This document shows, one piece after another, positions 1-64,000 of a DNA stretch of 64,000 bases. This DNA comes from Methylocystis sp. L43 (GTDB taxonomy: Bacteria > Pseudomonadota > Alphaproteobacteria > Rhizobiales > Beijerinckiaceae), in contig NZ_JADNRA010000027.1 in NCBI RefSeq assembly GCF_015709525.1, positions 75,126 through 139,125 on the forward strand, read 5' to 3'. Below the pieces are notes generated by a model. The model made no database searches. It was not told the DNA's origin and saw only the letters and a list, made by a program, of their open reading frames with translations. A program made the position numbers and the translations under genes. Position 1 is the first letter of the stretch. The number at the start of each line of letters is the position of its first letter.

Positions 1-279
1 AAACGGCGGGCGCCCGCCGATATCCAGCGGGTAAGCGACGACATTTGCATAAGTTTGCAGACCGAAGGCGACGCCGGCGCCGAGCAGACCGAAAGCGAGC
101 GCGGCGGCGGGCAGTCGCGTCGGTCTGAGCGTCCGCTGCGGCGCGAGGGGGCTGAAGAGCTGCGTCTCGCCAACATTCGCCTCGTTCAGGCGTGCGAGCG
201 CTGCGAGTGACGCTTCTTCCGATAGGAAGGTCGCCGCTAGACCATTCGGCGCCACCAGCGTTTCGGGCTCGCGGCTCAT
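1..279 (-). CDS. actD: Alternative complex III subunit ActD (DUF3341), C-terminus cut by window edge
   Basis: The minus strand opens at ATG 277-279, and the TGA of the upstream actC overlaps this start. About 93 residues are visible. They run through an N-terminal cytoplasmic stretch, an alanine-rich first membrane helix (roughly residues 58-75) and the segment TYANVVAYPLDIGGRP, which is typical of ActD/DUF3341 proteins. ActD is a small membrane-anchored subunit of alternative complex III, which oxidises quinol and passes electrons to a periplasmic acceptor or directly to an oxidase. Gene order actA-actB-actC-actD supports the call. The rest of the gene, and presumably actE and actF, lie beyond position 1. 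Confidence 0.85.
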   Translation of the reverse strand, partial: MSREPETLVAPNGLAATFLSEEASLAALARLNEANVGETQLFSPLAPQRTLRPTRLPAAALAFGLLGAGVAFGLQTYANVVAYPLDIGGRPPF

Positions 280-1675
280 CGGTCTCGCCTCGCGTTGCGA
301 AGAATCACTTCGCGCATTTCGAACATCGAAACCGCTGGCAGCAGGCGAATGGCGATCAGAAGGCCAGCGATGAAAAGACCGACGGTGCCGAAAAGCGTGA
401 GCCAATCCCAGATGGTTGGCGTATAGCCGCCCCAAGCGGAAGGAAGATGCGTGCGCCGCAAGCTCATCACGACGATGACGTAGCGCTCGCACCACATGCC
501 CGCGATCACGGCGAGGCTGATGAGAACGACGAGAATTTCGTTAAGTCGAACGCGCCGCCACCACATCAATTGCGGCGTCAAGACGTTGAAGAGAATCGTC
601 GCCCAGTAGATCGGCGACAATTCGCCGGCGATCTTATTGATGAAAAGCCGCTTCTCCGCTGGATCGGGCCCATAGAAGGTCGTGAACGCCTCCATCAGAT
701 AGGCGTAGCCCACGCAAAGGCTGCTTGTCAGCAGCAGCTTGCCGAGGATGTCAAAATGTCGTCCCGTGATGAAAGCCTCGAGGCCAAGCAGCCGGCGCAC
801 CGGGATAGCGAGCAGCATCACCGCCGCAAAACCTGACAGCAACGCCCCGAACACGAAGAAGGGCGGGAACTGTGTCGAATGCCACCCGACCGTCGCAGCG
901 CCGGCGAAGTCGAGGCCCACAATGCTGTGCACCGAAATGACGAGCGGCGCCATCAGCGCGGCCAGCAAACCATAACCGACACGATAATAGCGCCACGCGT
1001 TTTCCGAGCCTCGGAATCCCAAGGCGAGGACGCCATAGAAGCGGCGCTTATGCGGCGCGTCGGCCTTGTCGCGCATCGTCGCAAGGTCGGGAACGAGGCC
1101 GAAATACCAGAAGAGAATCGAAGAGACGACATAGGTGAGGATCGCCACAAAGTCCCAAAGCAGAGGGCTGCGGAACTGCGGCCAGACGGTCATGACATTG
1201 GGATAGGGAAACAGCCAGTAGAACAGCCAAGGCCGGCCGAGGTGCAAAACCGGATAGATGGCGGCGCAGGCGGCGGCGAAGATGGTGATCGTCTCGGCGA
1301 TTCTGTTAAGCGCGTTGCGCCATTCGACTTCGGCGAGATAGAAGAGCGCCGAAATAAAGGTTCCGCCGGAAGCAATGGCGATCCACCACACGTAATTGAT
1401 GATCGCGAAGCCCCAGACCACCGGCCAGGCGATGCCCCAGACGCCGACGCCCGCATAAAACAACCAGACGATGGCGATGACGAGGATAACGACCAAGAGC
1501 AGCGCCGCGGCCAGACTGAGCTTCCACCATAGCGGCCATTTTTCACGCAGCGGCGGCGCGCATATCATCGCCGTCATCGTCGATATGGTCTGCTCCGGCG
1601 CAACGATCGGATCGTTCGCTCGCGGACGTCTGTCGTCCGCGGAAACTCCGAGCGCCGAACGGGCCTGGAACAACG

Positions 1676-1679
<4 letters not shown>
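276..1679 (-). CDS. actC: Alternative complex III integral membrane subunit ActC (NrfD/PsrC family)
   Basis: This is a 467-residue polytopic protein with about ten hydrophobic helices and an N-terminal cytoplasmic stretch that contains PEQTIS. It has the size and profile of the NrfD-like quinol-binding subunit ActC. In the complex ActC anchors the iron-sulfur subunit ActB and carries the quinol site. The gene starts inside the last codons of actB and ends inside the start of actD, so the three are translationally coupled. A second NrfD-like subunit (ActF) would be expected further downstream, outside the window. Confidence 0.9.
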
Positions 1680-4545
<2,866 letters not shown>

Positions 4546-4558
<13 letters not shown>

Positions 4559-5199
4559 ATCGAACAGTCCGTCAGGTTTCTCTGCGGCACGCCGTATTGC
4601 GCGAGCAGAACCTCAGGCGCCGGCGTCGTCGCGTCGCGCGTCCAGTCCGTGTCGTAGATCTTGTCTTTTGGCTGCAGGCGGGGGCCGGGATTGCGATGAC
4701 AGTCAAGGCAAAACTGCATCGTGAGCGACTTGGCTTTGTAGGTCAGCGCCATGTTGGCCACGTCGCCGTGGCAACTCGAACAGCCGACGCCTTTGGCGAT
4801 ATGGATGCTGTGATCGAAGTAGACGAAATCTGGAACATCGCTCACACGGCGCCAGACCAACGGCCGCTCGGCCTTCAGACTGTTGCGCACCGGCTCTAGC
4901 AGGGCGGCGTTAGTCCAGATCTGCGAATGGCAGGTCATGCAGGTATAAGTGGGCGGCATGCCTGCATTGGCGGAAACTTCGACGGCGGTATGACAGTATC
5001 GGCAGTCGATTCCCAATCCGCTGACGTGATGTTGATGGCTGAAGGGGACCGGCTGCGCGGGAGCCCAATTCATGCGTCGCGCAGAATCGCTTTGCGGCCA
5101 AAGCCAAACGACGAGCGAAAACGCCACAAGAGCGAGCGCCAACAGGAGGAGCGCCAGCGAAGCCCAGAAATTCGCGGCGGGTCGAAAGACTGAGCCCAT
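4546..5199 (-). CDS. actA: Pentaheme cytochrome c ActA of alternative complex III
   Basis: Five CXXCH heme sites are visible: CRYCH, CMTCH, CSSCH, CLDCH and CSICH. They follow a single N-terminal transmembrane helix (about residues 9-32), matching the pentaheme ActA subunit that takes electrons from ActB on the periplasmic side. The frame is open from a TTG at 5232, but I place the start at ATG 5199. That gives MGSVFRP, like other ActA N-termini, and a G-rich ribosome-binding stretch lies just upstream. The product is 217 residues. actA is the first act gene. A 223-base gap separates it from the upstream MFS gene, so it probably has its own promoter there. Confidence 0.92.
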
Positions 5200-5422
5200 G
5201 AATCGCCCCGTGAACCGCTCCGCTTTCGCCAAACGCGCTCTGGCGGCGCGGCTAGATCCAAGCCTACAGGTGGTTCAGCACGCGCCTGCGGCAAGCGACC
5301 GCCTCAAGGGGCGTCAATGGAGCAGCGCGCTGCTTCGCAGGGAGTCGTGTCAAATCATCGACGCGGCCCGAGTCATTCGTGCGACGACCTCGTCGGGGCA
5401 CCTGTTGTGTGCATCGGGAGAT

Positions 5423-6700
5423 TTAGGGGCTCACGGGGTGGGTTCGAGGTTGGGCGCGCCGCGCGAAAACGTAGCTGGCGAACAGGCCGAGCACCGCGAA
5501 TAGCGTGACAATCCAGAACAGGCGCCTGTGCCCGGCGGGCCCCGGCCACTGGTCGAGCAGATAGCCCATGAGCGGCCCCATAAAAACATCCGGCGCGTAG
5601 CCGATCACCGATAACAAGCCAACTGCGCTCCCTGTGTGCTCCAAAGGAATGTTGCCATCTTGCATGATCGCGAAATACAGGCCGCGCAGCGCGAAGATGC
5701 CGATGCTGGTGAAGATGATCGTTAAAACAAACGTCCATACCATGCCCGCGCCAATAGCGCCGGAGGCCAGCATGGAGCTCCCGGCTGCGAGCAGCGCGAA
5801 ACAGCTGACGATCATGAGGGGCGCGCCAACCCGCTCCGCCAGGTAGCCGGCGCCAATCGCAGCAACCGGCCGTATCCAGAGCGATGCGACGCCGGTCCGC
5901 GCCGCGTCGACCTGATTCAGGCCAATGACCTGGTTCGCATACAGCGAAAAGTCGTCGATCGCCTTAAAGCCCACATAAGCGCACAGGATCACCGCAGCCT
6001 GCAGCCAGACTGAGGGCATGGCGAACACGCGGGCGACGTCGCTTATCGACGCCGTCCCTTGCGCCGACGTTTTACGCTCCGGCAGCGCCAGCCAGATGAG
6101 CAAGGCGGCTCCGCAGGTCATGGCGGATAACAGCAGTATGATCCATCGCAAAGATTCGGTGCGCTGGGCGAGACTGGCCGTCTCGCTGTCTTCTGGCAGC
6201 AGCGCGGCGAACAGGACCACCATGATCGACGCCATGACCGCCGCCAGCGCGCCTCTGCCGCCTTCGAGCAATCCGAACGCGCGGCTTTGGGAAAAATTGA
6301 TTCCCCACTCACGCGTGGCGCGAATCAACGGCGCCCAGAACAGCGCGATCGTGGTGATTCCCCAGTAGCCGTATAAGATCGCCAGCGTCGACGGGGACGG
6401 AATCGCCGTCATCACAAGGCCGCCGACCGCAGTGGACGTCAACGCGACAGCCAACATCGCGCGTGCGGAGAATCTGTCGGCGAGCGGGCCGCCGAACAAA
6501 TACGCGGCCATTGCGACAACGCCATAAACCGAATAGGCGGCGCCGAGTTCGAGATTGGTGACGCCGAACACATCGAGAAGCGTCGGCCGGAATACGCGAG
6601 CCAAGACGAAAGGCAGCAGAAAAACGGCTTCCCCGGCGACAATCAGCGCCGCGATCGCCAGTCCTCTATGGGGCGCCTGATGGGTGGGTTTTTGCGTCAT
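5423..6700 (-). CDS. MFS transporter, substrate unknown
   Basis: This 425-residue protein has about twelve hydrophobic helices and the MFS inter-helix motif between helices 2 and 3 (GGPLADRFSAR). It belongs broadly to the anion or organic-solute porter side of the superfamily and is reminiscent of YihN-type carriers, but no substrate can be assigned. ATG 6700 is preceded by AAGGAAAG, a good ribosome-binding site. It lies upstream of actA on the same strand, 223 bases away. A functional link to alternative complex III is not evident. Confidence 0.75.
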   Translation of the reverse strand: MTQKPTHQAPHRGLAIAALIVAGEAVFLLPFVLARVFRPTLLDVFGVTNLELGAAYSVYGVVAMAAYLFGGPLADRFSARAMLAVALTSTAVGGLVMTAIPSPSTLAILYGYWGITTIALFWAPLIRATREWGINFSQSRAFGLLEGGRGALAAVMASIMVVLFAALLPEDSETASLAQRTESLRWIILLLSAMTCGAALLIWLALPERKTSAQGTASISDVARVFAMPSVWLQAAVILCAYVGFKAIDDFSLYANQVIGLNQVDAARTGVASLWIRPVAAIGAGYLAERVGAPLMIVSCFALLAAGSSMLASGAIGAGMVWTFVLTIIFTSIGIFALRGLYFAIMQDGNIPLEHTGSAVGLLSVIGYAPDVFMGPLMGYLLDQWPGPAGHRRLFWIVTLFAVLGLFASYVFARRAQPRTHPVSP

Positions 6701-6938
6701 CTTTCCTTGGTTGCGTGTGTGGGGGCTCCGGCCATTTCGCGTCGGCGCGTGGGTGTATCGAGGCAGGTTTTGCGTATGAGTTGAGCCGTCAGCCCTCGAT
6801 AATACGGCTTTTCGTCCGTCCCTAGGGTTTTCATCTCCGCGCTGGGATGTACATTAAGTCGTTGTCTTGGGCTGGAGCCAGCGCACATCGAGCGATGCGG
6901 CGACAACCACTTCTTTTGTCGAGGAGGCGAGGCGCCGC

Positions 6939-7002
6939 GTGTGGCGACGGTGCTGGCGGCCCTCATGGCGGCCGTCGATGCCGTGTGTGGCGACGGTGCT
7001 GG
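6939..7002. repeat. Direct repeat, 18 bp, two copies
   Basis: The sequence GTGTGGCGACGGTGCTGG occurs at 6939-6956 and again at 6985-7002, 46 bases apart, with GGCGGCC-containing sequence between. The copies are identical. Function is unknown; possibilities are a local duplication or paired protein-binding sites upstream of the MFS gene. Confidence 0.7.
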
Positions 7003-7252
7003 TGAGGATGACCTACCGGCGCGCGCCCTAGCCGGTTCATTGCGGCTTCGCTTCGAGGCTGCGGCGCTCGCGTCTTCTTGATGGATGAGACGGCCTTAAG
7101 GAACTCTGCCCGTCGGCGTTGCGTTCAAGGCGCTTATCGTAACTGCTGTGCGAGGGTTGCGCGACGCGCTATGTTCACGATCGCAGCTTCTTGCCCGCGA
7201 CCGTATTCTCCAGAAGTTGATGGAAGTGGGCCGCGGCGACATGTGTTGAGGC

Positions 7253-7273
7253 GCTGCAGTGAGCCACTGCAGC
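7253..7273. promoter_or_regulatory. Perfect 9-bp inverted repeat (hairpin or operator)
   Basis: GCTGCAGTG at 7253-7261 and CACTGCAGC at 7265-7273 are exact reverse complements around a 3-base AGC loop. It lies about 90 bases past the stop of the minus-strand KGG gene, so it could be its terminator. No T-tract follows on that strand, so an operator role is equally possible. Confidence 0.4.
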
Positions 7274-7362
7274 ACGCTCATGGCAAATTGCGGGACGCGC
7301 GGCTCTCTGAAAATCTCTTGCGGTCCGAGCCAAACGCGAGGTGGCGCCGGCGCGGCGATTCG

Positions 7363-7656
7363 TCATGCGCCTTCTGATATGACGTCATCCTCTGTGCGCG
7401 TGTTGCGCGTCGCATGCCCCCCTTTTCTGCCCGCTTGCGACGCAAGCTGTCGATCGACTGAAAAACTGCGCTTCGCCGCGCTGACCGCAAGTCCGCCTTT
7501 GCGTCCCGCCGTCGACGCAAGATCCGGGTTTTTGGCGAAACTGCGTTGTTCGCCTGGCACGCTCTTGCCGCCCTTGCGCGCAATCTCACGTTGCCGCTCC
7601 GGTGTCATTGACGCGAAACCCCTCCGGGACTTGGTGACCGCCGAAACCGTATCCAT
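7363..7656 (-). CDS. KGG-repeat general stress protein (con-10/GsiB-like)
   Basis: This small hydrophilic protein of 97 residues has three copies of a KGG-type repeat: ARKGGKSV, GRKGGLAV and GRKGGHAT, each preceded by a conserved segment (SMTPERQREI, or related). This is the signature of stress-induced hydrophilin-like KGG proteins in bacteria and fungi. The start is ATG 7656, preceded by GGAG at good spacing; an upstream in-frame extension to 7695 has no such support. Such proteins are usually induced by desiccation, osmotic or general stress. A perfect palindrome lies 86 bases upstream (7742-7755). Confidence 0.8.
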   Translation of the reverse strand: MDTVSAVTKSRRGFASMTPERQREIARKGGKSVPGEQRSFAKNPDLASTAGRKGGLAVSAAKRSFSVDRQLASQAGRKGGHATRNTRTEDDVISEGA

Positions 7657-7741
7657 CAGTCGCGCTCCAATTGTGCAAAAATTCCTCCGCGACACCGAAG
7701 CCGCAGACGCCGCTCAGCACCAAGCAAACGCCGGCTTGTAA

Positions 7742-7755
7742 CCTTTTCGAAAAGG
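7742..7755. promoter_or_regulatory. Perfect 14-bp palindrome upstream of the KGG stress gene
   Basis: CCTTTTCGAAAAGG is a perfect palindrome. It lies between the KGG gene start (7656, minus strand) and the next small minus-strand frame that ends at 7811. The position and symmetry suit an operator for a dimeric regulator. No regulator can be named. Confidence 0.4.
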
Positions 7756-7810
7756 CGGCTGAGCGATGTTCATTTTTCGCTGAGACTAAGCCGCTGCCAA
7801 GCTGGTAATC

Positions 7811-8053
7811 TTACGTAGAAACTGGATTCTTCGACCCATCAGAGTCGATCAGTGTCCCAGGTCCGTTCGCGCCGCCTGTTGTTCCGGGCTTCATGAGCAA
7901 AAGTTGCCTTTGACGGTAAGACTTCGTTAAGAAGTTGCTCTGGTCGGCGGACGTTGCACCCCGGAATCTCTTCCATCCCAGCGCTATCTGTTCTCTTGCT
8001 TTCGTTCGTCGCGCGCAGCGCACTATACCCGAATACAACACGGGCTGACCCAA
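7811..8053 (-). CDS. Possible small hypothetical protein with an excellent Shine-Dalgarno
   Basis: This is an 80-residue frame on the minus strand starting at TTG 8053. The full Shine-Dalgarno consensus AAGGAGG ends five bases before the TTG, which is rare by chance. The product is basic in its first half and Gly/Ser-rich at the C-terminus (TTGGANGPGT). No domain is recognised. The start codon is weak and the frame short, so the gene remains tentative, but the ribosome-binding site argues it is translated. Confidence 0.4.
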   Translation of the reverse strand: MGQPVLYSGIVRCARRTKAREQIALGWKRFRGATSADQSNFLTKSYRQRQLLLMKPGTTGGANGPGTLIDSDGSKNPVST

Positions 8054-8198
8054 TATTCCTCCTTACGTATGTCTACCAATTTTGCCTCGCGCGCGAGCGT
8101 GCTCTTATGACGCGGGTGTCGATCTCTCCAAGTAAATGCCGCCGCAAGAGCGGCAACAGCGCCTTGAGCAGAGCACGAAAGCACGACGGGAGCGTCCA

Positions 8199-8591
8199 AT
8201 GTTGTCGGTGTCGCGGCGTGGGGAGCAGTCGGGCGTTGGCCCGCGCGAAGCGGTTTTAACGCCTTCTCCGAAGCAGAAACAGTTGCTTGCAAGCTACCTG
8301 CTGAACTTGGAAAAGGGCGAATGGTTCGTATTCGAGATGATGGTCTCGGATATTCAGGGACTTGTGGAGCTCGGCGCGCCATCGCTTGCCACAGACGTGT
8401 CCGTCGTCCTTGGTATTTTCATGCGGGACCGTCCGCACTTCGACGCCCATGTGCGACGAAACCGCGCGCTCAAAGGCTTGTCCGGAAACCGATCGACGCG
8501 GCGGACGCTCGATTCGTTTTTTGCGGCGAACGGCGTGAGGCAAACTCAGCCTAAAATCCGCGCTCAGAGGGATAAACAAACTCTGGCGTGA
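8199..8591 (+). CDS. Hypothetical protein
   Basis: The product has 130 residues from ATG 8199, which is preceded by GGGAG at seven bases; the longer in-frame extension to 8136 lacks a ribosome-binding site. The central part is likely helical and amphipathic (residues about 25-80, including WFVFEMMVSDIQGLVELGAP). The C-terminus is basic. No known domain is recognised. It ends three bases before the histidine kinase gene, so it may be cotranscribed with the FixLJ-like pair. Confidence 0.55.
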   Translation: MLSVSRRGEQSGVGPREAVLTPSPKQKQLLASYLLNLEKGEWFVFEMMVSDIQGLVELGAPSLATDVSVVLGIFMRDRPHFDAHVRRNRALKGLSGNRSTRRTLDSFFAANGVRQTQPKIRAQRDKQTLA

Positions 8592-8594
8592 GCT

Positions 8595-9482
8595 GTGCCG
8601 CGACCCCAGACCCTGGCGCGTCTTGCTCAATCCAGAACAGCGAACCCCAACTGGAGAGCGGACGCGCCGCAAAAAGAATGGCGACGCGGGTGGGGCGCTG
8701 CTACGTTTGGGTTGATTCAGGCCAATAGGGTCGCTCCGGTGGATGATGCTGGTCCCAATGTATTCGGCGTTAGTCGTAAAGAGCTCGAACGCCTGAGAGC
8801 CATTAGCGGACTGGCTGCGACTTTCGCCCATAACATCAACCAGCCGCTGACGGCGGCGAGCGCCTATCTCAGGGCGGCGCAGCGCCTCACAGGCGGGCTG
8901 CCGAAGGAGTCGGTCGCGCCGATCGTTGGAGCGCTCGACAAGGCCGTCATGCAGATCATGCGCGCCGGGCAGGTCGTCCGCAGTCTGAGCGAGCTTGTTG
9001 CGCAGGGCGAGCCAGACAAGACGCTTGTGAGCGTTAATTCGCTGATTGAGGAGACGCTTTCCCTTTTTGACGCCGAGGCCGCCGAGGCCGGCGTCTCGAT
9101 CAGCAAGCGGCTGACCAAAGACGATGATTGCATCGTCGCCGACCGTGTCCAGATCAGCCATGTGCTGGCGAATCTTATACGAAACGCGATTGAAGCGATG
9201 CAGGATTTGCCGCGACGCGAACTGGTGGTTTCCACACAGACGCAGGCTGCAAAGGCCATACGCGTGGAAGTTCAAGACACCGGCTGCGGACCTGGCGGAC
9301 GGGACAACGCCGATCCGCTTGATCTTTTTGCAATGCGGAAAGAGGGTATGGGCATTGGGCTGTCGATTTCCCGCGCGATCGTCGAAGCGCACGATGGCCG
9401 GCTGTGGGCTAAGGTCAATCCCGAAGGCGGCGCTATATTCTCCTGTGACCTTCCGTTGCGAGGACGAGAATTCAGCGGATGA
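8595..9482 (+). CDS. FixL-like histidine kinase lacking a sensor domain
   Basis: The protein has up to 295 residues. The phosphoacceptor box reads FAHNINQPLTA with H79, which is the FixL/DctB-type H-box. N, G1 and G2 boxes follow (NLIRNAIEAM, DTGCG, GMGIGLSISRAI). Unlike FixL there is no PAS domain, heme pocket or membrane segment, only about 60 residues of undefined N-terminus. It should therefore take input from another protein or act as a phosphotransfer partner. It overlaps the FixJ-like gene by four bases. The GTG 8595 start has no strong ribosome-binding site, so the true start may be further in. Confidence 0.85.
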   Translation: MPRPQTLARLAQSRTANPNWRADAPQKEWRRGWGAATFGLIQANRVAPVDDAGPNVFGVSRKELERLRAISGLAATFAHNINQPLTAASAYLRAAQRLTGGLPKESVAPIVGALDKAVMQIMRAGQVVRSLSELVAQGEPDKTLVSVNSLIEETLSLFDAEAAEAGVSISKRLTKDDDCIVADRVQISHVLANLIRNAIEAMQDLPRRELVVSTQTQAAKAIRVEVQDTGCGPGGRDNADPLDLFAMRKEGMGIGLSISRAIVEAHDGRLWAKVNPEGGAIFSCDLPLRGREFSG

Positions 9483-10099
9483 ACTCGGGAACAGTATTTG
9501 TCGTGGACGACGATGCGGCGGTGCGCGACGCCCTTCAGCTTCTTCTCGAATCTGAAGGATTCGCTGTATCGAGTTTTCCGTCGGCGCCAGCCATGCTTTC
9601 GTCCATCGGGCCGGAGAGCGCCGGGTGCGTCATCGCCGACGTTCGCATGCCGGAGGTGAGCGGACTCGACCTGATTCTCGAGATGAAGAACCGAAATCTT
9701 CGTCTGCCGATCATCATCATCACCGGCCATGGCGACGTGCCTCTGGCCGTCGAGGCCATGAAGCGCGGCGCTGTCGATTTTCTCGAGAAGCCGTTCGATG
9801 ACGATGCGCTCTTCGCAGCCGTCAAGCGGGCGCTATCAAAGCACGACGCCGTGCAGTCGCGTTATGCGGAAGAGCGGCAGATCTCCGAAAGATTTGAGTC
9901 GTTGACCAAGCGGGAGCGCGAGATTCTCGAAAGGCTCGCGGAAGGCCGCTCGAACAAGGTCATTGCCCATGATCTCGGCATCAGCGTGCGCACGGTGGAA
10001 GCGCATCGCGCCAACGTCATGGCGAAAATGCGCGTCAAGAACCTCGCGGAGCTGGTCCGAATGTTTCTCAACGGCCGGAATATGAGCTTCGGCGCGTGA
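9479..10099 (+). CDS. FixJ-family response regulator (REC-LuxR HTH)
   Basis: The 206-residue regulator has a receiver domain at residues 1-120 with phosphoacceptor D54 (VIADVRMPE) and conserved Thr and Lys (IIITGHGD, LEKPF). A LuxR-type helix-turn-helix covers residues about 135-200 (LTKREREILERLAEG, then SVRTVEAHRANVM). This is the FixJ/TtrR/StyR architecture. It is translationally coupled to the upstream kinase and is its obvious partner. The target promoters are unknown, and oxygen sensing should not be assumed because the kinase lacks a heme PAS. Confidence 0.92.
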   Translation: MNSGTVFVVDDDAAVRDALQLLLESEGFAVSSFPSAPAMLSSIGPESAGCVIADVRMPEVSGLDLILEMKNRNLRLPIIIITGHGDVPLAVEAMKRGAVDFLEKPFDDDALFAAVKRALSKHDAVQSRYAEERQISERFESLTKREREILERLAEGRSNKVIAHDLGISVRTVEAHRANVMAKMRVKNLAELVRMFLNGRNMSFGA

Positions 10100-10200
10100 T
10101 GTCGCCAAGCGTCTTGTTGGGGGCGCTGAGGACGCCCTTGCGAAAATGGGCGCACTAAGTATTCAAGTGAAAACGCCGAGCGCAAGAGGAACGAATAGTT

Positions 10201-10644
10201 ATGCGAGCGCCACTCTCTGCGGCAGACGCTGTCCAGCTGAACGAGTGCTCCGTAACAACGCCCTCGGCGCCGCGTGTTCTCGTCATCGACGACGATAGGG
10301 ATGTCGCCGACAGCCTGGCGATGTTGCTGAACGTACTGGGTTGCGACGTGAGAACCGCCTATTGCGGAGCAGTAGGCGTGTCGCTCGTATCCGATTTCCA
10401 CCCAAAAATCGTGTTTCTGGACCTCGGCATGCCCGAGATGAACGGCTACGAAACCGCGCGGCGCATTCGCAGCGCGCCGGCCGGTCAGCAGGCGCAGCTT
10501 ATTGCGCTCTCCGGCTGGGCGCAGGATGTTGACAAGATGCGCACCCGCGAGGCGGGCTTCGACCGCCATCTGGTCAAGCCGGCCGATATCGACGTTTTGG
10601 AAGAAATCCTCGCCGCGTGCGGGGACGAATCACAGCAGAAGTAG
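10201..10644 (+). CDS. Single-domain response regulator
   Basis: This 147-residue protein consists of a receiver domain with acidic pair D30-D32, phosphoacceptor D74 (FLDLGMPEM) and conserved Lys (HLVKPAD), plus a 20-residue N-terminal extension. There is no output domain. ATG 10201 follows AGAGGAA. It resembles the receiver modules at the C-terminus of hybrid PAS kinases, and the next gene is a PAS kinase with no receiver of its own, so the two may be a split hybrid system. Confidence 0.88.
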   Translation: MRAPLSAADAVQLNECSVTTPSAPRVLVIDDDRDVADSLAMLLNVLGCDVRTAYCGAVGVSLVSDFHPKIVFLDLGMPEMNGYETARRIRSAPAGQQAQLIALSGWAQDVDKMRTREAGFDRHLVKPADIDVLEEILAACGDESQQK

Positions 10645-11013
10645 GCGACATTTCGGCGCAGGCATTTTGGAACGACGCCTGTTGCCAAAGCCTTTTCTTC
10701 CGGACCGCCCCTGATCAACCGCTTTGGCCGCCTTGTTTGGCGCGCTCTCACCAGGTGCGCGGCGGCCTGCCCATAGCGTCGTGGGCCGCATCTTGAGTGC
10801 GCCCTTAATGCTACGTCTTAGCTAGATTTTTCCTAGACGCCAGCGTTAGTAGGAATGTCGCGGCGAGGGGCGGTCCTGACACAATTTTTGGCGGGAACAT
10901 CATGAGGACTGAGCGCCGCGCGCGGCTGCTCAAGCCGTCGGCGGACGTCCTTTGAGCGAGCCCTCGCCCCGAAGTGTTCCGCTCGGCGCTTTACCCTGTC
11001 CATCGGAAAGCCA
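10645..11013. other. 369-base intergenic region before the PAS kinase
   Basis: No open frame here looks like a gene. The stretch at about 10,818-10,836 (TAGCTAGATTTTTCCTAG) is AT-rich with short CTAG inverted arms and may be promoter-associated. Nothing else was recognised. Confidence 0.4.
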
Positions 11014-14000
11014 ATGACCTCGAATATGGACACGTTCTGGGTTGTAAACTGGTCGACGGACGTCGACGGACAATGCAATTTCATCGGCGCGCAATGGCCG
11101 ACAATCACCGGTCAAACAGCCGCAGCTGCGATGGGCGGAGGCTGGCTGAAAACCATCCACCAGGACGATATCGAACAGGTGAAGGTCCAGCTAGCTCTGG
11201 CGAGAGAATCAGAGCGCCCGTTTCAGGTCGTCGCCAGGCTTAAGCGCCAGGATGGCCAGTTTCGCTGGGCGTTAGCGGTCGGCGCGCCGCGCTATGATGC
11301 GCAAGACGTATTCATTGGCTACGGCGGCTCCATCATCGATTTCCATGATCGGATAGAAATAACCGAGCGCAAAGAGCGCTTGGATGCGTTGCCGGCAAGC
11401 GAAGAGAGCTATCGTCCGCTTTTCGAGACGAGTCGCGACGGCATCGTCACCGTCGATATGAGCGGCCATATTCTCGAAGCCAACCCTGCTTACCAGAAGA
11501 TGCTCGGCTACACTCTCGAAGAGCTGAAGCGTCTGACGTATCAAGAACTGACTCCAGACGTCTGGCATGACATGGAAGCGGCGATCGTGCGGGAGCACAT
11601 TGTTCCGCGCGGCGAATCTGCCGAATATGAGAAGGAATATATCCGCAAGGATGGAACCGTATTTCCGATAAGTCTGCGAACGTGGACCGTTGTCGACGAA
11701 AGAGGCCATGTTGTCGGCATGCGCGCCTTCGTGCGCGACATCACCGAACGCAAGCAGGCCGAGGCGGCGCTGCGCGACAGTGAGGAACGGTTCCGTGTCT
11801 CCTTCGCAAACGCCTCAATTGGCTTCGCGATGAACGGGCCGGACGATACGCACCTGGACGCCAACCGCGCTTATTGCGTGATCACCGGCTACACGCGCGA
11901 GGAACTTCTTGCCCTCAAGGGTTTGGAGCTGATCCATCCGGATGATTGGCCAGCCAACAGGGCCTTGGCCGAACGGATGCTTGCGGGCGAGATCCCGGGC
12001 TTCGTCATCGAAAACCGCTATGTTCGAAAGAACGGCGAAAACATTTGGGTCCGCAAGAGCGTTTCGCTCATTCGCGCGGCCGACGGGGAACCAAGGTGGA
12101 TCATCACTCTCGTCGAGGATGTCACCGAGCGCAAGCTGGCCGAAGAGGCGCTGCAGCAAAGCCGCAACGATCTCGACCGCGCACAGGAGGTTGGAAAGAT
12201 CGGCTGGTGGCGGCTCGACGTGCGTCGGAACGTTTTGACCTGGTCGGACGAGAACCATCGGATCTTCGGCGTGCCGAAGGGGACGCCGCTGACCTACGAC
12301 AGTTTTCTTTCCATCGTGCACCCCGACGACCAGGCCGACGTTGACGCAAAGTGGCAGGCCGGCCTTCGCGGCGAACCCTACGACATCGAACACCGCATCG
12401 TGTCCGGGGAAGAGGTCAAATGGGTCCGTGAGAAGGCCTATCTGGAATTTGACGCGGCGGGCGCGCTTCTTGGCGGCTTCGGCGTTACGCAGGACATCAC
12501 CGATCGAAAGCAGGCGGAGGAGGCGCTCCGCGAGAGCGAGGCGCGGCTGCGGCTCGCGACCGAGGCCGCGAAGATCGGCGCCTTCGACTGGCGCATCCTG
12601 ACGGACGTGAACATCTGGACGCCGGAATTGGAGGCGATGTATGGGCTGTCGCCGGGCGAGTTCGGCCGGAGGCGGTCGGCCTGGGAACAGTTGGTGCACC
12701 AAGACGACCGCGCGGGCGCGGTCGCCAAGGCCAACGAAACGCTGGCGACGGGCGAGCCCGTCGAGCATGAGTGGCGAGTCGTCTGGCCCGACGGCAGCGT
12801 GCATTGGATTGCCGGGCGGTTTCAAGGTTTCAAGGACGCGGCCGGCAAGCCGGTGCGCCTCACAGGCGTGAACATCGACATTTCCGAGCGCAAGCGCGTC
12901 GAGGAGGCGCTGCGCGAAAGCGAACTTCGCTATCGCTCTCTCGTCGAAGCGGCGAGCGCCATCACATGGAGCTGTCCGCCATCCGGACTGCATCAAAAGC
13001 CGCAACAGGAGTGGATGGCCTTCACCGGTCAGACCGCCGAGGAAATGTTGGGCGACGGCTGGACCAAGGTCGTTCACCCTGATGACCTCGAGGCCACAGC
13101 GGCGCAGTGGCGAGCAGCGATCGGTCGCGGCGAGCCGTTTTGGAGCGAGCATCGCATCCGCCGACATGATGGCGAGTGGCGCTGGATGCGCGTTCAGGCC
13201 GCGCCCATTCGCGACGCAGCCGGCGAGATCGTCGAGTGGTTCGGCAGCAATACCGACATCAACGATCTCAAGCAGGCCGAACTGGCGCTACGGGAAAGCC
13301 AGCAGCAGCTCGCGCTGGCGCTGGAAGCCGGCCAGCTGGGATTCTGGGACTGGCACGTGCCCAGCGGCCGAGTCCAGTTCGGCGGCCATTGGGCGTCGAT
13401 GCTCGGCTACGATCTCAGCGAGATTGAACCCGATGTCGGAGCCTGGGAAAGCCTGATTCATCCCGACGAAAAGCAAGAGGTCGCCGCCAGATTATCTGAC
13501 CATCTGGAGGGTCGCTCGGATTTCTACGAATGCGAGCACCGCCTGCGTCACAAGGATGGTTCGTGGCGCTGGATCCTGGACCACGGACGGGTCGTGGAGC
13601 GGGACGCTGATGGCCGGCCGCTAAGGGCGATCGGCACCCATGCCGATGTGACCGCGCGACATGAGGCCGAAAGCGCGCTGCAAGAGGCCGACCGCCGCAA
13701 GGACGAGTTCCTCGCCACCCTGGCGCATGAGTTACGCAACCCGCTCGCCCCGATCCGGAACGCCGTGAATATTCTGAAGAAGAAGTATGGTCCCGAATTC
13801 CCCGACACTCCGCTGCTCGCCATGGTTGAGCGCCAGGTCGATCATCTTGTTCGCCTCGTCGACGACCTTCTCGAAATCTCCCGGATCAGCCGTGGCAAAA
13901 TCGAGTTGCGCAAGGAAAATGTCGCCGTGTCGGATTTCTTGCGGCATGCCTTGGAGGCCTGTCAGCCGCTCATCGACAACAAGAGCCACCGCGTAACCGT

Positions 14001-14382
14001 GAATATCGCGGATGAGTCGCTTCTGGTTTTCGGCGACTCCGTTCGTCTGGCGCAGATTGCGGCCAACATCATCAACAACGCGGCGAAATACACGCCGCCG
14101 GGCGGGCGCATCGAAATCGACGCCGCGCGGCGGGACGACGAGGTCGTTTTGCGGGTTCGCGACAATGGCGTCGGCATCAGCGCCGACATGATGCCGCGCG
14201 TCTTCGATCTCTTCGCGCAGACGGACGACCAGATTCGGCTTTCCGAAGGTGGGCTCGGCATTGGGCTCGCGCTTGTGCGCAGCCTTGTCGAGATCCACGG
14301 CGGCCGGGTGGAAGCGCGCAGCGAGGGCGCCGGCCGGGGCAGCGAATTCATCGTCAGTTTGCCGCTCGCGGATCGCGCCTAA
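11014..14382 (+). CDS. Soluble histidine kinase with seven PAS domains
   Basis: The protein has 1,122 residues without membrane segments. Seven consecutive PAS/PAC units can be counted by their linker ends (ITERK, ITERK, VTERK, ITDRK, ISERK, INDLK, VTARH), spanning roughly residues 1-890. A HisKA domain follows with H905 in LAHELRNPLAP, then HATPase motifs (NAAKYTPPGG, DNGVGIS, GLGIGLALV). There is no receiver. It lies just after a lone receiver protein, which may be its partner. The ligand or redox input of the PAS domains cannot be told from sequence. Confidence 0.93.
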   Translation: MTSNMDTFWVVNWSTDVDGQCNFIGAQWPTITGQTAAAAMGGGWLKTIHQDDIEQVKVQLALARESERPFQVVARLKRQDGQFRWALAVGAPRYDAQDVFIGYGGSIIDFHDRIEITERKERLDALPASEESYRPLFETSRDGIVTVDMSGHILEANPAYQKMLGYTLEELKRLTYQELTPDVWHDMEAAIVREHIVPRGESAEYEKEYIRKDGTVFPISLRTWTVVDERGHVVGMRAFVRDITERKQAEAALRDSEERFRVSFANASIGFAMNGPDDTHLDANRAYCVITGYTREELLALKGLELIHPDDWPANRALAERMLAGEIPGFVIENRYVRKNGENIWVRKSVSLIRAADGEPRWIITLVEDVTERKLAEEALQQSRNDLDRAQEVGKIGWWRLDVRRNVLTWSDENHRIFGVPKGTPLTYDSFLSIVHPDDQADVDAKWQAGLRGEPYDIEHRIVSGEEVKWVREKAYLEFDAAGALLGGFGVTQDITDRKQAEEALRESEARLRLATEAAKIGAFDWRILTDVNIWTPELEAMYGLSPGEFGRRRSAWEQLVHQDDRAGAVAKANETLATGEPVEHEWRVVWPDGSVHWIAGRFQGFKDAAGKPVRLTGVNIDISERKRVEEALRESELRYRSLVEAASAITWSCPPSGLHQKPQQEWMAFTGQTAEEMLGDGWTKVVHPDDLEATAAQWRAAIGRGEPFWSEHRIRRHDGEWRWMRVQAAPIRDAAGEIVEWFGSNTDINDLKQAELALRESQQQLALALEAGQLGFWDWHVPSGRVQFGGHWASMLGYDLSEIEPDVGAWESLIHPDEKQEVAARLSDHLEGRSDFYECEHRLRHKDGSWRWILDHGRVVERDADGRPLRAIGTHADVTARHEAESALQEADRRKDEFLATLAHELRNPLAPIRNAVNILKKKYGPEFPDTPLLAMVERQVDHLVRLVDDLLEISRISRGKIELRKENVAVSDFLRHALEACQPLIDNKSHRVTVNIADESLLVFGDSVRLAQIAANIINNAAKYTPPGGRIEIDAARRDDEVVLRVRDNGVGISADMMPRVFDLFAQTDDQIRLSEGGLGIGLALVRSLVEIHGGRVEARSEGAGRGSEFIVSLPLADRA

Positions 14383-14388
14383 CCAGCT

Positions 14389-14415
14389 GCGTCACCCTCC
14401 TCGGGAGGCTGACGC
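14389..14415. terminator. Strong hairpin between convergent genes, probable bidirectional terminator
   Basis: GCGTCA-CCCTCC pairs with GGGAGG-C-TGACGC around a 2-base loop, giving a 12-bp stem with one bulged base. It lies seven bases past the stop of the PAS kinase and 23 bases beyond the 3' end of the convergent heme monooxygenase gene. There is no clear T-tract, but stability and position suit a two-way terminator. Confidence 0.6.
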
Positions 14416-14437
14416 CCGTGCTCGTGCAGCATCAACC

Positions 14438-14779
14438 CTATTCTGCGGCAGTCGGCGCATAGTTTGGATTGGCTTCGGTGAGAACCGCGTCGAAGCCTTC
14501 GAACTCGGGACCGCCCAGATAGAGATCGCGGTTCTGACCAGCGTTTTTGTGAGCCTCGCGAAAATGTTCGGAATGCGTCCAATCGATGAAGTGCTGCCGA
14601 GTTTCCCACAGCGCATGCGACGCATAGAGAATATGGTCCTCCCGCTCTGGCCCTTTGAGCAGATGGAAGACGATGAAGCCGGGCCTTTCCTGAAGCCGCG
14701 ACTGACGCGAGCGCCAGACGTCCTCGAACGCCTGTTCCTTTCCCTTGACGATTTTGAAGCGGTTCATTGCGACAAACAT
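14438..14779 (-). CDS. IsdG/HmoA-type heme-degrading monooxygenase
   Basis: This 113-residue protein has the antibiotic-biosynthesis-monooxygenase (ABM) ferredoxin-like fold. The N/W/H catalytic triad of IsdG-type heme oxygenases is present at N6, W67 and H77, nearly the same numbering as staphylococcal IsdG (N7/W67/H77). Such enzymes open heme and release iron in the cytoplasm. ATG 14779 follows AGGAG. The gene is divergent from a metal P-type ATPase and 2.8 kb from a TonB receptor and siderophore locus, which fits a role in iron homeostasis. ABM proteins can also be quinol monooxygenases, but the triad favours heme. Confidence 0.82.
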   Translation of the reverse strand: MFVAMNRFKIVKGKEQAFEDVWRSRQSRLQERPGFIVFHLLKGPEREDHILYASHALWETRQHFIDWTHSEHFREAHKNAGQNRDLYLGGPEFEGFDAVLTEANPNYAPTAAE

Positions 14780-14891
14780 GACTCGGCTCCTGTCAGTGGT
14801 TTCGGCGGGTCGCGCCAGCGATCTTAGCTAATCGTCCTTAAGGCGAAAGGCAAAGAACATGGTTGAAAGGGCGCGGTAGCGACTCCGCTAA

Positions 14892-14912
14892 GTCCACAAC
14901 GCTTTTGTGGAC
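14892..14912. promoter_or_regulatory. Perfect inverted repeat in the divergent region upstream of the P-type ATPase
   Basis: GTCCACAA (14,892-14,899) and TTGTGGAC (14,905-14,912) are exact complements around a 5-base loop. The site lies between the divergent heme monooxygenase and ATPase genes, so an operator shared by both is plausible. It has no similarity to a Fur box. Confidence 0.4.
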
Positions 14913-14984
14913 CGGGGCGCCAAACTACGTTAGGAGCGAATCTAGCGGCTGCGTGAGCCTCGCAAGCATTTCCGAGAAACGCTC

Positions 14985-17135
14985 TTGAGGAAGGGAGCCC
15001 CCTCGCTGACCATTGCGTGTGTAGAAATTGTGCATGAGTTGGACAAGCGACTGCGGTTGCGGATTTTGTCCGATGCGGACGATTTTGCGCAAACGGAAGT
15101 TGCGCTGCGACAGCTTCCGGGCGTCGCGTCCGTGCGCGCCAATCGCGCCTGCCTTTCGTTGACGCTGGCGTATGACGGACAGCCTGAGGTCCGCGACGCC
15201 ATTCTCGCGACCGCACGTCGAACGCCATCAGCGGCGGCGGATATCTGGCGGCCTCCGCCAGCCGCCAACGCCAGGCGCGTGACTCTCGCAGCCGGCGCGA
15301 TCGTCGCCGCGCTCGTGCTTCCCGCGCCGCTCGCCGCAGCGATCACTTGGCTCAACATCTCGGACGTCCTCGCGCGCGGAATCTTTGCGGCGGCGCGCGG
15401 CAGGCTGAAGACCGACGTTCTTGATGCGCTCGCCATCGGCGTGCCGGCGGCGCGCCAGGAATATGCCACCGCCAGCGTGACCCGCTTTCTTCTCGCGCTG
15501 GCGGAGCATATCGAGGCCACCACCGTCCAGCAGTCCGACGAATTGCTGCGTTCGCTCCTGCGACAGGCGCCTGGCGATGTCTGGGTGGAACGCCGCGACG
15601 GCGAACTCGCGCGCGTGCCGTTCATGCAGCTGAAAGGCGGCGAGCGCGTCGTTATCGGCGCCGGCGAAACCATTCCGGTTGACGGCCCGGTGGTGGCCGG
15701 CGACGCTTATGTCGATCAGTCGTCGGTGACCGGCGAAAGCCTTCCCCTGCCGCGCGCGGTCGGAGAGCATGCGCTCGCGGGCGGCGTTGTCACCGACGGA
15801 CGGCTCGTGGTCCACGCTGAGCGCGTGGGCGAGGCGACGACGACCGGGCGTATCGCGCGCTATATTCAGGAAGCGCTCGACCGTCCGGCGGAGATCCAGA
15901 CTGTGTCCAGCGTCTTTGCGGATCGGCGCGTCGGCATTACGCTGGCCACGGCTGCAGTGGTGTTCGCGCTCACGCGCGACTGGCGCCGGATCGAATCCGT
16001 CTTCATGGTCGACTATTCCTGCGCCGTGAAGCTCGGCACGCCGATCGCCATAAAATCGGCAATGTATCGGGCGGCGCAAGAAGGCTGTCTGGTCAAGAGC
16101 GGAACGGCGATCGAAACGCTCGCCGGAGTGGACACGATCGTCTTCGACAAGACCGGCACGCTGACCCACAACACGCTCGAGGTCACGGACATTTGTCCGC
16201 TGGACCCGGAGATCGACGAAGAACGGGCGGCCGCCATAGTCGCGTCGCTCGGCGAACACACGAGCCACCCCATCGCGCGCGCCGTCGTCGGGCTCGCGCA
16301 GCAGCGCCGGCTCGCCCATGTTCCGCATGAGGCGGTGAATTTCATCGTCGGCCATGGCGTGGAAGCGAATGTTGATGGACGTCGCATTCGGTTTGGCAGC
16401 CGGCATTATCTCGAAGACGACGAGCACATTTCATTTGCGGACGCCCGCAAGACCGTGCGAGCGCTTCAAGAGCAAGGCAAATCGCTTCTCTATGTCGCCG
16501 CCGATGAGCGCCCGATTGCGGTCTTTGCATTGCGCGATCGATTGCGGCCGGAGAGCGCGCGCACGCTTGCGCAGTTGCGCGCGTTAGGAGTCAAGCGCCT
16601 CGTGATGATCACGGGCGACCGCCAGGCGCCGGCGCTGGCTTTCGCGGAGGCGCTCGGCATAGATGCGGTACATTACGAACAGCAGCCGGAGGACAAGGCC
16701 GACATCATAGCGGCGCTCAAACAGGAGGGCCGCCGCGTCGCTTATATCGGCGATGGCGTGAACGACGGGCCCGCATTGATGGCGGCGGACGTCGGCATCT
16801 CGATGCCGCGCGCCGCCGATATTGCGCGAGCCACCGCCGACATTGTCTTGCTGGAAGACAGACTCGATTCCGTCGCCACGATGCTCACCATCGCCCGGGA
16901 GGCAATGGGTCTGATCCATTCGAACTTTAAGATCGCGGTAGGCGTGAATTCGGCGATTCTGGGCGCTGCGGCGTTCGGCCGCCTTTCTCCTCTCGCCGCC
17001 GCCACGCTGCACAATGGGACAACGATCGCCGTCCTGCTGCGCGCGCTGCTGAGCGGACGAGGGCGCAGTCCCGTCACAGAGAAAGTCTCACGCGATTCAG
17101 TCGCACTCGAGCAAAGCCGGGCGCACGAACAATAG
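14985..17135 (+). CDS. Heavy-metal P1B-type ATPase with a non-canonical Ser-Cys metal motif
   Basis: The protein has up to 716 residues. An N-terminal metal-binding-like domain (residues 10-75) lacks the CXXC of HMA domains. Actuator motif TGES, phosphorylation motif DKTGT (D387) and hinge GDGVND are all intact, so it is an active-type pump. The usual CPC/CPX motif of the ion channel is replaced by YSCAVKLGTP, with Ser-Cys at about residues 345-346. That places it outside the Cu and Zn/Cd classes, nearer to pumps proposed for iron, manganese or other first-row metals. The start is uncertain: TTG 14985 is at the edge of a GGAAGGGAG stretch, and a CTG near 15,006 is an alternative. Confidence 0.88.
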   Translation: MRKGAPSLTIACVEIVHELDKRLRLRILSDADDFAQTEVALRQLPGVASVRANRACLSLTLAYDGQPEVRDAILATARRTPSAAADIWRPPPAANARRVTLAAGAIVAALVLPAPLAAAITWLNISDVLARGIFAAARGRLKTDVLDALAIGVPAARQEYATASVTRFLLALAEHIEATTVQQSDELLRSLLRQAPGDVWVERRDGELARVPFMQLKGGERVVIGAGETIPVDGPVVAGDAYVDQSSVTGESLPLPRAVGEHALAGGVVTDGRLVVHAERVGEATTTGRIARYIQEALDRPAEIQTVSSVFADRRVGITLATAAVVFALTRDWRRIESVFMVDYSCAVKLGTPIAIKSAMYRAAQEGCLVKSGTAIETLAGVDTIVFDKTGTLTHNTLEVTDICPLDPEIDEERAAAIVASLGEHTSHPIARAVVGLAQQRRLAHVPHEAVNFIVGHGVEANVDGRRIRFGSRHYLEDDEHISFADARKTVRALQEQGKSLLYVAADERPIAVFALRDRLRPESARTLAQLRALGVKRLVMITGDRQAPALAFAEALGIDAVHYEQQPEDKADIIAALKQEGRRVAYIGDGVNDGPALMAADVGISMPRAADIARATADIVLLEDRLDSVATMLTIAREAMGLIHSNFKIAVGVNSAILGAAAFGRLSPLAAATLHNGTTIAVLLRALLSGRGRSPVTEKVSRDSVALEQSRAHEQ

Positions 17136-17539
17136 CAGAGCTCCTTCCGCTCGGCGGCGTAAGCGCGCGCCGGGTGAATCACGATTAGCTGCAAGCGTTG
17201 CGCCCAACCACGCGATCTGAAGCTCGATGTGTCTGCAAGGTCGCACGCAAGTAAGAGACCACTGCCCTTGATCGCCTCGACAGTCCGCCGCGTAATCGGA
17301 TTCAGTTGGCTTCGGCGCTGCGCGGTGACTGCGTGCGAGTCGTTTTGTTTACAACTTAAGCAACAAAGAACTATCTTCTTTGGAATGAGAATAAATATAA
17401 GTAATATATGGTACATATGTCACATCGCGCTTAAAATACTTCCGAAATAACGACTGCATAATTGACGAAGAAAAAATATCCGCGCTATGTGCAGCATACA
17501 ACGCGAGGCGTCGCACTGCACAATAGTAGAGGCGGACGA
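17136..17539. other. Promoter region of the siderophore receptor
   Basis: This gap of about 400 bases turns strongly AT-rich from about 17,340, in contrast to its surroundings. It contains a Fur-box-like element (17,386-17,400) and further TA-rich sequence (AAGTAATATATGGTAC). No gene is visible; an open frame from TTG 17,462 merely extends the receptor gene upstream. This is the most likely control region for the whole siderophore locus. Confidence 0.55.
17386..17400 (+). promoter_or_regulatory. Candidate Fur/Mur-type box
   Basis: TGAGAATAAATATAA matches 11 of the 14 specified bases of the Fur core TGATAAT-N-ATTATCA. It lies 140 bases before the TonB receptor start, in an AT-rich promoter. 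In Hyphomicrobiales iron control often runs through Irr or RirA instead, so the identity of the regulator is open. Confidence 0.4.
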
Positions 17540-19972
17540 ATGACTAAGAAACATTCCATATTTTCCTGCCTCGAGTCTTGGGAGATCGGGAAAAAATCCC
17601 GGTTTGTATGTAGTTTCGGCGCGCCGGTTGTGATCGCGCTCGAAATCGCATCGGCTTCGGCGCAGGACGCCGCGCAAACATTGCCTCCGGTGACCGTGGA
17701 CGCCCCGCGCGAAAAGCCGCAAGCCAAACCGCGGCAACAAACGCAACGTCCCGTCGCATCGAGCGCACGGGCGAGCAGCGTTCATCCGAGCGGCCCGAGG
17801 CCGCATGTGGCTTCGACGTCGCGTGGCGCCACGTCCGCCGCCCCGCAGGTCGGTCCTCCGCTGCTCTCCGGCGCAAACGGCGTTGCGCCGTCTCCGCCAA
17901 CGGGTGAAATCGGCAATCTTCCGCCGGCCTACGCCGGAGGCGAGGTCGCTCGCGGCGCCCGGCTCGGCATGCTCGGCAATCGCGATTTCATGGATACGCC
18001 GTTCAATGTGACAAGCTACACGTCGGCGCTGATCGAGAACCAGCAGGCGCGCACCTTGCAGCAGGTCTTGGAGAACGATCCGTCGGTCCGCATGACCACG
18101 TCGGCCGGGCACATTCGCGAGAATTTCAGAATTCGCGGCTTCCCCGTGCTTGGCAGCGAGCTTGCGCTCAATGGCATGTATGGCTTGGCGCCGGACGGCC
18201 ATGTGCCGACCGAATTCCTGGAGCGCGTCGAAGTGCTCAAGGGGCCGGGCGCGCTGCTCAACGGCATGGCGCCTTTCGGCGCGGTCGGCGGCTCGATCAA
18301 TCTTGTCACCAAACATGCGGGCGATGCGCCGATCACCAGCGTCAGCACGGATTACACATCCAGTTCTCAGTTCGGCACGCATATCGATGTCGGGCGACGC
18401 GGCGGCGACCACAATCAATTCGGCGTTCGCTACAACGGCGTTTATCGCAGCGGCGGGACGACGCTCGACGAGCAGTGGAAAGTGCGGGGGCTGAACGCGC
18501 TGGCGCTCGATTTCCGGGAAGAGCGCGTCAGGCTGTCGATCGACGCCTATCACAGCCAGGAAATCTTCAAGAACGGCAGCGCATTCTTCGCAAGCTTCAG
18601 CGGCATTGGCGTGGCCGCGGCGCCAAGCGCAAGCACGAATCTCTTCGTTGGTTCGAACGCACGGTTCGAGAACAAGGCGGTCATGGCGCGCGGCGAGCTG
18701 GATGTCGCAGAGAACGTCACTGTTTTCGCCGGCATCGGCTTCTTGGACAGCCGAAACTTCGGCTTTACCAACGGAACTCAGGCGCCCGGCGTAAACTTGC
18801 TCGGCAACTTCACCGGAACGCGCATCGTCAATCTGCGCGGCTACACCAATACGCTTTCGACGCAGGGCGGATTGCGCGGCGAGTTGGACACGGGACCGCT
18901 TCGCCACAAATTCGTGGTGAGCGCCTCGGCGCTGAAATTCAGCCAAAGTTCCGAGTTTGGATTCATTGGCCCTTACAGATCGAACATTTATCTCCCCGTC
19001 GTGCCGCCTCAGGCGCCGCCGCCGCCGGTCGTTCCGAACACGCCGTTCCGTCTCGGCCAACCCTATTTCGCGACCGATCCGCGAAAGACGGGAGAAACCT
19101 ATCTGGCGAGCCTCGCTTTCGCCGACACCATTTCGGCCTTCGACGAACGCATCCAGTTCATCGGCGGCCTGCGCAGCCAGCGCGTGATGACCAAGAACTT
19201 CCAGGCCAATACAGGCTTTGAGACCAGCTCCTACGACAGCCATCGCCTCTCGCCGGCCTTCGCCCTGATCGTCAAGCCATTCGACAACCGCCTGTCGCTT
19301 TACGCCAACTACATTGAAGGCCTCAGTCAGGGTTTGCGCGTCACGAACGTCCTCGCAGCTAATTACAACGAGACGTTCCCGCCCTTCGTCTCCAAGCAGA
19401 TCGAGACCGGCGCAAAGCTGGATTTGGGGATTCTCGCGAATACGCTCAGCCTCTATGAGATCACGCAGCCAACCATGTCGACGGTGGGCACGGGAGCCGC
19501 GCAGACCCAAAGGCCCGTCCAGCAACGCAACCAGGGCATAGAGTGGAACGTCTTTGGCGAGCCGATCCCCGGCGTCCGCGTGCTGGGCGGCGTCTCCTAT
19601 ACGGTCGGCGTCATCACGCAGAGCGCGGACGGAAAGACCACCGGAAAGAACGCCTTCGGCATACCAAGATGGCAGGCCAACTTCTATGGCGAATGGGATC
19701 TTCCCTATCTGGTCGGGGTGACCGTAGAAGGTCGCGTCATCTATACGAGCGCCCTCTATGTCGACTCGTTGAACTATTACCGAATTCCTGAATGGACGCG
19801 CTTCGACGCAGGCGCTCGCTACACTACGAAGATCTACGGCACGGACATGACGCTGCGGGCGAATGTGAACAATCTGTTCAATCGCAGCTACTGGTCTGGA
19901 GCGTTTAACGACGGTTTCGCCACGCTCGATGCGCCGCGTACCGTCCTACTGTCGGCAACCTTCAACTTCTAA
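17540..19972 (+). CDS. TonB-dependent siderophore receptor
   Basis: This 810-residue outer-membrane receptor has a signal peptide ending near ASASAQ (about residue 41), a TonB-box-like LPPVTV, an unusually long Pro/Ala/Ser-rich linker (residues 50-130), and a plug domain with the FRIRGF motif and ENDPS segment. A 22-strand barrel follows, ending in a C-terminal phenylalanine (SATFNF). ATG 17540 follows GAGGCGG; the earlier TTG frame start at 17462 would put 26 residues ahead of the signal. As the first gene of the siderophore locus, it is the probable importer of the cognate ferric catecholate. It resembles the FhuA/FptA class generally, and ligand class cannot be read from the sequence alone. 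Confidence 0.92.
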   Translation: MTKKHSIFSCLESWEIGKKSRFVCSFGAPVVIALEIASASAQDAAQTLPPVTVDAPREKPQAKPRQQTQRPVASSARASSVHPSGPRPHVASTSRGATSAAPQVGPPLLSGANGVAPSPPTGEIGNLPPAYAGGEVARGARLGMLGNRDFMDTPFNVTSYTSALIENQQARTLQQVLENDPSVRMTTSAGHIRENFRIRGFPVLGSELALNGMYGLAPDGHVPTEFLERVEVLKGPGALLNGMAPFGAVGGSINLVTKHAGDAPITSVSTDYTSSSQFGTHIDVGRRGGDHNQFGVRYNGVYRSGGTTLDEQWKVRGLNALALDFREERVRLSIDAYHSQEIFKNGSAFFASFSGIGVAAAPSASTNLFVGSNARFENKAVMARGELDVAENVTVFAGIGFLDSRNFGFTNGTQAPGVNLLGNFTGTRIVNLRGYTNTLSTQGGLRGELDTGPLRHKFVVSASALKFSQSSEFGFIGPYRSNIYLPVVPPQAPPPPVVPNTPFRLGQPYFATDPRKTGETYLASLAFADTISAFDERIQFIGGLRSQRVMTKNFQANTGFETSSYDSHRLSPAFALIVKPFDNRLSLYANYIEGLSQGLRVTNVLAANYNETFPPFVSKQIETGAKLDLGILANTLSLYEITQPTMSTVGTGAAQTQRPVQQRNQGIEWNVFGEPIPGVRVLGGVSYTVGVITQSADGKTTGKNAFGIPRWQANFYGEWDLPYLVGVTVEGRVIYTSALYVDSLNYYRIPEWTRFDAGARYTTKIYGTDMTLRANVNNLFNRSYWSGAFNDGFATLDAPRTVLLSATFNF

Positions 19973-19987
19973 GGATGGGAGCGGACG

Positions 19988-20275
19988 ATGAACCTCTCGC
20001 CCGCAGCTATGCAATTGGCCGCCTGCACGGCCATCACGATGGGCGCCGCCGGCCTCTATCTCGGGGCGCGGAACCAGCGCTGGCTGTCGCGGCCGTTGCC
20101 TGGGTTGTGGAGCGGCGTCGCGGGGGCGGCGCTGCTGCTTCTCGGCGTTCTTCTGTGGAGTCAGGTGGTTCAGCTTTCGACCGCGATTTTCGCGGCGCTC
20201 GTTTTGATCATGCTTCTGTTCATCGTTTTCCCAGCCCTAGGAGCGCTGCGAACCTTCACCAGGAACGCGCCATGA
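19988..20275 (+). CDS. Small membrane protein, DUF3325-like
   Basis: This 95-residue protein has about three membrane helices. The pattern YLGARNQRWLSRPLPG followed by two Leu/Ala-rich helices resembles DUF3325 proteins, which usually sit in TonB-receptor and PepSY operons. ATG 19988 follows GGATGGGAG. It overlaps the next gene by four bases. The role in ferrisiderophore uptake or reduction is inferred from context only. Confidence 0.65.
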   Translation: MNLSPAAMQLAACTAITMGAAGLYLGARNQRWLSRPLPGLWSGVAGAALLLLGVLLWSQVVQLSTAIFAALVLIMLLFIVFPALGALRTFTRNAP

Positions 20276-20556
20276 ATCAGATTCGACGCGATTGGGCCAG
20301 CAAAACCTCGGCCGGCGCCATTCTGGGCTTTAGCCTCGCGATCGGGCTTGCGGGTCTCTTTGCGTGGCTCACTCCCGGCGGACTCGCGACCCCAAATAAA
20401 TTTCAGCTCGTGATGTGGCTGACCGCGCCGATCTGGCTGACGACGCTGAGTCTCTGTTTCTTCTTTTCGAGCGGTATGCGCGCCTGGCTCTGGCTGGGCG
20501 GCGCAAATCTACTGGCATACGCCGGCCTATTCGCCTGCCGCTTCTTCCTTCGCTAA
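20272..20556 (+). CDS. Small membrane protein, DUF3649-like
   Basis: The 94-residue product has three predicted membrane helices (residues about 13-35, 46-66 and 70-91) and a short basic N-terminus. Its size and place between the DUF3325-like protein and the PepSY protein suggest the DUF3649 iron-uptake-associated family. That family assignment is from context plus hydropathy, not from a clear motif. The ATG overlaps the stop of the preceding gene. Confidence 0.6.
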   Translation: MNQIRRDWASKTSAGAILGFSLAIGLAGLFAWLTPGGLATPNKFQLVMWLTAPIWLTTLSLCFFFSSGMRAWLWLGGANLLAYAGLFACRFFLR

Positions 20557-20571
20557 TTGGGACAACGCACG

Positions 20572-22173
20572 ATGCGCAGCGACGTTGTTCGACTCTATAA
20601 GGTTGTTCATACCTGGACTGGCATCACCGCCGGTATGTTTCTGTTTATCGCCTTCTACGCCGGCTCCATCACGGTGTTCGCCGAGCCCCTCGCGCGCTGG
20701 GTTTCATCCCCCGCTCCAGTCCGCCTCACCGCCCTTGCCCGATCGGATGAATTGATCGCGCGCACGCTTGCCGTTCGCCCTGACGCAGCGAAGGAATTCA
20801 CACTTTATCTGACCGATACCGAAGATCTTTGGGCGCGCCTCACATGGCGAAAAGGCAAGGACGACAGGACGCCGTGGTCGGCGGAGCTCTCTCCCGCAGG
20901 CGAGGTGCGCCTGGCGCAGTCATATCGCTCGAGTCTTGCCGACTTCGTCGACAACATTCATCGAACCGCCGGCATTCCAGGCGCCAATGACATCGGCGAG
21001 ACCATCATGGGCGTCGTGAGCGCCGTCTATGCCGTCGCGCTTGTGTCGGGCTTGATCATCGTTCTGCCTTCGCTCGTAAAGGATCTCTTCGCGCTGCGAA
21101 TCGGCGCCAATCTCAAGCGCATGTGGCTCGACGCGCATAACGTCGTGGGCGTCGTCAGCCTGCCGTTCCACATCGTCATCGCGCTGAGCGCTGTTGTTTT
21201 CTGCCTGCACGACCAGCTGTACGACGCGCTCGACTACGTCGTCTATGACGGCCGTCTGAAGTCGATCATGGCCGCGAGCAACCCCTTCAACTCAATCAAG
21301 AAGGACGAACGACCCGCGCCCATGCTGCCCGTCAACGCGCTCCTTGAGCGGGTGAAGGCTGCCTCGCCGAGTTTCGTCCCCGCCGAAATGCGCTACCGAA
21401 ACGCTGGATCTCGCGGCGCGTCCGTTCAAGTTTGGGGATACGACACCCGCTATATGACGAGAGGAAAGGGGTTTGCGGTCATCAGTCCCGTCACCGGCGA
21501 GATCGCCAACACGGACTATCTGCCGGGCAGAGAGGGAACTTGGACGGGCGTCGTGGCGACGTTCTTCGCCCTGCATTTCGCCACCTTCGGCGGCGATGTC
21601 GTGCGCGTCTGCTACTTCCTACTTGGCATCGCGGGCGCCTTCCTCTTCTACTCCGGCAATTTGCTTTGGATTGAGTCTCGCCGGCGAACTGAACGGCGAA
21701 ACGGCGGGCCTGTCATTCAGAAGACATCGACGCGGCTGATGTCCGCCGCTACGGTCGGCGTTTGTCTCGGCGCGATCTGCGCGATCTCTATCACGATCGT
21801 GGCGGCGAAATGGTTGAACGGCCGCGTCGCGAACATCGATGTGTGGCACAATGGCGTATATTACGCCGTGTTCCTTGCGAGCGTCCTTTGGTCGTTTCTC
21901 AGGGGAGCGGCCGCGGCCAGCGTTGAACTTCTCTGGCTTGCCGCGATAGCCGCCGCTGCAATTCCTTTCACTTCGCTGTTCAGTTGGGCTTTGCCTGCTC
22001 TCGGCATGCAAGGTTCGGCGAGCATGGCCGCGCTCGGCGTCGACCTCGTCGCGCTTTCCGCCGCACTATGTTTCGTGTGGATGGCGCGCTCGGCAGCGCA
22101 TCGCGTGCAATGTGGGCCCGCCGACAGCGTTTGGGCCGCGTCTCACCGGCAATTGCAGGAGGCGGCGCGATGA
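20572..22173 (+). CDS. PepSY-associated membrane protein, probable ferrisiderophore reductase (FoxB/PiuB-like)
   Basis: The protein has 533 residues with an N-terminal helix (HTWTGITAGMFLFIAFYAG) typical of PepSY_TM proteins, a periplasmic PepSY-like region, and four or more later helices with conserved histidines (LDAHN, FHIV, FALHFATFGG). FoxB and PiuB, of this family, are inner-membrane proteins implicated in reductive iron release from siderophores. ATG 20572 is preferred to TTG 20557. It overlaps fes by four bases. Confidence 0.8.
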   Translation: MRSDVVRLYKVVHTWTGITAGMFLFIAFYAGSITVFAEPLARWVSSPAPVRLTALARSDELIARTLAVRPDAAKEFTLYLTDTEDLWARLTWRKGKDDRTPWSAELSPAGEVRLAQSYRSSLADFVDNIHRTAGIPGANDIGETIMGVVSAVYAVALVSGLIIVLPSLVKDLFALRIGANLKRMWLDAHNVVGVVSLPFHIVIALSAVVFCLHDQLYDALDYVVYDGRLKSIMAASNPFNSIKKDERPAPMLPVNALLERVKAASPSFVPAEMRYRNAGSRGASVQVWGYDTRYMTRGKGFAVISPVTGEIANTDYLPGREGTWTGVVATFFALHFATFGGDVVRVCYFLLGIAGAFLFYSGNLLWIESRRRTERRNGGPVIQKTSTRLMSAATVGVCLGAICAISITIVAAKWLNGRVANIDVWHNGVYYAVFLASVLWSFLRGAAAASVELLWLAAIAAAAIPFTSLFSWALPALGMQGSASMAALGVDLVALSAALCFVWMARSAAHRVQCGPADSVWAASHRQLQEAAR

Positions 22174-23543
22174 CGACGCCTTGTCTGCAATTGTTGAAAG
22201 GCCGCTTCGGCCGAGACGTGGGTTCCGTTCGCTGGTGGCGTCGGGTCTCCATCGAAGGCTGTCCAATTGTCCAGGCGATAGGCGGGGACCGTGCGCGCGT
22301 CTTGTTCTTGTGGCGAGACCCCGAAGGCGACGCGACGGCCTCAAAGACTCGATGCGTCTATATCGATATCTGCTCGGTCACTAATCATCATAGCAATGAA
22401 CCCGCCTCTTTGGAGCGGATCGCCGGAACGGATGTCTGGCATTGGTCCTTCGAGGTAGAGGCTGAATGGCGCGGAAGCTATTGCTTCATTCCTCTCGATG
22501 ACAACCATCTCCATGGCGCCCGCGGCGCTGACGGCGAAATGTCGCCGAAGGAGTGGTGGCGTGCGGCGCTGAAGTTCGCGCAGCCCGATCCGTTGAACCC
22601 CTACCTTTGCCATCTCGGCCTGCGTGGACAGACGTTGTCCGCCGCACACCTTCCACAGGCGCCATTGCAAACGGCATGGCGAGACGTCGACCGCAACAAC
22701 CGCGCCGCCGCCGATCAGAGCCGCCTGCATCGAATGCAATGGCACAGCGCTCGGTTGCGCAACAGCCGCCGTGTTTGGATTTATCGAACGGGCGCGGCGC
22801 CTAAAGAAGGCAAGCTTCCTCTCGTCGTGCTCCTGGACGGACAATATTGGGCCGAAGCTATGCCGGTCTTCTCGGCCCTGGATCACGCCACACAAGCCGC
22901 CTTGCTCCCGCCATGCGTCTATGTGCTCATCGACTCGCTCAATGCAGACATGCGTCGTCGCGAACTCGCGTGTGACGAAGCCTTTCTGGAGGCCGTTCAG
23001 CAGGAGCTTTTGCCAATCGTGGCAAGCCTCGCGCCGTACGGCCACGATCCGAGCACGACCGTCATAGCGGGACAGAGCTTTGGCGGACTCGCGGCGCTTT
23101 TCGCCGGACTTCGCTTGCCAGAGTGTTTCGGTTGCGTGCTCAGTCAATCTGGCTCGTTTTGGTGGCCGGGAAGTTATGTGGGGGAGGAGCTGCGCCCGCA
23201 TGTTCCTGACACGCGCAGCCATGCGCGAGACGTCGTCGTGGATTTGATCGAGAGCAGCAAGAGCCGCGTTTCCCGTCTTCGCGTCTTTCTTGAGGCTGGA
23301 AGCTTTGAGAAAGCCATTCGCGTCGCCAGCGACCGCGTTCACCGGACTCTCATCGACGCAGGGCACGACGCCCACTACCGCGTCTTTTCGGGCGGGCACG
23401 ATCCGCTCTGCTGGCGTGGCGGATTGATCGACGGACTGTCCCTTCTGCTCGCCGATCATCGTGCGGCTCCTGCGGGCGTTACGGCGTCTCGCTCAGACGC
23501 CTCAAGACTGGCGATTTCAAAACGCGACGGAGTGAAGGTGTGA
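22170..23543 (+). CDS. fes: Enterochelin esterase-type siderophore hydrolase
   Basis: This 457-residue protein has an N-terminal Fes-specific domain (about residues 1-190) and a C-terminal alpha/beta hydrolase. The nucleophile elbow reads GQSFGG (Ser about 303), and the catalytic His lies in GGHDPLCWR, the Fes hallmark. Fes cleaves the serine ester bonds of catecholate macrolactones or linear oligomers in the cytoplasm to release iron. Its presence therefore argues that the siderophore made here is a serine-ester oligomer. ATG 22170 follows GGAGG within the end of the PepSY gene. Confidence 0.92.
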   Translation: MTTPCLQLLKGRFGRDVGSVRWWRRVSIEGCPIVQAIGGDRARVLFLWRDPEGDATASKTRCVYIDICSVTNHHSNEPASLERIAGTDVWHWSFEVEAEWRGSYCFIPLDDNHLHGARGADGEMSPKEWWRAALKFAQPDPLNPYLCHLGLRGQTLSAAHLPQAPLQTAWRDVDRNNRAAADQSRLHRMQWHSARLRNSRRVWIYRTGAAPKEGKLPLVVLLDGQYWAEAMPVFSALDHATQAALLPPCVYVLIDSLNADMRRRELACDEAFLEAVQQELLPIVASLAPYGHDPSTTVIAGQSFGGLAALFAGLRLPECFGCVLSQSGSFWWPGSYVGEELRPHVPDTRSHARDVVVDLIESSKSRVSRLRVFLEAGSFEKAIRVASDRVHRTLIDAGHDAHYRVFSGGHDPLCWRGGLIDGLSLLLADHRAAPAGVTASRSDASRLAISKRDGVKV

Positions 23544-23764
23544 ACGACACGCAGACAAATACATTCGACGACGAAAGCCTTACGTTTCTCGTTCTCATCA
23601 ATTCCCAGGGACAACACAGTCTCTGGCCAACTTTCGCACCAGAGCCCGCGGGCTGGCGACGACTATTCGGTCCGAGCGATCGGAACGACTGCGTAAAATT
23701 CGTCGACGAGCATTGGACCGACATGCGCCCGAAGTCTCTTCGTGAGGCTTCTCGTCCGCGCTAA
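23540..23764 (+). CDS. MbtH-like NRPS accessory protein (YbdZ type)
   Basis: The 74-residue protein carries the MbtH signature: LVLINSQGQHSLWP, PAGWRRLFG and WTDMRPKSL. MbtH proteins bind and stabilise adenylation domains of NRPSs. GTG 23540 overlaps the fes stop (GTGA) and the NRPS gene follows immediately, as in ybdZ-entF of enterobacteria. Confidence 0.95.
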   Translation: MNDTQTNTFDDESLTFLVLINSQGQHSLWPTFAPEPAGWRRLFGPSDRNDCVKFVDEHWTDMRPKSLREASRPR

Positions 23765-23806
23765 CCAATGATTTCGTAAACAGCCTTGCATTCGAAGGGA
23801 CCACAA

Positions 23807-26800
23807 GTGCTTCTTGCTCCGCCTTTGCGACCTTCAGCGCCTAGTGAGCTTGAACTCCCGCTCATTGCCGCCCAGCCGGGCATCTGGATGGGCGATCAGA
23901 TTGCACCGACTCGAAACGCTTTCATCGTTGCGCAATATGTGGAGCTGAATGGCCACGTCGATCTTGAATCTCTACGCCGCGCCATTCGCATCGGACTTTC
24001 CGAGGCTGATACAATTCACGCCCGATTTACTGAGTCCGAGGGCCGGCTCGCGCAAATCATTCCTCAACGCCGAAATGCTGGAGAGTCGCCCGATCCGGAT
24101 GTCGTTGACGTCAGCGAAGAACACGATCCGGAGGCTGCAGCGCTCGCCTTCATGCGCGCCGATCTGGCGGCGCACCTGCCGCTGGATGGCGACGCGTTGC
24201 TCTATCGGCACGCGCTGATTCGTCTCGGTGAAACATCGAACGGCGCGCGTTGGTTCTGGTATCAGCGATACCACCATTTGATGGTCGACGGTTTCAGTTT
24301 TGCCGCCATCGCGCGGCGCATCGCTGAGATCTATACGGCGCTAAGGCGCCGAAAGCCTCTAGGGGATTCGCCTTTCACCTCCTTCGCCGAGGTTGTCGAA
24401 GAATATCAGTCCTACGAGGGCTCGAAAGCGCAGGAAGCAGACCGAGGTTTTTGGCTGGATCACGCCAAAAATTTGCCCACTCCGATCGCATTGTCGCAGC
24501 CGAGCGCGAAGAGTTCCCAGGCCGGGGCTGTATCCTTGCCGCTGCGGCGGAGAATCTCTCTTCCGCCAGATGTTGTGACGGCGTTCGAGACGCACGGCGC
24601 CACGATTCGCGTCTCCGGCGTCGAAATGGCGATGGCGGCCGTTTTCGCGTATCTGCATCGGATGAGCGGCGCGACGCGATTGACGGTCGGCATGCCCTTC
24701 ATGCGACGCATGGGATCCATTGCGCTCTTCGCCGCAGGCCCTGTCGTCAACGTCCTTCCTGTACAGCTGAGCATGGCGCCATCGATGTTGCTGTCGGAGG
24801 CGGCGACAGCGCTTGCCTGCGAATTGAAGGCGGTGCGCCGACGCCAACGCTACGAAGCCGAACAGCTGCGGCGAGATCTTGGGTTGGTCGGTTCGGATCG
24901 CTCTCTCTACGGGCCGATGCTCAATCTCAAGATGTTCGACTATAGGCTCCATTTCGATGGCGTCGCGGGCGTGACGCATCAGCTGGCGTCGGGGCCGGTC
25001 GAAGATGTGGAAGTCGATCTTTATGTCGACGACGGCAGGTTGACGATTGATCTCGTGGCGAATTGCGATCGCTACGACGAGCAGGATCTGGAACTGCACG
25101 CGAACAGGCTCGCCTGTCTCGTGGAGCGCCTCGCGGAAGATCCCAAGCTCGCAATGGGCGCCGCTCCGCTCCTGACCGAAGACGAGCGCGCGCTGATCGC
25201 GGCGGCGAACGACACAGCGAAAGATGTTCCACGGCTGACATTATGCGACATGCTCGCCGCCCAGGCGGCAAAGACGCCGGACGCTATAGCGCTCGTTGAT
25301 GCAGACCACACGTTGACTTATCGAGAGGTTCGGCGCCAGGTCTCTCGACTTGCGCAAATGCTTGCAGATGCGGGCGTAGTCGCCGAGGACCATGTCGCGA
25401 TCGCGCTTCCCCGGACTGTTCACTTAAGTATTGCGATCATGGCGGTGCTGGAGACGGGCGCCGCCTACCTGCCCCTCGACATCAATTATCCCCACGAGCG
25501 ACTGGCTTATATGGCCGAGGACGCAGCGCCGCGCGTGATCATCACCAGCGAGACTCTGCGAAGCCGGTTCGAAAATATGGGACCGGTTCTGATCTTCGAT
25601 GCGCTTGCACCCGGCGTCGAAGAACATTCGTTCGTGCCCAAGGCGGCGCTCACGCCCGACCATCCGGCCTATATCATCTACACGTCAGGCAGCACCGGGA
25701 AGCCGAAGGGCGTCGTTGTCTCTCACGGCGCGGTCGTTAATCTCCTGTACTGGCTTCAAGACGAATATTCACTGACTGCCGATGACGTTGTGTTGCAGAA
25801 GACGCCCTGCAGCTTCGATGTCTCGGTCGGCGAATTCTTCTGGCCCCTGACATGCGGTGCGCGTCTCGTGATGGCGCCGGAAGACGTGGACCGTGATCCG
25901 GAAGCGCTGCTTCAGGTCATCCGCGACTATCGGGTCACGACGATGAATTTCGTCCCGTCGCTGCTTGCCGCCTTTGTCGCCGGCGTTCGGACGACGGCGA
26001 ACGCCGCGCGCGACGCAGCAAGCCTGCGCGCAGTGTTTTGCATTGGCGAGGCCTTGTCGAAGGAACTCGCTGAAGCTTTCGAAAACCTGTTTCACGCCCC
26101 GCTGCATAATGTTTACGGACCGACCGAAGCGACGGTCGAGGTGACCTATCAACCTGCATTTGGACGGGCGCTCGCGTCGGCGCGGGGACCGGGCGTGCCG
26201 ATCGGGCGGCCTTTGTGGAACACGGGCTTGCGCATATTGGACGCGCGTCTGCGTCCTGCGCCGATCGGCGTCGCCGGCGATCTCTATCTGACGGGGACGC
26301 AGCTTGCGCAAGGCTATTGGCGCCGCGCTTCGCTGACCGCCAGCCGGTTCATCGCCGACCCGGAAGCCGATGGCGAACGCATGTATCGCACCGGCGACAT
26401 CGCGCGCTGGTTGCCTGACGGAACCGTCGATTATCTTGGTCGTAGCGACGATCAGCTGAAGATTCGCGGCCAGCGGATCGAGCTCAGCGAAATCGAAAGC
26501 GCTTTGCGCGAGCAGCCTGGCGTCGGGCAGGCGGCGGTTATCGCGCGCATTTTCGGCTGCGGGCATGCGTCGGCGCTTGCCTCCGATGCGCGCCAATTGA
26601 TCGGCTATGTCACGCCCGCGACGCGCCGCGACGAACTCGACGGCGAAGCGCTGCGCGCGGCGCTGAGCAAGCGCCTTCCTGCCTATATGACGCCTGTTGC
26701 GATCGTGGTTTTGAAAGAATTTCCACTGAGCGCCAACGGCAAGCTCGATCGGAAGGTTTTGCCCGATCCGTCCGAATCGGCTCAATCACAAAGTCGTCAG

Positions 26801-29800
26801 CCGCTTCCTGGACCCGAAGCGATGCTGGCCGAACTTATCGGGGGCATCTTGCGCGTGGACCGCGTCGGCGCCGATGACGATTTCTTCTTTCTCGGCGGCG
26901 ACAGCATTTCCGCGATATGCCTTTGCGCGGCGCTGCGTCGGCGTGGCGCCTTGTTGCGCCCGCGAGACATCTTCGAGTGCCGCAGCGTCGCGCGTATGGC
27001 GAAGGCGCTCGAGTCGAAGTCTGACGTCGATCCCGGCGAAGCTCTCGAGACCAACGTAATCAGCGAGGCGGAGCTGGAAGCCTTGCGCGAGCGTTTCGGT
27101 CCGATCGCCGCCGTATTGCCTGCATTGCCGTTACAAGAAGGACTGCTGTTCCATGCCCGGCTTGGCGAGCAAGCCAGCCGCTACAACGCAATTTCCCGCT
27201 TTGATGTCGAAGGTCCGCTTGATGTCGAAAGACTGAAGGATGCGCTGGAGACGCTGCTCCGCCGTCACCCCCAGCTGGCCGCCATCTTCGACGTTCAACA
27301 GGGCGCGGCGCTGCAAATCCTTCCGCTGCTCGATGAGGGTTCCAGTCTACGTCACTGGCCATGGAAGCGTTGCAATCTCGACGCATGCGATGAAGAGCAG
27401 CAGGTCGGCGAACTCGATCGCCTCGAGCGGGCGGAACTCGACCAGGACTTTCTTGGCGCCGAGGCGCAGGAGCGGATGATGGCGCAGGCGACGCTGGTGC
27501 GCCTTGCCGCCGACAGGCATGTTCTGCTCATCTGCTCGCATCATTTGATCGGCGATGGCTGGTCTTCAACAATCATGCTGCGAGAGTTGCTCGGCGCCTA
27601 TGCGGGTCATGCGCTGCCGCCGCTCACGCCCGATTATCCAACGGTCGTGCGTCGCTTCACAAGCCTCGACCCGGCCCCGGCGCGTCTCGCCTGGCGAGAA
27701 GCGCTGCAGGGCGTTGCGCCGACATTGCTGTTTGAAGACACGAAGCGCTTCGGCGCCATTCATGAGCTGCCGCTTCGTCTTCAGCCCGGGCTCCTGGCAG
27801 AACTTGAGGCGCTGCGCCGCAGCCGTGGCCTGACGCTCAACACGCTGATGCAAGGCGTTTGGGGCGCTTTCCTTTCAATAGTGACGGGTCGCAGCGACGT
27901 CGTGTTCGGGTCGCCGATGTCAGGCCGGTCCGAGGCGATCGAAGGCGTCGAAGCGCATATCGGACTTTTCACCAACACGCTGCCGGTCCGCTTGCGGCTG
28001 CGCCCGGATGAGCCGCTGCTCGAGCAGCTTGCCAATGTCCAGCAACGACAAATTCGGCTGCTTGAGCATGACGGCGTTGGGCTTGGCGAAATCCAAAGGC
28101 TGTGCGGCGTCGCGAACCTGTTCGACACATTGCTCGTGGTGGAGAATTATCCGGAAGAGGCGAATCTGTTCGCGGCGGACTTCGGCGGTCTGCGATGCGT
28201 CGGCGCGCGCAATCGCGGCTATACGCATTATCCTTTGACGCTGATGGTTCTGCCGGGCCGACAATTGGAGCTGCGGCTCGAATATCGTGAAGGCGTCAAG
28301 GACCCGGAGCGCATTGCCCACCGTGTGACGAAACTGCTGGAACAGATCGTCGACCGACCCGATGCGCCGCTCTCTGCGATGGACGTTTTGCTCACCGAAG
28401 AGCGAGATCTGCTCGCGCGCGTCAACGCGACGAAGGTGGAGAATTATCCGAGCACTCTATGTGAGCTGCTCGCGGACCAGGCGCAGTGCACGCCGGAGGC
28501 TATAGCGCTGGTCGACGTCGATCATGCGCTGTCCTATCGCGAGGTTCGGCGGCAAGTGGCGGCGCTCGCGCGCAACTTCGCGGCCACCGGCGTCACGGCC
28601 GGCGACATCGTCGCGATTGCGCTGCCGCGTTCTGTCCGACTCGTCATCGCGCTGATGGCCGCACAAGAAGCAGGCGCCGCCTATCTGCCGCTCGACACCA
28701 GCTATCCGGAAGAACGTTTTGCGTACATGGTGCAAGACGCCCGACCTCTCCTCATCGTCACCACGTCTGAGCTGCAGGATCGCTTCGAGCGATTGGGCGC
28801 ATTGCTCGTCTATGATCGGCTGCTGGATGGTCCGAACGAAGAAAGCTTAAAGAGCGTCATTCGCCCAAGCCCCGACGATGCGGCCTATGTCATCTATACC
28901 TCCGGCTCGACAGGCCGCCCCAAGGGCGTGACGGTCTCTCACAGGGCGATCGTCAATCGTTTGCGCTGGATGCAGCATGAGTACCGATTGAGCGCCCACG
29001 ACGTCATTTTGCAGAAGACGCCAAGCAGCTTCGATGTTTCGGTATGGGAGTTCTTTTGGCCGCTGATTACGGGCGCGCGTCTCGTCGTCGCGCCGCCCGA
29101 AGCGCATCGCGATCCACGTGAGCTACTTCGGCTCATACAGGACCACCGGGTCAGCGTGATCCATTTCGTTCCGTCAATGCTCGCGACCTTCGTCGCGACG
29201 GCAAAATCTGAATCCGGCCATGCGGCGGACTCTAGCAGTCTGCGTCTCGTCTTCTGCAGCGGCGAAGCACTGTCAAGGGAATTGGTGCGGTCATACCAGA
29301 CACTGTTCAGCGCGCCGCTACATAATCTCTACGGTCCGACAGAGGCGGCGGTCGACGTCACCTATCAACAGGCCTGCGGGGTCGGCGCAGAGGACGCTGC
29401 TGAGGCGGCCAGCGTTCCCATCGGGAGACCTGTGTGGAACACAGCCCTGCGGGTTCTCGATGGCTGGCTGCGGCCGACACCGGTCGGAGTCGCTGGCGAA
29501 CTTTATCTTTCTGGCGTGCAACTTGCCGATGGTTACCTCGGCCGCCCGTCGCTCACGGCCAGTCGCTTCGTCGCCGATCCTTTTGCGGACGGCGAGAGAA
29601 TGTATCGCACAGGCGATATCGTCCGCTGGCTCGCGAACGGAACCGTCGAATATCTTGGTCGAGGCGACGACCAGATCAAGATCCGCGGTCAGCGGATCGA
29701 ACTCGGCGAAATCGAAAGCGTGCTGCTGGAGCAGCCCGGCGTCGCGCAGGCCGTAGTTATAGCAAGAGCGACGGGCGAACGAGTCGGCGGCGGCGCCGAT

Positions 29801-31006
29801 GAGCGTCAGTTGATCGGCTATGTCGTTCCATCAAAGGATGCGGAACTCGATGGCGAGGCGTTGCGCAGCGCGCTTTTGCGTCGTCTCCCAGGCCATATGA
29901 CTCCGACTTCGGTCATCTGCCTCAAGGAATTCCCGCTGAACGCCAGCGGCAAACTTGACAGAAAGGCGTTGCCGGCGCCGGGAAATGGGCTTCAACGCCA
30001 AGGCCGCAAGCCGCTTCCGGGAATTGAAACGACTCTTTCAGAAATATTCGCGCGTGTTCTTGGGATCGACGAGGTCAACGCCGACGATGACTTCTTCGCG
30101 CTCGGCGGACATTCCTTGCTCGCCATGCAACTTGCCGCGGCGTTGGAGACTGAATTCAAGACGCCTGTCTCCGTCGGCGAAGTCATCGTCAATTCGAGCG
30201 TTGAGCGGCTTGCGCGCGCGCTTTTCGACGAACAGGCGGGCGAAGAGCGCAAGGCGGGCTTCGGCGAAGTGCTGCATCTGCGCTCGGGCGCCGATGCGCC
30301 GCTGATCTGCATTCATCCAGCTTCCGGCTTTTCGTGGCAGTTCAGCGTCCTCACCCGCTATCTCCAAAGCGACTGTCCCGTGATCGGACTCCAGTCGCCG
30401 CGGCCGAACGGAGTCATCGCCGTCTGCGATACGATGGATGAGGTCTGCAAGAGACATCTCGAAACGATCCGCAATATTCAGCCTCGTGGACCTTACCGGC
30501 TGCTCGGCTATTCGCTCGGCGGCGTAGTGGCGCAGGCGATCGCTGTGCGACTCGTCGAAGAAGGCGACGTAATCGACTTTCTCGGACTGCTCGACACCTA
30601 TCCGCCAGAAATCCAGGACTGGAGCAGACCGCCGACGGAAGACGAAGAGAACGAGATCGAGAAGGAGCGCGCGCTGTTCATGAACGCCTCCAAAGACGCT
30701 CTCGACTCGGCCCTGGCGAAGGAGAAGGCCGAGATGTTCAACAATATCATGCGGAATTACGAAGATTCAGTGCGTCTACTCTCCACTGCGAGGACGGCGC
30801 GCTATCCCGGAGCGGCAACGCTATTCGTAGCGAGGCGGACCTTGCCGCCGGGAATGGACGTCCAGGAGACCTGGCGTCCCTATGTGGGCCAGCTCAACGT
30901 CGTCGACCTGGACTGCGCCCACACGGACATTGTCTCTCCGCGCTCCTTGCAGGCTTTGGGCCCAATCCTCAATGGCTTGCTGCGCGACAGAGAGGCGAGG
31001 AGCTAG
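23807..31006 (+). CDS. Two-module EntF-like NRPS: C-A-PCP-C-A-PCP-TE
   Basis: The protein has 2,399 residues from GTG 23807 (preceded by AAGGGA; an in-frame TTG at 23786 is weaker). C1 has HHLMVDG (H156). A1 has YTSGSTGKPKG (about 624). PCP1 has LGGDSI (about 1029-1034). C2 has HHLIGDG (about 1245). A2 has YTSGSTGRPKG (about 1696). PCP2 has LGGHSL (about 2100). TE has GYSLGG (about 2235) and CAHTDI. Reading the specificity positions by alignment with EntF gives DVWHFSLVDK for A2, the exact serine code, and DVGNFIVVEK for A1, which I cannot match to a known residue. C1 should accept dihydroxybenzoate from EntB. The product should be DHB-X-Ser units oligomerised by the TE, as in VabF, CbsF or turnerbactin systems. 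No epimerase domain is present. Confidence 0.95.
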   Translation: MLLAPPLRPSAPSELELPLIAAQPGIWMGDQIAPTRNAFIVAQYVELNGHVDLESLRRAIRIGLSEADTIHARFTESEGRLAQIIPQRRNAGESPDPDVVDVSEEHDPEAAALAFMRADLAAHLPLDGDALLYRHALIRLGETSNGARWFWYQRYHHLMVDGFSFAAIARRIAEIYTALRRRKPLGDSPFTSFAEVVEEYQSYEGSKAQEADRGFWLDHAKNLPTPIALSQPSAKSSQAGAVSLPLRRRISLPPDVVTAFETHGATIRVSGVEMAMAAVFAYLHRMSGATRLTVGMPFMRRMGSIALFAAGPVVNVLPVQLSMAPSMLLSEAATALACELKAVRRRQRYEAEQLRRDLGLVGSDRSLYGPMLNLKMFDYRLHFDGVAGVTHQLASGPVEDVEVDLYVDDGRLTIDLVANCDRYDEQDLELHANRLACLVERLAEDPKLAMGAAPLLTEDERALIAAANDTAKDVPRLTLCDMLAAQAAKTPDAIALVDADHTLTYREVRRQVSRLAQMLADAGVVAEDHVAIALPRTVHLSIAIMAVLETGAAYLPLDINYPHERLAYMAEDAAPRVIITSETLRSRFENMGPVLIFDALAPGVEEHSFVPKAALTPDHPAYIIYTSGSTGKPKGVVVSHGAVVNLLYWLQDEYSLTADDVVLQKTPCSFDVSVGEFFWPLTCGARLVMAPEDVDRDPEALLQVIRDYRVTTMNFVPSLLAAFVAGVRTTANAARDAASLRAVFCIGEALSKELAEAFENLFHAPLHNVYGPTEATVEVTYQPAFGRALASARGPGVPIGRPLWNTGLRILDARLRPAPIGVAGDLYLTGTQLAQGYWRRASLTASRFIADPEADGERMYRTGDIARWLPDGTVDYLGRSDDQLKIRGQRIELSEIESALREQPGVGQAAVIARIFGCGHASALASDARQLIGYVTPATRRDELDGEALRAALSKRLPAYMTPVAIVVLKEFPLSANGKLDRKVLPDPSESAQSQSRQPLPGPEAMLAELIGGILRVDRVGADDDFFFLGGDSISAICLCAALRRRGALLRPRDIFECRSVARMAKALESKSDVDPGEALETNVISEAELEALRERFGPIAAVLPALPLQEGLLFHARLGEQASRYNAISRFDVEGPLDVERLKDALETLLRRHPQLAAIFDVQQGAALQILPLLDEGSSLRHWPWKRCNLDACDEEQQVGELDRLERAELDQDFLGAEAQERMMAQATLVRLAADRHVLLICSHHLIGDGWSSTIMLRELLGAYAGHALPPLTPDYPTVVRRFTSLDPAPARLAWREALQGVAPTLLFEDTKRFGAIHELPLRLQPGLLAELEALRRSRGLTLNTLMQGVWGAFLSIVTGRSDVVFGSPMSGRSEAIEGVEAHIGLFTNTLPVRLRLRPDEPLLEQLANVQQRQIRLLEHDGVGLGEIQRLCGVANLFDTLLVVENYPEEANLFAADFGGLRCVGARNRGYTHYPLTLMVLPGRQLELRLEYREGVKDPERIAHRVTKLLEQIVDRPDAPLSAMDVLLTEERDLLARVNATKVENYPSTLCELLADQAQCTPEAIALVDVDHALSYREVRRQVAALARNFAATGVTAGDIVAIALPRSVRLVIALMAAQEAGAAYLPLDTSYPEERFAYMVQDARPLLIVTTSELQDRFERLGALLVYDRLLDGPNEESLKSVIRPSPDDAAYVIYTSGSTGRPKGVTVSHRAIVNRLRWMQHEYRLSAHDVILQKTPSSFDVSVWEFFWPLITGARLVVAPPEAHRDPRELLRLIQDHRVSVIHFVPSMLATFVATAKSESGHAADSSSLRLVFCSGEALSRELVRSYQTLFSAPLHNLYGPTEAAVDVTYQQACGVGAEDAAEAASVPIGRPVWNTALRVLDGWLRPTPVGVAGELYLSGVQLADGYLGRPSLTASRFVADPFADGERMYRTGDIVRWLANGTVEYLGRGDDQIKIRGQRIELGEIESVLLEQPGVAQAVVIARATGERVGGGADERQLIGYVVPSKDAELDGEALRSALLRRLPGHMTPTSVICLKEFPLNASGKLDRKALPAPGNGLQRQGRKPLPGIETTLSEIFARVLGIDEVNADDDFFALGGHSLLAMQLAAALETEFKTPVSVGEVIVNSSVERLARALFDEQAGEERKAGFGEVLHLRSGADAPLICIHPASGFSWQFSVLTRYLQSDCPVIGLQSPRPNGVIAVCDTMDEVCKRHLETIRNIQPRGPYRLLGYSLGGVVAQAIAVRLVEEGDVIDFLGLLDTYPPEIQDWSRPPTEDEENEIEKERALFMNASKDALDSALAKEKAEMFNNIMRNYEDSVRLLSTARTARYPGAATLFVARRTLPPGMDVQETWRPYVGQLNVVDLDCAHTDIVSPRSLQALGPILNGLLRDREARS

Positions 31007-31008
31007 GG

Positions 31009-32412
31009 ATGGACACTCAGCTCTCCCCAGAAGCGTCGCAAGAGACGCGTAACGAAGGCGATGCCGTGTCGTCGGGTTCATCTCCTGATCCGGCGTGCGT
31101 CGTCGTCAAGAACAAATCAACTCTGCTGTTGGACCTCAGCCTGCTGCGCGACAATGCAGCATTTCGCACCGTCGTCATTGCGCGAACCCTTTCGGTGTTT
31201 TCGCTGGGCATGCTGACAGTGGCGGTCCCAGTTCAAATCCAGGAATTGACCGGCTCGCCCATGCAAGTCGGAATTTCCATGGCGCTCGGCGGCGGCGGCG
31301 CCTTCGCCGGGCTGTTGGCGGGCGGGGTGCTTGCGGACCGGTGGGATAGACGCAAGCTCATCCTCTTTGCGCGATCTGTTTGCGGCCTCGGCTTCGCGGC
31401 GCTCGCCATCAATGGCTTCAGCGCGTCGCCTTCAGTGCTGGCGATTTATGCGTTGGCGTTGTGGGACGGATTTTTCAGCGCGCTTGGCGTTACTGCGCTG
31501 CTCGCCGCAACGCCTTTTCTCGTCGGCCGCGAAAATCTTGGCGCTGCCGGCCAGTTCAACATGCTGACGGTTCGCATGGGCGGAATCCTCTCTCCGGCGA
31601 TCGGCGGCATGGTGATCGCGTCTTTCGGCGTCGGCTGGAATTACCTCGCAGCCGCGATCGGCGCGCTGCTGACCGTCGCTCAGCTCATGCGGCTTCCGCC
31701 GATGCCTCCCGCCAGACGCGAACCGCAGCACCCCCTGCGCGCGCTTGGTGCGGGCGTAGGCTATCTTTTCGTTAACAGGCTCGTCGGCGCCGTCGTCGCA
31801 GTGGGCGCGCTTGTTAGTCTCGGCGGCGGCGTTCGCATTCTCTTGCCCGCCCTTGCCGAGGACGTGTACCGCGTCGGGCCGTCGGCGGTGGGGATGATGT
31901 ATGCCGCTGCGCCGCTTGGCGCGACGGTCGCGGCCTTAACGGGCGGCTGGCTCGGCGGCTTTGCTCGTTCCGGAGCGCTGCTGCTCGCAAGCGGCGCGGC
32001 GGCTTTCGTCGCGCTCGGGTCGCTCGGATTTGTCAGCGATCCAGTCGTCGCCTTTATGGCGCTCGCGGGCTTTGGCTATTTGAGCTCGATCGCCTCGCTT
32101 CTGCAGTTCACTCTTGTCCAACGCCACACGCCGGAACATTTGTTGGGCCGGGTCAATGGTCTATGGGCCTCCCAGGCGGTCACCGGCGATGCATTTGGCG
32201 CGCTTGCGCTTGGAGGCCTGACTCGCGTTTTTCCGCTGACGTCAGCCATTCTCATTTTCAGCCTTGTCGCGCTTCTTTCAAGCGGGGCGATGGCGATCGG
32301 ATTTCGTTCACTTCGTTTCGCCTCGTCAAAGAGGAGCGAGGATTTGCCTTCGACGAGCGCCGAAAAGAGCGAACGGCCGCAGCCTCAACTCACGAAGACC
32401 GAGAAAGCTTGA
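31009..32412 (+). CDS. entS: EntS-like MFS siderophore exporter
   Basis: The 467-residue MFS protein closely follows E. coli EntS. Shared segments include LDLSLLRDNAAFR near the N-terminus, GVLADRWDRRK, LWDGFFSALGVTALLAATP and LLGRVNGLW. EntS exports enterobactin across the inner membrane. ATG 31009 lies three bases after the NRPS stop with GAGGAG upstream. The C-terminal tail is charged and about 30 residues longer than in EntS. Confidence 0.93.
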   Translation: MDTQLSPEASQETRNEGDAVSSGSSPDPACVVVKNKSTLLLDLSLLRDNAAFRTVVIARTLSVFSLGMLTVAVPVQIQELTGSPMQVGISMALGGGGAFAGLLAGGVLADRWDRRKLILFARSVCGLGFAALAINGFSASPSVLAIYALALWDGFFSALGVTALLAATPFLVGRENLGAAGQFNMLTVRMGGILSPAIGGMVIASFGVGWNYLAAAIGALLTVAQLMRLPPMPPARREPQHPLRALGAGVGYLFVNRLVGAVVAVGALVSLGGGVRILLPALAEDVYRVGPSAVGMMYAAAPLGATVAALTGGWLGGFARSGALLLASGAAAFVALGSLGFVSDPVVAFMALAGFGYLSSIASLLQFTLVQRHTPEHLLGRVNGLWASQAVTGDAFGALALGGLTRVFPLTSAILIFSLVALLSSGAMAIGFRSLRFASSKRSEDLPSTSAEKSERPQPQLTKTEKA

Positions 32413-32480
32413 AGTGCACGCCGTGCATGTAGGCGACGCTTTTTGATGAAGAATGAAATCGATAGCAAGAGAGGTACGAC

Positions 32481-33671
32481 ATGAATGCGATTAATCTTGC
32501 TCCTTCAGTTTTGACCATTGAAGCCAATCCCAGCTTTGTGTTCACGTCGCCGCATCGAAGCATCAAAGCATTCGGCGTCGCCGAGAGAATTTGTCTTTCG
32601 GCGTGCGGCGCGGCGCATTCGGATAGTTTCCTGCAGACGGCCGTGCGGGGCGCAATCAATCGGGCGCGGCAGTCCGGGCAGGCGAATCCCATCGTCGCGG
32701 GCGCCATTCCTTTCGACATACGGCAGCCCTGCTCACTGTTCGTGCCAACGAGTTATACGGATTTCGCAAGAGAGTCGCTGATGGTCGAGGAGCGACGCTC
32801 GAAGCGGGCGCCGACGGTGCTCGGCATGCGTAGCCTCCCGGACAAGGACGCATTCAAAGACGCCGTCACGCGCGCGATCGCAAGCTTTCGCGCCGGTAAA
32901 ATGTCGAAAGCGGTTCTATCCCGCATCCTCGAAATCGAACTCGCGCAACCGGTGGACGTTGCAGCGATCTTGAACGCTTTGGTGAAGCAAAATCCCAGCG
33001 GCTATCATTTCAAGGCGCCTTTGAGCGATGGCGCGATATTGCTTGGCGCAAGTCCAGAGCTCCTGATCCGAAAGGACGGCGCCGCCATTCGCTCTAATCC
33101 CTTGGCCGGTTCGGCCAAACGCAGATCGGACCCGGAAGAGGATCGGCGGGCGAGCCGCACGCTGTTGCAGTCGAACAAGGACAATTTCGAGCACAGGCTT
33201 GTTGTGGATGAAATACAGGAAGCGCTGGAGCCCGTATGCAAAGCTCTAACGACGCCCACTGAGCCAGCGCTCATGAACACGTCGACGATGTGGCATCTCT
33301 CGACATTGATCACCGGCGAGCTGGCGAACCACCACACGTCGGCGCTTCAACTTGCCTGCCGGCTGCATCCGACGCCAGCGGTCTGCGGCTATCCAACCGC
33401 TGAGTCGCGGTCGTTGATTGGCGCTCTGGAGCCATTCGACCGCGGCGTTTTCAGCGGCGCCGTCGGATGGTGCGATTCAGAGGGCAATGGCGAATGGGCG
33501 GTGGCGATAAGGTGCGGAACGGTTCACGACAAAGCCATCCGACTCTTTGCCGGCGCCGGCATCGTCGAAGCTTCTGATCCGGAATCCGAATGGGCGGAAA
33601 CTGAAGCCAAGTTAGGCACGATGCTGCGCGCTTTCGGAATAGAAACGGGGGAGCGCCCCGCATGCCGATAG
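32481..33671 (+). CDS. entC: Isochorismate synthase
   Basis: The 396-residue chorismate-binding enzyme converts chorismate to isochorismate, the first step to 2,3-dihydroxybenzoate. Typical segments are seen: FKAPLSDGAILLGASPELL, NPLAGSAKRR, LHPTPAVCGYP and the C-terminal GWCDSEGNGEWAVAIR. The 68-base gap from entS contains a short TGCAC/GTGCA repeat, and ATG 32481 follows AGAGAGG. It overlaps entE by 10 bases. Confidence 0.95.
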   Translation: MNAINLAPSVLTIEANPSFVFTSPHRSIKAFGVAERICLSACGAAHSDSFLQTAVRGAINRARQSGQANPIVAGAIPFDIRQPCSLFVPTSYTDFARESLMVEERRSKRAPTVLGMRSLPDKDAFKDAVTRAIASFRAGKMSKAVLSRILEIELAQPVDVAAILNALVKQNPSGYHFKAPLSDGAILLGASPELLIRKDGAAIRSNPLAGSAKRRSDPEEDRRASRTLLQSNKDNFEHRLVVDEIQEALEPVCKALTTPTEPALMNTSTMWHLSTLITGELANHHTSALQLACRLHPTPAVCGYPTAESRSLIGALEPFDRGVFSGAVGWCDSEGNGEWAVAIRCGTVHDKAIRLFAGAGIVEASDPESEWAETEAKLGTMLRAFGIETGERPACR

Positions 33672-35284
33672 AGTTCACGCTCTGGCCCGACGCCTTCGCC
33701 CGTAGATACCGCGACAAGGGCTATTGGCGCGGCGAGCCGCTGACCGAAATTTTGCGATATGCATGCCGGCATCGTCCCGACAGCATCGCGCTGATTTGCG
33801 GCGATCGCTCGTTTACTTACGCGGAGCTCGACGCTAAGTCCTCGCGACTTGCGTCTAGCCTCATGCGGCGCGGAATAGAGCAGGGCGATACGGCGCTCGT
33901 TCAACTTCCCAACGTCGCCGAGTTTTACATCGTCTTTTTTGCGCTGCTCAAAATGGGAGTGGCGCCGGTCAACGCGCTGTTCAGCCACGACAGGCTGGAG
34001 ATGACCGCCTATGCGCAGCAGTTCCAGCCCAAGCTTCTCATCGCGTCCGCCGAACATCATCTCTTCGCGGACAGAGTCTATGTCACAGGCTTGCGCAGCT
34101 TCGCGCCGACGTTAAGCGTCGTGGCCATCCACGGACGAACTGAATATGCGGAAAATCTTGAGGCGCTGTGGCAAGGTGACTCAGACGGCGCGGAGGACAA
34201 ACCGCGCCCTTCCGCGGCCGATCAGGTGGCGTTTTTCCAATTGTCGGGAGGCAGCACCGGCATTCCAAAGCTCATTCCGCGCACCCATGACGATTATTAC
34301 TACAGCGTGCGGCGGAGCGCGGAAATCTGCGGTCTGACGGCTGAGAGCCGCTACCTGTGCGCGCTACCCGCGCCGCATAATTATCCGCTCAGTTCGCCCG
34401 GCGCGCTTGGCGTTTTTCACGTCGGCGGAACAGTGGTGATGGCGCGAAATCCGAGCGCGGACCTCTGCTTTGATCTCATGCGCCGTCACGAGGTCAATAT
34501 CACAGCGATTGTGCCGACGGTTGCTTCGCTATGGCTCGACGCGACTGTTGACGCCTCTCTGAAAGCGCCGACCTTGAGCGTGGTGCAAGTCGGCGGCGCG
34601 CGACTGAGCGAGACGGTCGCCCACCGAATTGTCGCCGTCTTCGGCTGTCGGCTCCAGCAGGTTTTCGGCATGGCGGAGGGGCTCGTCAACTACACGCGTC
34701 TCGATGATGCGACCGAGCGCATTTTCACGACTCAAGGCCGGCCGATGAGTCCCGATGATGAGCTGAAAGTCGTCGATCCGGATGGCGAAGAGGTCGCCGC
34801 GGGCGAAGTCGGAGAGCTGCTGACTCGCGGTCCCTACACGATCCGGGGGTACTATCGCTGTCCCGAATACAACGCCCGCGCATTCGATGAAGACGGTTTC
34901 TATCGCACAGGCGATCTCGTCGTGATGACAGCGGACGGCGATGTGAAAGTGGTGGGCCGCAAGAAGGATCAGATCAACCGCGGCGGCGAGAAGATTCCCG
35001 CTGAAGAGATCGAGAATGTGCTGCTTCAGCACGATGCTGTGGTCCACGCGGCTCTTATTTCCATGCCTGACGCTGTTATGGGGGAGAAAAGTTGCGCTTA
35101 CATTGTCGCGAGCGACGCCGCGTTAAGGCCGATCGCTTTGCGCAAGCATCTGCGCAGCCAGGGAGTTGCGGAATTCAAGCTCCCCGATCGTTTTGAATTC
35201 ATCGATCAGATGCCGCTTACCGCCTTCGGTAAGGTCGACAAGCAAACGCTGCGCGACGACATCCAGGCAAAGCTCAACGTCTAA
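33662..35284 (+). CDS. entE: 2,3-dihydroxybenzoate-AMP ligase
   Basis: The stand-alone adenylation enzyme has 540 residues. Motif A3 reads LSGGSTGIPKLIPRTH and the C-terminal hinge and lysine region reads GRKKDQINRGGEKI, both typical of EntE/DhbE/VibE. It activates 2,3-dihydroxybenzoate and loads it on the aryl carrier domain of EntB. The N-terminal WPDAFARRYRDKGYW matches DHB ligases. It is coupled to entC by overlap. Confidence 0.95.
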   Translation: MPIEFTLWPDAFARRYRDKGYWRGEPLTEILRYACRHRPDSIALICGDRSFTYAELDAKSSRLASSLMRRGIEQGDTALVQLPNVAEFYIVFFALLKMGVAPVNALFSHDRLEMTAYAQQFQPKLLIASAEHHLFADRVYVTGLRSFAPTLSVVAIHGRTEYAENLEALWQGDSDGAEDKPRPSAADQVAFFQLSGGSTGIPKLIPRTHDDYYYSVRRSAEICGLTAESRYLCALPAPHNYPLSSPGALGVFHVGGTVVMARNPSADLCFDLMRRHEVNITAIVPTVASLWLDATVDASLKAPTLSVVQVGGARLSETVAHRIVAVFGCRLQQVFGMAEGLVNYTRLDDATERIFTTQGRPMSPDDELKVVDPDGEEVAAGEVGELLTRGPYTIRGYYRCPEYNARAFDEDGFYRTGDLVVMTADGDVKVVGRKKDQINRGGEKIPAEEIENVLLQHDAVVHAALISMPDAVMGEKSCAYIVASDAALRPIALRKHLRSQGVAEFKLPDRFEFIDQMPLTAFGKVDKQTLRDDIQAKLNV

Positions 35285-35303
35285 ACGCAGACAGGAATTG
35301 ACC

Positions 35304-36191
35304 ATGGCCATACAATCCCTTGCATCCTACGCAATGCCGGGCCCGGACTCCTTTCGAATAAACAAGGTCAATTGGAGTTTTGCGCCCGAGCGCGCGGCGC
35401 TGCTGATCCACGACATGCAAGACTATTTCGTCGGCTTCTACGGCGAGGAAAGTCCGCTCGTCGATCAGCTCATCTCAAATATTCGAAGGCTGCGCGCCTT
35501 TTTCAGGGCCCACGGCGCCCCGGTGATCTATACGGCCCAGCCCATTGAACAGAGCGATGAAGATCGGGGCTTGCTGAATGATATGTGGGGATCTGGTCTG
35601 AACGCCCAACCGCACAGACGCAAAATTGTTGAGCCTTTATTGCCGGACGCCGGGGAGACAGTGCTGACGAAGTGGCGTTACAGCGCGTTCAAGCGCTCGC
35701 GATTGGCCGAGATGATGAAGGAGATGGGCAGAGATCAACTGGCGATCTGCGGCGTCTACGGCCACATCGGTTGTCTGACGACGGCGCTCGACGCGTTCAT
35801 GCATGACATCAAGCCTTTCATGATCGCCGACGCCATCGGCGATTTTTCGCTCGAAGATCATCTCATGACCCTGAACTATGTCGCGGGACGCTGCGGCATG
35901 GTGGTCGGCGTCGACGACGTGCTCGCCGCGCGAAACACACATTCTGCGCCGCTGACCAGAGAAGTCCTCAAGAAACAGCTCTTGTCGGCGCTCGATGTCG
36001 AGGAATCAGAATTCGACCCCGACGAAAACCTTATCGATTACGGCCTCGATTCGGTGCGAGTCATGATGCTGGTCACCGAATGGCGCAAGCTCGGCATCGA
36101 TGTGGGTTTTGACGAGTTGGCGAAAAAGCCGACCTTGAATGGCTGGTGGGACATCATCGATCGCCGGCTCGCCGCGGTCGTCTCCGCGTGA
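35304..36191 (+). CDS. entB: Isochorismatase with aryl carrier protein domain
   Basis: The bifunctional protein has 295 residues. The N-terminal isochorismatase domain (about 1-205) converts isochorismate to 2,3-dihydro-2,3-dihydroxybenzoate (LLIHDMQDYF with catalytic Asp; GVYGHIGCLTTALDAF). The C-terminal aryl carrier domain carries the phosphopantetheine serine in YGLDSVRVM (about residue 248). ATG 35304 is 19 bases past the entE stop with AGGAA upstream; the open frame extends further into entE, but that part is a shadow. Confidence 0.95.
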   Translation: MAIQSLASYAMPGPDSFRINKVNWSFAPERAALLIHDMQDYFVGFYGEESPLVDQLISNIRRLRAFFRAHGAPVIYTAQPIEQSDEDRGLLNDMWGSGLNAQPHRRKIVEPLLPDAGETVLTKWRYSAFKRSRLAEMMKEMGRDQLAICGVYGHIGCLTTALDAFMHDIKPFMIADAIGDFSLEDHLMTLNYVAGRCGMVVGVDDVLAARNTHSAPLTREVLKKQLLSALDVEESEFDPDENLIDYGLDSVRVMMLVTEWRKLGIDVGFDELAKKPTLNGWWDIIDRRLAAVVSA

Positions 36192-36208
36192 CGTCTCGGC
36201 GGTTGCGA

Positions 36209-36955
36209 ATGGATTTTTCAGGAAAGCGGATCTGGGTCACGGGCGCCGGCCAGGGAATTGGCTATGCGACGGCCGCCCAATTCGCCGCGCTCGGCGGCGA
36301 CGTTGTCGGGCTGGACAAGACGTTCCCGGCCTCGAGCTATCCTTTCGCGACAATGCGCCTCGACGTCAGCGCGCGCGATCAGGTACAAGAGACCTGCCGA
36401 GCCTTGCTGAAAGAGCGTCCGAGATTGGATGTGCTGGTCAGCACCGCGGGCGTGCTGCGTCTTGGTTTGACGGAAGAGCTGAGCCTGGATGACTGGGCCG
36501 CGTGTATGAACGTCAACGCGTCCGGCCCCTTCCACCTGTTTCAGCAGACCATCCCGCAGTTCAAACGGCAACGCTCGGGCGCCATCGTCAGCGTCGGCTC
36601 CAACGCCGCGCATACGCCGCGCATGCTGATGAGCGCCTATTGCGCCTCGAAGGCGGCGCTGACCAGTCTGACGCACTGCGTGGGCTTGGAGCTCGCGCCT
36701 TACGGCGTGAGGTGCAATCTCGTTTCCCCAGGCTCCACGGACACCGCCATGCAGCGGTCCATGTGGCGTTCGGCAGACGCAGAGAAGCAAGTGATCGCCG
36801 GAGACCTCGAATCGTTCAAACTGGGAATTCCGCTGGGAAAGATCGCCGCTCCGGAGGAGATCGCAAGCGCCATCGTGTTTCTTGCGTCGGATCTCGCCAG
36901 CCACATCACGCTTCAGGACCTTGTCGTGGACGGCGGCGCGACGCTTGCAGCTTAA
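36209..36955 (+). CDS. entA: 2,3-dihydro-2,3-dihydroxybenzoate dehydrogenase
   Basis: The short-chain dehydrogenase has 248 residues. It has the glycine motif TGAGQGIG, catalytic YCASK and the EntA-like C-terminus LASHITLQDLVVDGGATL. It oxidises the EntB product to 2,3-dihydroxybenzoate. The start MDFSGK at ATG 36209 aligns with E. coli EntA. An alternative GTG at 36188 overlapping the entB stop would add seven residues. It is the last gene of the locus. Confidence 0.95.
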   Translation: MDFSGKRIWVTGAGQGIGYATAAQFAALGGDVVGLDKTFPASSYPFATMRLDVSARDQVQETCRALLKERPRLDVLVSTAGVLRLGLTEELSLDDWAACMNVNASGPFHLFQQTIPQFKRQRSGAIVSVGSNAAHTPRMLMSAYCASKAALTSLTHCVGLELAPYGVRCNLVSPGSTDTAMQRSMWRSADAEKQVIAGDLESFKLGIPLGKIAAPEEIASAIVFLASDLASHITLQDLVVDGGATLAA

Positions 36956-37146
36956 AGGCTGATCGGCGCGCCTACATGCCTGCCAGGTGTCCCCCCGCCG
37001 TCGTGCCCCGCCCCGCGGCCGCGGCAGGGCTCGCATAGCCGACATCTGCGCTCGAGCGTCGGTCTTTGGCGAGACCGCTTCGACACGTTATAGATCACCA
37101 AGCGCGATTGCGACACTGAAGCTTCAGAGAGCCCGCCCCGGCCTGA

Positions 37147-38259
37147 ATGATGATCAAAATCAGCCTATTACTGTCCGCGACCTTAGCCTGCTTGGCCATT
37201 GTTGCGTCAACGCCCGCATGCCCGGAAACCAGCTTCCCTTCGGCGAAAAAGATGCAGGTCGTGGTGTTGGAAAGCCCTCCGTTCGTCATGAAGACTGACC
37301 AAGGATTTACTGGATTTGCGATCGACCTGTGGGAGGAGAGCGCCAAGCGCATGGGCTTGGATTACGAATATCGGGAAGCATCAACCCTCCAAGAGCTTCT
37401 CGATTCAGTAACCACGGGAAAATCCGACGTTGCGGTCACCGAGTTGACGATAAACGCCGAGCGGATGGAGCGAATGGATTTTTCCCAGCCCTGGTTCGAT
37501 GCGGGCTTGCAGATGATGATTCATCAAGCGCCCCCGGCTGGTTTCTGGAGTTTTTTCGAGCAGCTTGAGGAGAATGGCCATCTTAGAGTGTATCTTTGGA
37601 TGGGGCTTGGCGTGATCGTCGCTTCTTTTCTCCTTACGGCGCTGGATAGGCGCCTGGACCCCGAGTTTCCAGCGGAGTGGAAACAGGGCTTTTCCGAGAG
37701 TTTTTATCACGTCCTCTCGGTTTTGACGTCTGGGAAAACAAATCACAAGCTGGTGTTCGGAAGTTACGGGACGATGATCGCTGGCATCTGGCTCGTCATG
37801 GGCGCGGGCGTTGTGGCTTACATAACGTCTTCGATCACCAGCGTCATGACTGTGAACTCTCTGGAACGGCGGATATGGGTCGCGGACAAAGACAGGATCG
37901 AGGATTTAACGGATCTTAAAGGCAAGATTGTTGGCACGCTCAGCGGGAGCGTCGCGAACATGTATGTCGCGAAGGCGGGACTGTCCGGACGGGGATTCAG
38001 CACCCTCGGCACTCTCGTCAAGGCGCTCGCGGAAAATCGCGTGGATGCGATTGTAGCCGACCAGCCTTCCCTCGTTTATCACCTACATCAGCACCCTGAT
38101 TTACCCGTGATCGCCGTAGGCAAGGTCGTAAGACACGAAAAATATGGGTTCGCTCTGAAGTCTGGGAGCCCAATCCGTCTGAAGCTGTCAAAACAGGTGA
38201 TGCTCGCCTGGGAAACCGGCCTGATCGACCGTTTGCGAAAAAAGTATCTCGGCGGCTGA
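37147..38259 (+). CDS. Prokaryotic ionotropic-glutamate-receptor-like channel or binding protein
   Basis: The 370-residue protein has a signal peptide, a solute-binding S1 lobe (about 36-135, with SPPFVMKT and GFAIDLWEE), a membrane helix (about 146-165), a re-entrant-like segment and second helix (about 180-235), then the S2 lobe to the C-terminus. This S1-TM-P-TM-S2 order is that of GluR0-type receptors. The pore segment lacks the TVGYG potassium filter of GluR0 and reads LTSGKTNHKLVFG. Ligand and ion are unknown. It stands alone downstream of the siderophore genes, with 191 bases before it. Confidence 0.8.
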   Translation: MMIKISLLLSATLACLAIVASTPACPETSFPSAKKMQVVVLESPPFVMKTDQGFTGFAIDLWEESAKRMGLDYEYREASTLQELLDSVTTGKSDVAVTELTINAERMERMDFSQPWFDAGLQMMIHQAPPAGFWSFFEQLEENGHLRVYLWMGLGVIVASFLLTALDRRLDPEFPAEWKQGFSESFYHVLSVLTSGKTNHKLVFGSYGTMIAGIWLVMGAGVVAYITSSITSVMTVNSLERRIWVADKDRIEDLTDLKGKIVGTLSGSVANMYVAKAGLSGRGFSTLGTLVKALAENRVDAIVADQPSLVYHLHQHPDLPVIAVGKVVRHEKYGFALKSGSPIRLKLSKQVMLAWETGLIDRLRKKYLGG

Positions 38260-38329
38260 GAGCGCGCGAAACGCGTGGCGCAATTGCGAATTAAGAGATA
38301 GCGTGTCGCCCATAACTACAGGAGAACTT

Positions 38330-38566
38330 ATGGCACAGTTTCGGATTTTGGTGACTGCGGCTACACTTGGTCTTGGTCTTGGTCTTGGTTTTGCTTTTGC
38401 TTTGGCGCCTACAGCATTGAACGCCATGCCGGCAGCCTTGGTAAATGCTGCGGTTCAGGCTCCGATCGAGAAGGTTTATGGGGGATGTGGCGTTTACGGA
38501 CACCGTGGCCCCTATGGCGGTTGCCGGGCTGGCGGGCAGGCTACTGGATCGCGCTATCGCCGGTAA
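38330..38566 (+). CDS. Small secreted GCG_CRPN-type protein
   Basis: The 78-residue protein has a cleavable signal peptide (cleavage near LNAMPA) followed by a short mature part with YGGCGVYGHRGPYGGCRAG. The GCG...HRGPYGGCR pattern is that of the GCG_CRPN small secreted proteins of alphaproteobacteria, though here the CRPN end is replaced by CRAG. ATG 38330 follows AGGAG. The signal peptide core is encoded by a 6-bp tandem repeat. Confidence 0.75.
   Translation: MAQFRILVTAATLGLGLGLGFAFALAPTALNAMPAALVNAAVQAPIEKVYGGCGVYGHRGPYGGCRAGGQATGSRYRR
38366..38389 (+). repeat. (CTTGGT)4 tandem repeat inside a signal-peptide gene
   Basis: Four exact hexamer copies encode alternating Leu-Gly in the hydrophobic core of the signal peptide. 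A run of TTTTGC-like units continues it. Because the unit is two codons, slippage would change signal-peptide length without breaking the frame. Confidence 0.85.
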
Positions 38567-38590
38567 GTGATCTCTCTTTAGCCAATACAG

Positions 38591-38617
38591 CACCCCGAGG
38601 GCTTAGCTCCTCGGGTG
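38591..38617 (+). terminator. Hairpin after the GCG_CRPN gene
   Basis: CACCCCGAGG pairs with CCTCGGGTG (one bulged C) around an 8-base loop, 24 bases after the stop. No T-tract follows directly, so termination is inferred from position. The remaining gap to the MucR gene (38,618-38,861) holds no evident gene. Confidence 0.5.
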
Positions 38618-38861
38618 ACCCTCTTGAGACCTGGCGGCGATCTTCAGACGGGCTCTCAAGAGTGAATTAAAGGAGGGCACAGGCTGCTGCGCCCTTAGTC
38701 TTGGGTTTTTAGGAGTGGGCCTTGGGCCGTGACGATCAGATAAACCCTGGTCGCCCAGAGTTTGGCGCCGCGGTATTTGCGGCGCAAGTAGCAGGGCGCC
38801 TATCGACGCGGAACCAATGTCCGCGTATCGATGGCGGGTACGACCGCTTCGAGGATTGTCC

Positions 38862-39320
38862 GTGACATCAAATACAGATCAGCCGAATACGACCGAGCTC
38901 GCCGCCGAAATCGTGGCGGCCTTCGTCTCGCGCAATTCGCTCCCCGTTTCGGAGCTTCCCGCTCTGATCTTGTCCGTGGATGCGACGTTGCGCCGCCTCG
39001 CGACGGGCGCGCCGGCGACGCCGGCTTCGCCAGCCGAGCAACCCACGCCCGCAGTCTCCATCCGCAAGTCGATTACTGCGGACCATCTGATCTGTCTGGA
39101 CGACGGGAAGCGGTTCAAATCGCTCAAGCGGCATCTCGCGACGCTGGGGATGACGCCTGAGGCGTATCGCGCCAAGTGGGGCTTGCCCGCAGACTATCCC
39201 ATGGTCGCGGCGAACTATGCGGCGCGGCGCTCGGACCTGGCGAAGAGCATGGGGCTCGGTCAATCGCGCGACAAGGCTGCCCCGGCGAAGCGCGGGCGCA
39301 AGCCGAAGGCGAGCGCTTAA
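38862..39320 (+). CDS. mucR: MucR/Ros family transcriptional regulator
   Basis: The regulator has 152 residues from GTG 38862. MucR features are the N-terminal oligomerisation part (TTELAAEIVAAFVSRN), the DNA-binding part (DDGKRFKSLKRHLATLGM, then YRAKWGLPADYPMVA) and a basic AKRGRKPKA tail. In the zinc-finger region the second cysteine is replaced: CLDDGK instead of CLECGK. Some rhizobial homologues also lack canonical ligands yet bind DNA. MucR proteins are global H-NS-like regulators of surface polysaccharides and cell-cycle genes. The upstream ATG at 38817 would add 15 residues without homology to MucR. Confidence 0.9.
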   Translation: MTSNTDQPNTTELAAEIVAAFVSRNSLPVSELPALILSVDATLRRLATGAPATPASPAEQPTPAVSIRKSITADHLICLDDGKRFKSLKRHLATLGMTPEAYRAKWGLPADYPMVAANYAARRSDLAKSMGLGQSRDKAAPAKRGRKPKASA

Positions 39321-39592
39321 CAGGGAGCGGGAGGCAATGCTTGCCATTCCCAGTCCCAAACGCTCCTGATCGACCTTATCTTCCGTCGACTGCTATGAAG
39401 CCGCTTCTTCCGAGCAGCGGCATTCGGCGCATGGGTCTTTGCACCACGCCTCGCGAATCAGCCTTTTGGCTGCTTTGATCGCGAGGGCAGGGAAATGCCT
39501 GTTCTCGTTCGGGGAGATTGCGGGAGACACGCTTGGAGGATCGCGTCGAGCGAGCGCTTTGACAGTCGTCTCACGATCACCATTTTACGCTC

Positions 39593-40588
39593 ATGGATCT
39601 CCCGATCGGCGAACTGTTCATCTTGGGCTTTCGCGACCCGCTCATACCTGGCTGGCTGCGAGATTTTGCCCGGCGCTTCGGCTTGGGCGGCGTCATCCTT
39701 TTCGACTACGACTGTACTGATCAGAAATTCGAGCGGAACGTCTATGGGCCGGCTCAGCTTGAGGAGCTTTGCGAGAGTCTTCACGCTCTCCCTTCGCGTC
39801 CCCTCATTTTCATCGATCAGGAAGGCGGCAAGGTCCGCCGGTTGAAGGAAGAACGCGGCTTTAATCCGCTGCCCAGCGCCCGACAGTTCGGGCGATTGAC
39901 CCCTGCGGAGCGGCGCGACGTTCTACGCCCGTCCTATGCGCAGATGCGACAGATCGGCATTGATGTGAACCTGTCGCCTGTCGTCGATCTCGACATCAAC
40001 CCCGACAGCCCCGATGTCGGGTCGGTCCAGCGCAGCTATTCGAGCGATCCGAAGGTTGTCGAGGCATGCGTGGAGGCGCTGGCGGAAGTCGCTGGTTCGG
40101 TGAATTTGAAACTTTGCTTGAAGCACTTTCCCGGAACCGGCGGCGCGAAGGTGAACCCCCACGACCACGTCATGGATCTTTCCGATTGCCTCACCGACGC
40201 GCAAGTCAACGTGTTCAAGGAGCTGATCTCGCGCGTGCCGATGGTCCTGTTCAGCCATGGCATCGTCAACCAATGGGAAAAAAACACACCCGTCTGCCTC
40301 TCGGCTGTCGCGGTGAAAAAAATGCGCGTCTGGGCGCCGGACGCCTGCATCCTGACAGACGATTTGCAAATGCAGGGCGTGCAAAAGCTGATGTCGACGG
40401 GCGAGGCCTGCGCGAAGGCGGTTCGCGCCGGCGCGGATTTGATCCTCATCGGCAACAACATGAAAGACGAGCAGGACCAGGCGGCGGAATTCGCCCATCG
40501 GCTGCTCTCGGCCTGCGCGCAGGATACGTCCATGCGGGCGCACGCCGAGGCGTCCATCACACGAGTGCGGACGCTGAAATTTGGCTGA
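39593..40588 (+). CDS. GH3 beta-N-acetylhexosaminidase, NagZ-like
   Basis: The 331-residue single-domain GH3 enzyme resembles NagZ, which removes GlcNAc from muropeptides in the cytoplasm. Landmarks are IDQEGGKVRRL, the binding motif KHFPGTGG, and the nucleophile loop LTDDLQMQGV. The flexible-loop dyad that is Asp-Ser-His in NagZ reads Asn-Pro-His here, so the Asp is missing. It leads a cluster with MurQ, a SIS-domain deaminase and NagA, all acting on cell-wall amino sugars. ATG 39593 starts at MDLPIGELF. Confidence 0.85.
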   Translation: MDLPIGELFILGFRDPLIPGWLRDFARRFGLGGVILFDYDCTDQKFERNVYGPAQLEELCESLHALPSRPLIFIDQEGGKVRRLKEERGFNPLPSARQFGRLTPAERRDVLRPSYAQMRQIGIDVNLSPVVDLDINPDSPDVGSVQRSYSSDPKVVEACVEALAEVAGSVNLKLCLKHFPGTGGAKVNPHDHVMDLSDCLTDAQVNVFKELISRVPMVLFSHGIVNQWEKNTPVCLSAVAVKKMRVWAPDACILTDDLQMQGVQKLMSTGEACAKAVRAGADLILIGNNMKDEQDQAAEFAHRLLSACAQDTSMRAHAEASITRVRTLKFG

Positions 40589-40630
40589 AGCGGGAGTGCG
40601 CGAGCCCACGAACTGGCGCGCGATTGAGCC

Positions 40631-41587
40631 TTACTCGTGCGTCACATCTTCCCGAATGTACGGCTGGGTCTCTCGAAGGTCAGCCGCCTTTCGCCGCTCG
40701 ACCATCAAGCTCATGGCGCGACGTAAATGGCCCTCGGCCTCATCCAGCGCCGCCGCCGCCTCGGCGAGCCCGTAACCCTGCAGCAACAGAAAGGCGAGCT
40801 TCACGCTCCCGCCGGCGCGCTGCAAGGCCTCATGGATCTCCTCGTCGCCGCGGCCGGTCAGACGCGACAGGATTTTTTCGCTCCGTCGGACCAGTTTCTT
40901 GTTCGAAGCCTGCACATCCACCATGAGGCCGTCGTAGACGCGCCCGAGCAGGATCATGACGAGCGACGAGAGCAGAATAAGCGTGATTCGCTGGGCGGTC
41001 CCCGCCTTCATCCGCGTCGAGCCGGCGATCGGTTCGGCGCCGGTTTCGAGAAAAATCGAATGATCGGCCTCCTGGAGAAGCGGCGTCCCGCGATTATTCG
41101 CGACGCCGATTGTCAGGGAGCCTCTGTTTTTCGCCTCGCGTAAACAGGCGAGCGTAAAAGGCGTTGTGCCGCTTGCGGCCACCGCGATGGTCACATCGGA
41201 CGCCCCAATCTCATGCCGCCGAACGAGTTCGACCGCCTGATGGTCCTGGTCTTCGGCGCCCTCAACAGCGTGTAGCAGAGCGGTCTGTCCGCCCGCCATG
41301 AGGAGCAGAAGTCGATCTTGCGGCCAGCCGAAGGTCGGCATGAGCTCCGCCCCATCCTGGGCGGCCAAACGACCGGATGTGCCCGCGCCGACGTAAACGA
41401 GCCGTCCAGGCCCGCGCAGCCGGCGCTCAATGGCAAGCGCCGCCCGCTCAATCGCGGGGCGCGCGGCGCGAACGGCGGCGACGGCGGAAAATTGCCCTTC
41501 GATCATGGAGTCCAGGATCTCGGCCGGCTCCCAGACGTCGATCTTGGCATAGCGCGGACTTTGGCGTTCGGTCTCCGTCGGGCACAT
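40631..41587 (-). CDS. murQ: N-acetylmuramic acid 6-phosphate etherase
   Basis: The 318-residue enzyme has a SIS domain with GAGTSGRLAAQDGAEL and the MurQ motif EPIAGSTRMKAGTAQR. MurQ removes the lactyl ether from MurNAc-6-phosphate, giving GlcNAc-6-phosphate for NagA. ATG 41587 gives an N-terminus like other MurQs, although the frame is open to TTG 41623. It is convergent with the NagZ-like gene and divergent from the SIS-nagA pair. Confidence 0.95.
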   Translation of the reverse strand: MCPTETERQSPRYAKIDVWEPAEILDSMIEGQFSAVAAVRAARPAIERAALAIERRLRGPGRLVYVGAGTSGRLAAQDGAELMPTFGWPQDRLLLLMAGGQTALLHAVEGAEDQDHQAVELVRRHEIGASDVTIAVAASGTTPFTLACLREAKNRGSLTIGVANNRGTPLLQEADHSIFLETGAEPIAGSTRMKAGTAQRITLILLSSLVMILLGRVYDGLMVDVQASNKKLVRRSEKILSRLTGRGDEEIHEALQRAGGSVKLAFLLLQGYGLAEAAAALDEAEGHLRRAMSLMVERRKAADLRETQPYIREDVTHE

Positions 41588-41761
41588 CGGCGCAATTCCA
41601 GCTGATAAGCCGCATATGGCCAATGACGGAGAGAGTTCAAGCTAAGCTTGCTGTAGCAGGCTGATGACGGCGGCTCCGACGCGGGAGCTGCGCTGAAACT
41701 TGCTTTCCCGCGCGTCCGGCTCAATCTCTGTGCTGATGGGTTTGAACGGAAGCCTAAACCA

Positions 41762-42793
41762 ATGACCGTCCTCGACGCTCAGATGATTTCCGACATGCGA
41801 GAGGCTCCGGCGGCCGTGCGACGGCAGGGTGACGGGCTCGCCGAGGTTCTCCCAGTGCTCGCGGATCGGTTACGGCGCAAGCCGCCTCAAGTCGTCGTCA
41901 CCTGCGCGCGCGGCAGTTCGGCGCACGCCGCGACCTTCGGCAAGCATCTGATCGAGCGATACCTCGGCGTCGTGGTGGCGCCTGCCGCGCCCAGCATCAC
42001 GACGATCTATCATCAGCCTCTGCGCCTGGCTGACCAGCTGTTTCTCGCGATTTCACAGTCTGGCGAAAGCAGCGACATCATCGAACAGGCCGCTGCGGCG
42101 CGCGCCTGCGGCGCCGTGACGGCCTGCATTACAAATGACCCAGTGAGCGGGCTGGCGCAGGCCTGCGAATTCGTGTTGCCGATGGCGGCGGGCCCGGAAC
42201 TGAGCATTCCCGCGACGAAGACCTTCGTCGCGTCGGTGGCGGCGCTTGCCCGACTGGTCGCCTTTTGGGCTGAGGACAAGGCGCTCGCGCGCGCGCTGAC
42301 GGCATTGCCGGATCGCCTCGCGGCCGCCGGCGATCTCGACTGGAGCGGCGTGCTCGAGAGGATCGCAGGCGCGGAAAGCCTCGTCACGATCGGACGCGGT
42401 CCGACGCTCGCCATCGCGCGCGAGGCCGCACTGAAACTGAAGGAAACCTCCGATCTGCATGCAGAATGCTTTTCGTCGGCCGAATTCCTCCACGGCCCGG
42501 TCGCTCTGGTGGCGCCTGACTATCCCGTGCTCATGTTTGCGCCGACCGACGCCGCCGCCGCCGGGATGACGCAGCTCGCCGCGGATCTTAAGGCCAAGGG
42601 CGCGGCGGTCTTCATCACCTCATCGGAGGAGCGGACGCCGGACCGGCTTCCAGCATTGCCCGCGGAACATCCCGAAACCGACGCGATCTGTCTCATCCAG
42701 AGCTTCTACGCCATGGTCGTTCGCTTGGCCGCGATGCGCGGAAAGAACGCCGACCAGCCGCGCCACCTGCGCAAGATCACGCGCACGCGATGA
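41762..42793 (+). CDS. SIS-domain glucosamine-6-phosphate deaminase (NagB-II type)
   Basis: The 343-residue protein consists of two SIS domains, like the isomerase half of GlmS but without the glutaminase. Seen are CARGSSAHAA, ISQSGESSDI, PATKTFVAS and EFLHGPVAL. This is the NagB-II class, which deaminates glucosamine-6-phosphate to fructose-6-phosphate in species lacking NagB. It overlaps nagA by four bases and therefore shares its pathway. Confidence 0.85.
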   Translation: MTVLDAQMISDMREAPAAVRRQGDGLAEVLPVLADRLRRKPPQVVVTCARGSSAHAATFGKHLIERYLGVVVAPAAPSITTIYHQPLRLADQLFLAISQSGESSDIIEQAAAARACGAVTACITNDPVSGLAQACEFVLPMAAGPELSIPATKTFVASVAALARLVAFWAEDKALARALTALPDRLAAAGDLDWSGVLERIAGAESLVTIGRGPTLAIAREAALKLKETSDLHAECFSSAEFLHGPVALVAPDYPVLMFAPTDAAAAGMTQLAADLKAKGAAVFITSSEERTPDRLPALPAEHPETDAICLIQSFYAMVVRLAAMRGKNADQPRHLRKITRTR

Positions 42794-43953
42794 ACGGCTG
42801 CTCTCGATATGCAGTGGCCGCGGACGTCGTCTTCGACGGCGAAAAAAAGCATGGCGACTTCGCCGTCGTGATTGACGATATGCGAATCGCGGCGCTGACG
42901 CCGCGATCGGACCTCCCATCCTCAGTAGAAGTTTATAACGTCCCTCAAGGCGCCTGGCTCGCGCCGGGCTTTATCGACATTCAGGTCAACGGCGGAGGAG
43001 ACGTCCTTTTCAACGCCGATCCAACGCCCTCCGCTTTGGCGAAGATGGCGCAGGCGCATCGCAAGTTCGGCGTGACATCGCTTTTGCCGACCCTCATCAC
43101 CGACGGCGATGAGACGATGGCGGCGGCGCTTCGCGCCGTCAGCGCAATCATGCCGAGCGAGCCCGGCATTCTCGGAATTCATCTCGAGGGCCCGTTCTTG
43201 TCGCCGGAAAAGCCGGGCGTTCATCGGCGAGAATTTATCCGCCGCCCGCAAGCGCATCATCGCCAGATGCTCGGCGCGTTTCGCGCGGGCGTATTGCTCG
43301 TGACGCTCGCGCCCGAGGAGGCGCCCGACGGCTTCATCGCCGAACTTGTCGCTGCGGGCGCGAAGGTCTCGCTCGGTCATTCGATGGCGACTTATGAGGA
43401 AACCCGCGCCGCAATGGCCGAGGGCCTTACGGGCTTCACGCATTTGTTCAACGCGATGCGTCCGCTTTCCGCCCGCGAGCCCGGACCTGCCGCGGCTGCG
43501 CTCGAATCGCCCAACGCCTCTTACGGGCTCATCGTCGACGGCGCGCACGTCGTCCCCGCCATGCTGGGATTGGCGATGCGCGGCGTCGGGCGCCCCATGC
43601 TGGTGAGCGACGCCATGCCGCCAGTCGGCGGCGAAAGGGGAGAGTTCGATCTTCTTGGCGCGCCGATCGCTGTGCGCGACGGCAGTTGCCGCACGCAGGA
43701 GGGCGCGCTGGCCGGATCGTCGATCGAGATGGCGAGCGCGGTGCGCAACTGCGTGCGGCTTCTCGGACTTCCTCTGGAGCGGGCGCTGCGCTGCGCCTCT
43801 CGCCACCCTGCCGAGTTTCTGGGTCTCGGACGCTCGCTCGGCCGCCTCGCGCCGGGGTATCGCGCCGACATGGCGGCGTTCGACCCGAAGGATATTTCGG
43901 TCTCCGCCGTCTGGGTGGCCGGCGAAAGATCGGATTATTGTCGGGGGGCGTAG
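42790..43953 (+). CDS. nagA: N-acetylglucosamine-6-phosphate deacetylase
   Basis: The 387-residue amidohydrolase has LAPGFIDIQVNGGG, the metal-site Glu in GIHLEGPFL, LGHSMATYEE, THLFNAM and the catalytic Asp in LVSDAMPP. It removes acetate from GlcNAc-6-phosphate made by MurQ. ATG 42790 overlaps the stop of the deaminase gene. The three enzymes together return cell-wall MurNAc and GlcNAc to glycolysis. Confidence 0.95.
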   Translation: MNGCSRYAVAADVVFDGEKKHGDFAVVIDDMRIAALTPRSDLPSSVEVYNVPQGAWLAPGFIDIQVNGGGDVLFNADPTPSALAKMAQAHRKFGVTSLLPTLITDGDETMAAALRAVSAIMPSEPGILGIHLEGPFLSPEKPGVHRREFIRRPQAHHRQMLGAFRAGVLLVTLAPEEAPDGFIAELVAAGAKVSLGHSMATYEETRAAMAEGLTGFTHLFNAMRPLSAREPGPAAAALESPNASYGLIVDGAHVVPAMLGLAMRGVGRPMLVSDAMPPVGGERGEFDLLGAPIAVRDGSCRTQEGALAGSSIEMASAVRNCVRLLGLPLERALRCASRHPAEFLGLGRSLGRLAPGYRADMAAFDPKDISVSAVWVAGERSDYCRGA

Positions 43954-44104
43954 CTCGTGGGCCGCGTCAGAAGCGCGACCACCTCGCTCAAGCGAATCTT
44001 GAGCATCCACAAAAGTGCTTGCCGGGCGATGAACTATATCGCAGACAATTCTCACTTCTCGATTCATTGGATTGGGTTGAGCCGCCGCGCTTAGGGAGAG
44101 ACCG

Positions 44105-45757
44105 ATGTCTACCGATCAAAACTTCCCGTCGGAAAAAGTGGTGTCGGAACTCGTCGCGCCGCAAGTTGTGCGGCCTCTCGATCAGCGTGGCCGGGTGGAA
44201 CGTAGAGAAGTGCTGCGCGCCGGCGCCGCCGGAATCATCGGGACCATTTTCGGCGGCAAATCCGCCAATGCGACAGGGCTGTTCTCAGGCCTGATGGGAG
44301 ACGCAGCGTCGGCGGCGGAGGTGAATGCGCCGCGTCTTGCGACGCTCGGCGACTACGTCTGGCTCACCCCGACGAAGCTCGGCGGGGGCGCTCAGGTGCA
44401 GGATCTTGCGACCGGCAAGACAATGGCCTGGATCGAATATTGGAATTACGGCGACAGCTGCCCGATCGCCCATCATCTCGCGGCCTTCCCTTCGGCCGAC
44501 CCGCGCAAAGGCTTCGAGTTCGTAAACTCGACCCAAGGTGGGCAGAACGTCCTGATTTATGGCATCCCCACGCAGATCCGGGAACATGGAATGCTCGATC
44601 CTTTGTGGGGCCAGGGCAATCAGATCTATCGCGTCGGCTTCGACGGGCAGCAGATGAATTTGCTCGAGAATGTCGCCGAGACCACGGGGATCGGACTTGG
44701 CGTGCACACCGTGATCTTCCCGGATGCGTCTGGCTTCACGGTCGCGGACGGGCAAAAGGATGTGGTCGCCTTCTTCAATCGCGCCACCGGAAACCAGAAG
44801 ACGACGGTGATCGACGCCTTCCGTTTCGACTGGCGTGGAAACGAGCCGGACGGCGTGCTCGAGGACAATTGGTTCAAGGGAGGGACCGTTCGCGTTTCCC
44901 GTCTCTTAAAGGCGTCTGACACCGGGCTCTATGATTATCGCGGCGTTAAGGGAAACAAGCTCGATTGGGAGATGGTGCCCATGGGCGAGTATCTCGCCTA
45001 TTCGGGACAGCTTCCGGGCGACTCGGTGAAGACGCTCACCGGCGCCGATAATTGCGTCCACCATCCGATCCATCCGCTCTCGCTGGTGACGCTTCGCATG
45101 TTCGCCGTCGGCGTCGTCATCGACCGCACGACGATGGAGCCGGTTGCGTGCATTTCTTCCCCTGACGGCACGACGAAGGAAAGCATTCCCGTCAAAAAGA
45201 TCGCCGACGGCATCTGGGACATCAAGCTGGACAATGTCGTGTCGTCGGGACACGAATGCGGTTTTGGACCGCACGGCAAATGGTTCACCATGACGAACAA
45301 CACCCGCCAAAACAGCATGGGCGTGTTCGATTGTGCGGACCGCGATCCGCGCAACTGGAAGCGAGTCGCCCAGTTCAAGGATTCGCACTGGGTCGGATCG
45401 ACGCCGAGCCCGTTCCACATCACCTATTCGATGGACGGCTCGAAAATGTTTGTCTCCGAGCTGCATCGCAAGCCGGCGAAAAGCGCCATCGTCGTCGTCG
45501 ACACCAATACGTGGACGACAATCAAGCGCTTCGAGAATGTCGGCGTTGACCTGCAGACGATGCATGTCACCTATGACGGCAAATATGTGCTCGCGATCTT
45601 CAGCGGATTCCAGCGGCTCGAAGGAGGAACCTTCATCTTCACGCAGGATACGCTGGAGCCCGTTGGTTATATTCCGAACTTTGGCGGTCACCACGACTGC
45701 GTCATTGTCCCGCGGAACAACGAAGAACTGATCCACAGCCGCTGCACCACGGTCTGA
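44105..45757 (+). CDS. Tat-exported beta-propeller resembling the nitrous oxide reductase catalytic domain, without CuA domain
   Basis: The protein has 550 residues. A twin-arginine signal (R33-R34, EVLRAGAAGIIG) predicts folded export, as for cofactor proteins. The rest is a seven-bladed propeller. By eye it aligns with NosZ: HHLAAF and GFEFVNSTQGG match the HHVHMSF and RFLFMNDKAN blades, GVHTVIF matches IHGL, SGHECGF matches PHGCNM, FHITY matches LHTAF, MHVTY matches GHLKT, and HHDCVIV matches PHDAIAV. These give H123, H124, H201, H383, H438, H487 and H530, candidates for all seven CuZ ligands. There is no C-terminal cupredoxin and no CuA motif. The protein ends with RCTTV. The two genes after it form an ABC system. 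The NosZ relation is my inference; N2O reduction is not implied. Confidence 0.6.
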   Translation: MSTDQNFPSEKVVSELVAPQVVRPLDQRGRVERREVLRAGAAGIIGTIFGGKSANATGLFSGLMGDAASAAEVNAPRLATLGDYVWLTPTKLGGGAQVQDLATGKTMAWIEYWNYGDSCPIAHHLAAFPSADPRKGFEFVNSTQGGQNVLIYGIPTQIREHGMLDPLWGQGNQIYRVGFDGQQMNLLENVAETTGIGLGVHTVIFPDASGFTVADGQKDVVAFFNRATGNQKTTVIDAFRFDWRGNEPDGVLEDNWFKGGTVRVSRLLKASDTGLYDYRGVKGNKLDWEMVPMGEYLAYSGQLPGDSVKTLTGADNCVHHPIHPLSLVTLRMFAVGVVIDRTTMEPVACISSPDGTTKESIPVKKIADGIWDIKLDNVVSSGHECGFGPHGKWFTMTNNTRQNSMGVFDCADRDPRNWKRVAQFKDSHWVGSTPSPFHITYSMDGSKMFVSELHRKPAKSAIVVVDTNTWTTIKRFENVGVDLQTMHVTYDGKYVLAIFSGFQRLEGGTFIFTQDTLEPVGYIPNFGGHHDCVIVPRNNEELIHSRCTTV

Positions 45758-45890
45758 CGGGATTGGCGGAACCCGCAAAGATGACTCGCTTGCGTCCGGC
45801 GACGAGCCTCTCAAGCGATCGCGGCTACACAACGACGCGGCCTCGCCCCGTAAGCCAGGCCGCATCGACCTGCAGATAACGGTTCCACCC

Positions 45891-47198
45891 ATGACGAAAC
45901 GCCATCGCTCGCGCTTCCTGCTGGTGCGGCTCGGCGCTCAGAACGTCGGACGTCGGCTGCTGCGCAGTCTCTTGCTCGGCTTGGCGGTGATGATCGCCGT
46001 CGGGGTTGTCTTCTCCGGCTTCGTCACCGGCTGGTCGCTGCGGGAAGGAATCCTGACGACCTTTTCGCGAATGGGCGCCGACCTCGTTGTCGTGCCGCAT
46101 GGCGCCTTGGTGAACATCACCAGCACGCTGCTCACGATACAGCCGACGGATCTCGATCTGGATGTTGGTCTGGGCGACAAGCTCAGAGCCGTTCCCGGCG
46201 TGGCGAAGGTCGCCGCGCAGCATCTCATCCGCGCGAGCGTCGAGGGGCGCGCGATCAATCTGATCGCCTATGATCAGGCGACCGATTTCACCGTCGAATC
46301 CTGGTTGCCCGCGGGGGAGAAACCCGTGGCGGCCACGGGAGGCCTGCTTGGTGGGGAGCGGGTCGCGCTGAAAACTGGCGAAGCCCTGACGATTTGTGGC
46401 CGGTCGCTGGTCGTGATGGGACGATTGGGCCGAACGGGCGTGGGTCCCTTCGATGAATCTTATTTCATCACCTTTTCCGCGCTCAACGAACTTATCGCCG
46501 CCGCGATCCGGGCGCGCCCCGCGACCGTCCCTGTTCATCCGCCCGCGTCTTCGCCTTCCGAAGGGGCCGGTGCGACGCATCATGATCACGCCGCAGGACC
46601 GGCGGAATGTCTTCCATCAGTCGAGCAGGATCGCGTCTCTGCATTTCTCCTGCAACTGTCGCCCGGCGCCTCGGCGGAGCAAGCGCGTTTCGCCATTGGC
46701 CAGATCCCGGCAATCAAAATTGTCTCGGGCAATCCGATCTTCACGGCCGCGCGCCAATCGCTTGGCAGTCTCTTCTGGGGCGTGGCGATTTTTGCAGGCT
46801 TGCTGATGCTGGCGATATTCTTTCTCGTGTCGTTGCTGTTTTCCGCCATCGTCCAAGAGCGCTATCGCGAAATCGGCGTGCTGCGGGCTATGGGCGCGCG
46901 GCCGGCGCAGATCATATCGATCACCCTGATCGAGGCGGGGCTCATCACAGGCTTTGGCGGTCTGTTAGGCATCGGTGCGGGTTTCTCGCTGATCTTCGTT
47001 TTTGCCCGTTCTCTCGGCTTTTATTTCTCGTCACTCGGCGTCCCCTTCGACGCCCCGCCTGCCGGGGTCATATGGATCGCCGCGGGCGCGGCCACGCTCT
47101 GCGGCGTCGCGATCGGCGTCGGAGGGGCTTTCGTCGCCGCTTGGCGGACACGGCGTTTCGAACCCTACGCGATGATCCAGATGGAAAGCGCGCGATGA
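45891..47198 (+). CDS. FtsX/MacB-type ABC permease with a His-rich periplasmic loop
   Basis: The 435-residue permease has one N-terminal membrane helix, a large periplasmic domain and three C-terminal helices, as in FtsX/DevC/MacB-type transporters. The conserved ERYREIGVLRAMGA coupling segment is present. Within the periplasmic domain, around residues 226-236, is an insertion GATHHDHAAG followed by a Cys (AECLP), a likely metal-binding site. It overlaps the ATPase gene by four bases and lies 133 bases after the propeller gene, so it probably serves that protein's metal or assembly. This class does mechanotransmission or extraction rather than classical import. Confidence 0.88.
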   Translation: MTKRHRSRFLLVRLGAQNVGRRLLRSLLLGLAVMIAVGVVFSGFVTGWSLREGILTTFSRMGADLVVVPHGALVNITSTLLTIQPTDLDLDVGLGDKLRAVPGVAKVAAQHLIRASVEGRAINLIAYDQATDFTVESWLPAGEKPVAATGGLLGGERVALKTGEALTICGRSLVVMGRLGRTGVGPFDESYFITFSALNELIAAAIRARPATVPVHPPASSPSEGAGATHHDHAAGPAECLPSVEQDRVSAFLLQLSPGASAEQARFAIGQIPAIKIVSGNPIFTAARQSLGSLFWGVAIFAGLLMLAIFFLVSLLFSAIVQERYREIGVLRAMGARPAQIISITLIEAGLITGFGGLLGIGAGFSLIFVFARSLGFYFSSLGVPFDAPPAGVIWIAAGAATLCGVAIGVGGAFVAAWRTRRFEPYAMIQMESAR

Positions 47199-48595
47199 TC
47201 CTTTCCGCCAAGGGTTTGCGGAAGCATTACGGCGGCGATCCTGGCGTGGACGCGGTGATCTCTGCCGATTTGATCGTTGGCGCAGGCGAGTTCGTTTCGA
47301 TCGTCGGACGATCTGGCTCCGGTAAATCGACGCTGCTCGCCATGGTCGGCGGGCTGACGCCGCCGACGGCGGGCAACGTTCAACTCGCAGGAGACGAGAT
47401 CTGGGATCTTCCCGAGGCGCAGCTTGCCGATATCCGGCGAGAGCGGATCGGCTTCGTCTTTCAGTTCCAGAGTCTCCTTCCGAATCTTCGCGCCATCGAC
47501 AACGTCGCCTTGCCGGCGCTACTCGGTTACAACGTGACGCCAGAATGCGCCTATGCGCGCGCGCAAGGCCTTCTCGCCCGCGTCGGCCTGAGCGATCGGG
47601 TGACAACCTTCCCAGGACAGATGTCCGGCGGCGAGCAGCGTCGCGTCGTCATCGCTCGGGCCCTGATCAACGAACCGCAATTGCTTCTCGGGGACGAACC
47701 CACAAGCGACCTCGACGAGGAGACGGAAGAAGAGATCTTCGCGCTGCTCGATGATTTGCGACGAGAAGAAAATTTCGCCATGGCGCTCGTCACGCACAAC
47801 CATGCGCTGGCGCAACGCGCCGATCGCATGTTTGAGATGCGGCAAGGAATTCTTCTTCCCAGCAGCGCGCCGCGCGCCTTCGTCGCTGCGCCGATCCGCT
47901 ATGCCGAACCGACCGCGCAAAAAACGCCCGCGCCGATCGGCGCCGAGGCAGACGGCGCGCGCGATTTCGAAAAACTCGGCAAGACGCTGTGGGCGACAGC
48001 AGGACGCATCTTCGCCGCCGCAGCGCTTTTGTTCGTCCTCGCGTCGTCAGCGAATTACGGCGTGGCGCGCTACCAGCAGTATGAACTCGACGCCGGTCGG
48101 CAGCGACTCGCCGCCCTCGAAGAACTTGCGACCTCCACCCTCCAGAGCGACATCGCGTCGATTACGCAGCTCGGCGACGGCCGTTATGAGGTGACGATTT
48201 ATCTGGAGAACACAAAAGCCGAACAACCCATTTACGTCATGTCGCCGAGCGTGCAGGGTTTCGTGCAGGTTGGAGTCGGCTGGCAGGAGGCGCCGCTCAC
48301 GCCGATCGACGACGCGACCGCCGCAGTGCTGAAAGTCACAGGCCGGCAGCTCTACCGCTTCGTTTTTGAGGCCCGCCTCGCGAAATTCACCGAATTATTG
48401 CCCCACTACATGCATGTGCGCTTCAGCAACAACATGCTTGTCAGTCCCGAGAGCACGCCCACCAATGAGTTATTTCAGCGGGTCGACAATTATTATGTCT
48501 ATCTGAAACCGGACAATGTCGACGACGCGACGATCGCAAAAGATGTCCGATTTCCCGGGCCGCCTCCGCTCTGGATCTGGATGCCGCCGCACTGA
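47195..48595 (+). CDS. LolD/MacB-type ABC ATPase fused to a membrane-anchored periplasmic domain
   Basis: The protein has 466 residues. The ATPase part (1-225) has Walker A GRSGSGKST, signature MSGGEQRR and Walker B LLLGDEPTSDLDEE. After a linker a single membrane helix (about 268-286, AAALLFVLASSANYG) leads to a domain of about 180 residues with beta-rich character (YEVTIYLENTK, PIYVMSPSVQGFVQVGVGW) ending in PPPLWIWMPPH. LolD-class ATPases normally stop after the nucleotide-binding domain, so this extension is unusual and may be the periplasmic partner of the permease. ATG 47195 lies within the permease stop. Confidence 0.88.
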   Translation: MILSAKGLRKHYGGDPGVDAVISADLIVGAGEFVSIVGRSGSGKSTLLAMVGGLTPPTAGNVQLAGDEIWDLPEAQLADIRRERIGFVFQFQSLLPNLRAIDNVALPALLGYNVTPECAYARAQGLLARVGLSDRVTTFPGQMSGGEQRRVVIARALINEPQLLLGDEPTSDLDEETEEEIFALLDDLRREENFAMALVTHNHALAQRADRMFEMRQGILLPSSAPRAFVAAPIRYAEPTAQKTPAPIGAEADGARDFEKLGKTLWATAGRIFAAAALLFVLASSANYGVARYQQYELDAGRQRLAALEELATSTLQSDIASITQLGDGRYEVTIYLENTKAEQPIYVMSPSVQGFVQVGVGWQEAPLTPIDDATAAVLKVTGRQLYRFVFEARLAKFTELLPHYMHVRFSNNMLVSPESTPTNELFQRVDNYYVYLKPDNVDDATIAKDVRFPGPPPLWIWMPPH

Positions 48596-48930
48596 AGTCG
48601 CGAGCTTTGGCGCCCTTCTCCAGTGTCTCCCTCAAGTCGATGGGCGCAACGGCGCGCTACCAAACGGGCGCATCGAACGGGTTCCAATGGTCAAATAAGG
48701 TGCAAGAAACTATTCATCCTATCAAATAAAAACACTCCCGATCAATTCAGGCGCGTCGCTAAATTACTGAATTGTTTGGGTCTGTACACCGCTTGCCGGG
48801 GCTTATTCAGCTGACGTGACCCCTGGCGGCGACGATCGCAGCATTGCCTTGAGCTACAGAGTGCCCTATCTAAGCAACCAGCTTTATCGGAGCGTATTCG
48901 GCAGTTGTTCGGGTCATTCGGGGAGTAGTC
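48596..48930. promoter_or_regulatory. Promoter region of the stressosome operon, with an inverted repeat
   Basis: This 335-base gap has an AT-rich centre (about 48,690-48,775). CAATTCAG (48,743-48,750) and CTGAATTG (48,767-48,774) form a perfect 8-bp inverted repeat with a 16-base spacer, suited to a dimeric regulator. No gene is visible. The rsbR start at 48931 follows GGGGAGTAGTC. Confidence 0.45.
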
Positions 48931-49791
48931 ATGCCGGCAAACTTTGACGCGCTCGCGAATGCTATCGAACAGAGCGAGAAGGACCTGCTGAGCCGATGGA
49001 TCGCGGCGCTGACGGCGGTGGGCGCCACGCGAAGCGGTCAGACGTCCGACAAGGATTTGAAGGACGCCTGTGGGCGATTTCTGAAAGAGCTGCGCCGCGC
49101 TCTTCAGAATGGCGCCAGCGAAGATATCGCCAGCGAACAGTGGCAAGATGCGCGCGACGTGCTCGAAGAGATTTCGGCGGCCCGCGCGCTGCGCGGATAC
49201 AGCCCCGTCGAGACCGCGCTATTCGTGTTCTCGCTGAAAGAGCCGCTTTTTGATCTGCTGCGGCAAACGCTGGCGCGTGAAAAGCACATGGCGGACGTGC
49301 TGGTCGCCTCGGGGGCGCTTCTCGATCGTCTCGGCTTATTTACCACCGAGGTTTATCAGAAGAGCCGCGAAGAGGTCATCAAGCGTCAACAGGACGAATT
49401 ATTGGAGCTGTCGACTCCGGTCATCCAGCTTTGGGACAAGATTCTCGCGCTGCCGCTCATTGGCACGCTCGATAGCGCACGCACGCAGATCGTGATGGAG
49501 AATCTTCTACAAACGATCGTCGACGCGGGGGCCGAAATCGCCATCATCGACATCACGGGCGTGCCGGCCGTCGATACGTTGGTCGCGCAGCATTTGATCA
49601 AGACGGTGGCGGCGGCGCGGCTCATGGGCGCAGATTGCATCATCAGCGGCATCCGTCCGCAAATCGCTCAGACGATCGTCCATCTGGGACTCGATCTTCA
49701 GGTCGTCTCCAAAGCAACGATGGCGGACGCCCTCTCGCTGGCGTTGAAAAAGACGGGTCAGAAGGTGGAACGCTTGGCGGCGCGGGGCTGA
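48931..49791 (+). CDS. rsbR: Stressosome sensor protein RsbR
   Basis: The 286-residue protein has an N-terminal all-helical RsbR sensory domain (about 1-145, globin-like in the family, no heme ligand evident) and a C-terminal STAS domain. The STAS phosphorylation sites are conserved: the Thr of IDITGVP and a second site near the AARLMGADCIISGIRP segment. RsbR and RsbS build the stressosome that captures RsbT until stress. It begins the rsb operon, with rsbS four bases downstream. Confidence 0.92.
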   Translation: MPANFDALANAIEQSEKDLLSRWIAALTAVGATRSGQTSDKDLKDACGRFLKELRRALQNGASEDIASEQWQDARDVLEEISAARALRGYSPVETALFVFSLKEPLFDLLRQTLAREKHMADVLVASGALLDRLGLFTTEVYQKSREEVIKRQQDELLELSTPVIQLWDKILALPLIGTLDSARTQIVMENLLQTIVDAGAEIAIIDITGVPAVDTLVAQHLIKTVAAARLMGADCIISGIRPQIAQTIVHLGLDLQVVSKATMADALSLALKKTGQKVERLAARG

Positions 49792-49795
49792 TGCG

Positions 49796-50185
49796 GTGGA
49801 TAAGATCCCGATCCTCAAAGTCGGCAAGTGCCTTCTCGTCACGATTCAAATCGACATGCATGACCGCCTCGCCATGGCGCTGCAGGACGATCTGACCAAC
49901 GCGATCGTCACCAGCAGGGCGAAGGGCGTGTTGATCGACGTTTCCGCGCTCGAGATCGTCGATTCCTTCATCGGCCGCATGCTTAGCAACATAGCCAGCG
50001 CGTCACGGGTGCTTGACGCCGTCACCATCGTCGTGGGCATGCGGCCGCATGTCGCGATCACCCTCGTCGAGCTGGGCGTTCAGCTGAGCGGCATTCAGAC
50101 CGCCCGCAACGTCGATAAAGGTCTGGAGACGATCAGCAGGCTGATCGAGCAGTCAGAGTCGACCGATGCTTACGGAGACGATTGA
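49796..50185 (+). CDS. rsbS: Stressosome scaffold protein RsbS
   Basis: The single STAS-domain protein has 129 residues. The phosphorylated Ser lies in IVDSFIGRML, matching Bacillus RsbS (Ser59 in VDSF). GTG 49796 starts five bases after the rsbR stop. It overlaps rsbT by 20 bases. RsbS forms the core with RsbR and is the substrate of RsbT. Confidence 0.92.
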   Translation: MDKIPILKVGKCLLVTIQIDMHDRLAMALQDDLTNAIVTSRAKGVLIDVSALEIVDSFIGRMLSNIASASRVLDAVTIVVGMRPHVAITLVELGVQLSGIQTARNVDKGLETISRLIEQSESTDAYGDD

Positions 50186-50570
50186 AACCGTTCCGATTCG
50201 AAGCTCGGAAGACATCGTTCGCGTTCGGCAGAAAGTCCGCTTTCAAGCTGGCGCAATGGGCATGAGCCTTATCGATCAAACCAAATTCATCACCGCCGCG
50301 AGCGAAATAGCGCGTAACACCTTCGAATATGGCGGAGGCGGCGAACTGGTCATGGAAACCCTTCGCGACGGCGCGCGCCGAGGGTTGCGACTGACGTTTT
50401 TGGACGAAGGTCCTGGCATCGCGGACATTGAACAGGCGATGCGCGATCACTTCACGACAGGCGGGGGGCTTGGGCTGGGTTTGGGAGGCGCAAAGCGGCT
50501 CGTCAACGAGTTCGACATCGAATCTCGACCTGGCGAGGGAACGCGCATCTCGCTCATTCGTTGGAAATGA
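50166..50570 (+). CDS. rsbT: Stressosome switch kinase RsbT
   Basis: The GHKL-type serine/threonine kinase has 134 residues. The N-box reads SEIARNTFEYGGGG and G boxes DEGPGIAD and GGLGLGLGGAKRL. RsbT phosphorylates RsbR and RsbS and on release activates a downstream partner. In Bacillus that partner is the phosphatase RsbU, which is not found here; the two following genes are the likely partners. It overlaps rsbS. Confidence 0.92.
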   Translation: MLTETIETVPIRSSEDIVRVRQKVRFQAGAMGMSLIDQTKFITAASEIARNTFEYGGGGELVMETLRDGARRGLRLTFLDEGPGIADIEQAMRDHFTTGGGLGLGLGGAKRLVNEFDIESRPGEGTRISLIRWK

Positions 50571-50571
50571 C

Positions 50572-51558
50572 ATGCTGTTGCCGGTGGATGATCCTTCGCG
50601 AGTCGCGGAAGTGCGCAGGGCGGCGACGCAGTTGGCGTCGTCACAAGATTTTTCGGAGGAGGCGATCGGCAGAATAGCGATCGTCGCCACTGAACTCGCG
50701 ACCAACATCCTCAAACACGCGAAAAAGGGCGAGTTTTCCATCGATCTCTTCGATGACGCCGACGGGCGGGGCGTCGAACTGCTGGCGCTCGATCGCGGGC
50801 CGGGGCTCGCCGACGTCGCAAAATGTCTCGGCGATGGGTATTCGACCTTCGGCAGTCGTGGCGGCGGACTGGGCGCGGCGCAGCGGCTCTCCAGCACCTT
50901 CGGCATCTACTCGAAGCCTTCGAAGGGCGCAGCGGTGCTGGCGCGTTTTCGCAGGAACGGCGCGGCGTCGAACACCCGGTTCGTGGCGGGCGCGGTCGCG
51001 GTGACATGTCCGGGGGAATCCATCTGCGGCGACGCATGGCTGGCTGCCGAGAGAGGCGGCGCGATCGACCTTCTCGTGGTGGACGGAACGGGGCATGGAC
51101 CGTTTGCGTCTGAAGCTGCGCAGCGCGCCATCTCGACGTTTTCCTCAAGCAAGGACCTGCCGGTCGCGCAGCATGTCGAGCGGATCCATCAGGCCCTTCG
51201 GCCGACCAGAGGCGCGGCGGTAGGCCTTGCGCGTTTGGCCGTCGCGAGCGGCCAGGTGGAATTCTGCGGCGTGGGCAACATCTCCGGCGCGGTCGTCAGC
51301 CCTGGTGAAGCTCGGAGCCTGGTCTCTTACAATGGCATGGCTGGCCATGGGACGCCGCAGATTCGGACCTTTCAGTATGGCCTCGCGAGAGGTAGTGTGG
51401 TCGTTCTGCACAGCGACGGCTTGTCCGCTCGCTGGGATATCGCGCAGTATCCCGGTCTTTGCGGGATGCATCCGGCGCTTATCGCAGGAGTGCTGACGCG
51501 GGATTATCGTCGGGGCCGAGACGACGCCACCATCGTGGCGTTGCGCGCCTTGGGGTGA
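50572..51558 (+). CDS. Fusion of RsbW-like ATPase and SpoIIE/RsbX-type phosphatase
   Basis: The 328-residue protein has an N-terminal GHKL domain (about 1-130, ATELATNILKHAKKG and DRGPGLADV) and a C-terminal PP2C-like domain (about 140-328, ESICGDAWLAAERGG, VVDGTGHGPFASEAA, LHSDGLSARW, GRDDATIVAL). The phosphatase half corresponds to RsbX, which resets RsbR and RsbS. Bacillus RsbX lacks the ATPase domain, so here kinase and phosphatase functions are combined. ATG 50572 is two bases past the rsbT stop. Confidence 0.9.
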   Translation: MLLPVDDPSRVAEVRRAATQLASSQDFSEEAIGRIAIVATELATNILKHAKKGEFSIDLFDDADGRGVELLALDRGPGLADVAKCLGDGYSTFGSRGGGLGAAQRLSSTFGIYSKPSKGAAVLARFRRNGAASNTRFVAGAVAVTCPGESICGDAWLAAERGGAIDLLVVDGTGHGPFASEAAQRAISTFSSSKDLPVAQHVERIHQALRPTRGAAVGLARLAVASGQVEFCGVGNISGAVVSPGEARSLVSYNGMAGHGTPQIRTFQYGLARGSVVVLHSDGLSARWDIAQYPGLCGMHPALIAGVLTRDYRRGRDDATIVALRALG

Positions 51559-51561
51559 GTC

Positions 51562-53685
51562 GTGATGCTTCGCATTTTGTCAGTGTCTTTGAAGGCCGAG
51601 CCGGACATCGTCTTTGCGCGCCAGCGCGCGCGCCAGCTTGCCGGACTGCTTGGATTCGACCGGCAGGATCAGACCCGCATCGCGACGGCGGTGTCCGAGA
51701 TCGCACGCAACGCCGTTGAATATGGCGGCGGCGGATGCGTCAAGTTTTCGCTGGCAGGTTCTACGTCCCCGCAACTGTTCCAGGCGACCATCTCGGACGA
51801 AGGCGCCGGGATCGCCAACCTTGAAGACGTCCTTGCCGGCCGCCATCGCTCCACCACGGGCATGGGCGTCGGGCTGATCGGCGCGCGTCGGCTTGTGGAT
51901 CAGTTTTCCATCCAGTCGACCAGTTCAGGCACCGTTGTGGCTCTCAAAAAGCTGCTGCCTGGAACGGTCAAGGTGTTTTCCCATTCTGATCTTGCGGAAA
52001 TTTCCGATCGCCTGCTGAGGGAAGACGCCAACGACCCAATGATCGAGCTGCGCCGGCAGAATCAGGAGCTTATTTTCAGTCTGGAGGAGGTCGAACGGCA
52101 GCGCAAGGAACTGGCTTCACTGAACGAAGAACTGCACGACACGAACCGCGGGGTGGTCGCTCTTTATTCCGATCTCGACGAAAAGGCGGAGCATCTGCGG
52201 CGCGCGGACAGCCTCAAATCTCGCTTTCTTTCCAACATGACTCACGAGTTCAGGACGCCGCTCAACTCGATATTGGCGCTGACCCACCTGCTGCTCGATC
52301 GGTGTGACGGCGAACTCATGCCTGAGCAGGAGCGACAGATTTCGTTCATCCGGAAGTCGGCGGAGAGCCTGACCGAACTCGTCAACGACCTTCTCGATCT
52401 CGCGAAAGTCGAAGCCGGCAGAATCGAGATCAGGCCCGTCGAATTTCGGATCGGCGATCTCTTCGGCGCCTTGCGCGGCATGCTGCGGCCGCTGCTGGTT
52501 GGAGACAAGGTCAATCTCGTGTTCGAGGACGCTTCGTCGCTGCCGGCGATGTTTAGCGATGAGGCCAAGATTTCACAGGTGCTGCGCAACCTGATTTCGA
52601 ATGCGCTAAAATTCACTGAGGCCGGGGAAATTCATATCAAGGCGTCGATGTCGGACGGGTGCTTCACTTTCACGGTGAAGGACGACGGCATCGGCATCGC
52701 CCCAGAGCATCATGAGCTCATTTTTCAGGAGTTCTCACAGCTCGACAGTCCCATCCAGCGCCGAGTGAGGGGCACGGGACTGGGCCTTCCCTTGTCGAAA
52801 CGGCTGTGCAAGCTTTTGGGCGGCGATATCCAAGTCGACAGCGCGGTCGGCAAGGGATCGACCTTCTCCTTTACGCTGCCAGCCGCCTACGCGGGCGCCA
52901 TGGTGGACCTTGCCGAGCCCTTGATCGAGCCGCCGCCGGAAGATGAGCGCATTCCGGTTCTTGCGATCGAAGACGACCCTGCGGACATGATGGTCTATGA
53001 GGCCACCCTGCGTCACTCTCCTTACAGGCTGATCGGCGCGCGAAACTTGAAGGAGGCGCGCCGGAAAGTTCATGAGGTCAAGCCCCGCGCGATTATTCTC
53101 GATCTCCTACTGGAAGGCGCAGACACTTGGGCGCTGCTGGCTGATCTCAAGAGCGCGCCGGAATCGCAGGGAATCCCGGTTATTGTCGTCTCGACCATTG
53201 AGGACCGCGCGAAAGCGGCGCGGCTCGGCGCTGACGGCTATGGAGTAAAGCCCATTGAACGCGCCTGGCTCCTCGCCAAGCTGCATGAATTGATCGACGA
53301 GACAGAAGCGAAGCGCGTCCTTTTGATCGACGATGACGAGGCCTCGCGCTACATCATCCGTCGATGTCTCGCGGACGAGCCCTACGTTCTCAGCGAAGCC
53401 GCGACCGGCGAAGCGGGTCTGGCGAGCGCCGCCGAACACCTCCCGGATCTGGTGTTGCTCGACCTCAAACTTCCCGGCATCAGCGGCTTCGATGTGCTCG
53501 ATCGGCTGACGGACAATCCAAAAACAGCGCAGGTTCCGATTGTCGTTGTCACGGCGACAGCTCTGAACGAGCACGACCTGGAGCGTCTCGGCGGCGCCAA
53601 GCAAGTCGTCGCAAAAAGCGGGCTTTCGAAAGAGGCGCTCGCTCCTGTAGTGGCTGAGGCGCTCGGCGCGGGAGCCCAGCCATGA
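51562..53685 (+). CDS. Hybrid histidine kinase with an RsbT-like N-terminal ATPase and two receivers
   Basis: The 707-residue protein begins with a domain like RsbT (about 1-140: SEIARNAVEYGGGG, DEGAGIAN, GMGVGLIGARRL). A coiled coil follows (about 155-225), then HisKA with H228 (MTHEFRTPLNS), HATPase (NALKFT, DDGIGIAPEHH, GTGLGLPLSK) and two receiver domains (about 470-585 and 590-700). The first receiver has LDLLLEGAD where the acceptor motif is expected; the second has canonical LLDLKLPG. It thus joins the partner-switch and phosphorelay families in one chain. GTG 51562 and ATG 51565 are both possible starts. Confidence 0.92.
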   Translation: MMLRILSVSLKAEPDIVFARQRARQLAGLLGFDRQDQTRIATAVSEIARNAVEYGGGGCVKFSLAGSTSPQLFQATISDEGAGIANLEDVLAGRHRSTTGMGVGLIGARRLVDQFSIQSTSSGTVVALKKLLPGTVKVFSHSDLAEISDRLLREDANDPMIELRRQNQELIFSLEEVERQRKELASLNEELHDTNRGVVALYSDLDEKAEHLRRADSLKSRFLSNMTHEFRTPLNSILALTHLLLDRCDGELMPEQERQISFIRKSAESLTELVNDLLDLAKVEAGRIEIRPVEFRIGDLFGALRGMLRPLLVGDKVNLVFEDASSLPAMFSDEAKISQVLRNLISNALKFTEAGEIHIKASMSDGCFTFTVKDDGIGIAPEHHELIFQEFSQLDSPIQRRVRGTGLGLPLSKRLCKLLGGDIQVDSAVGKGSTFSFTLPAAYAGAMVDLAEPLIEPPPEDERIPVLAIEDDPADMMVYEATLRHSPYRLIGARNLKEARRKVHEVKPRAIILDLLLEGADTWALLADLKSAPESQGIPVIVVSTIEDRAKAARLGADGYGVKPIERAWLLAKLHELIDETEAKRVLLIDDDEASRYIIRRCLADEPYVLSEAATGEAGLASAAEHLPDLVLLDLKLPGISGFDVLDRLTDNPKTAQVPIVVVTATALNEHDLERLGGAKQVVAKSGLSKEALAPVVAEALGAGAQP

Positions 53686-55052
53686 ACATCGAAAGCGCCC
53701 GTCTATTGGTCGTCGACGACATTGCCGAGGCGCGCTACGCCAAGGTGCGGGCGCTGCAAAAAGCGGGCTGGTCAGTCAGTGAAACGAGCGGCGGTGAGGA
53801 GACGCTCGCCTTCGTCGCCTCGCGCCCGACGGACCTCGTCGTTCTCGATACGATGCTGCCCGACATTCTGGGCACCGAAGTATGTCGAGAGATCAAGCGT
53901 AAGCGGCCCGACATCATGGTGCTGCAGACTTCGGCCACCTTTATTGGGCCTGACGCCAAGGTAACGGCGCTCGACGCGGGCGCCGATGCGTATTTGGTGG
54001 AGCCTGCCGAAGCGCCAGTGCTCGTCGCCACGGTCAGGGCCTTGTTACGCGCGAAAAGCGCTGAGGATCGGCTACGCGTCGCGAATGAAAGCCTCCTCGC
54101 TCGAACTCTCGAGTTGGAAGCGCTGCTCTGTAGCGCGCCTATTGGGCTGGCGTTTTTCGACAAGGCGGGCCGCTGCACGCGCATCAACGATGAAATCGCT
54201 AGCGTCAGCGCGCTCACGGCGAAGGGCCAGATCGGCCGCACATTCAAAGAAATATTTCCAAACAGCGCCAGTTCTCTCGAAATGCTTCTGGGCGAGGTTT
54301 TCTCAACGGGAACCGCTTCGCGGAATATAGAGCTTTCGGAGGGCTCCAGCGCCGCCAGCCGGCACTGGTTGACCGGGTTTTTCCCCGTACGAGACGCTTC
54401 GGGCGACATCACGGCGGCGGGCTGTTGGGCGGTCGATATTTCCGACCGGAAGAGAGCGGAAGAACACAAAGAGCTGCTGATCCATGAACTCGATCACAGG
54501 GTGAAAAACACCCTTACGGTCGTGCAGTCGCTCGCGTCGCAGACGTTTAGAGGCGCCAGCGTCGACGCGAAAGTCGAGGCTTTCGAGAACAGGCTCTGTG
54601 CGCTTTCGGCGGCGCATGACGTTTTGACGCGCGGCAGTTGGAGGGCTGCGGACCTCAGAGAGCTCGTGGTCAAGGCCGCAGAGCTTCATGGAGCGTCCGA
54701 TCGATTCAGCGTTGAAGGTCCCGATCTGAAACTCAAGCCCAAAGCGGCCTTAGCGCTCGCGATGGGATTGCATGAACTTTGTACAAATGCGCTCAAATAC
54801 GGCGCTCTATTGAGCAGCGAGGGGCGGGTAAACGTTTGCTGGAGCATCGAAGGCGAAACCGGCCCGCCCCGGTTGCGCTTGATATGGAAAGAAACAGGAG
54901 GACCGCGCGTCGAAGCGCCGGTTGATCGCGGATTTGGTTCGAAGCTGCTCGAGAAGTCGCTCGCCAGCGACTTAAAAGGAACGATATCCCTCGACTTTTC
55001 TCCCGATGGCGTTACCTGCGCAATGAGCGCCCCTATCGCCGTCTGCGAGTGA
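53682..55052 (+). CDS. REC-PAS-HWE/HisKA_2 histidine kinase
   Basis: The 456-residue protein has an N-terminal receiver (about 5-125) with acceptor Asp in VVLDTMLPD but Glu instead of the conserved Lys (YLVEPAEAP). A PAS-like domain (about 145-255) follows, then an HWE/HisKA_2 dimerisation box HELDHRVKNTLTVVQSLA and a matching ATPase domain (GLHELCTNALKYGAL). Such kinases commonly feed the PhyR-NepR-EcfG general stress response of alphaproteobacteria. The gene overlaps the hybrid kinase by four bases and is followed by a lone receiver. Confidence 0.9.
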   Translation: MNIESARLLVVDDIAEARYAKVRALQKAGWSVSETSGGEETLAFVASRPTDLVVLDTMLPDILGTEVCREIKRKRPDIMVLQTSATFIGPDAKVTALDAGADAYLVEPAEAPVLVATVRALLRAKSAEDRLRVANESLLARTLELEALLCSAPIGLAFFDKAGRCTRINDEIASVSALTAKGQIGRTFKEIFPNSASSLEMLLGEVFSTGTASRNIELSEGSSAASRHWLTGFFPVRDASGDITAAGCWAVDISDRKRAEEHKELLIHELDHRVKNTLTVVQSLASQTFRGASVDAKVEAFENRLCALSAAHDVLTRGSWRAADLRELVVKAAELHGASDRFSVEGPDLKLKPKAALALAMGLHELCTNALKYGALLSSEGRVNVCWSIEGETGPPRLRLIWKETGGPRVEAPVDRGFGSKLLEKSLASDLKGTISLDFSPDGVTCAMSAPIAVCE

Positions 55053-55062
55053 GAGACCAAAC

Positions 55063-55425
55063 ATGCGCGTATTGTTGGTTGAGGACGAGGGGCTGGTCGC
55101 GCTTCTTCTTGAAGAAATGCTGAGCGAACTCGGATATGAAATCGCAGCGCATGCGCAGTGCATTGAAGAAGCGCTGCAACTGGCGGCGGAAGCCGACTAT
55201 GGACTCGCGATTTTGGACGTTAATCTCAATGGCGTGGCGAGCTTTCCGGCTGCCGAGATCGTACGAGACCGTAGGATTCCACTTATTTTCGCAACCGGAT
55301 ACCAACAGTCAAATTTTCAACAGCCATTCCAAGGCGCGCCCAGCGTGCAAAAACCATTTAATAAAGCCGCGTTAGGCTGCGCGATTAGGGCCGCGTTGAG
55401 CTGCAACGCCCTCGGCTCTGTTTGA
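55063..55425 (+). CDS. Single-domain response regulator of the FATGY (FAT GUY) type
   Basis: The 120-residue receiver has acidic residues E7-D8, phosphoacceptor D52 (ILDVNLNG), and the segment LIFATGYQ at residues 75-81, with T78 as the conserved Thr and K97 in QKPF. The FATGY motif marks receivers that shuttle phosphate in the alphaproteobacterial general stress response, together with HWE kinases such as the one encoded just upstream. It closes the rsb operon. Confidence 0.88.
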   Translation: MRVLLVEDEGLVALLLEEMLSELGYEIAAHAQCIEEALQLAAEADYGLAILDVNLNGVASFPAAEIVRDRRIPLIFATGYQQSNFQQPFQGAPSVQKPFNKAALGCAIRAALSCNALGSV

Positions 55426-55642
55426 AGTTCAAAGAGGTCGCACGTGAGCGACCGCCGGCGCGCATCCGTATGGGCTCGCCGAGAGTCTCACGCATATCGT
55501 CACCCAGTCTGATCACCTTCTTGCGCTTGCCGTTTCGCTTTCGGCTGGATTTCCATCGTCGCGATGGGCGCGCTTGGCGTCGCCTATGCGAGCCGCAAGG
55601 TTTTGCGCGCGCACGACTGAAGCGTCGGACGGACGGATTCCC

Positions 55643-56002
55643 ATGTGCCTTGGCGTTCCGATGCGCGTGATCGACGGCGACGACATGTCGGCGCTCTGCG
55701 AAGGCGCCGGCTGCACCGAGCGCATTTCCATGCTGCTTATCGGCGCGCAGCCTCCCGGCGCGTATGTGCTCGTTCATCTCGGCACGGCGATGCGTGTACT
55801 CGAGGAAGAGGAAGCCGCTCTGATCGCGGCCGCGCTCGCGGGCCTTGACGCGGCGCTCGCCGGACGGTCCTTTGAAGCGCATTTCGCCGATCTTATCGAC
55901 CGCGAGCCGCAATTGCCCGCCCATCTGGCGCTGCCCGACGAACCCGATGACCCAGCACCGAAACAACCCCTATCAGAATCATCGTCGACGCAGGCGAGCT
56001 AA
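55643..56002 (+). CDS. HypC/HupF-family hydrogenase maturation chaperone, orphan
   Basis: The 119-residue protein starts at ATG 55643 with MCLGVPMRVI, the HypC hallmark with the essential Cys at position 2 after the initiator Met. The fold continues with VLVHLGTAMRVLEEEEA. HypC-family proteins carry the Fe(CN)2CO unit or bind the precursor of the hydrogenase large subunit. The C-terminal 40 residues are acidic and Pro/Ser-rich, making it longer than HypC and closer to HupF. No hydrogenase or other hyp genes are in the window. Confidence 0.8.
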   Translation: MCLGVPMRVIDGDDMSALCEGAGCTERISMLLIGAQPPGAYVLVHLGTAMRVLEEEEAALIAAALAGLDAALAGRSFEAHFADLIDREPQLPAHLALPDEPDDPAPKQPLSESSSTQAS

Positions 56003-56020
56003 GTTTGCAGGGGGCGCGCG

Positions 56021-56345
56021 ATGACCCAGTCGGCCTCCCCCGATCCCCAACGCAATGGCTTCACGGCGATCGATAACGACCTCTTGCGGAACGGCAGACG
56101 CTTGTCGTGTAAAGCGCGCGATCCTTTTTGAACTGCTCTCGCGCGCGCCGGACTGGCGTGCATCGATCGAAAACCTGGCCGAGACGCACATGCTTGAGCG
56201 CGCTCATGTGTCTGAGGCGCTTTTGGAGCTTCCACGGCATATGCGATCTGCCGATCGATAAGGAACGCCGCCGACCGAATGGCCACCAGATGCACAGGCG
56301 CGGCCGGCAACTCGGATCAATCGAGGCGAGTCGGAACGTCAGTCG
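56021..56345 (+). pseudogene. Frameshifted helix-turn-helix gene (phage/plasmid replication-like)
   Basis: From ATG 56021, preceded by GCAGGGGGC, one frame gives FTAIDNDLLRNGRRLSCKARD and then stops at TGA about 56,129. The next frame continues the same family pattern with ILFELLSRAPDWRASIENLAE and ERAHVSEALLEL. A third frame continues with LPIDKERRRPNGH. The composite reads like a winged-helix protein of the kind found in phage and plasmid replication regions. Two frame changes show that it is no longer functional. Confidence 0.5.
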
Positions 56346-56421
56346 ATCGGGTCCTTCCTACGCGACGTGTACACGGAGAAGGCGGGGGGCGGGGGTGGGG
56401 TCGTAATCGGAATTTTCGTCA

Positions 56422-56462
56422 GGGTTGACGATGGTTGCGGGTTGCGGGTTGACGACGGTTGC
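56422..56462 (+). repeat. Short tandem repeat
   Basis: The 24-base unit GGGTTGACGAYGGTTGC plus a GGGTTGC spacer occurs at 56,422 and again, as a 17-base partial copy, at 56,446. One base differs between the copies (T or C). It lies in non-coding sequence between the pseudogene and the hypothetical gene at 56,523-56,834. Confidence 0.7.
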
Positions 56463-56522
56463 TAATGGCGAACCGGCGCCGCCTGTGTGTACTTATTCGA
56501 CGGCGCCGCAGATCGGAAACGG

Positions 56523-56834
56523 CTAAACGGTGTGCTCCTGTTCGGGCTTGTCGAGGACGGTGATGTCGAACACAACGTCGAGCGGCGTTCCCCATTCGAC
56601 TTGTGCGAAAAATTCGACGCCGTTCGCTTCAACGTTGCTGCCATGAGGGCGAATGTTCTTTACGAAAATCGGCGCAGCGCCCCGATGTTTGCTTTTGCCG
56701 CCAATAGTGGTGCTCGGCTTCCACTCGCAGGCCGAGATGTGAACGACGGACTGCGACGTGATCGGATCCCAGTTGAAATTCAGCCAGCCGGTGGCGACGG
56801 ACTTCCACCACACGCGAATGGTTCTAGTAGCCAT
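56523..56834 (-). CDS. Hypothetical protein, probable beta-sandwich
   Basis: The 103-residue protein starts at ATG 56834 with a GGGAG ribosome-binding site nine bases upstream. It alternates hydrophobic residues in a beta-rich pattern (TIRVWWKSVATGWLNFNW, VVHISACEWKP, VEFFAQVEWG, DVVFDITVLD). I recognise no family. It sits among decayed mobile-element genes and may be cargo of an older insertion. The flanking gap 56,835-57,314 shows no convincing gene; an 80-codon basic frame there looks like a shadow. Confidence 0.6.
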   Translation of the reverse strand: MATRTIRVWWKSVATGWLNFNWDPITSQSVVHISACEWKPSTTIGGKSKHRGAAPIFVKNIRPHGSNVEANGVEFFAQVEWGTPLDVVFDITVLDKPEQEHTV

Positions 56835-57314
56835 TTTTGATCACTCCCTTTTTGTAAGAAATAAACTGAGGTTGACGTTTCGAACTTCGCACCTGCGTTA
56901 GCAATGCGCCGCCGGCTCGTCGCTCTTGCGAGCGCCGCTGTTCGTCCCGGCCGAGGCGGTTTGAACTGTGATTGTCTATCGTCTCAGTAGCATGCCGCGC
57001 CTTTTCGACGCTTGCTCCGTTCGGATGAGGTCCTAGGTGAGCTTGCGTCCTCCGCTTTCTTTTCATTTGCGCGGTGGGAGTCTTGACCTGCTCGCGACTC
57101 GCGGCAGGGTCGCGGACTTTTTCAAGAATGGAGCGCCGCGCGGATTTGCGACAGCGACATCGGGGAGGCCGCCAATCGACATCTCGGCAATTTGCAGCGA
57201 TGGAGAGGACTTATGACCGAGCGCCCGAGCCGCACTGAGGCACCATTCTTATCCCTCGTCGCCGGTGTCGGCCTGCTCACGCTAGGAACTTGGATCGGCC
57301 CGACGTGGGAGGGC

Positions 57315-57448
57315 ACGTGTTCGATCTTGCGCGAGGCGGGACATGACGAGCGAAGGATCGCAGACGCGCTCGGACCACGCACATCGAGATGGCGCGTCAC
57401 TACGTGAAGGGCGCGGATCTTCGCGTGAAGATGCGCGGCGTCATTTGA
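57315..57448 (+). pseudogene. C-terminal remnant of a tyrosine recombinase (frameshifted)
   Basis: One frame reads ILREAGHDERRIADALGPRT and then runs to a stop at 57,407. The +1 frame continues as IEMARHYVKGADLRVKMRGVI up to TGA 57,446-57,448. Joined, these are the last catalytic His box and the nucleophile Tyr region (ARHY) of a phage-type integrase. Only this tail is left, so an older element once ended here, next to the same tRNA attachment site used by the current element. Confidence 0.7.
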
Positions 57449-57563
57449 TGCTGAGTTGAACAGGCGACGAACGAAAGCTGTCAAACCTGACTGAAAAAAG
57501 TCTCAAACCTTGACGATGCGGACGAAAGGCGTTCGAGAATGTGCCGTGATAACAAAAACTTCT

Positions 57564-57612
57564 GTGGTAGCGGAGGAGGGACTCGAACCCCCGACACAAG
57601 GATTATGATTCC
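57564..57612 (-). other. Attachment site: 3' half of a tRNA with CAU anticodon (tRNA-Met-like)
   Basis: On the minus strand this stretch reads through an anticodon loop ATCATAA (anticodon CAT), 3' anticodon stem, 5-base variable loop, T-arm GGGGG-TTCGAGT-CCCTC, acceptor strand CTCCGCT, discriminator A and encoded CCA ending at 57564. The 5' half of the tRNA is absent. Only three bases of the 5' anticodon stem (GGA) precede the loop. This is the typical duplicated tRNA end left by an integrase using a tRNA 3' half as att. The intact tRNA should lie at the other end of the element, to the right of the window. Confidence 0.85.
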
Positions 57613-57679
57613 GTGATTTCTCGCGATATCTAATTGAATTCGTGATCTGTTGTATTCTCATGTCGCATCTGTGTCGCAG

Positions 57680-58879
57680 TCACCCGAGGAGAGCCCGCTC
57701 CGCCGCTGCGAGTTCGGAACCGTCGTCCGCCCGCGGGAACAAATGGCCATACCGATCGGCAGTCATCTGAACCGACGAATGTCCCATGCGTTCTTGGACG
57801 ACCTTGAGGGGCAATTCGAGGCCACCATCGGCGCGGCGGTTAATGCACCAGGATGCATAGAAGTGGCGCAGCGAGTGAAGGCCGGTATATTTGGCTGCGC
57901 CGTGCTTGTCGACGACTCCGGCTGCCACCTGCGCCGGCTGGAGACCGCGGTTGATTACGTTGGCGTGATTCTCCGGAGTGCCCCGTCCAGTTGGAAAAAT
58001 GAGATCAAGCTCGCCCTTGGGGCAGGCGAGCTTCCATTCACGCAAGGTGTTCACAATTATCGGTGGCAGGGGAACGATTCGTTCGCCTGACTCCGACTTC
58101 GGTGCCCCAAACGCTCCCCATTGATCGACACGCTGACGTACGTGGATCTCGCCTTTCTTCAAATTGACGTCGTGCCATCTGAGACCGCGCAGCTCGCTCG
58201 AGCGAAGACCAGAGAAGATCGCGGTCAGTAGGATCGGTCGCCAGCGGCCTTCAAGATGAGTAACGATCGCCTTGATCTCTTGCGGCGTTGGGATATCGAC
58301 GCCGACCTTCAATTTTCCTTTTTGGCGCCGGTCTGCACGGCGTTCGGAGCCTTTCTGCCGACGCGAGCGAAGATCACGCACGACGTTGCGGGCGATAAGG
58401 CCGCGCTCTTGCGCATCCGCAACGATAGCCCCCAGGCTAGTTGCGATTTTGCGGATCATCGCTGGAGAACGCGCCTTGCCCTCAGTCTCGCCTGGCGCCG
58501 GGTCGCCTCTCCGGAGCTTGTCCTCGAACTCTCGCACCAGTGGTGCCGAGAGTTGGGAGAGCTTGACGTTGCCTAGGAACGGACGAATGTGAAATTTGAC
58601 GTGTTGTCGGTAACTTTCGAGCGGACTTCGCTCGAGACCGCGACCTTCGCACGTCGTAATCCAGAAGTCGGCCGCGTGCGACAGCGTTATGCTGGAGCTG
58701 TGCGCCGTATGAGTCCTTTCGCGCACTTCGACCTTTGCGCTGGCGTGGAATCCGTCCGCGTCTTTCTTCCGTGCGAACGTCTTGATGTGCCGTTTTCCGG
58801 CCTGGTCGACGTAATCGACAACCCATGTTTCGCGGGTTTCGCCCTTCGGCGTAGACCACGTGCGCTTTCGGACCGACAT
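57680..58879 (-). CDS. int: Tyrosine-type site-specific integrase
   Basis: The 399-residue integrase has an N-terminal arm-type DNA-binding part (WSTPKGETRETWVVDYVDQAG), a core-binding SAM-like domain (about 65-170) and a C-terminal catalytic domain. Catalytic residues are visible: Arg in GLRSSELRGL, His-x-x-Arg in LHSLRHFYAS, the second His in MGHSS, and Tyr in TADRYGHLFP. The gene reads toward the tRNA att site 68 bases away, as usual for tRNA-targeting integrases. It starts two bases after the preceding gene. Confidence 0.95.
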   Translation of the reverse strand: MSVRKRTWSTPKGETRETWVVDYVDQAGKRHIKTFARKKDADGFHASAKVEVRERTHTAHSSSITLSHAADFWITTCEGRGLERSPLESYRQHVKFHIRPFLGNVKLSQLSAPLVREFEDKLRRGDPAPGETEGKARSPAMIRKIATSLGAIVADAQERGLIARNVVRDLRSRRQKGSERRADRRQKGKLKVGVDIPTPQEIKAIVTHLEGRWRPILLTAIFSGLRSSELRGLRWHDVNLKKGEIHVRQRVDQWGAFGAPKSESGERIVPLPPIIVNTLREWKLACPKGELDLIFPTGRGTPENHANVINRGLQPAQVAAGVVDKHGAAKYTGLHSLRHFYASWCINRRADGGLELPLKVVQERMGHSSVQMTADRYGHLFPRADDGSELAAAERALLG

Positions 58880-58881
58880 GC

Positions 58882-59433
58882 CTAGCCCCTTTCGTCCTTC
58901 ACTTCCTTGAGAGCCTTGTCGAGATCGCCTGCGAGCTTAGTGAGATTGATCAAAGCAACTCGGTCATGCAGAGCGTAAGCGTCCTTGGGTCGACGCCCAT
59001 TTCGCTTGATTTCAGCTGCGATTTGGGAGCCCAATTTTACGTGATAAGGAAGACGCTTCTCGGGATTGTTCAGGATAAATGGTCGAACGCAAAAGAAGAG
59101 GAAATCGTTCTTTTCCTTTGCGATCGTCGGCAGGTAATCGTCGTAAAAATATCCCTGCTTGATGAATGGAATTATTGATTCCGGCGGAAGGCCGAAGTCT
59201 GCCAACGCGAGGGCAAGAGCCCAATCATAGATATTTGCAATCGTGTATCTGATCACGCGCCCGCGCCCGGGCGACTCAGGGGTTAAGCCAGCGCGCTGAA
59301 ATGCCTTCAGGCGTCCCCGCAACGGCGCGATGTTCTTTGAGTTTTCAAGGAACACGCGCGCGAGCGCGGCTTCGACAGCCGCATACCCATACGTAGCTGC
59401 ACGATCTTCTCCGCTCACAAGCAAAGCCCCCAA
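58882..59433 (-). CDS. Hypothetical protein upstream of integrase, possibly MerR-like DNA-binding
   Basis: The 183-residue protein starts at TTG 59433; GAGGAG lies six bases upstream and supports this codon. The segment LKAFQRAGLTPESPGRGRVIRYTIANIYDWA looks like a winged helix of MerR or excisionase type, followed by a helical C-terminal part. It is cotranscribed with the integrase, so it may regulate integration or the lysogenic state. No firm family call. Confidence 0.6.
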   Translation of the reverse strand: MGALLVSGEDRAATYGYAAVEAALARVFLENSKNIAPLRGRLKAFQRAGLTPESPGRGRVIRYTIANIYDWALALALADFGLPPESIIPFIKQGYFYDDYLPTIAKEKNDFLFFCVRPFILNNPEKRLPYHVKLGSQIAAEIKRNGRRPKDAYALHDRVALINLTKLAGDLDKALKEVKDERG

Positions 59434-59466
59434 AAATTCTCCTCAACGATACAGCGTCAAAAAAAT

Positions 59467-59509
59467 GGTTGCAACCGCTACCATCTATAACAATAATTGC
59501 GAATGCAAT
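59467..59509. promoter_or_regulatory. Palindromic operators in the divergent phage promoter region
   Basis: In the 92-base divergent region between the integrase operon and the plus-strand phage genes are GGTTGCAACC (59,467-59,476, perfect palindrome) and ATTGC-GAAT-GCAAT (59,496-59,509, perfect arms). The region is clearly AT-richer than its flanks. These are candidate binding sites for the flanking regulators. Confidence 0.5.
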
Positions 59510-59525
59510 CATAAATGGGCATCTA

Positions 59526-59771
59526 ATGCAAACAGAACGTCATACGGAAGCGGAGGAGGCGGTGCTCGCCACTGAGTCGATGGCGAACGATCTCAAAGAT
59601 GGAATCAAGAAAATCTCTGGCTTTCTCGGCAAATCGGAGCGACAGACCTACCACCTCTGCGCCACCGGCCAGCTTCCCGGCGCTTTCAAGATCGGCAGGA
59701 TTTGGCATCTGCGCGTATCAACGTTCATCGCGGCAATTAAGCGCCGCGAGCGCGAGCATGGCGGGGTATGA
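59526..59771 (+). CDS. Excisionase-like helix-turn-helix protein
   Basis: The 81-residue protein (shorter alternative from ATG 59580) contains ISGFLGKSERQTYHLCATGQ, LPGAFKIGRIWHL and a basic tail. This is the MerR-like winged helix of phage AlpA/Xis/HTH_17 proteins. It is the first plus-strand gene of the element, opposite the integrase operon, which fits an excisionase or early regulator. Ribosome-binding sites are weak for both starts. Confidence 0.75.
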   Translation: MQTERHTEAEEAVLATESMANDLKDGIKKISGFLGKSERQTYHLCATGQLPGAFKIGRIWHLRVSTFIAAIKRREREHGGV

Positions 59772-59774
59772 GCA

Positions 59775-59975
59775 ATGCGCCCCTCCAATGCGGCAACGCC
59801 CGCCCCCGCTGAGCGGGATGGCGGGCGTCGGTTTGATCTGCTTGGCTGGCCGATCGATAACGAAACTAACTGCGGTGCCGACAGCTCGCAAGAATTTTCC
59901 AGTCTGCATGCCGGCGCCGCGGGCGACGATCTTCGGTCGACGCTCGCCTTCCTTTCAGGGGAGGGCGCGCGATGA
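59775..59975 (+). CDS. Small hypothetical phage protein
   Basis: The 66-residue protein starts at ATG 59775, three bases after the previous stop, and its stop overlaps the next start (ATGA). Hydrophilic, with a FDLLGWPIDNETNCG segment. No domain is seen. The tight packing supports it as a gene. Confidence 0.55.
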   Translation: MRPSNAATPAPAERDGGRRFDLLGWPIDNETNCGADSSQEFSSLHAGAAGDDLRSTLAFLSGEGAR

Positions 59976-60493
59976 CGATAATCATCGGGATAGACCCCGG
60001 CCTAGATGGCGCGCTTGCGGTTCTAACCCATGGCGGCGAGCTAATCGAAATCCATGACATGCCGACATTGCTGGACGGGGCGAAGGGCCGGCGCGCCGTC
60101 AATCCGGCGCTCTTCGCCGGTATCGTCTATTCGACGCAGGCGACTCGCGCCTTCTGCGAATTGATCGGACCTCGCCCGACAGATGGCTCTGCCGCCGCGT
60201 TTGGTTTCGGTCGCTCGCGCGGGATCATCGAGGGAGTGCTTGCCGCCGCCGGCATTCCTCTCGCCATGATCGCTCCACCGAGTTGGAAGCGAGTCGCTGG
60301 CATTGCGCCGGGCAAAGAAAACAAGGACAGCGCCCGAAGCGTCGCAATCAGCCGATGGCCTTCGCAGGCCGCGCTCTTCGCGCGCAAGTGCGACTGCGAC
60401 CGCGCTGAGGCAGCGCTGATCGGCTTTGCAGGACTGATGCGCGTCGCCGGGCTTCACGCTCAAGCGCCACCCCACGGGGAGGCGCGCTCATGA
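59972..60493 (+). CDS. RuvC-like Holliday junction resolvase
   Basis: The 173-residue RNase H-fold nuclease has the N-terminal metal motif IIGIDPGLDGALAV (Asp 8), the FGFGRSRGIIEGVL helix, and APPSWKR in the pattern typical of phage RuvC proteins. The last acidic pair lies in DCDRAEAALIG. It resolves branched DNA during phage replication and packaging. It is coupled to both neighbours by overlaps. Confidence 0.85.
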   Translation: MTIIIGIDPGLDGALAVLTHGGELIEIHDMPTLLDGAKGRRAVNPALFAGIVYSTQATRAFCELIGPRPTDGSAAAFGFGRSRGIIEGVLAAAGIPLAMIAPPSWKRVAGIAPGKENKDSARSVAISRWPSQAALFARKCDCDRAEAALIGFAGLMRVAGLHAQAPPHGEARS

Positions 60494-61503
60494 GCGACGA
60501 TCACACGCGAAATTTGTTCGGCTGGCTTTCACAGGTGGCGCGCGACGACGGATTGCCGCCGACTGCGGCGCGACTCGCGATCATTCTGTCGTCCTATGTC
60601 AACCGCGAATCTGGCGACGCCTGGCCCGCTGTGCCGACGCTGGCGCGCAATCTTGGTGTTGTCGAAAACAGCATCCGCAAAGCACTTCGGGCGATGGTCG
60701 CGGCTGGTCATCTTGTGATCGAAGAGGGCGGCGGCCGGGCCGCAACGCACCGGTATCGGCCAGTCCTCAAAGATGCGCTGCCAGGCGAAAAACCCTGCAC
60801 GCCAGTGAAGGGTAATGTGCAGAAACCCTGCACGGACGTGAAGCGTAAAGATGGAAAACACTTCACGGACGTGAAGGGTAAAGAGCAGAAACCCTGCACG
60901 CCTGTGAAGGCTTTGGCAGACGAAACCCTTCACGGGCGTGCGCAAAACCCTTCATTTCCGTTCACAAAACCCTTCACGCGCGTGAAGGCGAACCATCTTA
61001 TAGAACCATCTGAAGAACCATCTGAAGTAGAGACTCTCTTCCCCGAGCACGAAGCGCGGCAAATGAGACGCGCGACTAGGAGCACTTCCGAATCGCAAGC
61101 CAAGCTGCGCGCCTACTTCGAGAAGTTTTGGGCGGTCTATCCGCGCCCAGTTGGTAAGCCCTACGCGCAGAAGGCGTTCGGGCGAGCCCTCCAAGACGGC
61201 GCGTCACCGGCTGAAATAATCGAAGGCGCTGCGCGCTTCGCCGTTGAACGAGCGGCGCAAGAACCCGACCCGGCTCAGCGCGAAAGATTCACGCCTTATC
61301 CGGCCACTTGGCTAAATCGTCAGGGTTGGTCGGATAAGCCGGCGGTGGCACCGTCCACGCGGCAACCCTTCGACCGCTACCCTCGTCGCGACGCAGAGGA
61401 TTTCACCATGCGCGTCGCCGCGGCCGAACACGCCAAGGGTGCGCGGGGCCTTCTTTCCGATCCTGCGTATGACGACGCAGCAAGGATTTTAGATGACCAA
61501 TAA
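60490..61503 (+). CDS. Phage replication protein (winged helix plus replisome-organizer C-terminus)
   Basis: The 337-residue protein has an N-terminal winged-helix domain (about 1-95, AWPAVPTLARNLGVVENSIRK), a repetitive middle part (about 97-170) made of 11-residue units like KPCTPVKGNVQ, and a C-terminal domain FWAVYPRPVGKPYAQKAFGRAL with PYPATWLNRQGW, which is usual in phage replisome organizers. The middle DNA is an iteron array (see separate entry), as in the lambda O gene where the origin lies inside the initiator gene. It overlaps the next gene by 11 bases. Confidence 0.8.
   Translation: MSDDHTRNLFGWLSQVARDDGLPPTAARLAIILSSYVNRESGDAWPAVPTLARNLGVVENSIRKALRAMVAAGHLVIEEGGGRAATHRYRPVLKDALPGEKPCTPVKGNVQKPCTDVKRKDGKHFTDVKGKEQKPCTPVKALADETLHGRAQNPSFPFTKPFTRVKANHLIEPSEEPSEVETLFPEHEARQMRRATRSTSESQAKLRAYFEKFWAVYPRPVGKPYAQKAFGRALQDGASPAEIIEGAARFAVERAAQEPDPAQRERFTPYPATWLNRQGWSDKPAVAPSTRQPFDRYPRRDAEDFTMRVAAAEHAKGARGLLSDPAYDDAARILDDQ
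60792..60990 (+). repeat. Iteron-like array, 33-bp period, with palindromic core; candidate phage origin
   Basis: Copies of ACCCTKCACGNNNGTGAAGGGT lie at 60,792, 60,825, 60,858, 60,891, 60,925 (degenerate) and 60,969. The first four are exactly 33 bases apart. Each has imperfect dyad symmetry; in the last copy CCTTCACGCGCGTGAAGG (60,971-60,988) is a perfect 18-bp palindrome. A further weak half-copy is near 60,947. The spacing of 33 bp puts sites on one face of the helix and keeps 11 codons per unit. Confidence 0.8.
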
Positions 61504-62161
61504 ACGACAGATCGCCAATCCGGAGCGCGCCAGCGCGCCGGTGCAGATTGTGAGCGCGGCCGCCGTCGCCTCTAACCCCGTGGAAATAATCCTCGCTCGC
61601 ACCAAGCCGGTGGAGCGTTTCGTGCGCCGGGCCGCCGGCATTTTGGCTCGTGACTGGCCGGCGCCTCGCACGGAAACGGAGGTGCGCGAAGCTCTCCGAG
61701 CGCTCCCGCCTTTCGACAAGATCCGAGAGATGCGCAAGCCGCTCGTCGCGTTCGTCTTCGGTCAAACCGATCTTGCAACCTCGCGGATTTTGCTCGCAGC
61801 CCTTACGGGCGCACTGCCGACGTCGGCCGGATGCAGCCGTTCCGATTGGATTTGCGCGGCGCTGGACTGTCTCGAATTCGATGACGATGACGACCCGGAG
61901 TTCGACGGTTTCACGCCGCAGATCATTGCCGCCGCATATCGATCAATACTGAGCGATGTGCGCCCCAAGTTCCTCCCGCCGCCGGGAGACTTCGTCAACA
62001 TCGCGCGCCGCGCCCGACGACGCTACGCCTACGTTCTCGAAAATCTCGAATTTCTCGAAGACATCCGGACCGCCGCCGATTCATGGCGAATAGACGAGGA
62101 AGACCCCCCTCCTGATCCCGAATGGGACAGCATGTTCGACGAAACGCTTCCAGAGAAATAG
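61493..62161 (+). CDS. Hypothetical phage protein
   Basis: The 222-residue protein overlaps the end of the replication gene. Mostly helical by composition, with an acidic run (EFDDDDDPEFDGF) around residue 125-135 and an acidic C-terminus (RIDEEDPPPDPEWDSMFDE). No domain is recognised. Its place between replication and terminase genes suggests an early-region accessory function. Confidence 0.7.
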   Translation: MTNKRQIANPERASAPVQIVSAAAVASNPVEIILARTKPVERFVRRAAGILARDWPAPRTETEVREALRALPPFDKIREMRKPLVAFVFGQTDLATSRILLAALTGALPTSAGCSRSDWICAALDCLEFDDDDDPEFDGFTPQIIAAAYRSILSDVRPKFLPPPGDFVNIARRARRRYAYVLENLEFLEDIRTAADSWRIDEEDPPPDPEWDSMFDETLPEK

Positions 62162-62629
62162 CTCCAAACATGGAGCGCCGCATCACCTCCCCAACGATGA
62201 TCGTCTTCTGACGACATCTCCAAGGTGACGAGGGGACAAGGGCACAGGGATCGCGCGCGCAGCGCGCGCATGCCTTCACCTGAAGTCCAAAAGCATCATT
62301 GCCTGAGGCCTAACACCGCAAGCGAGCCCCATCGTCGGCAAGAGCGCAACACGGACAAGATCAAAATTGGCATCAAAAGCCCGCGCGGACTCACGTCCTG
62401 ATTCGTCATTTTGCATTCCTGAAGAGCTGGCGGTGTGCGCATGACGACAGCTCGGGGCGATGTTTGGCAGGGATTCGATATCCGTTGGTCGCCTTCTTTC
62501 GACATGTAATTACAGCGATTGCGAATGCGTGTCGCGCGCATGTTGCGCTGACGGAGCGCGCGTGATTCGTTGGTTGCCTCGATCGACCGCAAGTCACTGC
62601 AAGGTCGCGCGGATGTTGGGAGACCATCG
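62162..62629. other. 468-base non-coding region with a GC hairpin
   Basis: No convincing gene is seen. GCGCGCGC-A-GCGCGCGC at 62,253-62,269 is a symmetric self-complementary run that could form a hairpin or Z-DNA. The stretch GCGATTGCGAATGC near 62,515-62,528 echoes the half-site of the operator at 59,496. This gap separates early genes from the terminase block and probably holds the late promoter. Confidence 0.45.
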
Positions 62630-63088
62630 GTGAATCCATCGACGACCATCGCAGCACTGCCGAAGCAACAGCGCAGCCGTGTCACGAATTCGGTTTACCG
62701 AGCGCTTCGGATTGATGGTCGGAGCCCCGAGGCACGACGTGCGCGGGATGTCTTGAAGGCCCTCGTTGATGAATTCGGTCAGGGCGACGAGCTGCGCCTT
62801 CGCGAACTCCTCAGCCTCCGCCTATCGCATGAGCAACTCCAGCGCCGAGTCGCTGCCGGGGACGCCGAGGCGCTTGATGCTTTGGTCCGCACCAGCAATG
62901 TGATTGCACGAGTTGAGCGCGATCTGCGCCGCCGCAAGGCCGCGCGGGCGGCGATGACGCCGCCGGCTCACTCGCTGGAATCGATCATCGCCAGGCATCG
63001 TGCGGCGGAGGCGGCTGCAAAGGCCGCTACAGCCGTCCCTGCCACGCCACCCGGCGACGGCGGCGGCGACAACGAGGGTCCGCGCTGA
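62630..63088 (+). CDS. Hypothetical protein in terminase small-subunit position
   Basis: The 152-residue protein starts at GTG 62630 with GGGAGA seven bases before it; an upstream TTG at 62570 keeps the frame open but has no such site. Highly helical and Arg/Ala-rich (RLRELLSLRLSHEQLQRRVA), with a Pro/Gly C-terminus. Its place two genes before the large terminase suggests a small terminase or DNA-binding role, not shown by any motif. Confidence 0.6.
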   Translation: MNPSTTIAALPKQQRSRVTNSVYRALRIDGRSPEARRARDVLKALVDEFGQGDELRLRELLSLRLSHEQLQRRVAAGDAEALDALVRTSNVIARVERDLRRRKAARAAMTPPAHSLESIIARHRAAEAAAKAATAVPATPPGDGGGDNEGPR

Positions 63089-63384
63089 TGATCCTCGACG
63101 CGCTCGCCCCTGCCGATCGTGCGGCGCTGTATCGCCTGGGCGAGGCGCTGCATCGCGCCGCGGCGATCGGCGAACGCCGCTGGACGGCGTTCCCGGACGT
63201 TCGGTCGCGCGTCGAAGGCCTCATGGCGGCGCTGCGCGCCGATTGCAGCGCCGCGGACGCGGAAGAGGTCGCGCGACGCCTTGTGGGGATGGTGGATTAT
63301 CGCGAGGGCGGCGACGCCGCGATTGAGTTGGCGCTCACAGAAATCCTCGTGCACGGCGTCCGCTGGTCATGGGAGCGGTGCTGA
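63088..63384 (+). CDS. Hypothetical phage protein
   Basis: The 98-residue protein starts in the last codon of the preceding gene (TGATG) and ends in the start of the terminase gene (TGATG). Helical, with LAPADRAALYRLGEALHRAA at the N-terminus. No family recognised; coupling to the terminase gene supports it. Confidence 0.65.
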   Translation: MILDALAPADRAALYRLGEALHRAAAIGERRWTAFPDVRSRVEGLMAALRADCSAADAEEVARRLVGMVDYREGGDAAIELALTEILVHGVRWSWERC

Positions 63385-64000
63385 TGACGCCGCTCGTCTC
63401 ACTCCGCGCAGCGCTCGACGATGCAGCATTGCTCGGCGGCGTCATGGGCGGCGAAAGTCGAGAACCGATGCGCGCGCTTCTCCTCGCTTCGCAGGGGGAG
63501 CAGCTGACGGCGTCTGAGCTGGAGCACTATCGTCGATTGACGCAGCGAGAGGCGCCGCCGACACAGCGCGTCCGCGAGATGCATATTCTCGCCGGTCGGC
63601 GATCGGGCAAGAGCAGCGGCGTCGCCGCGCTCGCATGCTATCTCAGCGGGCTTTGTGACTACAGCGACGCCCTTCAGGCTGGCGAACGCGGTCTGGTTCT
63701 CTGCATCGCGGCAAGCACGCGCCAGGCGCGCACGATCCTGGATTACATCTCGGGTTGCCTTGATTCCTCGCCCGCGCTTTCTCGGTTGGTGACGGGTCGA
63801 ACGCAATGGGCTTTGTCGCTGTCGAACGGGATCGATGTTGAAGTGCGGGCTGCGGATCATCGCGGCCTGCGCGGTCCCACCGTCGTCGCTGCGCTCGCCG
63901 ATGAGATTTGCCATTGGCGTTCCGACGAAAGCGCGTCACCCGACACCGAAATCATTGCCGCGGTTCGGCCAAGTCTCGTCACGACGCGCGGTCAGCTGAT
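63384..64000 (+). CDS. Phage terminase large subunit, N-terminal part (cut by window edge)
   Basis: About 205 residues are visible from ATG 63384. The Walker A motif HILAGRRSGKSS (about residue 77) and the Walker B-like ALADEICHW (about 171) have the spacing of terminase ATPases. An intermediate segment reads GLVLCIAASTRQAR. The large terminase packages DNA into proheads and carries a C-terminal nuclease, which would lie beyond the window. Confidence 0.85.
   Translation, partial: MTPLVSLRAALDDAALLGGVMGGESREPMRALLLASQGEQLTASELEHYRRLTQREAPPTQRVREMHILAGRRSGKSSGVAALACYLSGLCDYSDALQAGERGLVLCIAASTRQARTILDYISGCLDSSPALSRLVTGRTQWALSLSNGIDVEVRAADHRGLRGPTVVAALADEICHWRSDESASPDTEIIAAVRPSLVTTRGQL

Follow-up and report, generated by a model that had tools for sequence, protein, structure and literature searches.

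Few beta-propellers house a multicopper centre; nitrous oxide reductase (NosZ) and thiocyanate dehydrogenase (TcDH) are examples. Seven-bladed copper propellers with about seven histidines are common to both enzymes. The TcDH superfamily itself is known and its structures have been solved. TcDH is described as a copper propeller with a separate cytochrome c as its electron acceptor (PMC9456337), thirteen TcDH active-site residues are listed (legend of Fig. 4 in PMC6504805), and the TcDH operons of Thioalkalivibrio are reported to comprise genes for two permeases and two ATP-binding subunits, for which the authors propose a role in copper acquisition (section 11 of PMC5328954).

The DNA of the methane-oxidising bacterium Methylocystis sp. 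L43 analysed here (the window, a stretch of 64,000 nt) carries a propeller gene whose product an earlier note, made from the sequence alone, had aligned blade by blade with the catalytic domain of NosZ and credited with seven candidate histidines of a CuZ centre. In this work we have analyzed the relatives of this protein, its active-site residues and the genes that accompany it (Table 1).

Table 1. Features of the propeller locus, in coordinates of the window
Feature	Coordinates	Strand	Basis
Gln-type TcDH-like beta-propeller, 550 aa	44105..45757	+	ORF; matches to TcDH chains; rmsd of model
N-terminal 76 residues, low-confidence, with Tat-like R33-R34 and hydrophobic stretch	44105..44332	+	sequence by eye; pLDDT
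Span of the twelve kept TcDH active-site codons	44375..45742	+	alignment; legend of Fig. 4 in PMC6504805
Kept codons K91; H123-H124; Q144; H201	44375; 44471-44476; 44534; 44705	+	legend of Fig. 4 in PMC6504805; alignment
Kept codons E289; D315; H383; H438	44969; 45047; 45251; 45416	+	legend of Fig. 4 in PMC6504805; alignment
Kept codons H530-D531; R546	45692-45697; 45740	+	legend of Fig. 4 in PMC6504805; alignment
Met290 and Met293 of WEMVPM motif, beside E289	44972..44983	+	subfamily-fixed
Gln484 (cag), at the place of TcDH His482	45554..45556	+	alignment; same change as in 6sji, 8yu5
His487 (cat), aligned with TcDH Ala485	45563..45565	+	alignment; His in 16/96 rows
FtsX/MacB-type ABC permease, 435 aa	45891..47198	+	PF02687, PF12704 above cut-offs
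LolD-like ABC ATPase (about residues 1-225) with C-terminal helix-plus-beta domain, 467 aa	47192..48595	+	PF00005 above cut-off
C-terminal domain of the ATPase, membrane-anchored	47978..48595	+	conservation in 63 rows; model

Relatives of the propeller protein

The propeller gene is an intact single ORF of 550 codons with an ATG start, and its product is 96-98% identical to the copies found under the records of M. rosea, M. silviterrae and M. suflitae. By eye, R33-R34 precede a hydrophobic stretch in a Tat-like arrangement. The AlphaFold2 model has a mean pLDDT of 83.6; values below 50 are confined to residues 1-76, nearly all of which fall under this mark, and the confident part is one propeller reaching the C-terminus. 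This agrees with the claim that a cupredoxin (CuA) domain is lacking, for which no Pfam match was obtained at E ≤ 1. The only Pfam match of the protein was DUF1513 at 19.4 bits, below the cut-off of 27 for that family.

When compared with the sequences of solved structures by phmmer, the propeller matched nine TcDH chains at E values from 1.1e-114 to 9e-130 and 41-45% identity, the next match being hydrazine synthase beta at E 0.08. A profile of 57 relatives retrieved the same nine chains, followed by hydrazine synthase beta (E 1.3e-4) and by cd1 nitrite reductases at E 0.18 and worse; no NosZ chain appeared up to E 10, and nos_propeller gave no Pfam match at E ≤ 1. A nos_propeller search across the whole genome was empty as well, but so were its controls, and it carries no weight here. 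Foldseek with the propeller model placed TcDH chains at ranks 1-20 (rmsd 1.6-1.8 Å, TM by target 0.94-0.96) and NirF after them at rmsd 9.2, NosZ being absent from the best 50 of 1697 matches. The closest relative of the protein is, by sequence and predicted structure, TcDH and not NosZ. Membership in the NosZ family was rejected on the profile, on Pfam and on the best 50 of the Foldseek matches, and the blade-by-blade alignment with NosZ in the earlier note was not borne out. Sequence and model together describe a TcDH homolog with the seven-bladed propeller fold, similar to the enzymes of Thioalkalivibrio paradoxus (5f75) and Pelomicrobium methylotrophicum (8q9x) in its fold, its single domain and its presumed export. 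The lack of a CuA domain is what would be expected, since the TcDH relatives hand electrons to a separate cytochrome c. The general idea of an uncharacterised exported copper-propeller enzyme devoid of CuA is therefore upheld by homology, although the family is a different one.

Active-site residues and the Gln-type subfamily

The active-site residues in the TcDH list were mapped onto the propeller by alignment. Twelve of the thirteen are identical to those of 5f75 and 8q9x, and the thirteenth, His482, is replaced by Gln484. The twelve positions are invariant wherever a row has a residue in an alignment of 97 rows, one of which is the fragment L116. The histidines H123-H124, H201, H383, H438, H487 and H530 were all located where the earlier note had put them, with the reported intervals of 55 (H383-H438) and 49 residues (H438-H487). 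Six of them occupy TcDH active-site positions and are invariant; H487 is aligned with Ala485, and the place of the seventh TcDH histidine is taken by Gln484. Among the 96 rows used for the tree, position 487 is occupied by A (59), H (16), C (9), S (6), D (4) or E (2), and H487 was dropped as a seventh cluster histidine common to the family. On the tree His at this position requires three changes, or two if only the starred branches are trusted, and His487 may bind metal within the host clade. Further histidines are found at positions 161, 319, 320, 323, 390, 428, 454, 529 and 544. Since His482 belongs to the published list, the metal centre could be weak or missing without it; nothing in the predicted structure speaks against a metal site.

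Position 482 is occupied by Q in 87, H in 8 and E in one of the 96 rows, Gln rows being over-represented since the contig scan used patterns from relatives of the query (best 80 of 128); the His-type loci were obtained by whole-genome searches. The tree is a quick maximum-likelihood one, midpoint-rooted and subject to a long-branch warning; rows L016, L017, L044, L071, L095-L098 and the fragment L116 were left off, and some genomes are in it twice, with identical (L004/L025, L005/L024) and nearly identical (L006/L007) pairs of rows. In this tree 86 of the Gln rows form a clade together with the single Glu row, and next to this clade branch the two solved TcDHs. The remaining Gln row, L091 (Tautonia), sits by itself at the end of a long branch, and across the midpoint root are six distant rows of His type. 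The latter (L013, L099-L103; Guyparkeria/Thiohalobacter-like) share the fold family and the twelve positions with the query at 29-32% identity and have His at 482. One of their loci, L099, contains a second short TcDH fragment like one described in PMC6504805, which suggests that L099 is Guyparkeria.

Seventeen positions including Q484 are conserved at 90% or more across the 88 Gln/Glu rows, and none of the 8 His rows has the residue concerned. M290 is found in 88/88 and M293 in 87/88 of the former and neither in the latter; Trp452 of all eight His rows is replaced by Leu or Met in 87 of the 88; and His319, four residues past D315, is His in 59/88 Gln/Glu rows and in 0/8 His rows. Because Gln484 is nearly fixed and the 17 positions separate the two kinds of rows, the sequences define the Gln form as a coherent subfamily and not a product of decay, and we infer that the active-site pocket was remodelled rather than lost. 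The 16 subfamily-fixed positions other than 484, together with the cassette described below, set the propeller apart from 5f75 and 8q9x. According to structure titles, the same His-to-Gln change has been made in TcDH mutants 6sji (H482Q) and 8yu5/8yu6 (H447Q). These have the same residue at the same place as the natural propellers, but they are man-made single changes in His-type enzymes, whereas the natural Gln-type proteins have other fixed changes.

Judged by record titles, which are rough for MAGs, the carriers include Methylocystis, Methylocapsa, USCalpha, Reyranella, methanotrophs of the Gammaproteobacteria, Obscuribacterales/Melainabacteria, Planctomycetota, Verrucomicrobiota, Myxococcota and Nitrospirota. 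The row with Glu at the His482 position (L051, Methylococcaceae UBA2778) also has His at 487, and no adjoining cassette was found there. One in-frame stop interrupts the propeller frame of L044 (Methylotetracoccus oryzae), due to a sequencing error or a pseudogene. Two plasmid records, both of Methylocella tundrae, contain a propeller relative; in an annotated record of a Methylocella tundrae plasmid the propeller and the domain described below are both labelled hypothetical. Matches were obtained to 39 stretches of viral contigs, none of them a relative, and to no phage.

The linked ABC cassette and neighbouring genes

The genes identified beside the propeller encode a NagA-like amidohydrolase, an ABC pair and an RsbRD/STAS protein. 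In the ABC pair the ATPase-fusion ORF overlaps the permease ORF by 7 nt. Matches to PF02687, PF12704 and PF00005 identify an FtsX-type permease with a LolD/MacB-like ATPase, i.e. an ABC system of FtsX/MacB type, although the LolD equivalog cut-off was not reached by the ATPase. No His, Met or Cys is kept in more than 60% of 64 permease rows. In the domain fused to the ATPase, Y406, H408, R430, P459, M464, P465 and the C-terminal H467 are identical in 63/63 rows (three being the window itself) and the same residues are invariant in all 47 rows of A3. The domain is modelled with a pLDDT of 91.6 as one long helix plus beta strands, and its fold matches were weak and mixed (best E 1e-4 at TM 0.33). 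It matched no Pfam family above cut-off and nothing NosD-like in Pfam at E ≤ 0.5, and a single match at 0.85 was obtained up to E 1 against solved sequences. The sequence conservation suggests the invariant His, Met and C-terminal His as a candidate copper site.

The permease is the next gene in 77 of the 86 Gln/Glu-type loci with at least 700 nt downstream, and where the flank is long enough the ATPase follows in 62/68 and the domain in 55/61, some loci in these counts being duplicates. Six of the nine loci counted as permease misses (L041, L042, L044, L047, L051 and L091) are also devoid of the rest of the cassette. L045 has no permease and a flank sufficient for the permease only; with the other six it makes seven cassette-less loci, in which the propeller can stand alone. 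L070 has the ATPase and the domain with no permease detected, and in L078 the cassette lies upstream of the propeller. The ATPase and the domain are separate genes in the Reyranella/Methylocella type.

Among 199 genomes of the family of the host, the propeller query matched 14: 12 of Gln-type, one of His-type (G033) and one at 18 bits (G030), which is of no account. The domain profile matched the same 12 genomes and no other, in 3 of 43 genera (Fisher 1.7e-19, ignoring kinship); since the compared genomes are related, the co-occurrence counts overstate independence. The propeller is present in 3 of 10 genomes of the genus of the host. In a class set of 385 genomes the propeller profile matched three, all of Gln type, and the domain profile picked out these same three. 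Nine other genomes gave no match to the domain. Three of them carry orphan Gln/Glu-type genes and belong to the cassette-less loci, and six have His-type genes (five of the gammaproteobacterial set, and G033), these being the six genomes of the loci L013 and L099-L103. Adjacency and co-occurrence thus tie the ABC system genetically to a relative of copper propellers. In one family genome, G172, a copy with 80% identity (C22:3320-3930; protein identical to that of USCalpha L024) has the domain in two pieces split by an in-frame TAA, and the cassette in this assembly may therefore be broken.

PmoA/AMO matches were obtained in 7 of the 12 cassette genomes as compared with 20 of the 199 family genomes, the AMO control genomes giving no match, and in all five H487-type genomes of the family set; the host genome has two. 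A strict tie to pMMO-type methane oxidation was rejected on the count of 7/12.

On the left side, between 39593 and 43953 of the window, NagZ-, MurQ-, GlmS-like SIS- and NagA-like genes (by eye, the NagA-like one by Pfam) have the look of peptidoglycan amino-sugar recycling, and in near Methylocystis relatives the genes for SIS and NagA are found at the same place. On the right side (48931-53685), the RsbRD/STAS protein (PF14361, PF01740) is accompanied, by eye, by a further STAS-like protein, by proteins of ATP-binding/PP2C-like type and by a hybrid histidine kinase; in the M. rosea locus L015 no such STAS protein was observed.

Other neighbours were observed in other branches. A thioredoxin-fold (AhpC-TSA-like) protein is encoded near the propeller in 16 planctomycete, verrucomicrobial or myxobacterial loci (L050, L049, L038, L068, L060, L052 and ten more) besides the query locus L063 (9159-9866). 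In those read the motif is CPC or CDC and the C-terminus contains cysteine, and AhpC-TSA was above cut-off in the four scanned (L063, L050, L068, L052). In the His-type locus L099 the neighbouring gene is redoxin-like (PF08534, 23.9 bits against a cut-off of 26.6) and shows no detectable similarity, among the matches listed, to the thioredoxin-fold neighbours of Gln-type loci. The Reyranella/Methylocella branch has a conserved membrane protein whose C-terminal part resembles a J-domain (PF00226, 24.8 bits against a cut-off of 27.8), encoded on the same or the opposite strand to the propeller at L135:3710-4432 (the Methylocella tundrae plasmid) and in 29 other loci, one with the same sequence. 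Searches with both kinds of neighbours gave no match in the Methylocystis loci. Such neighbours would suit a protein needing help in folding or cofactor assembly.

Proposed role and alternatives

In our main reading, to which we give a probability of a little under 0.6 on the sequence and model data, the protein would be a periplasmic member of the TcDH superfamily, exported by Tat and acting as a copper oxidoreductase with a remodelled centre, metallated by its own ABC system in a NosDFY-like role. After export by Tat to the periplasm, copper would sit in the central channel, where one copper of the remodelled centre would be lost or re-ligated, perhaps by Met290/Met293, His319 or, in the host clade, His487. 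The FtsX-type ABC system and the His/Met partner domain, moved at the cost of ATP, would load copper or another cluster component, serving the propeller as NosDFY and NosL serve NosZ. The mature enzyme would then oxidise a small sulfur- or nitrogen-containing molecule at a centre without the His482 ligand, and electrons would go to a separate soluble cytochrome c, as in TcDH (PMC9456337). Here the metal number, the role of the ABC system and the redox function are what we infer, the ABC role being the weakest step. The plan is like that of NosZ with NosDFY and NosL, i.e. an exported copper propeller with a dedicated ABC system and a copper-binding partner, as outlined in PMC7660919. The two systems differ in that they have no detectable sequence relation and that the locus described here has no CuA, a permease of FtsX type and a fused helix-plus-beta domain. 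The NosD beta-helix and the NosY permease type are also unlike the FtsX-type cassette.

A working thiocyanate dehydrogenase, in which Gln484 or the neighbouring H487 takes over from His482 and thiocyanate is converted to cyanate and sulfur, would account for the twelve kept active-site residues, and ABC genes are reported in Thioalkalivibrio TcDH operons as well (PMC5328954). We regard it as unlikely in view of the 17 subfamily-fixed differences from the His-type rows, some of them beside the active site, and of the surroundings: copCD, fccAB and cytochrome c genes in the Thioalkalivibrio loci (PMC5328954) as against NagA-like, ABC and RsbRD/STAS genes here. A copper-binding protein without catalytic function, kept for storage, delivery or sensing and served by the ABC system, would agree with the loss of one TcDH histidine, with the dedicated transporter and with the copper-dependent methanotrophs among the carriers, including all five H487-type family genomes with PmoA/AMO. 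Many carriers are not methanotrophs, however, and only 7 of the 12 cassette genomes have PmoA/AMO; moreover, the conservation of the non-histidine residues K91, Q144, E289, D315, D531 and R546 is no less strict than that of the six histidines. Since these positions are also unvarying, catalysis is favoured; storage or sensing, which the earlier note had entertained, appears less likely than that from the sequence comparison, and such a non-catalytic role is in our view very unlikely.

The best known MacB/Lol-type systems transport lipoproteins or drugs, or serve as mechanical relays. With a permease and an ATPase of the FtsX/MacB and LolD type, the cassette could be linked to the propeller for a purpose other than copper, acting on a product (a sulfur species, lipid or peptide) or relaying a signal. 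This is possible but rather doubtful, because the invariant His, Met and C-terminal His of the domain look metal-binding in the sequence. A NosZ-type CuZ enzyme deprived of CuA shares with the protein little beyond a seven-bladed copper propeller with about seven histidines and, with TcDH matches below E 1e-114 set against no profile match to NosZ up to E 10, none in Pfam at E ≤ 1 and none among the best 50 Foldseek matches, is extremely improbable.

Our searches of the open-licence literature returned no description of the Gln-type subfamily, its residue signature or its cassette. Extending the main reading, we tentatively propose, as an idea with appreciably more against it than for it, that the Gln-type propellers may constitute a widespread cuproenzyme family separate from TcDH, with its own reaction and with a centre re-ligated by Gln484 and new Met/His residues, and that the FtsX-type ABC copper loader with its His/Met metallochaperone domain may be an independent counterpart of NosDFY/NosL. 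The His-to-Gln replacement introduced into two TcDHs appears to have been fixed by nature in bacteria filed under several phyla, where it is accompanied by other changes near the site and usually by an ABC cassette dedicated to it. Should the main reading be true, what a TcDH scaffold does without the His482 ligand, and whether a metal centre can be loaded by an FtsX-type ABC system, would become testable questions.
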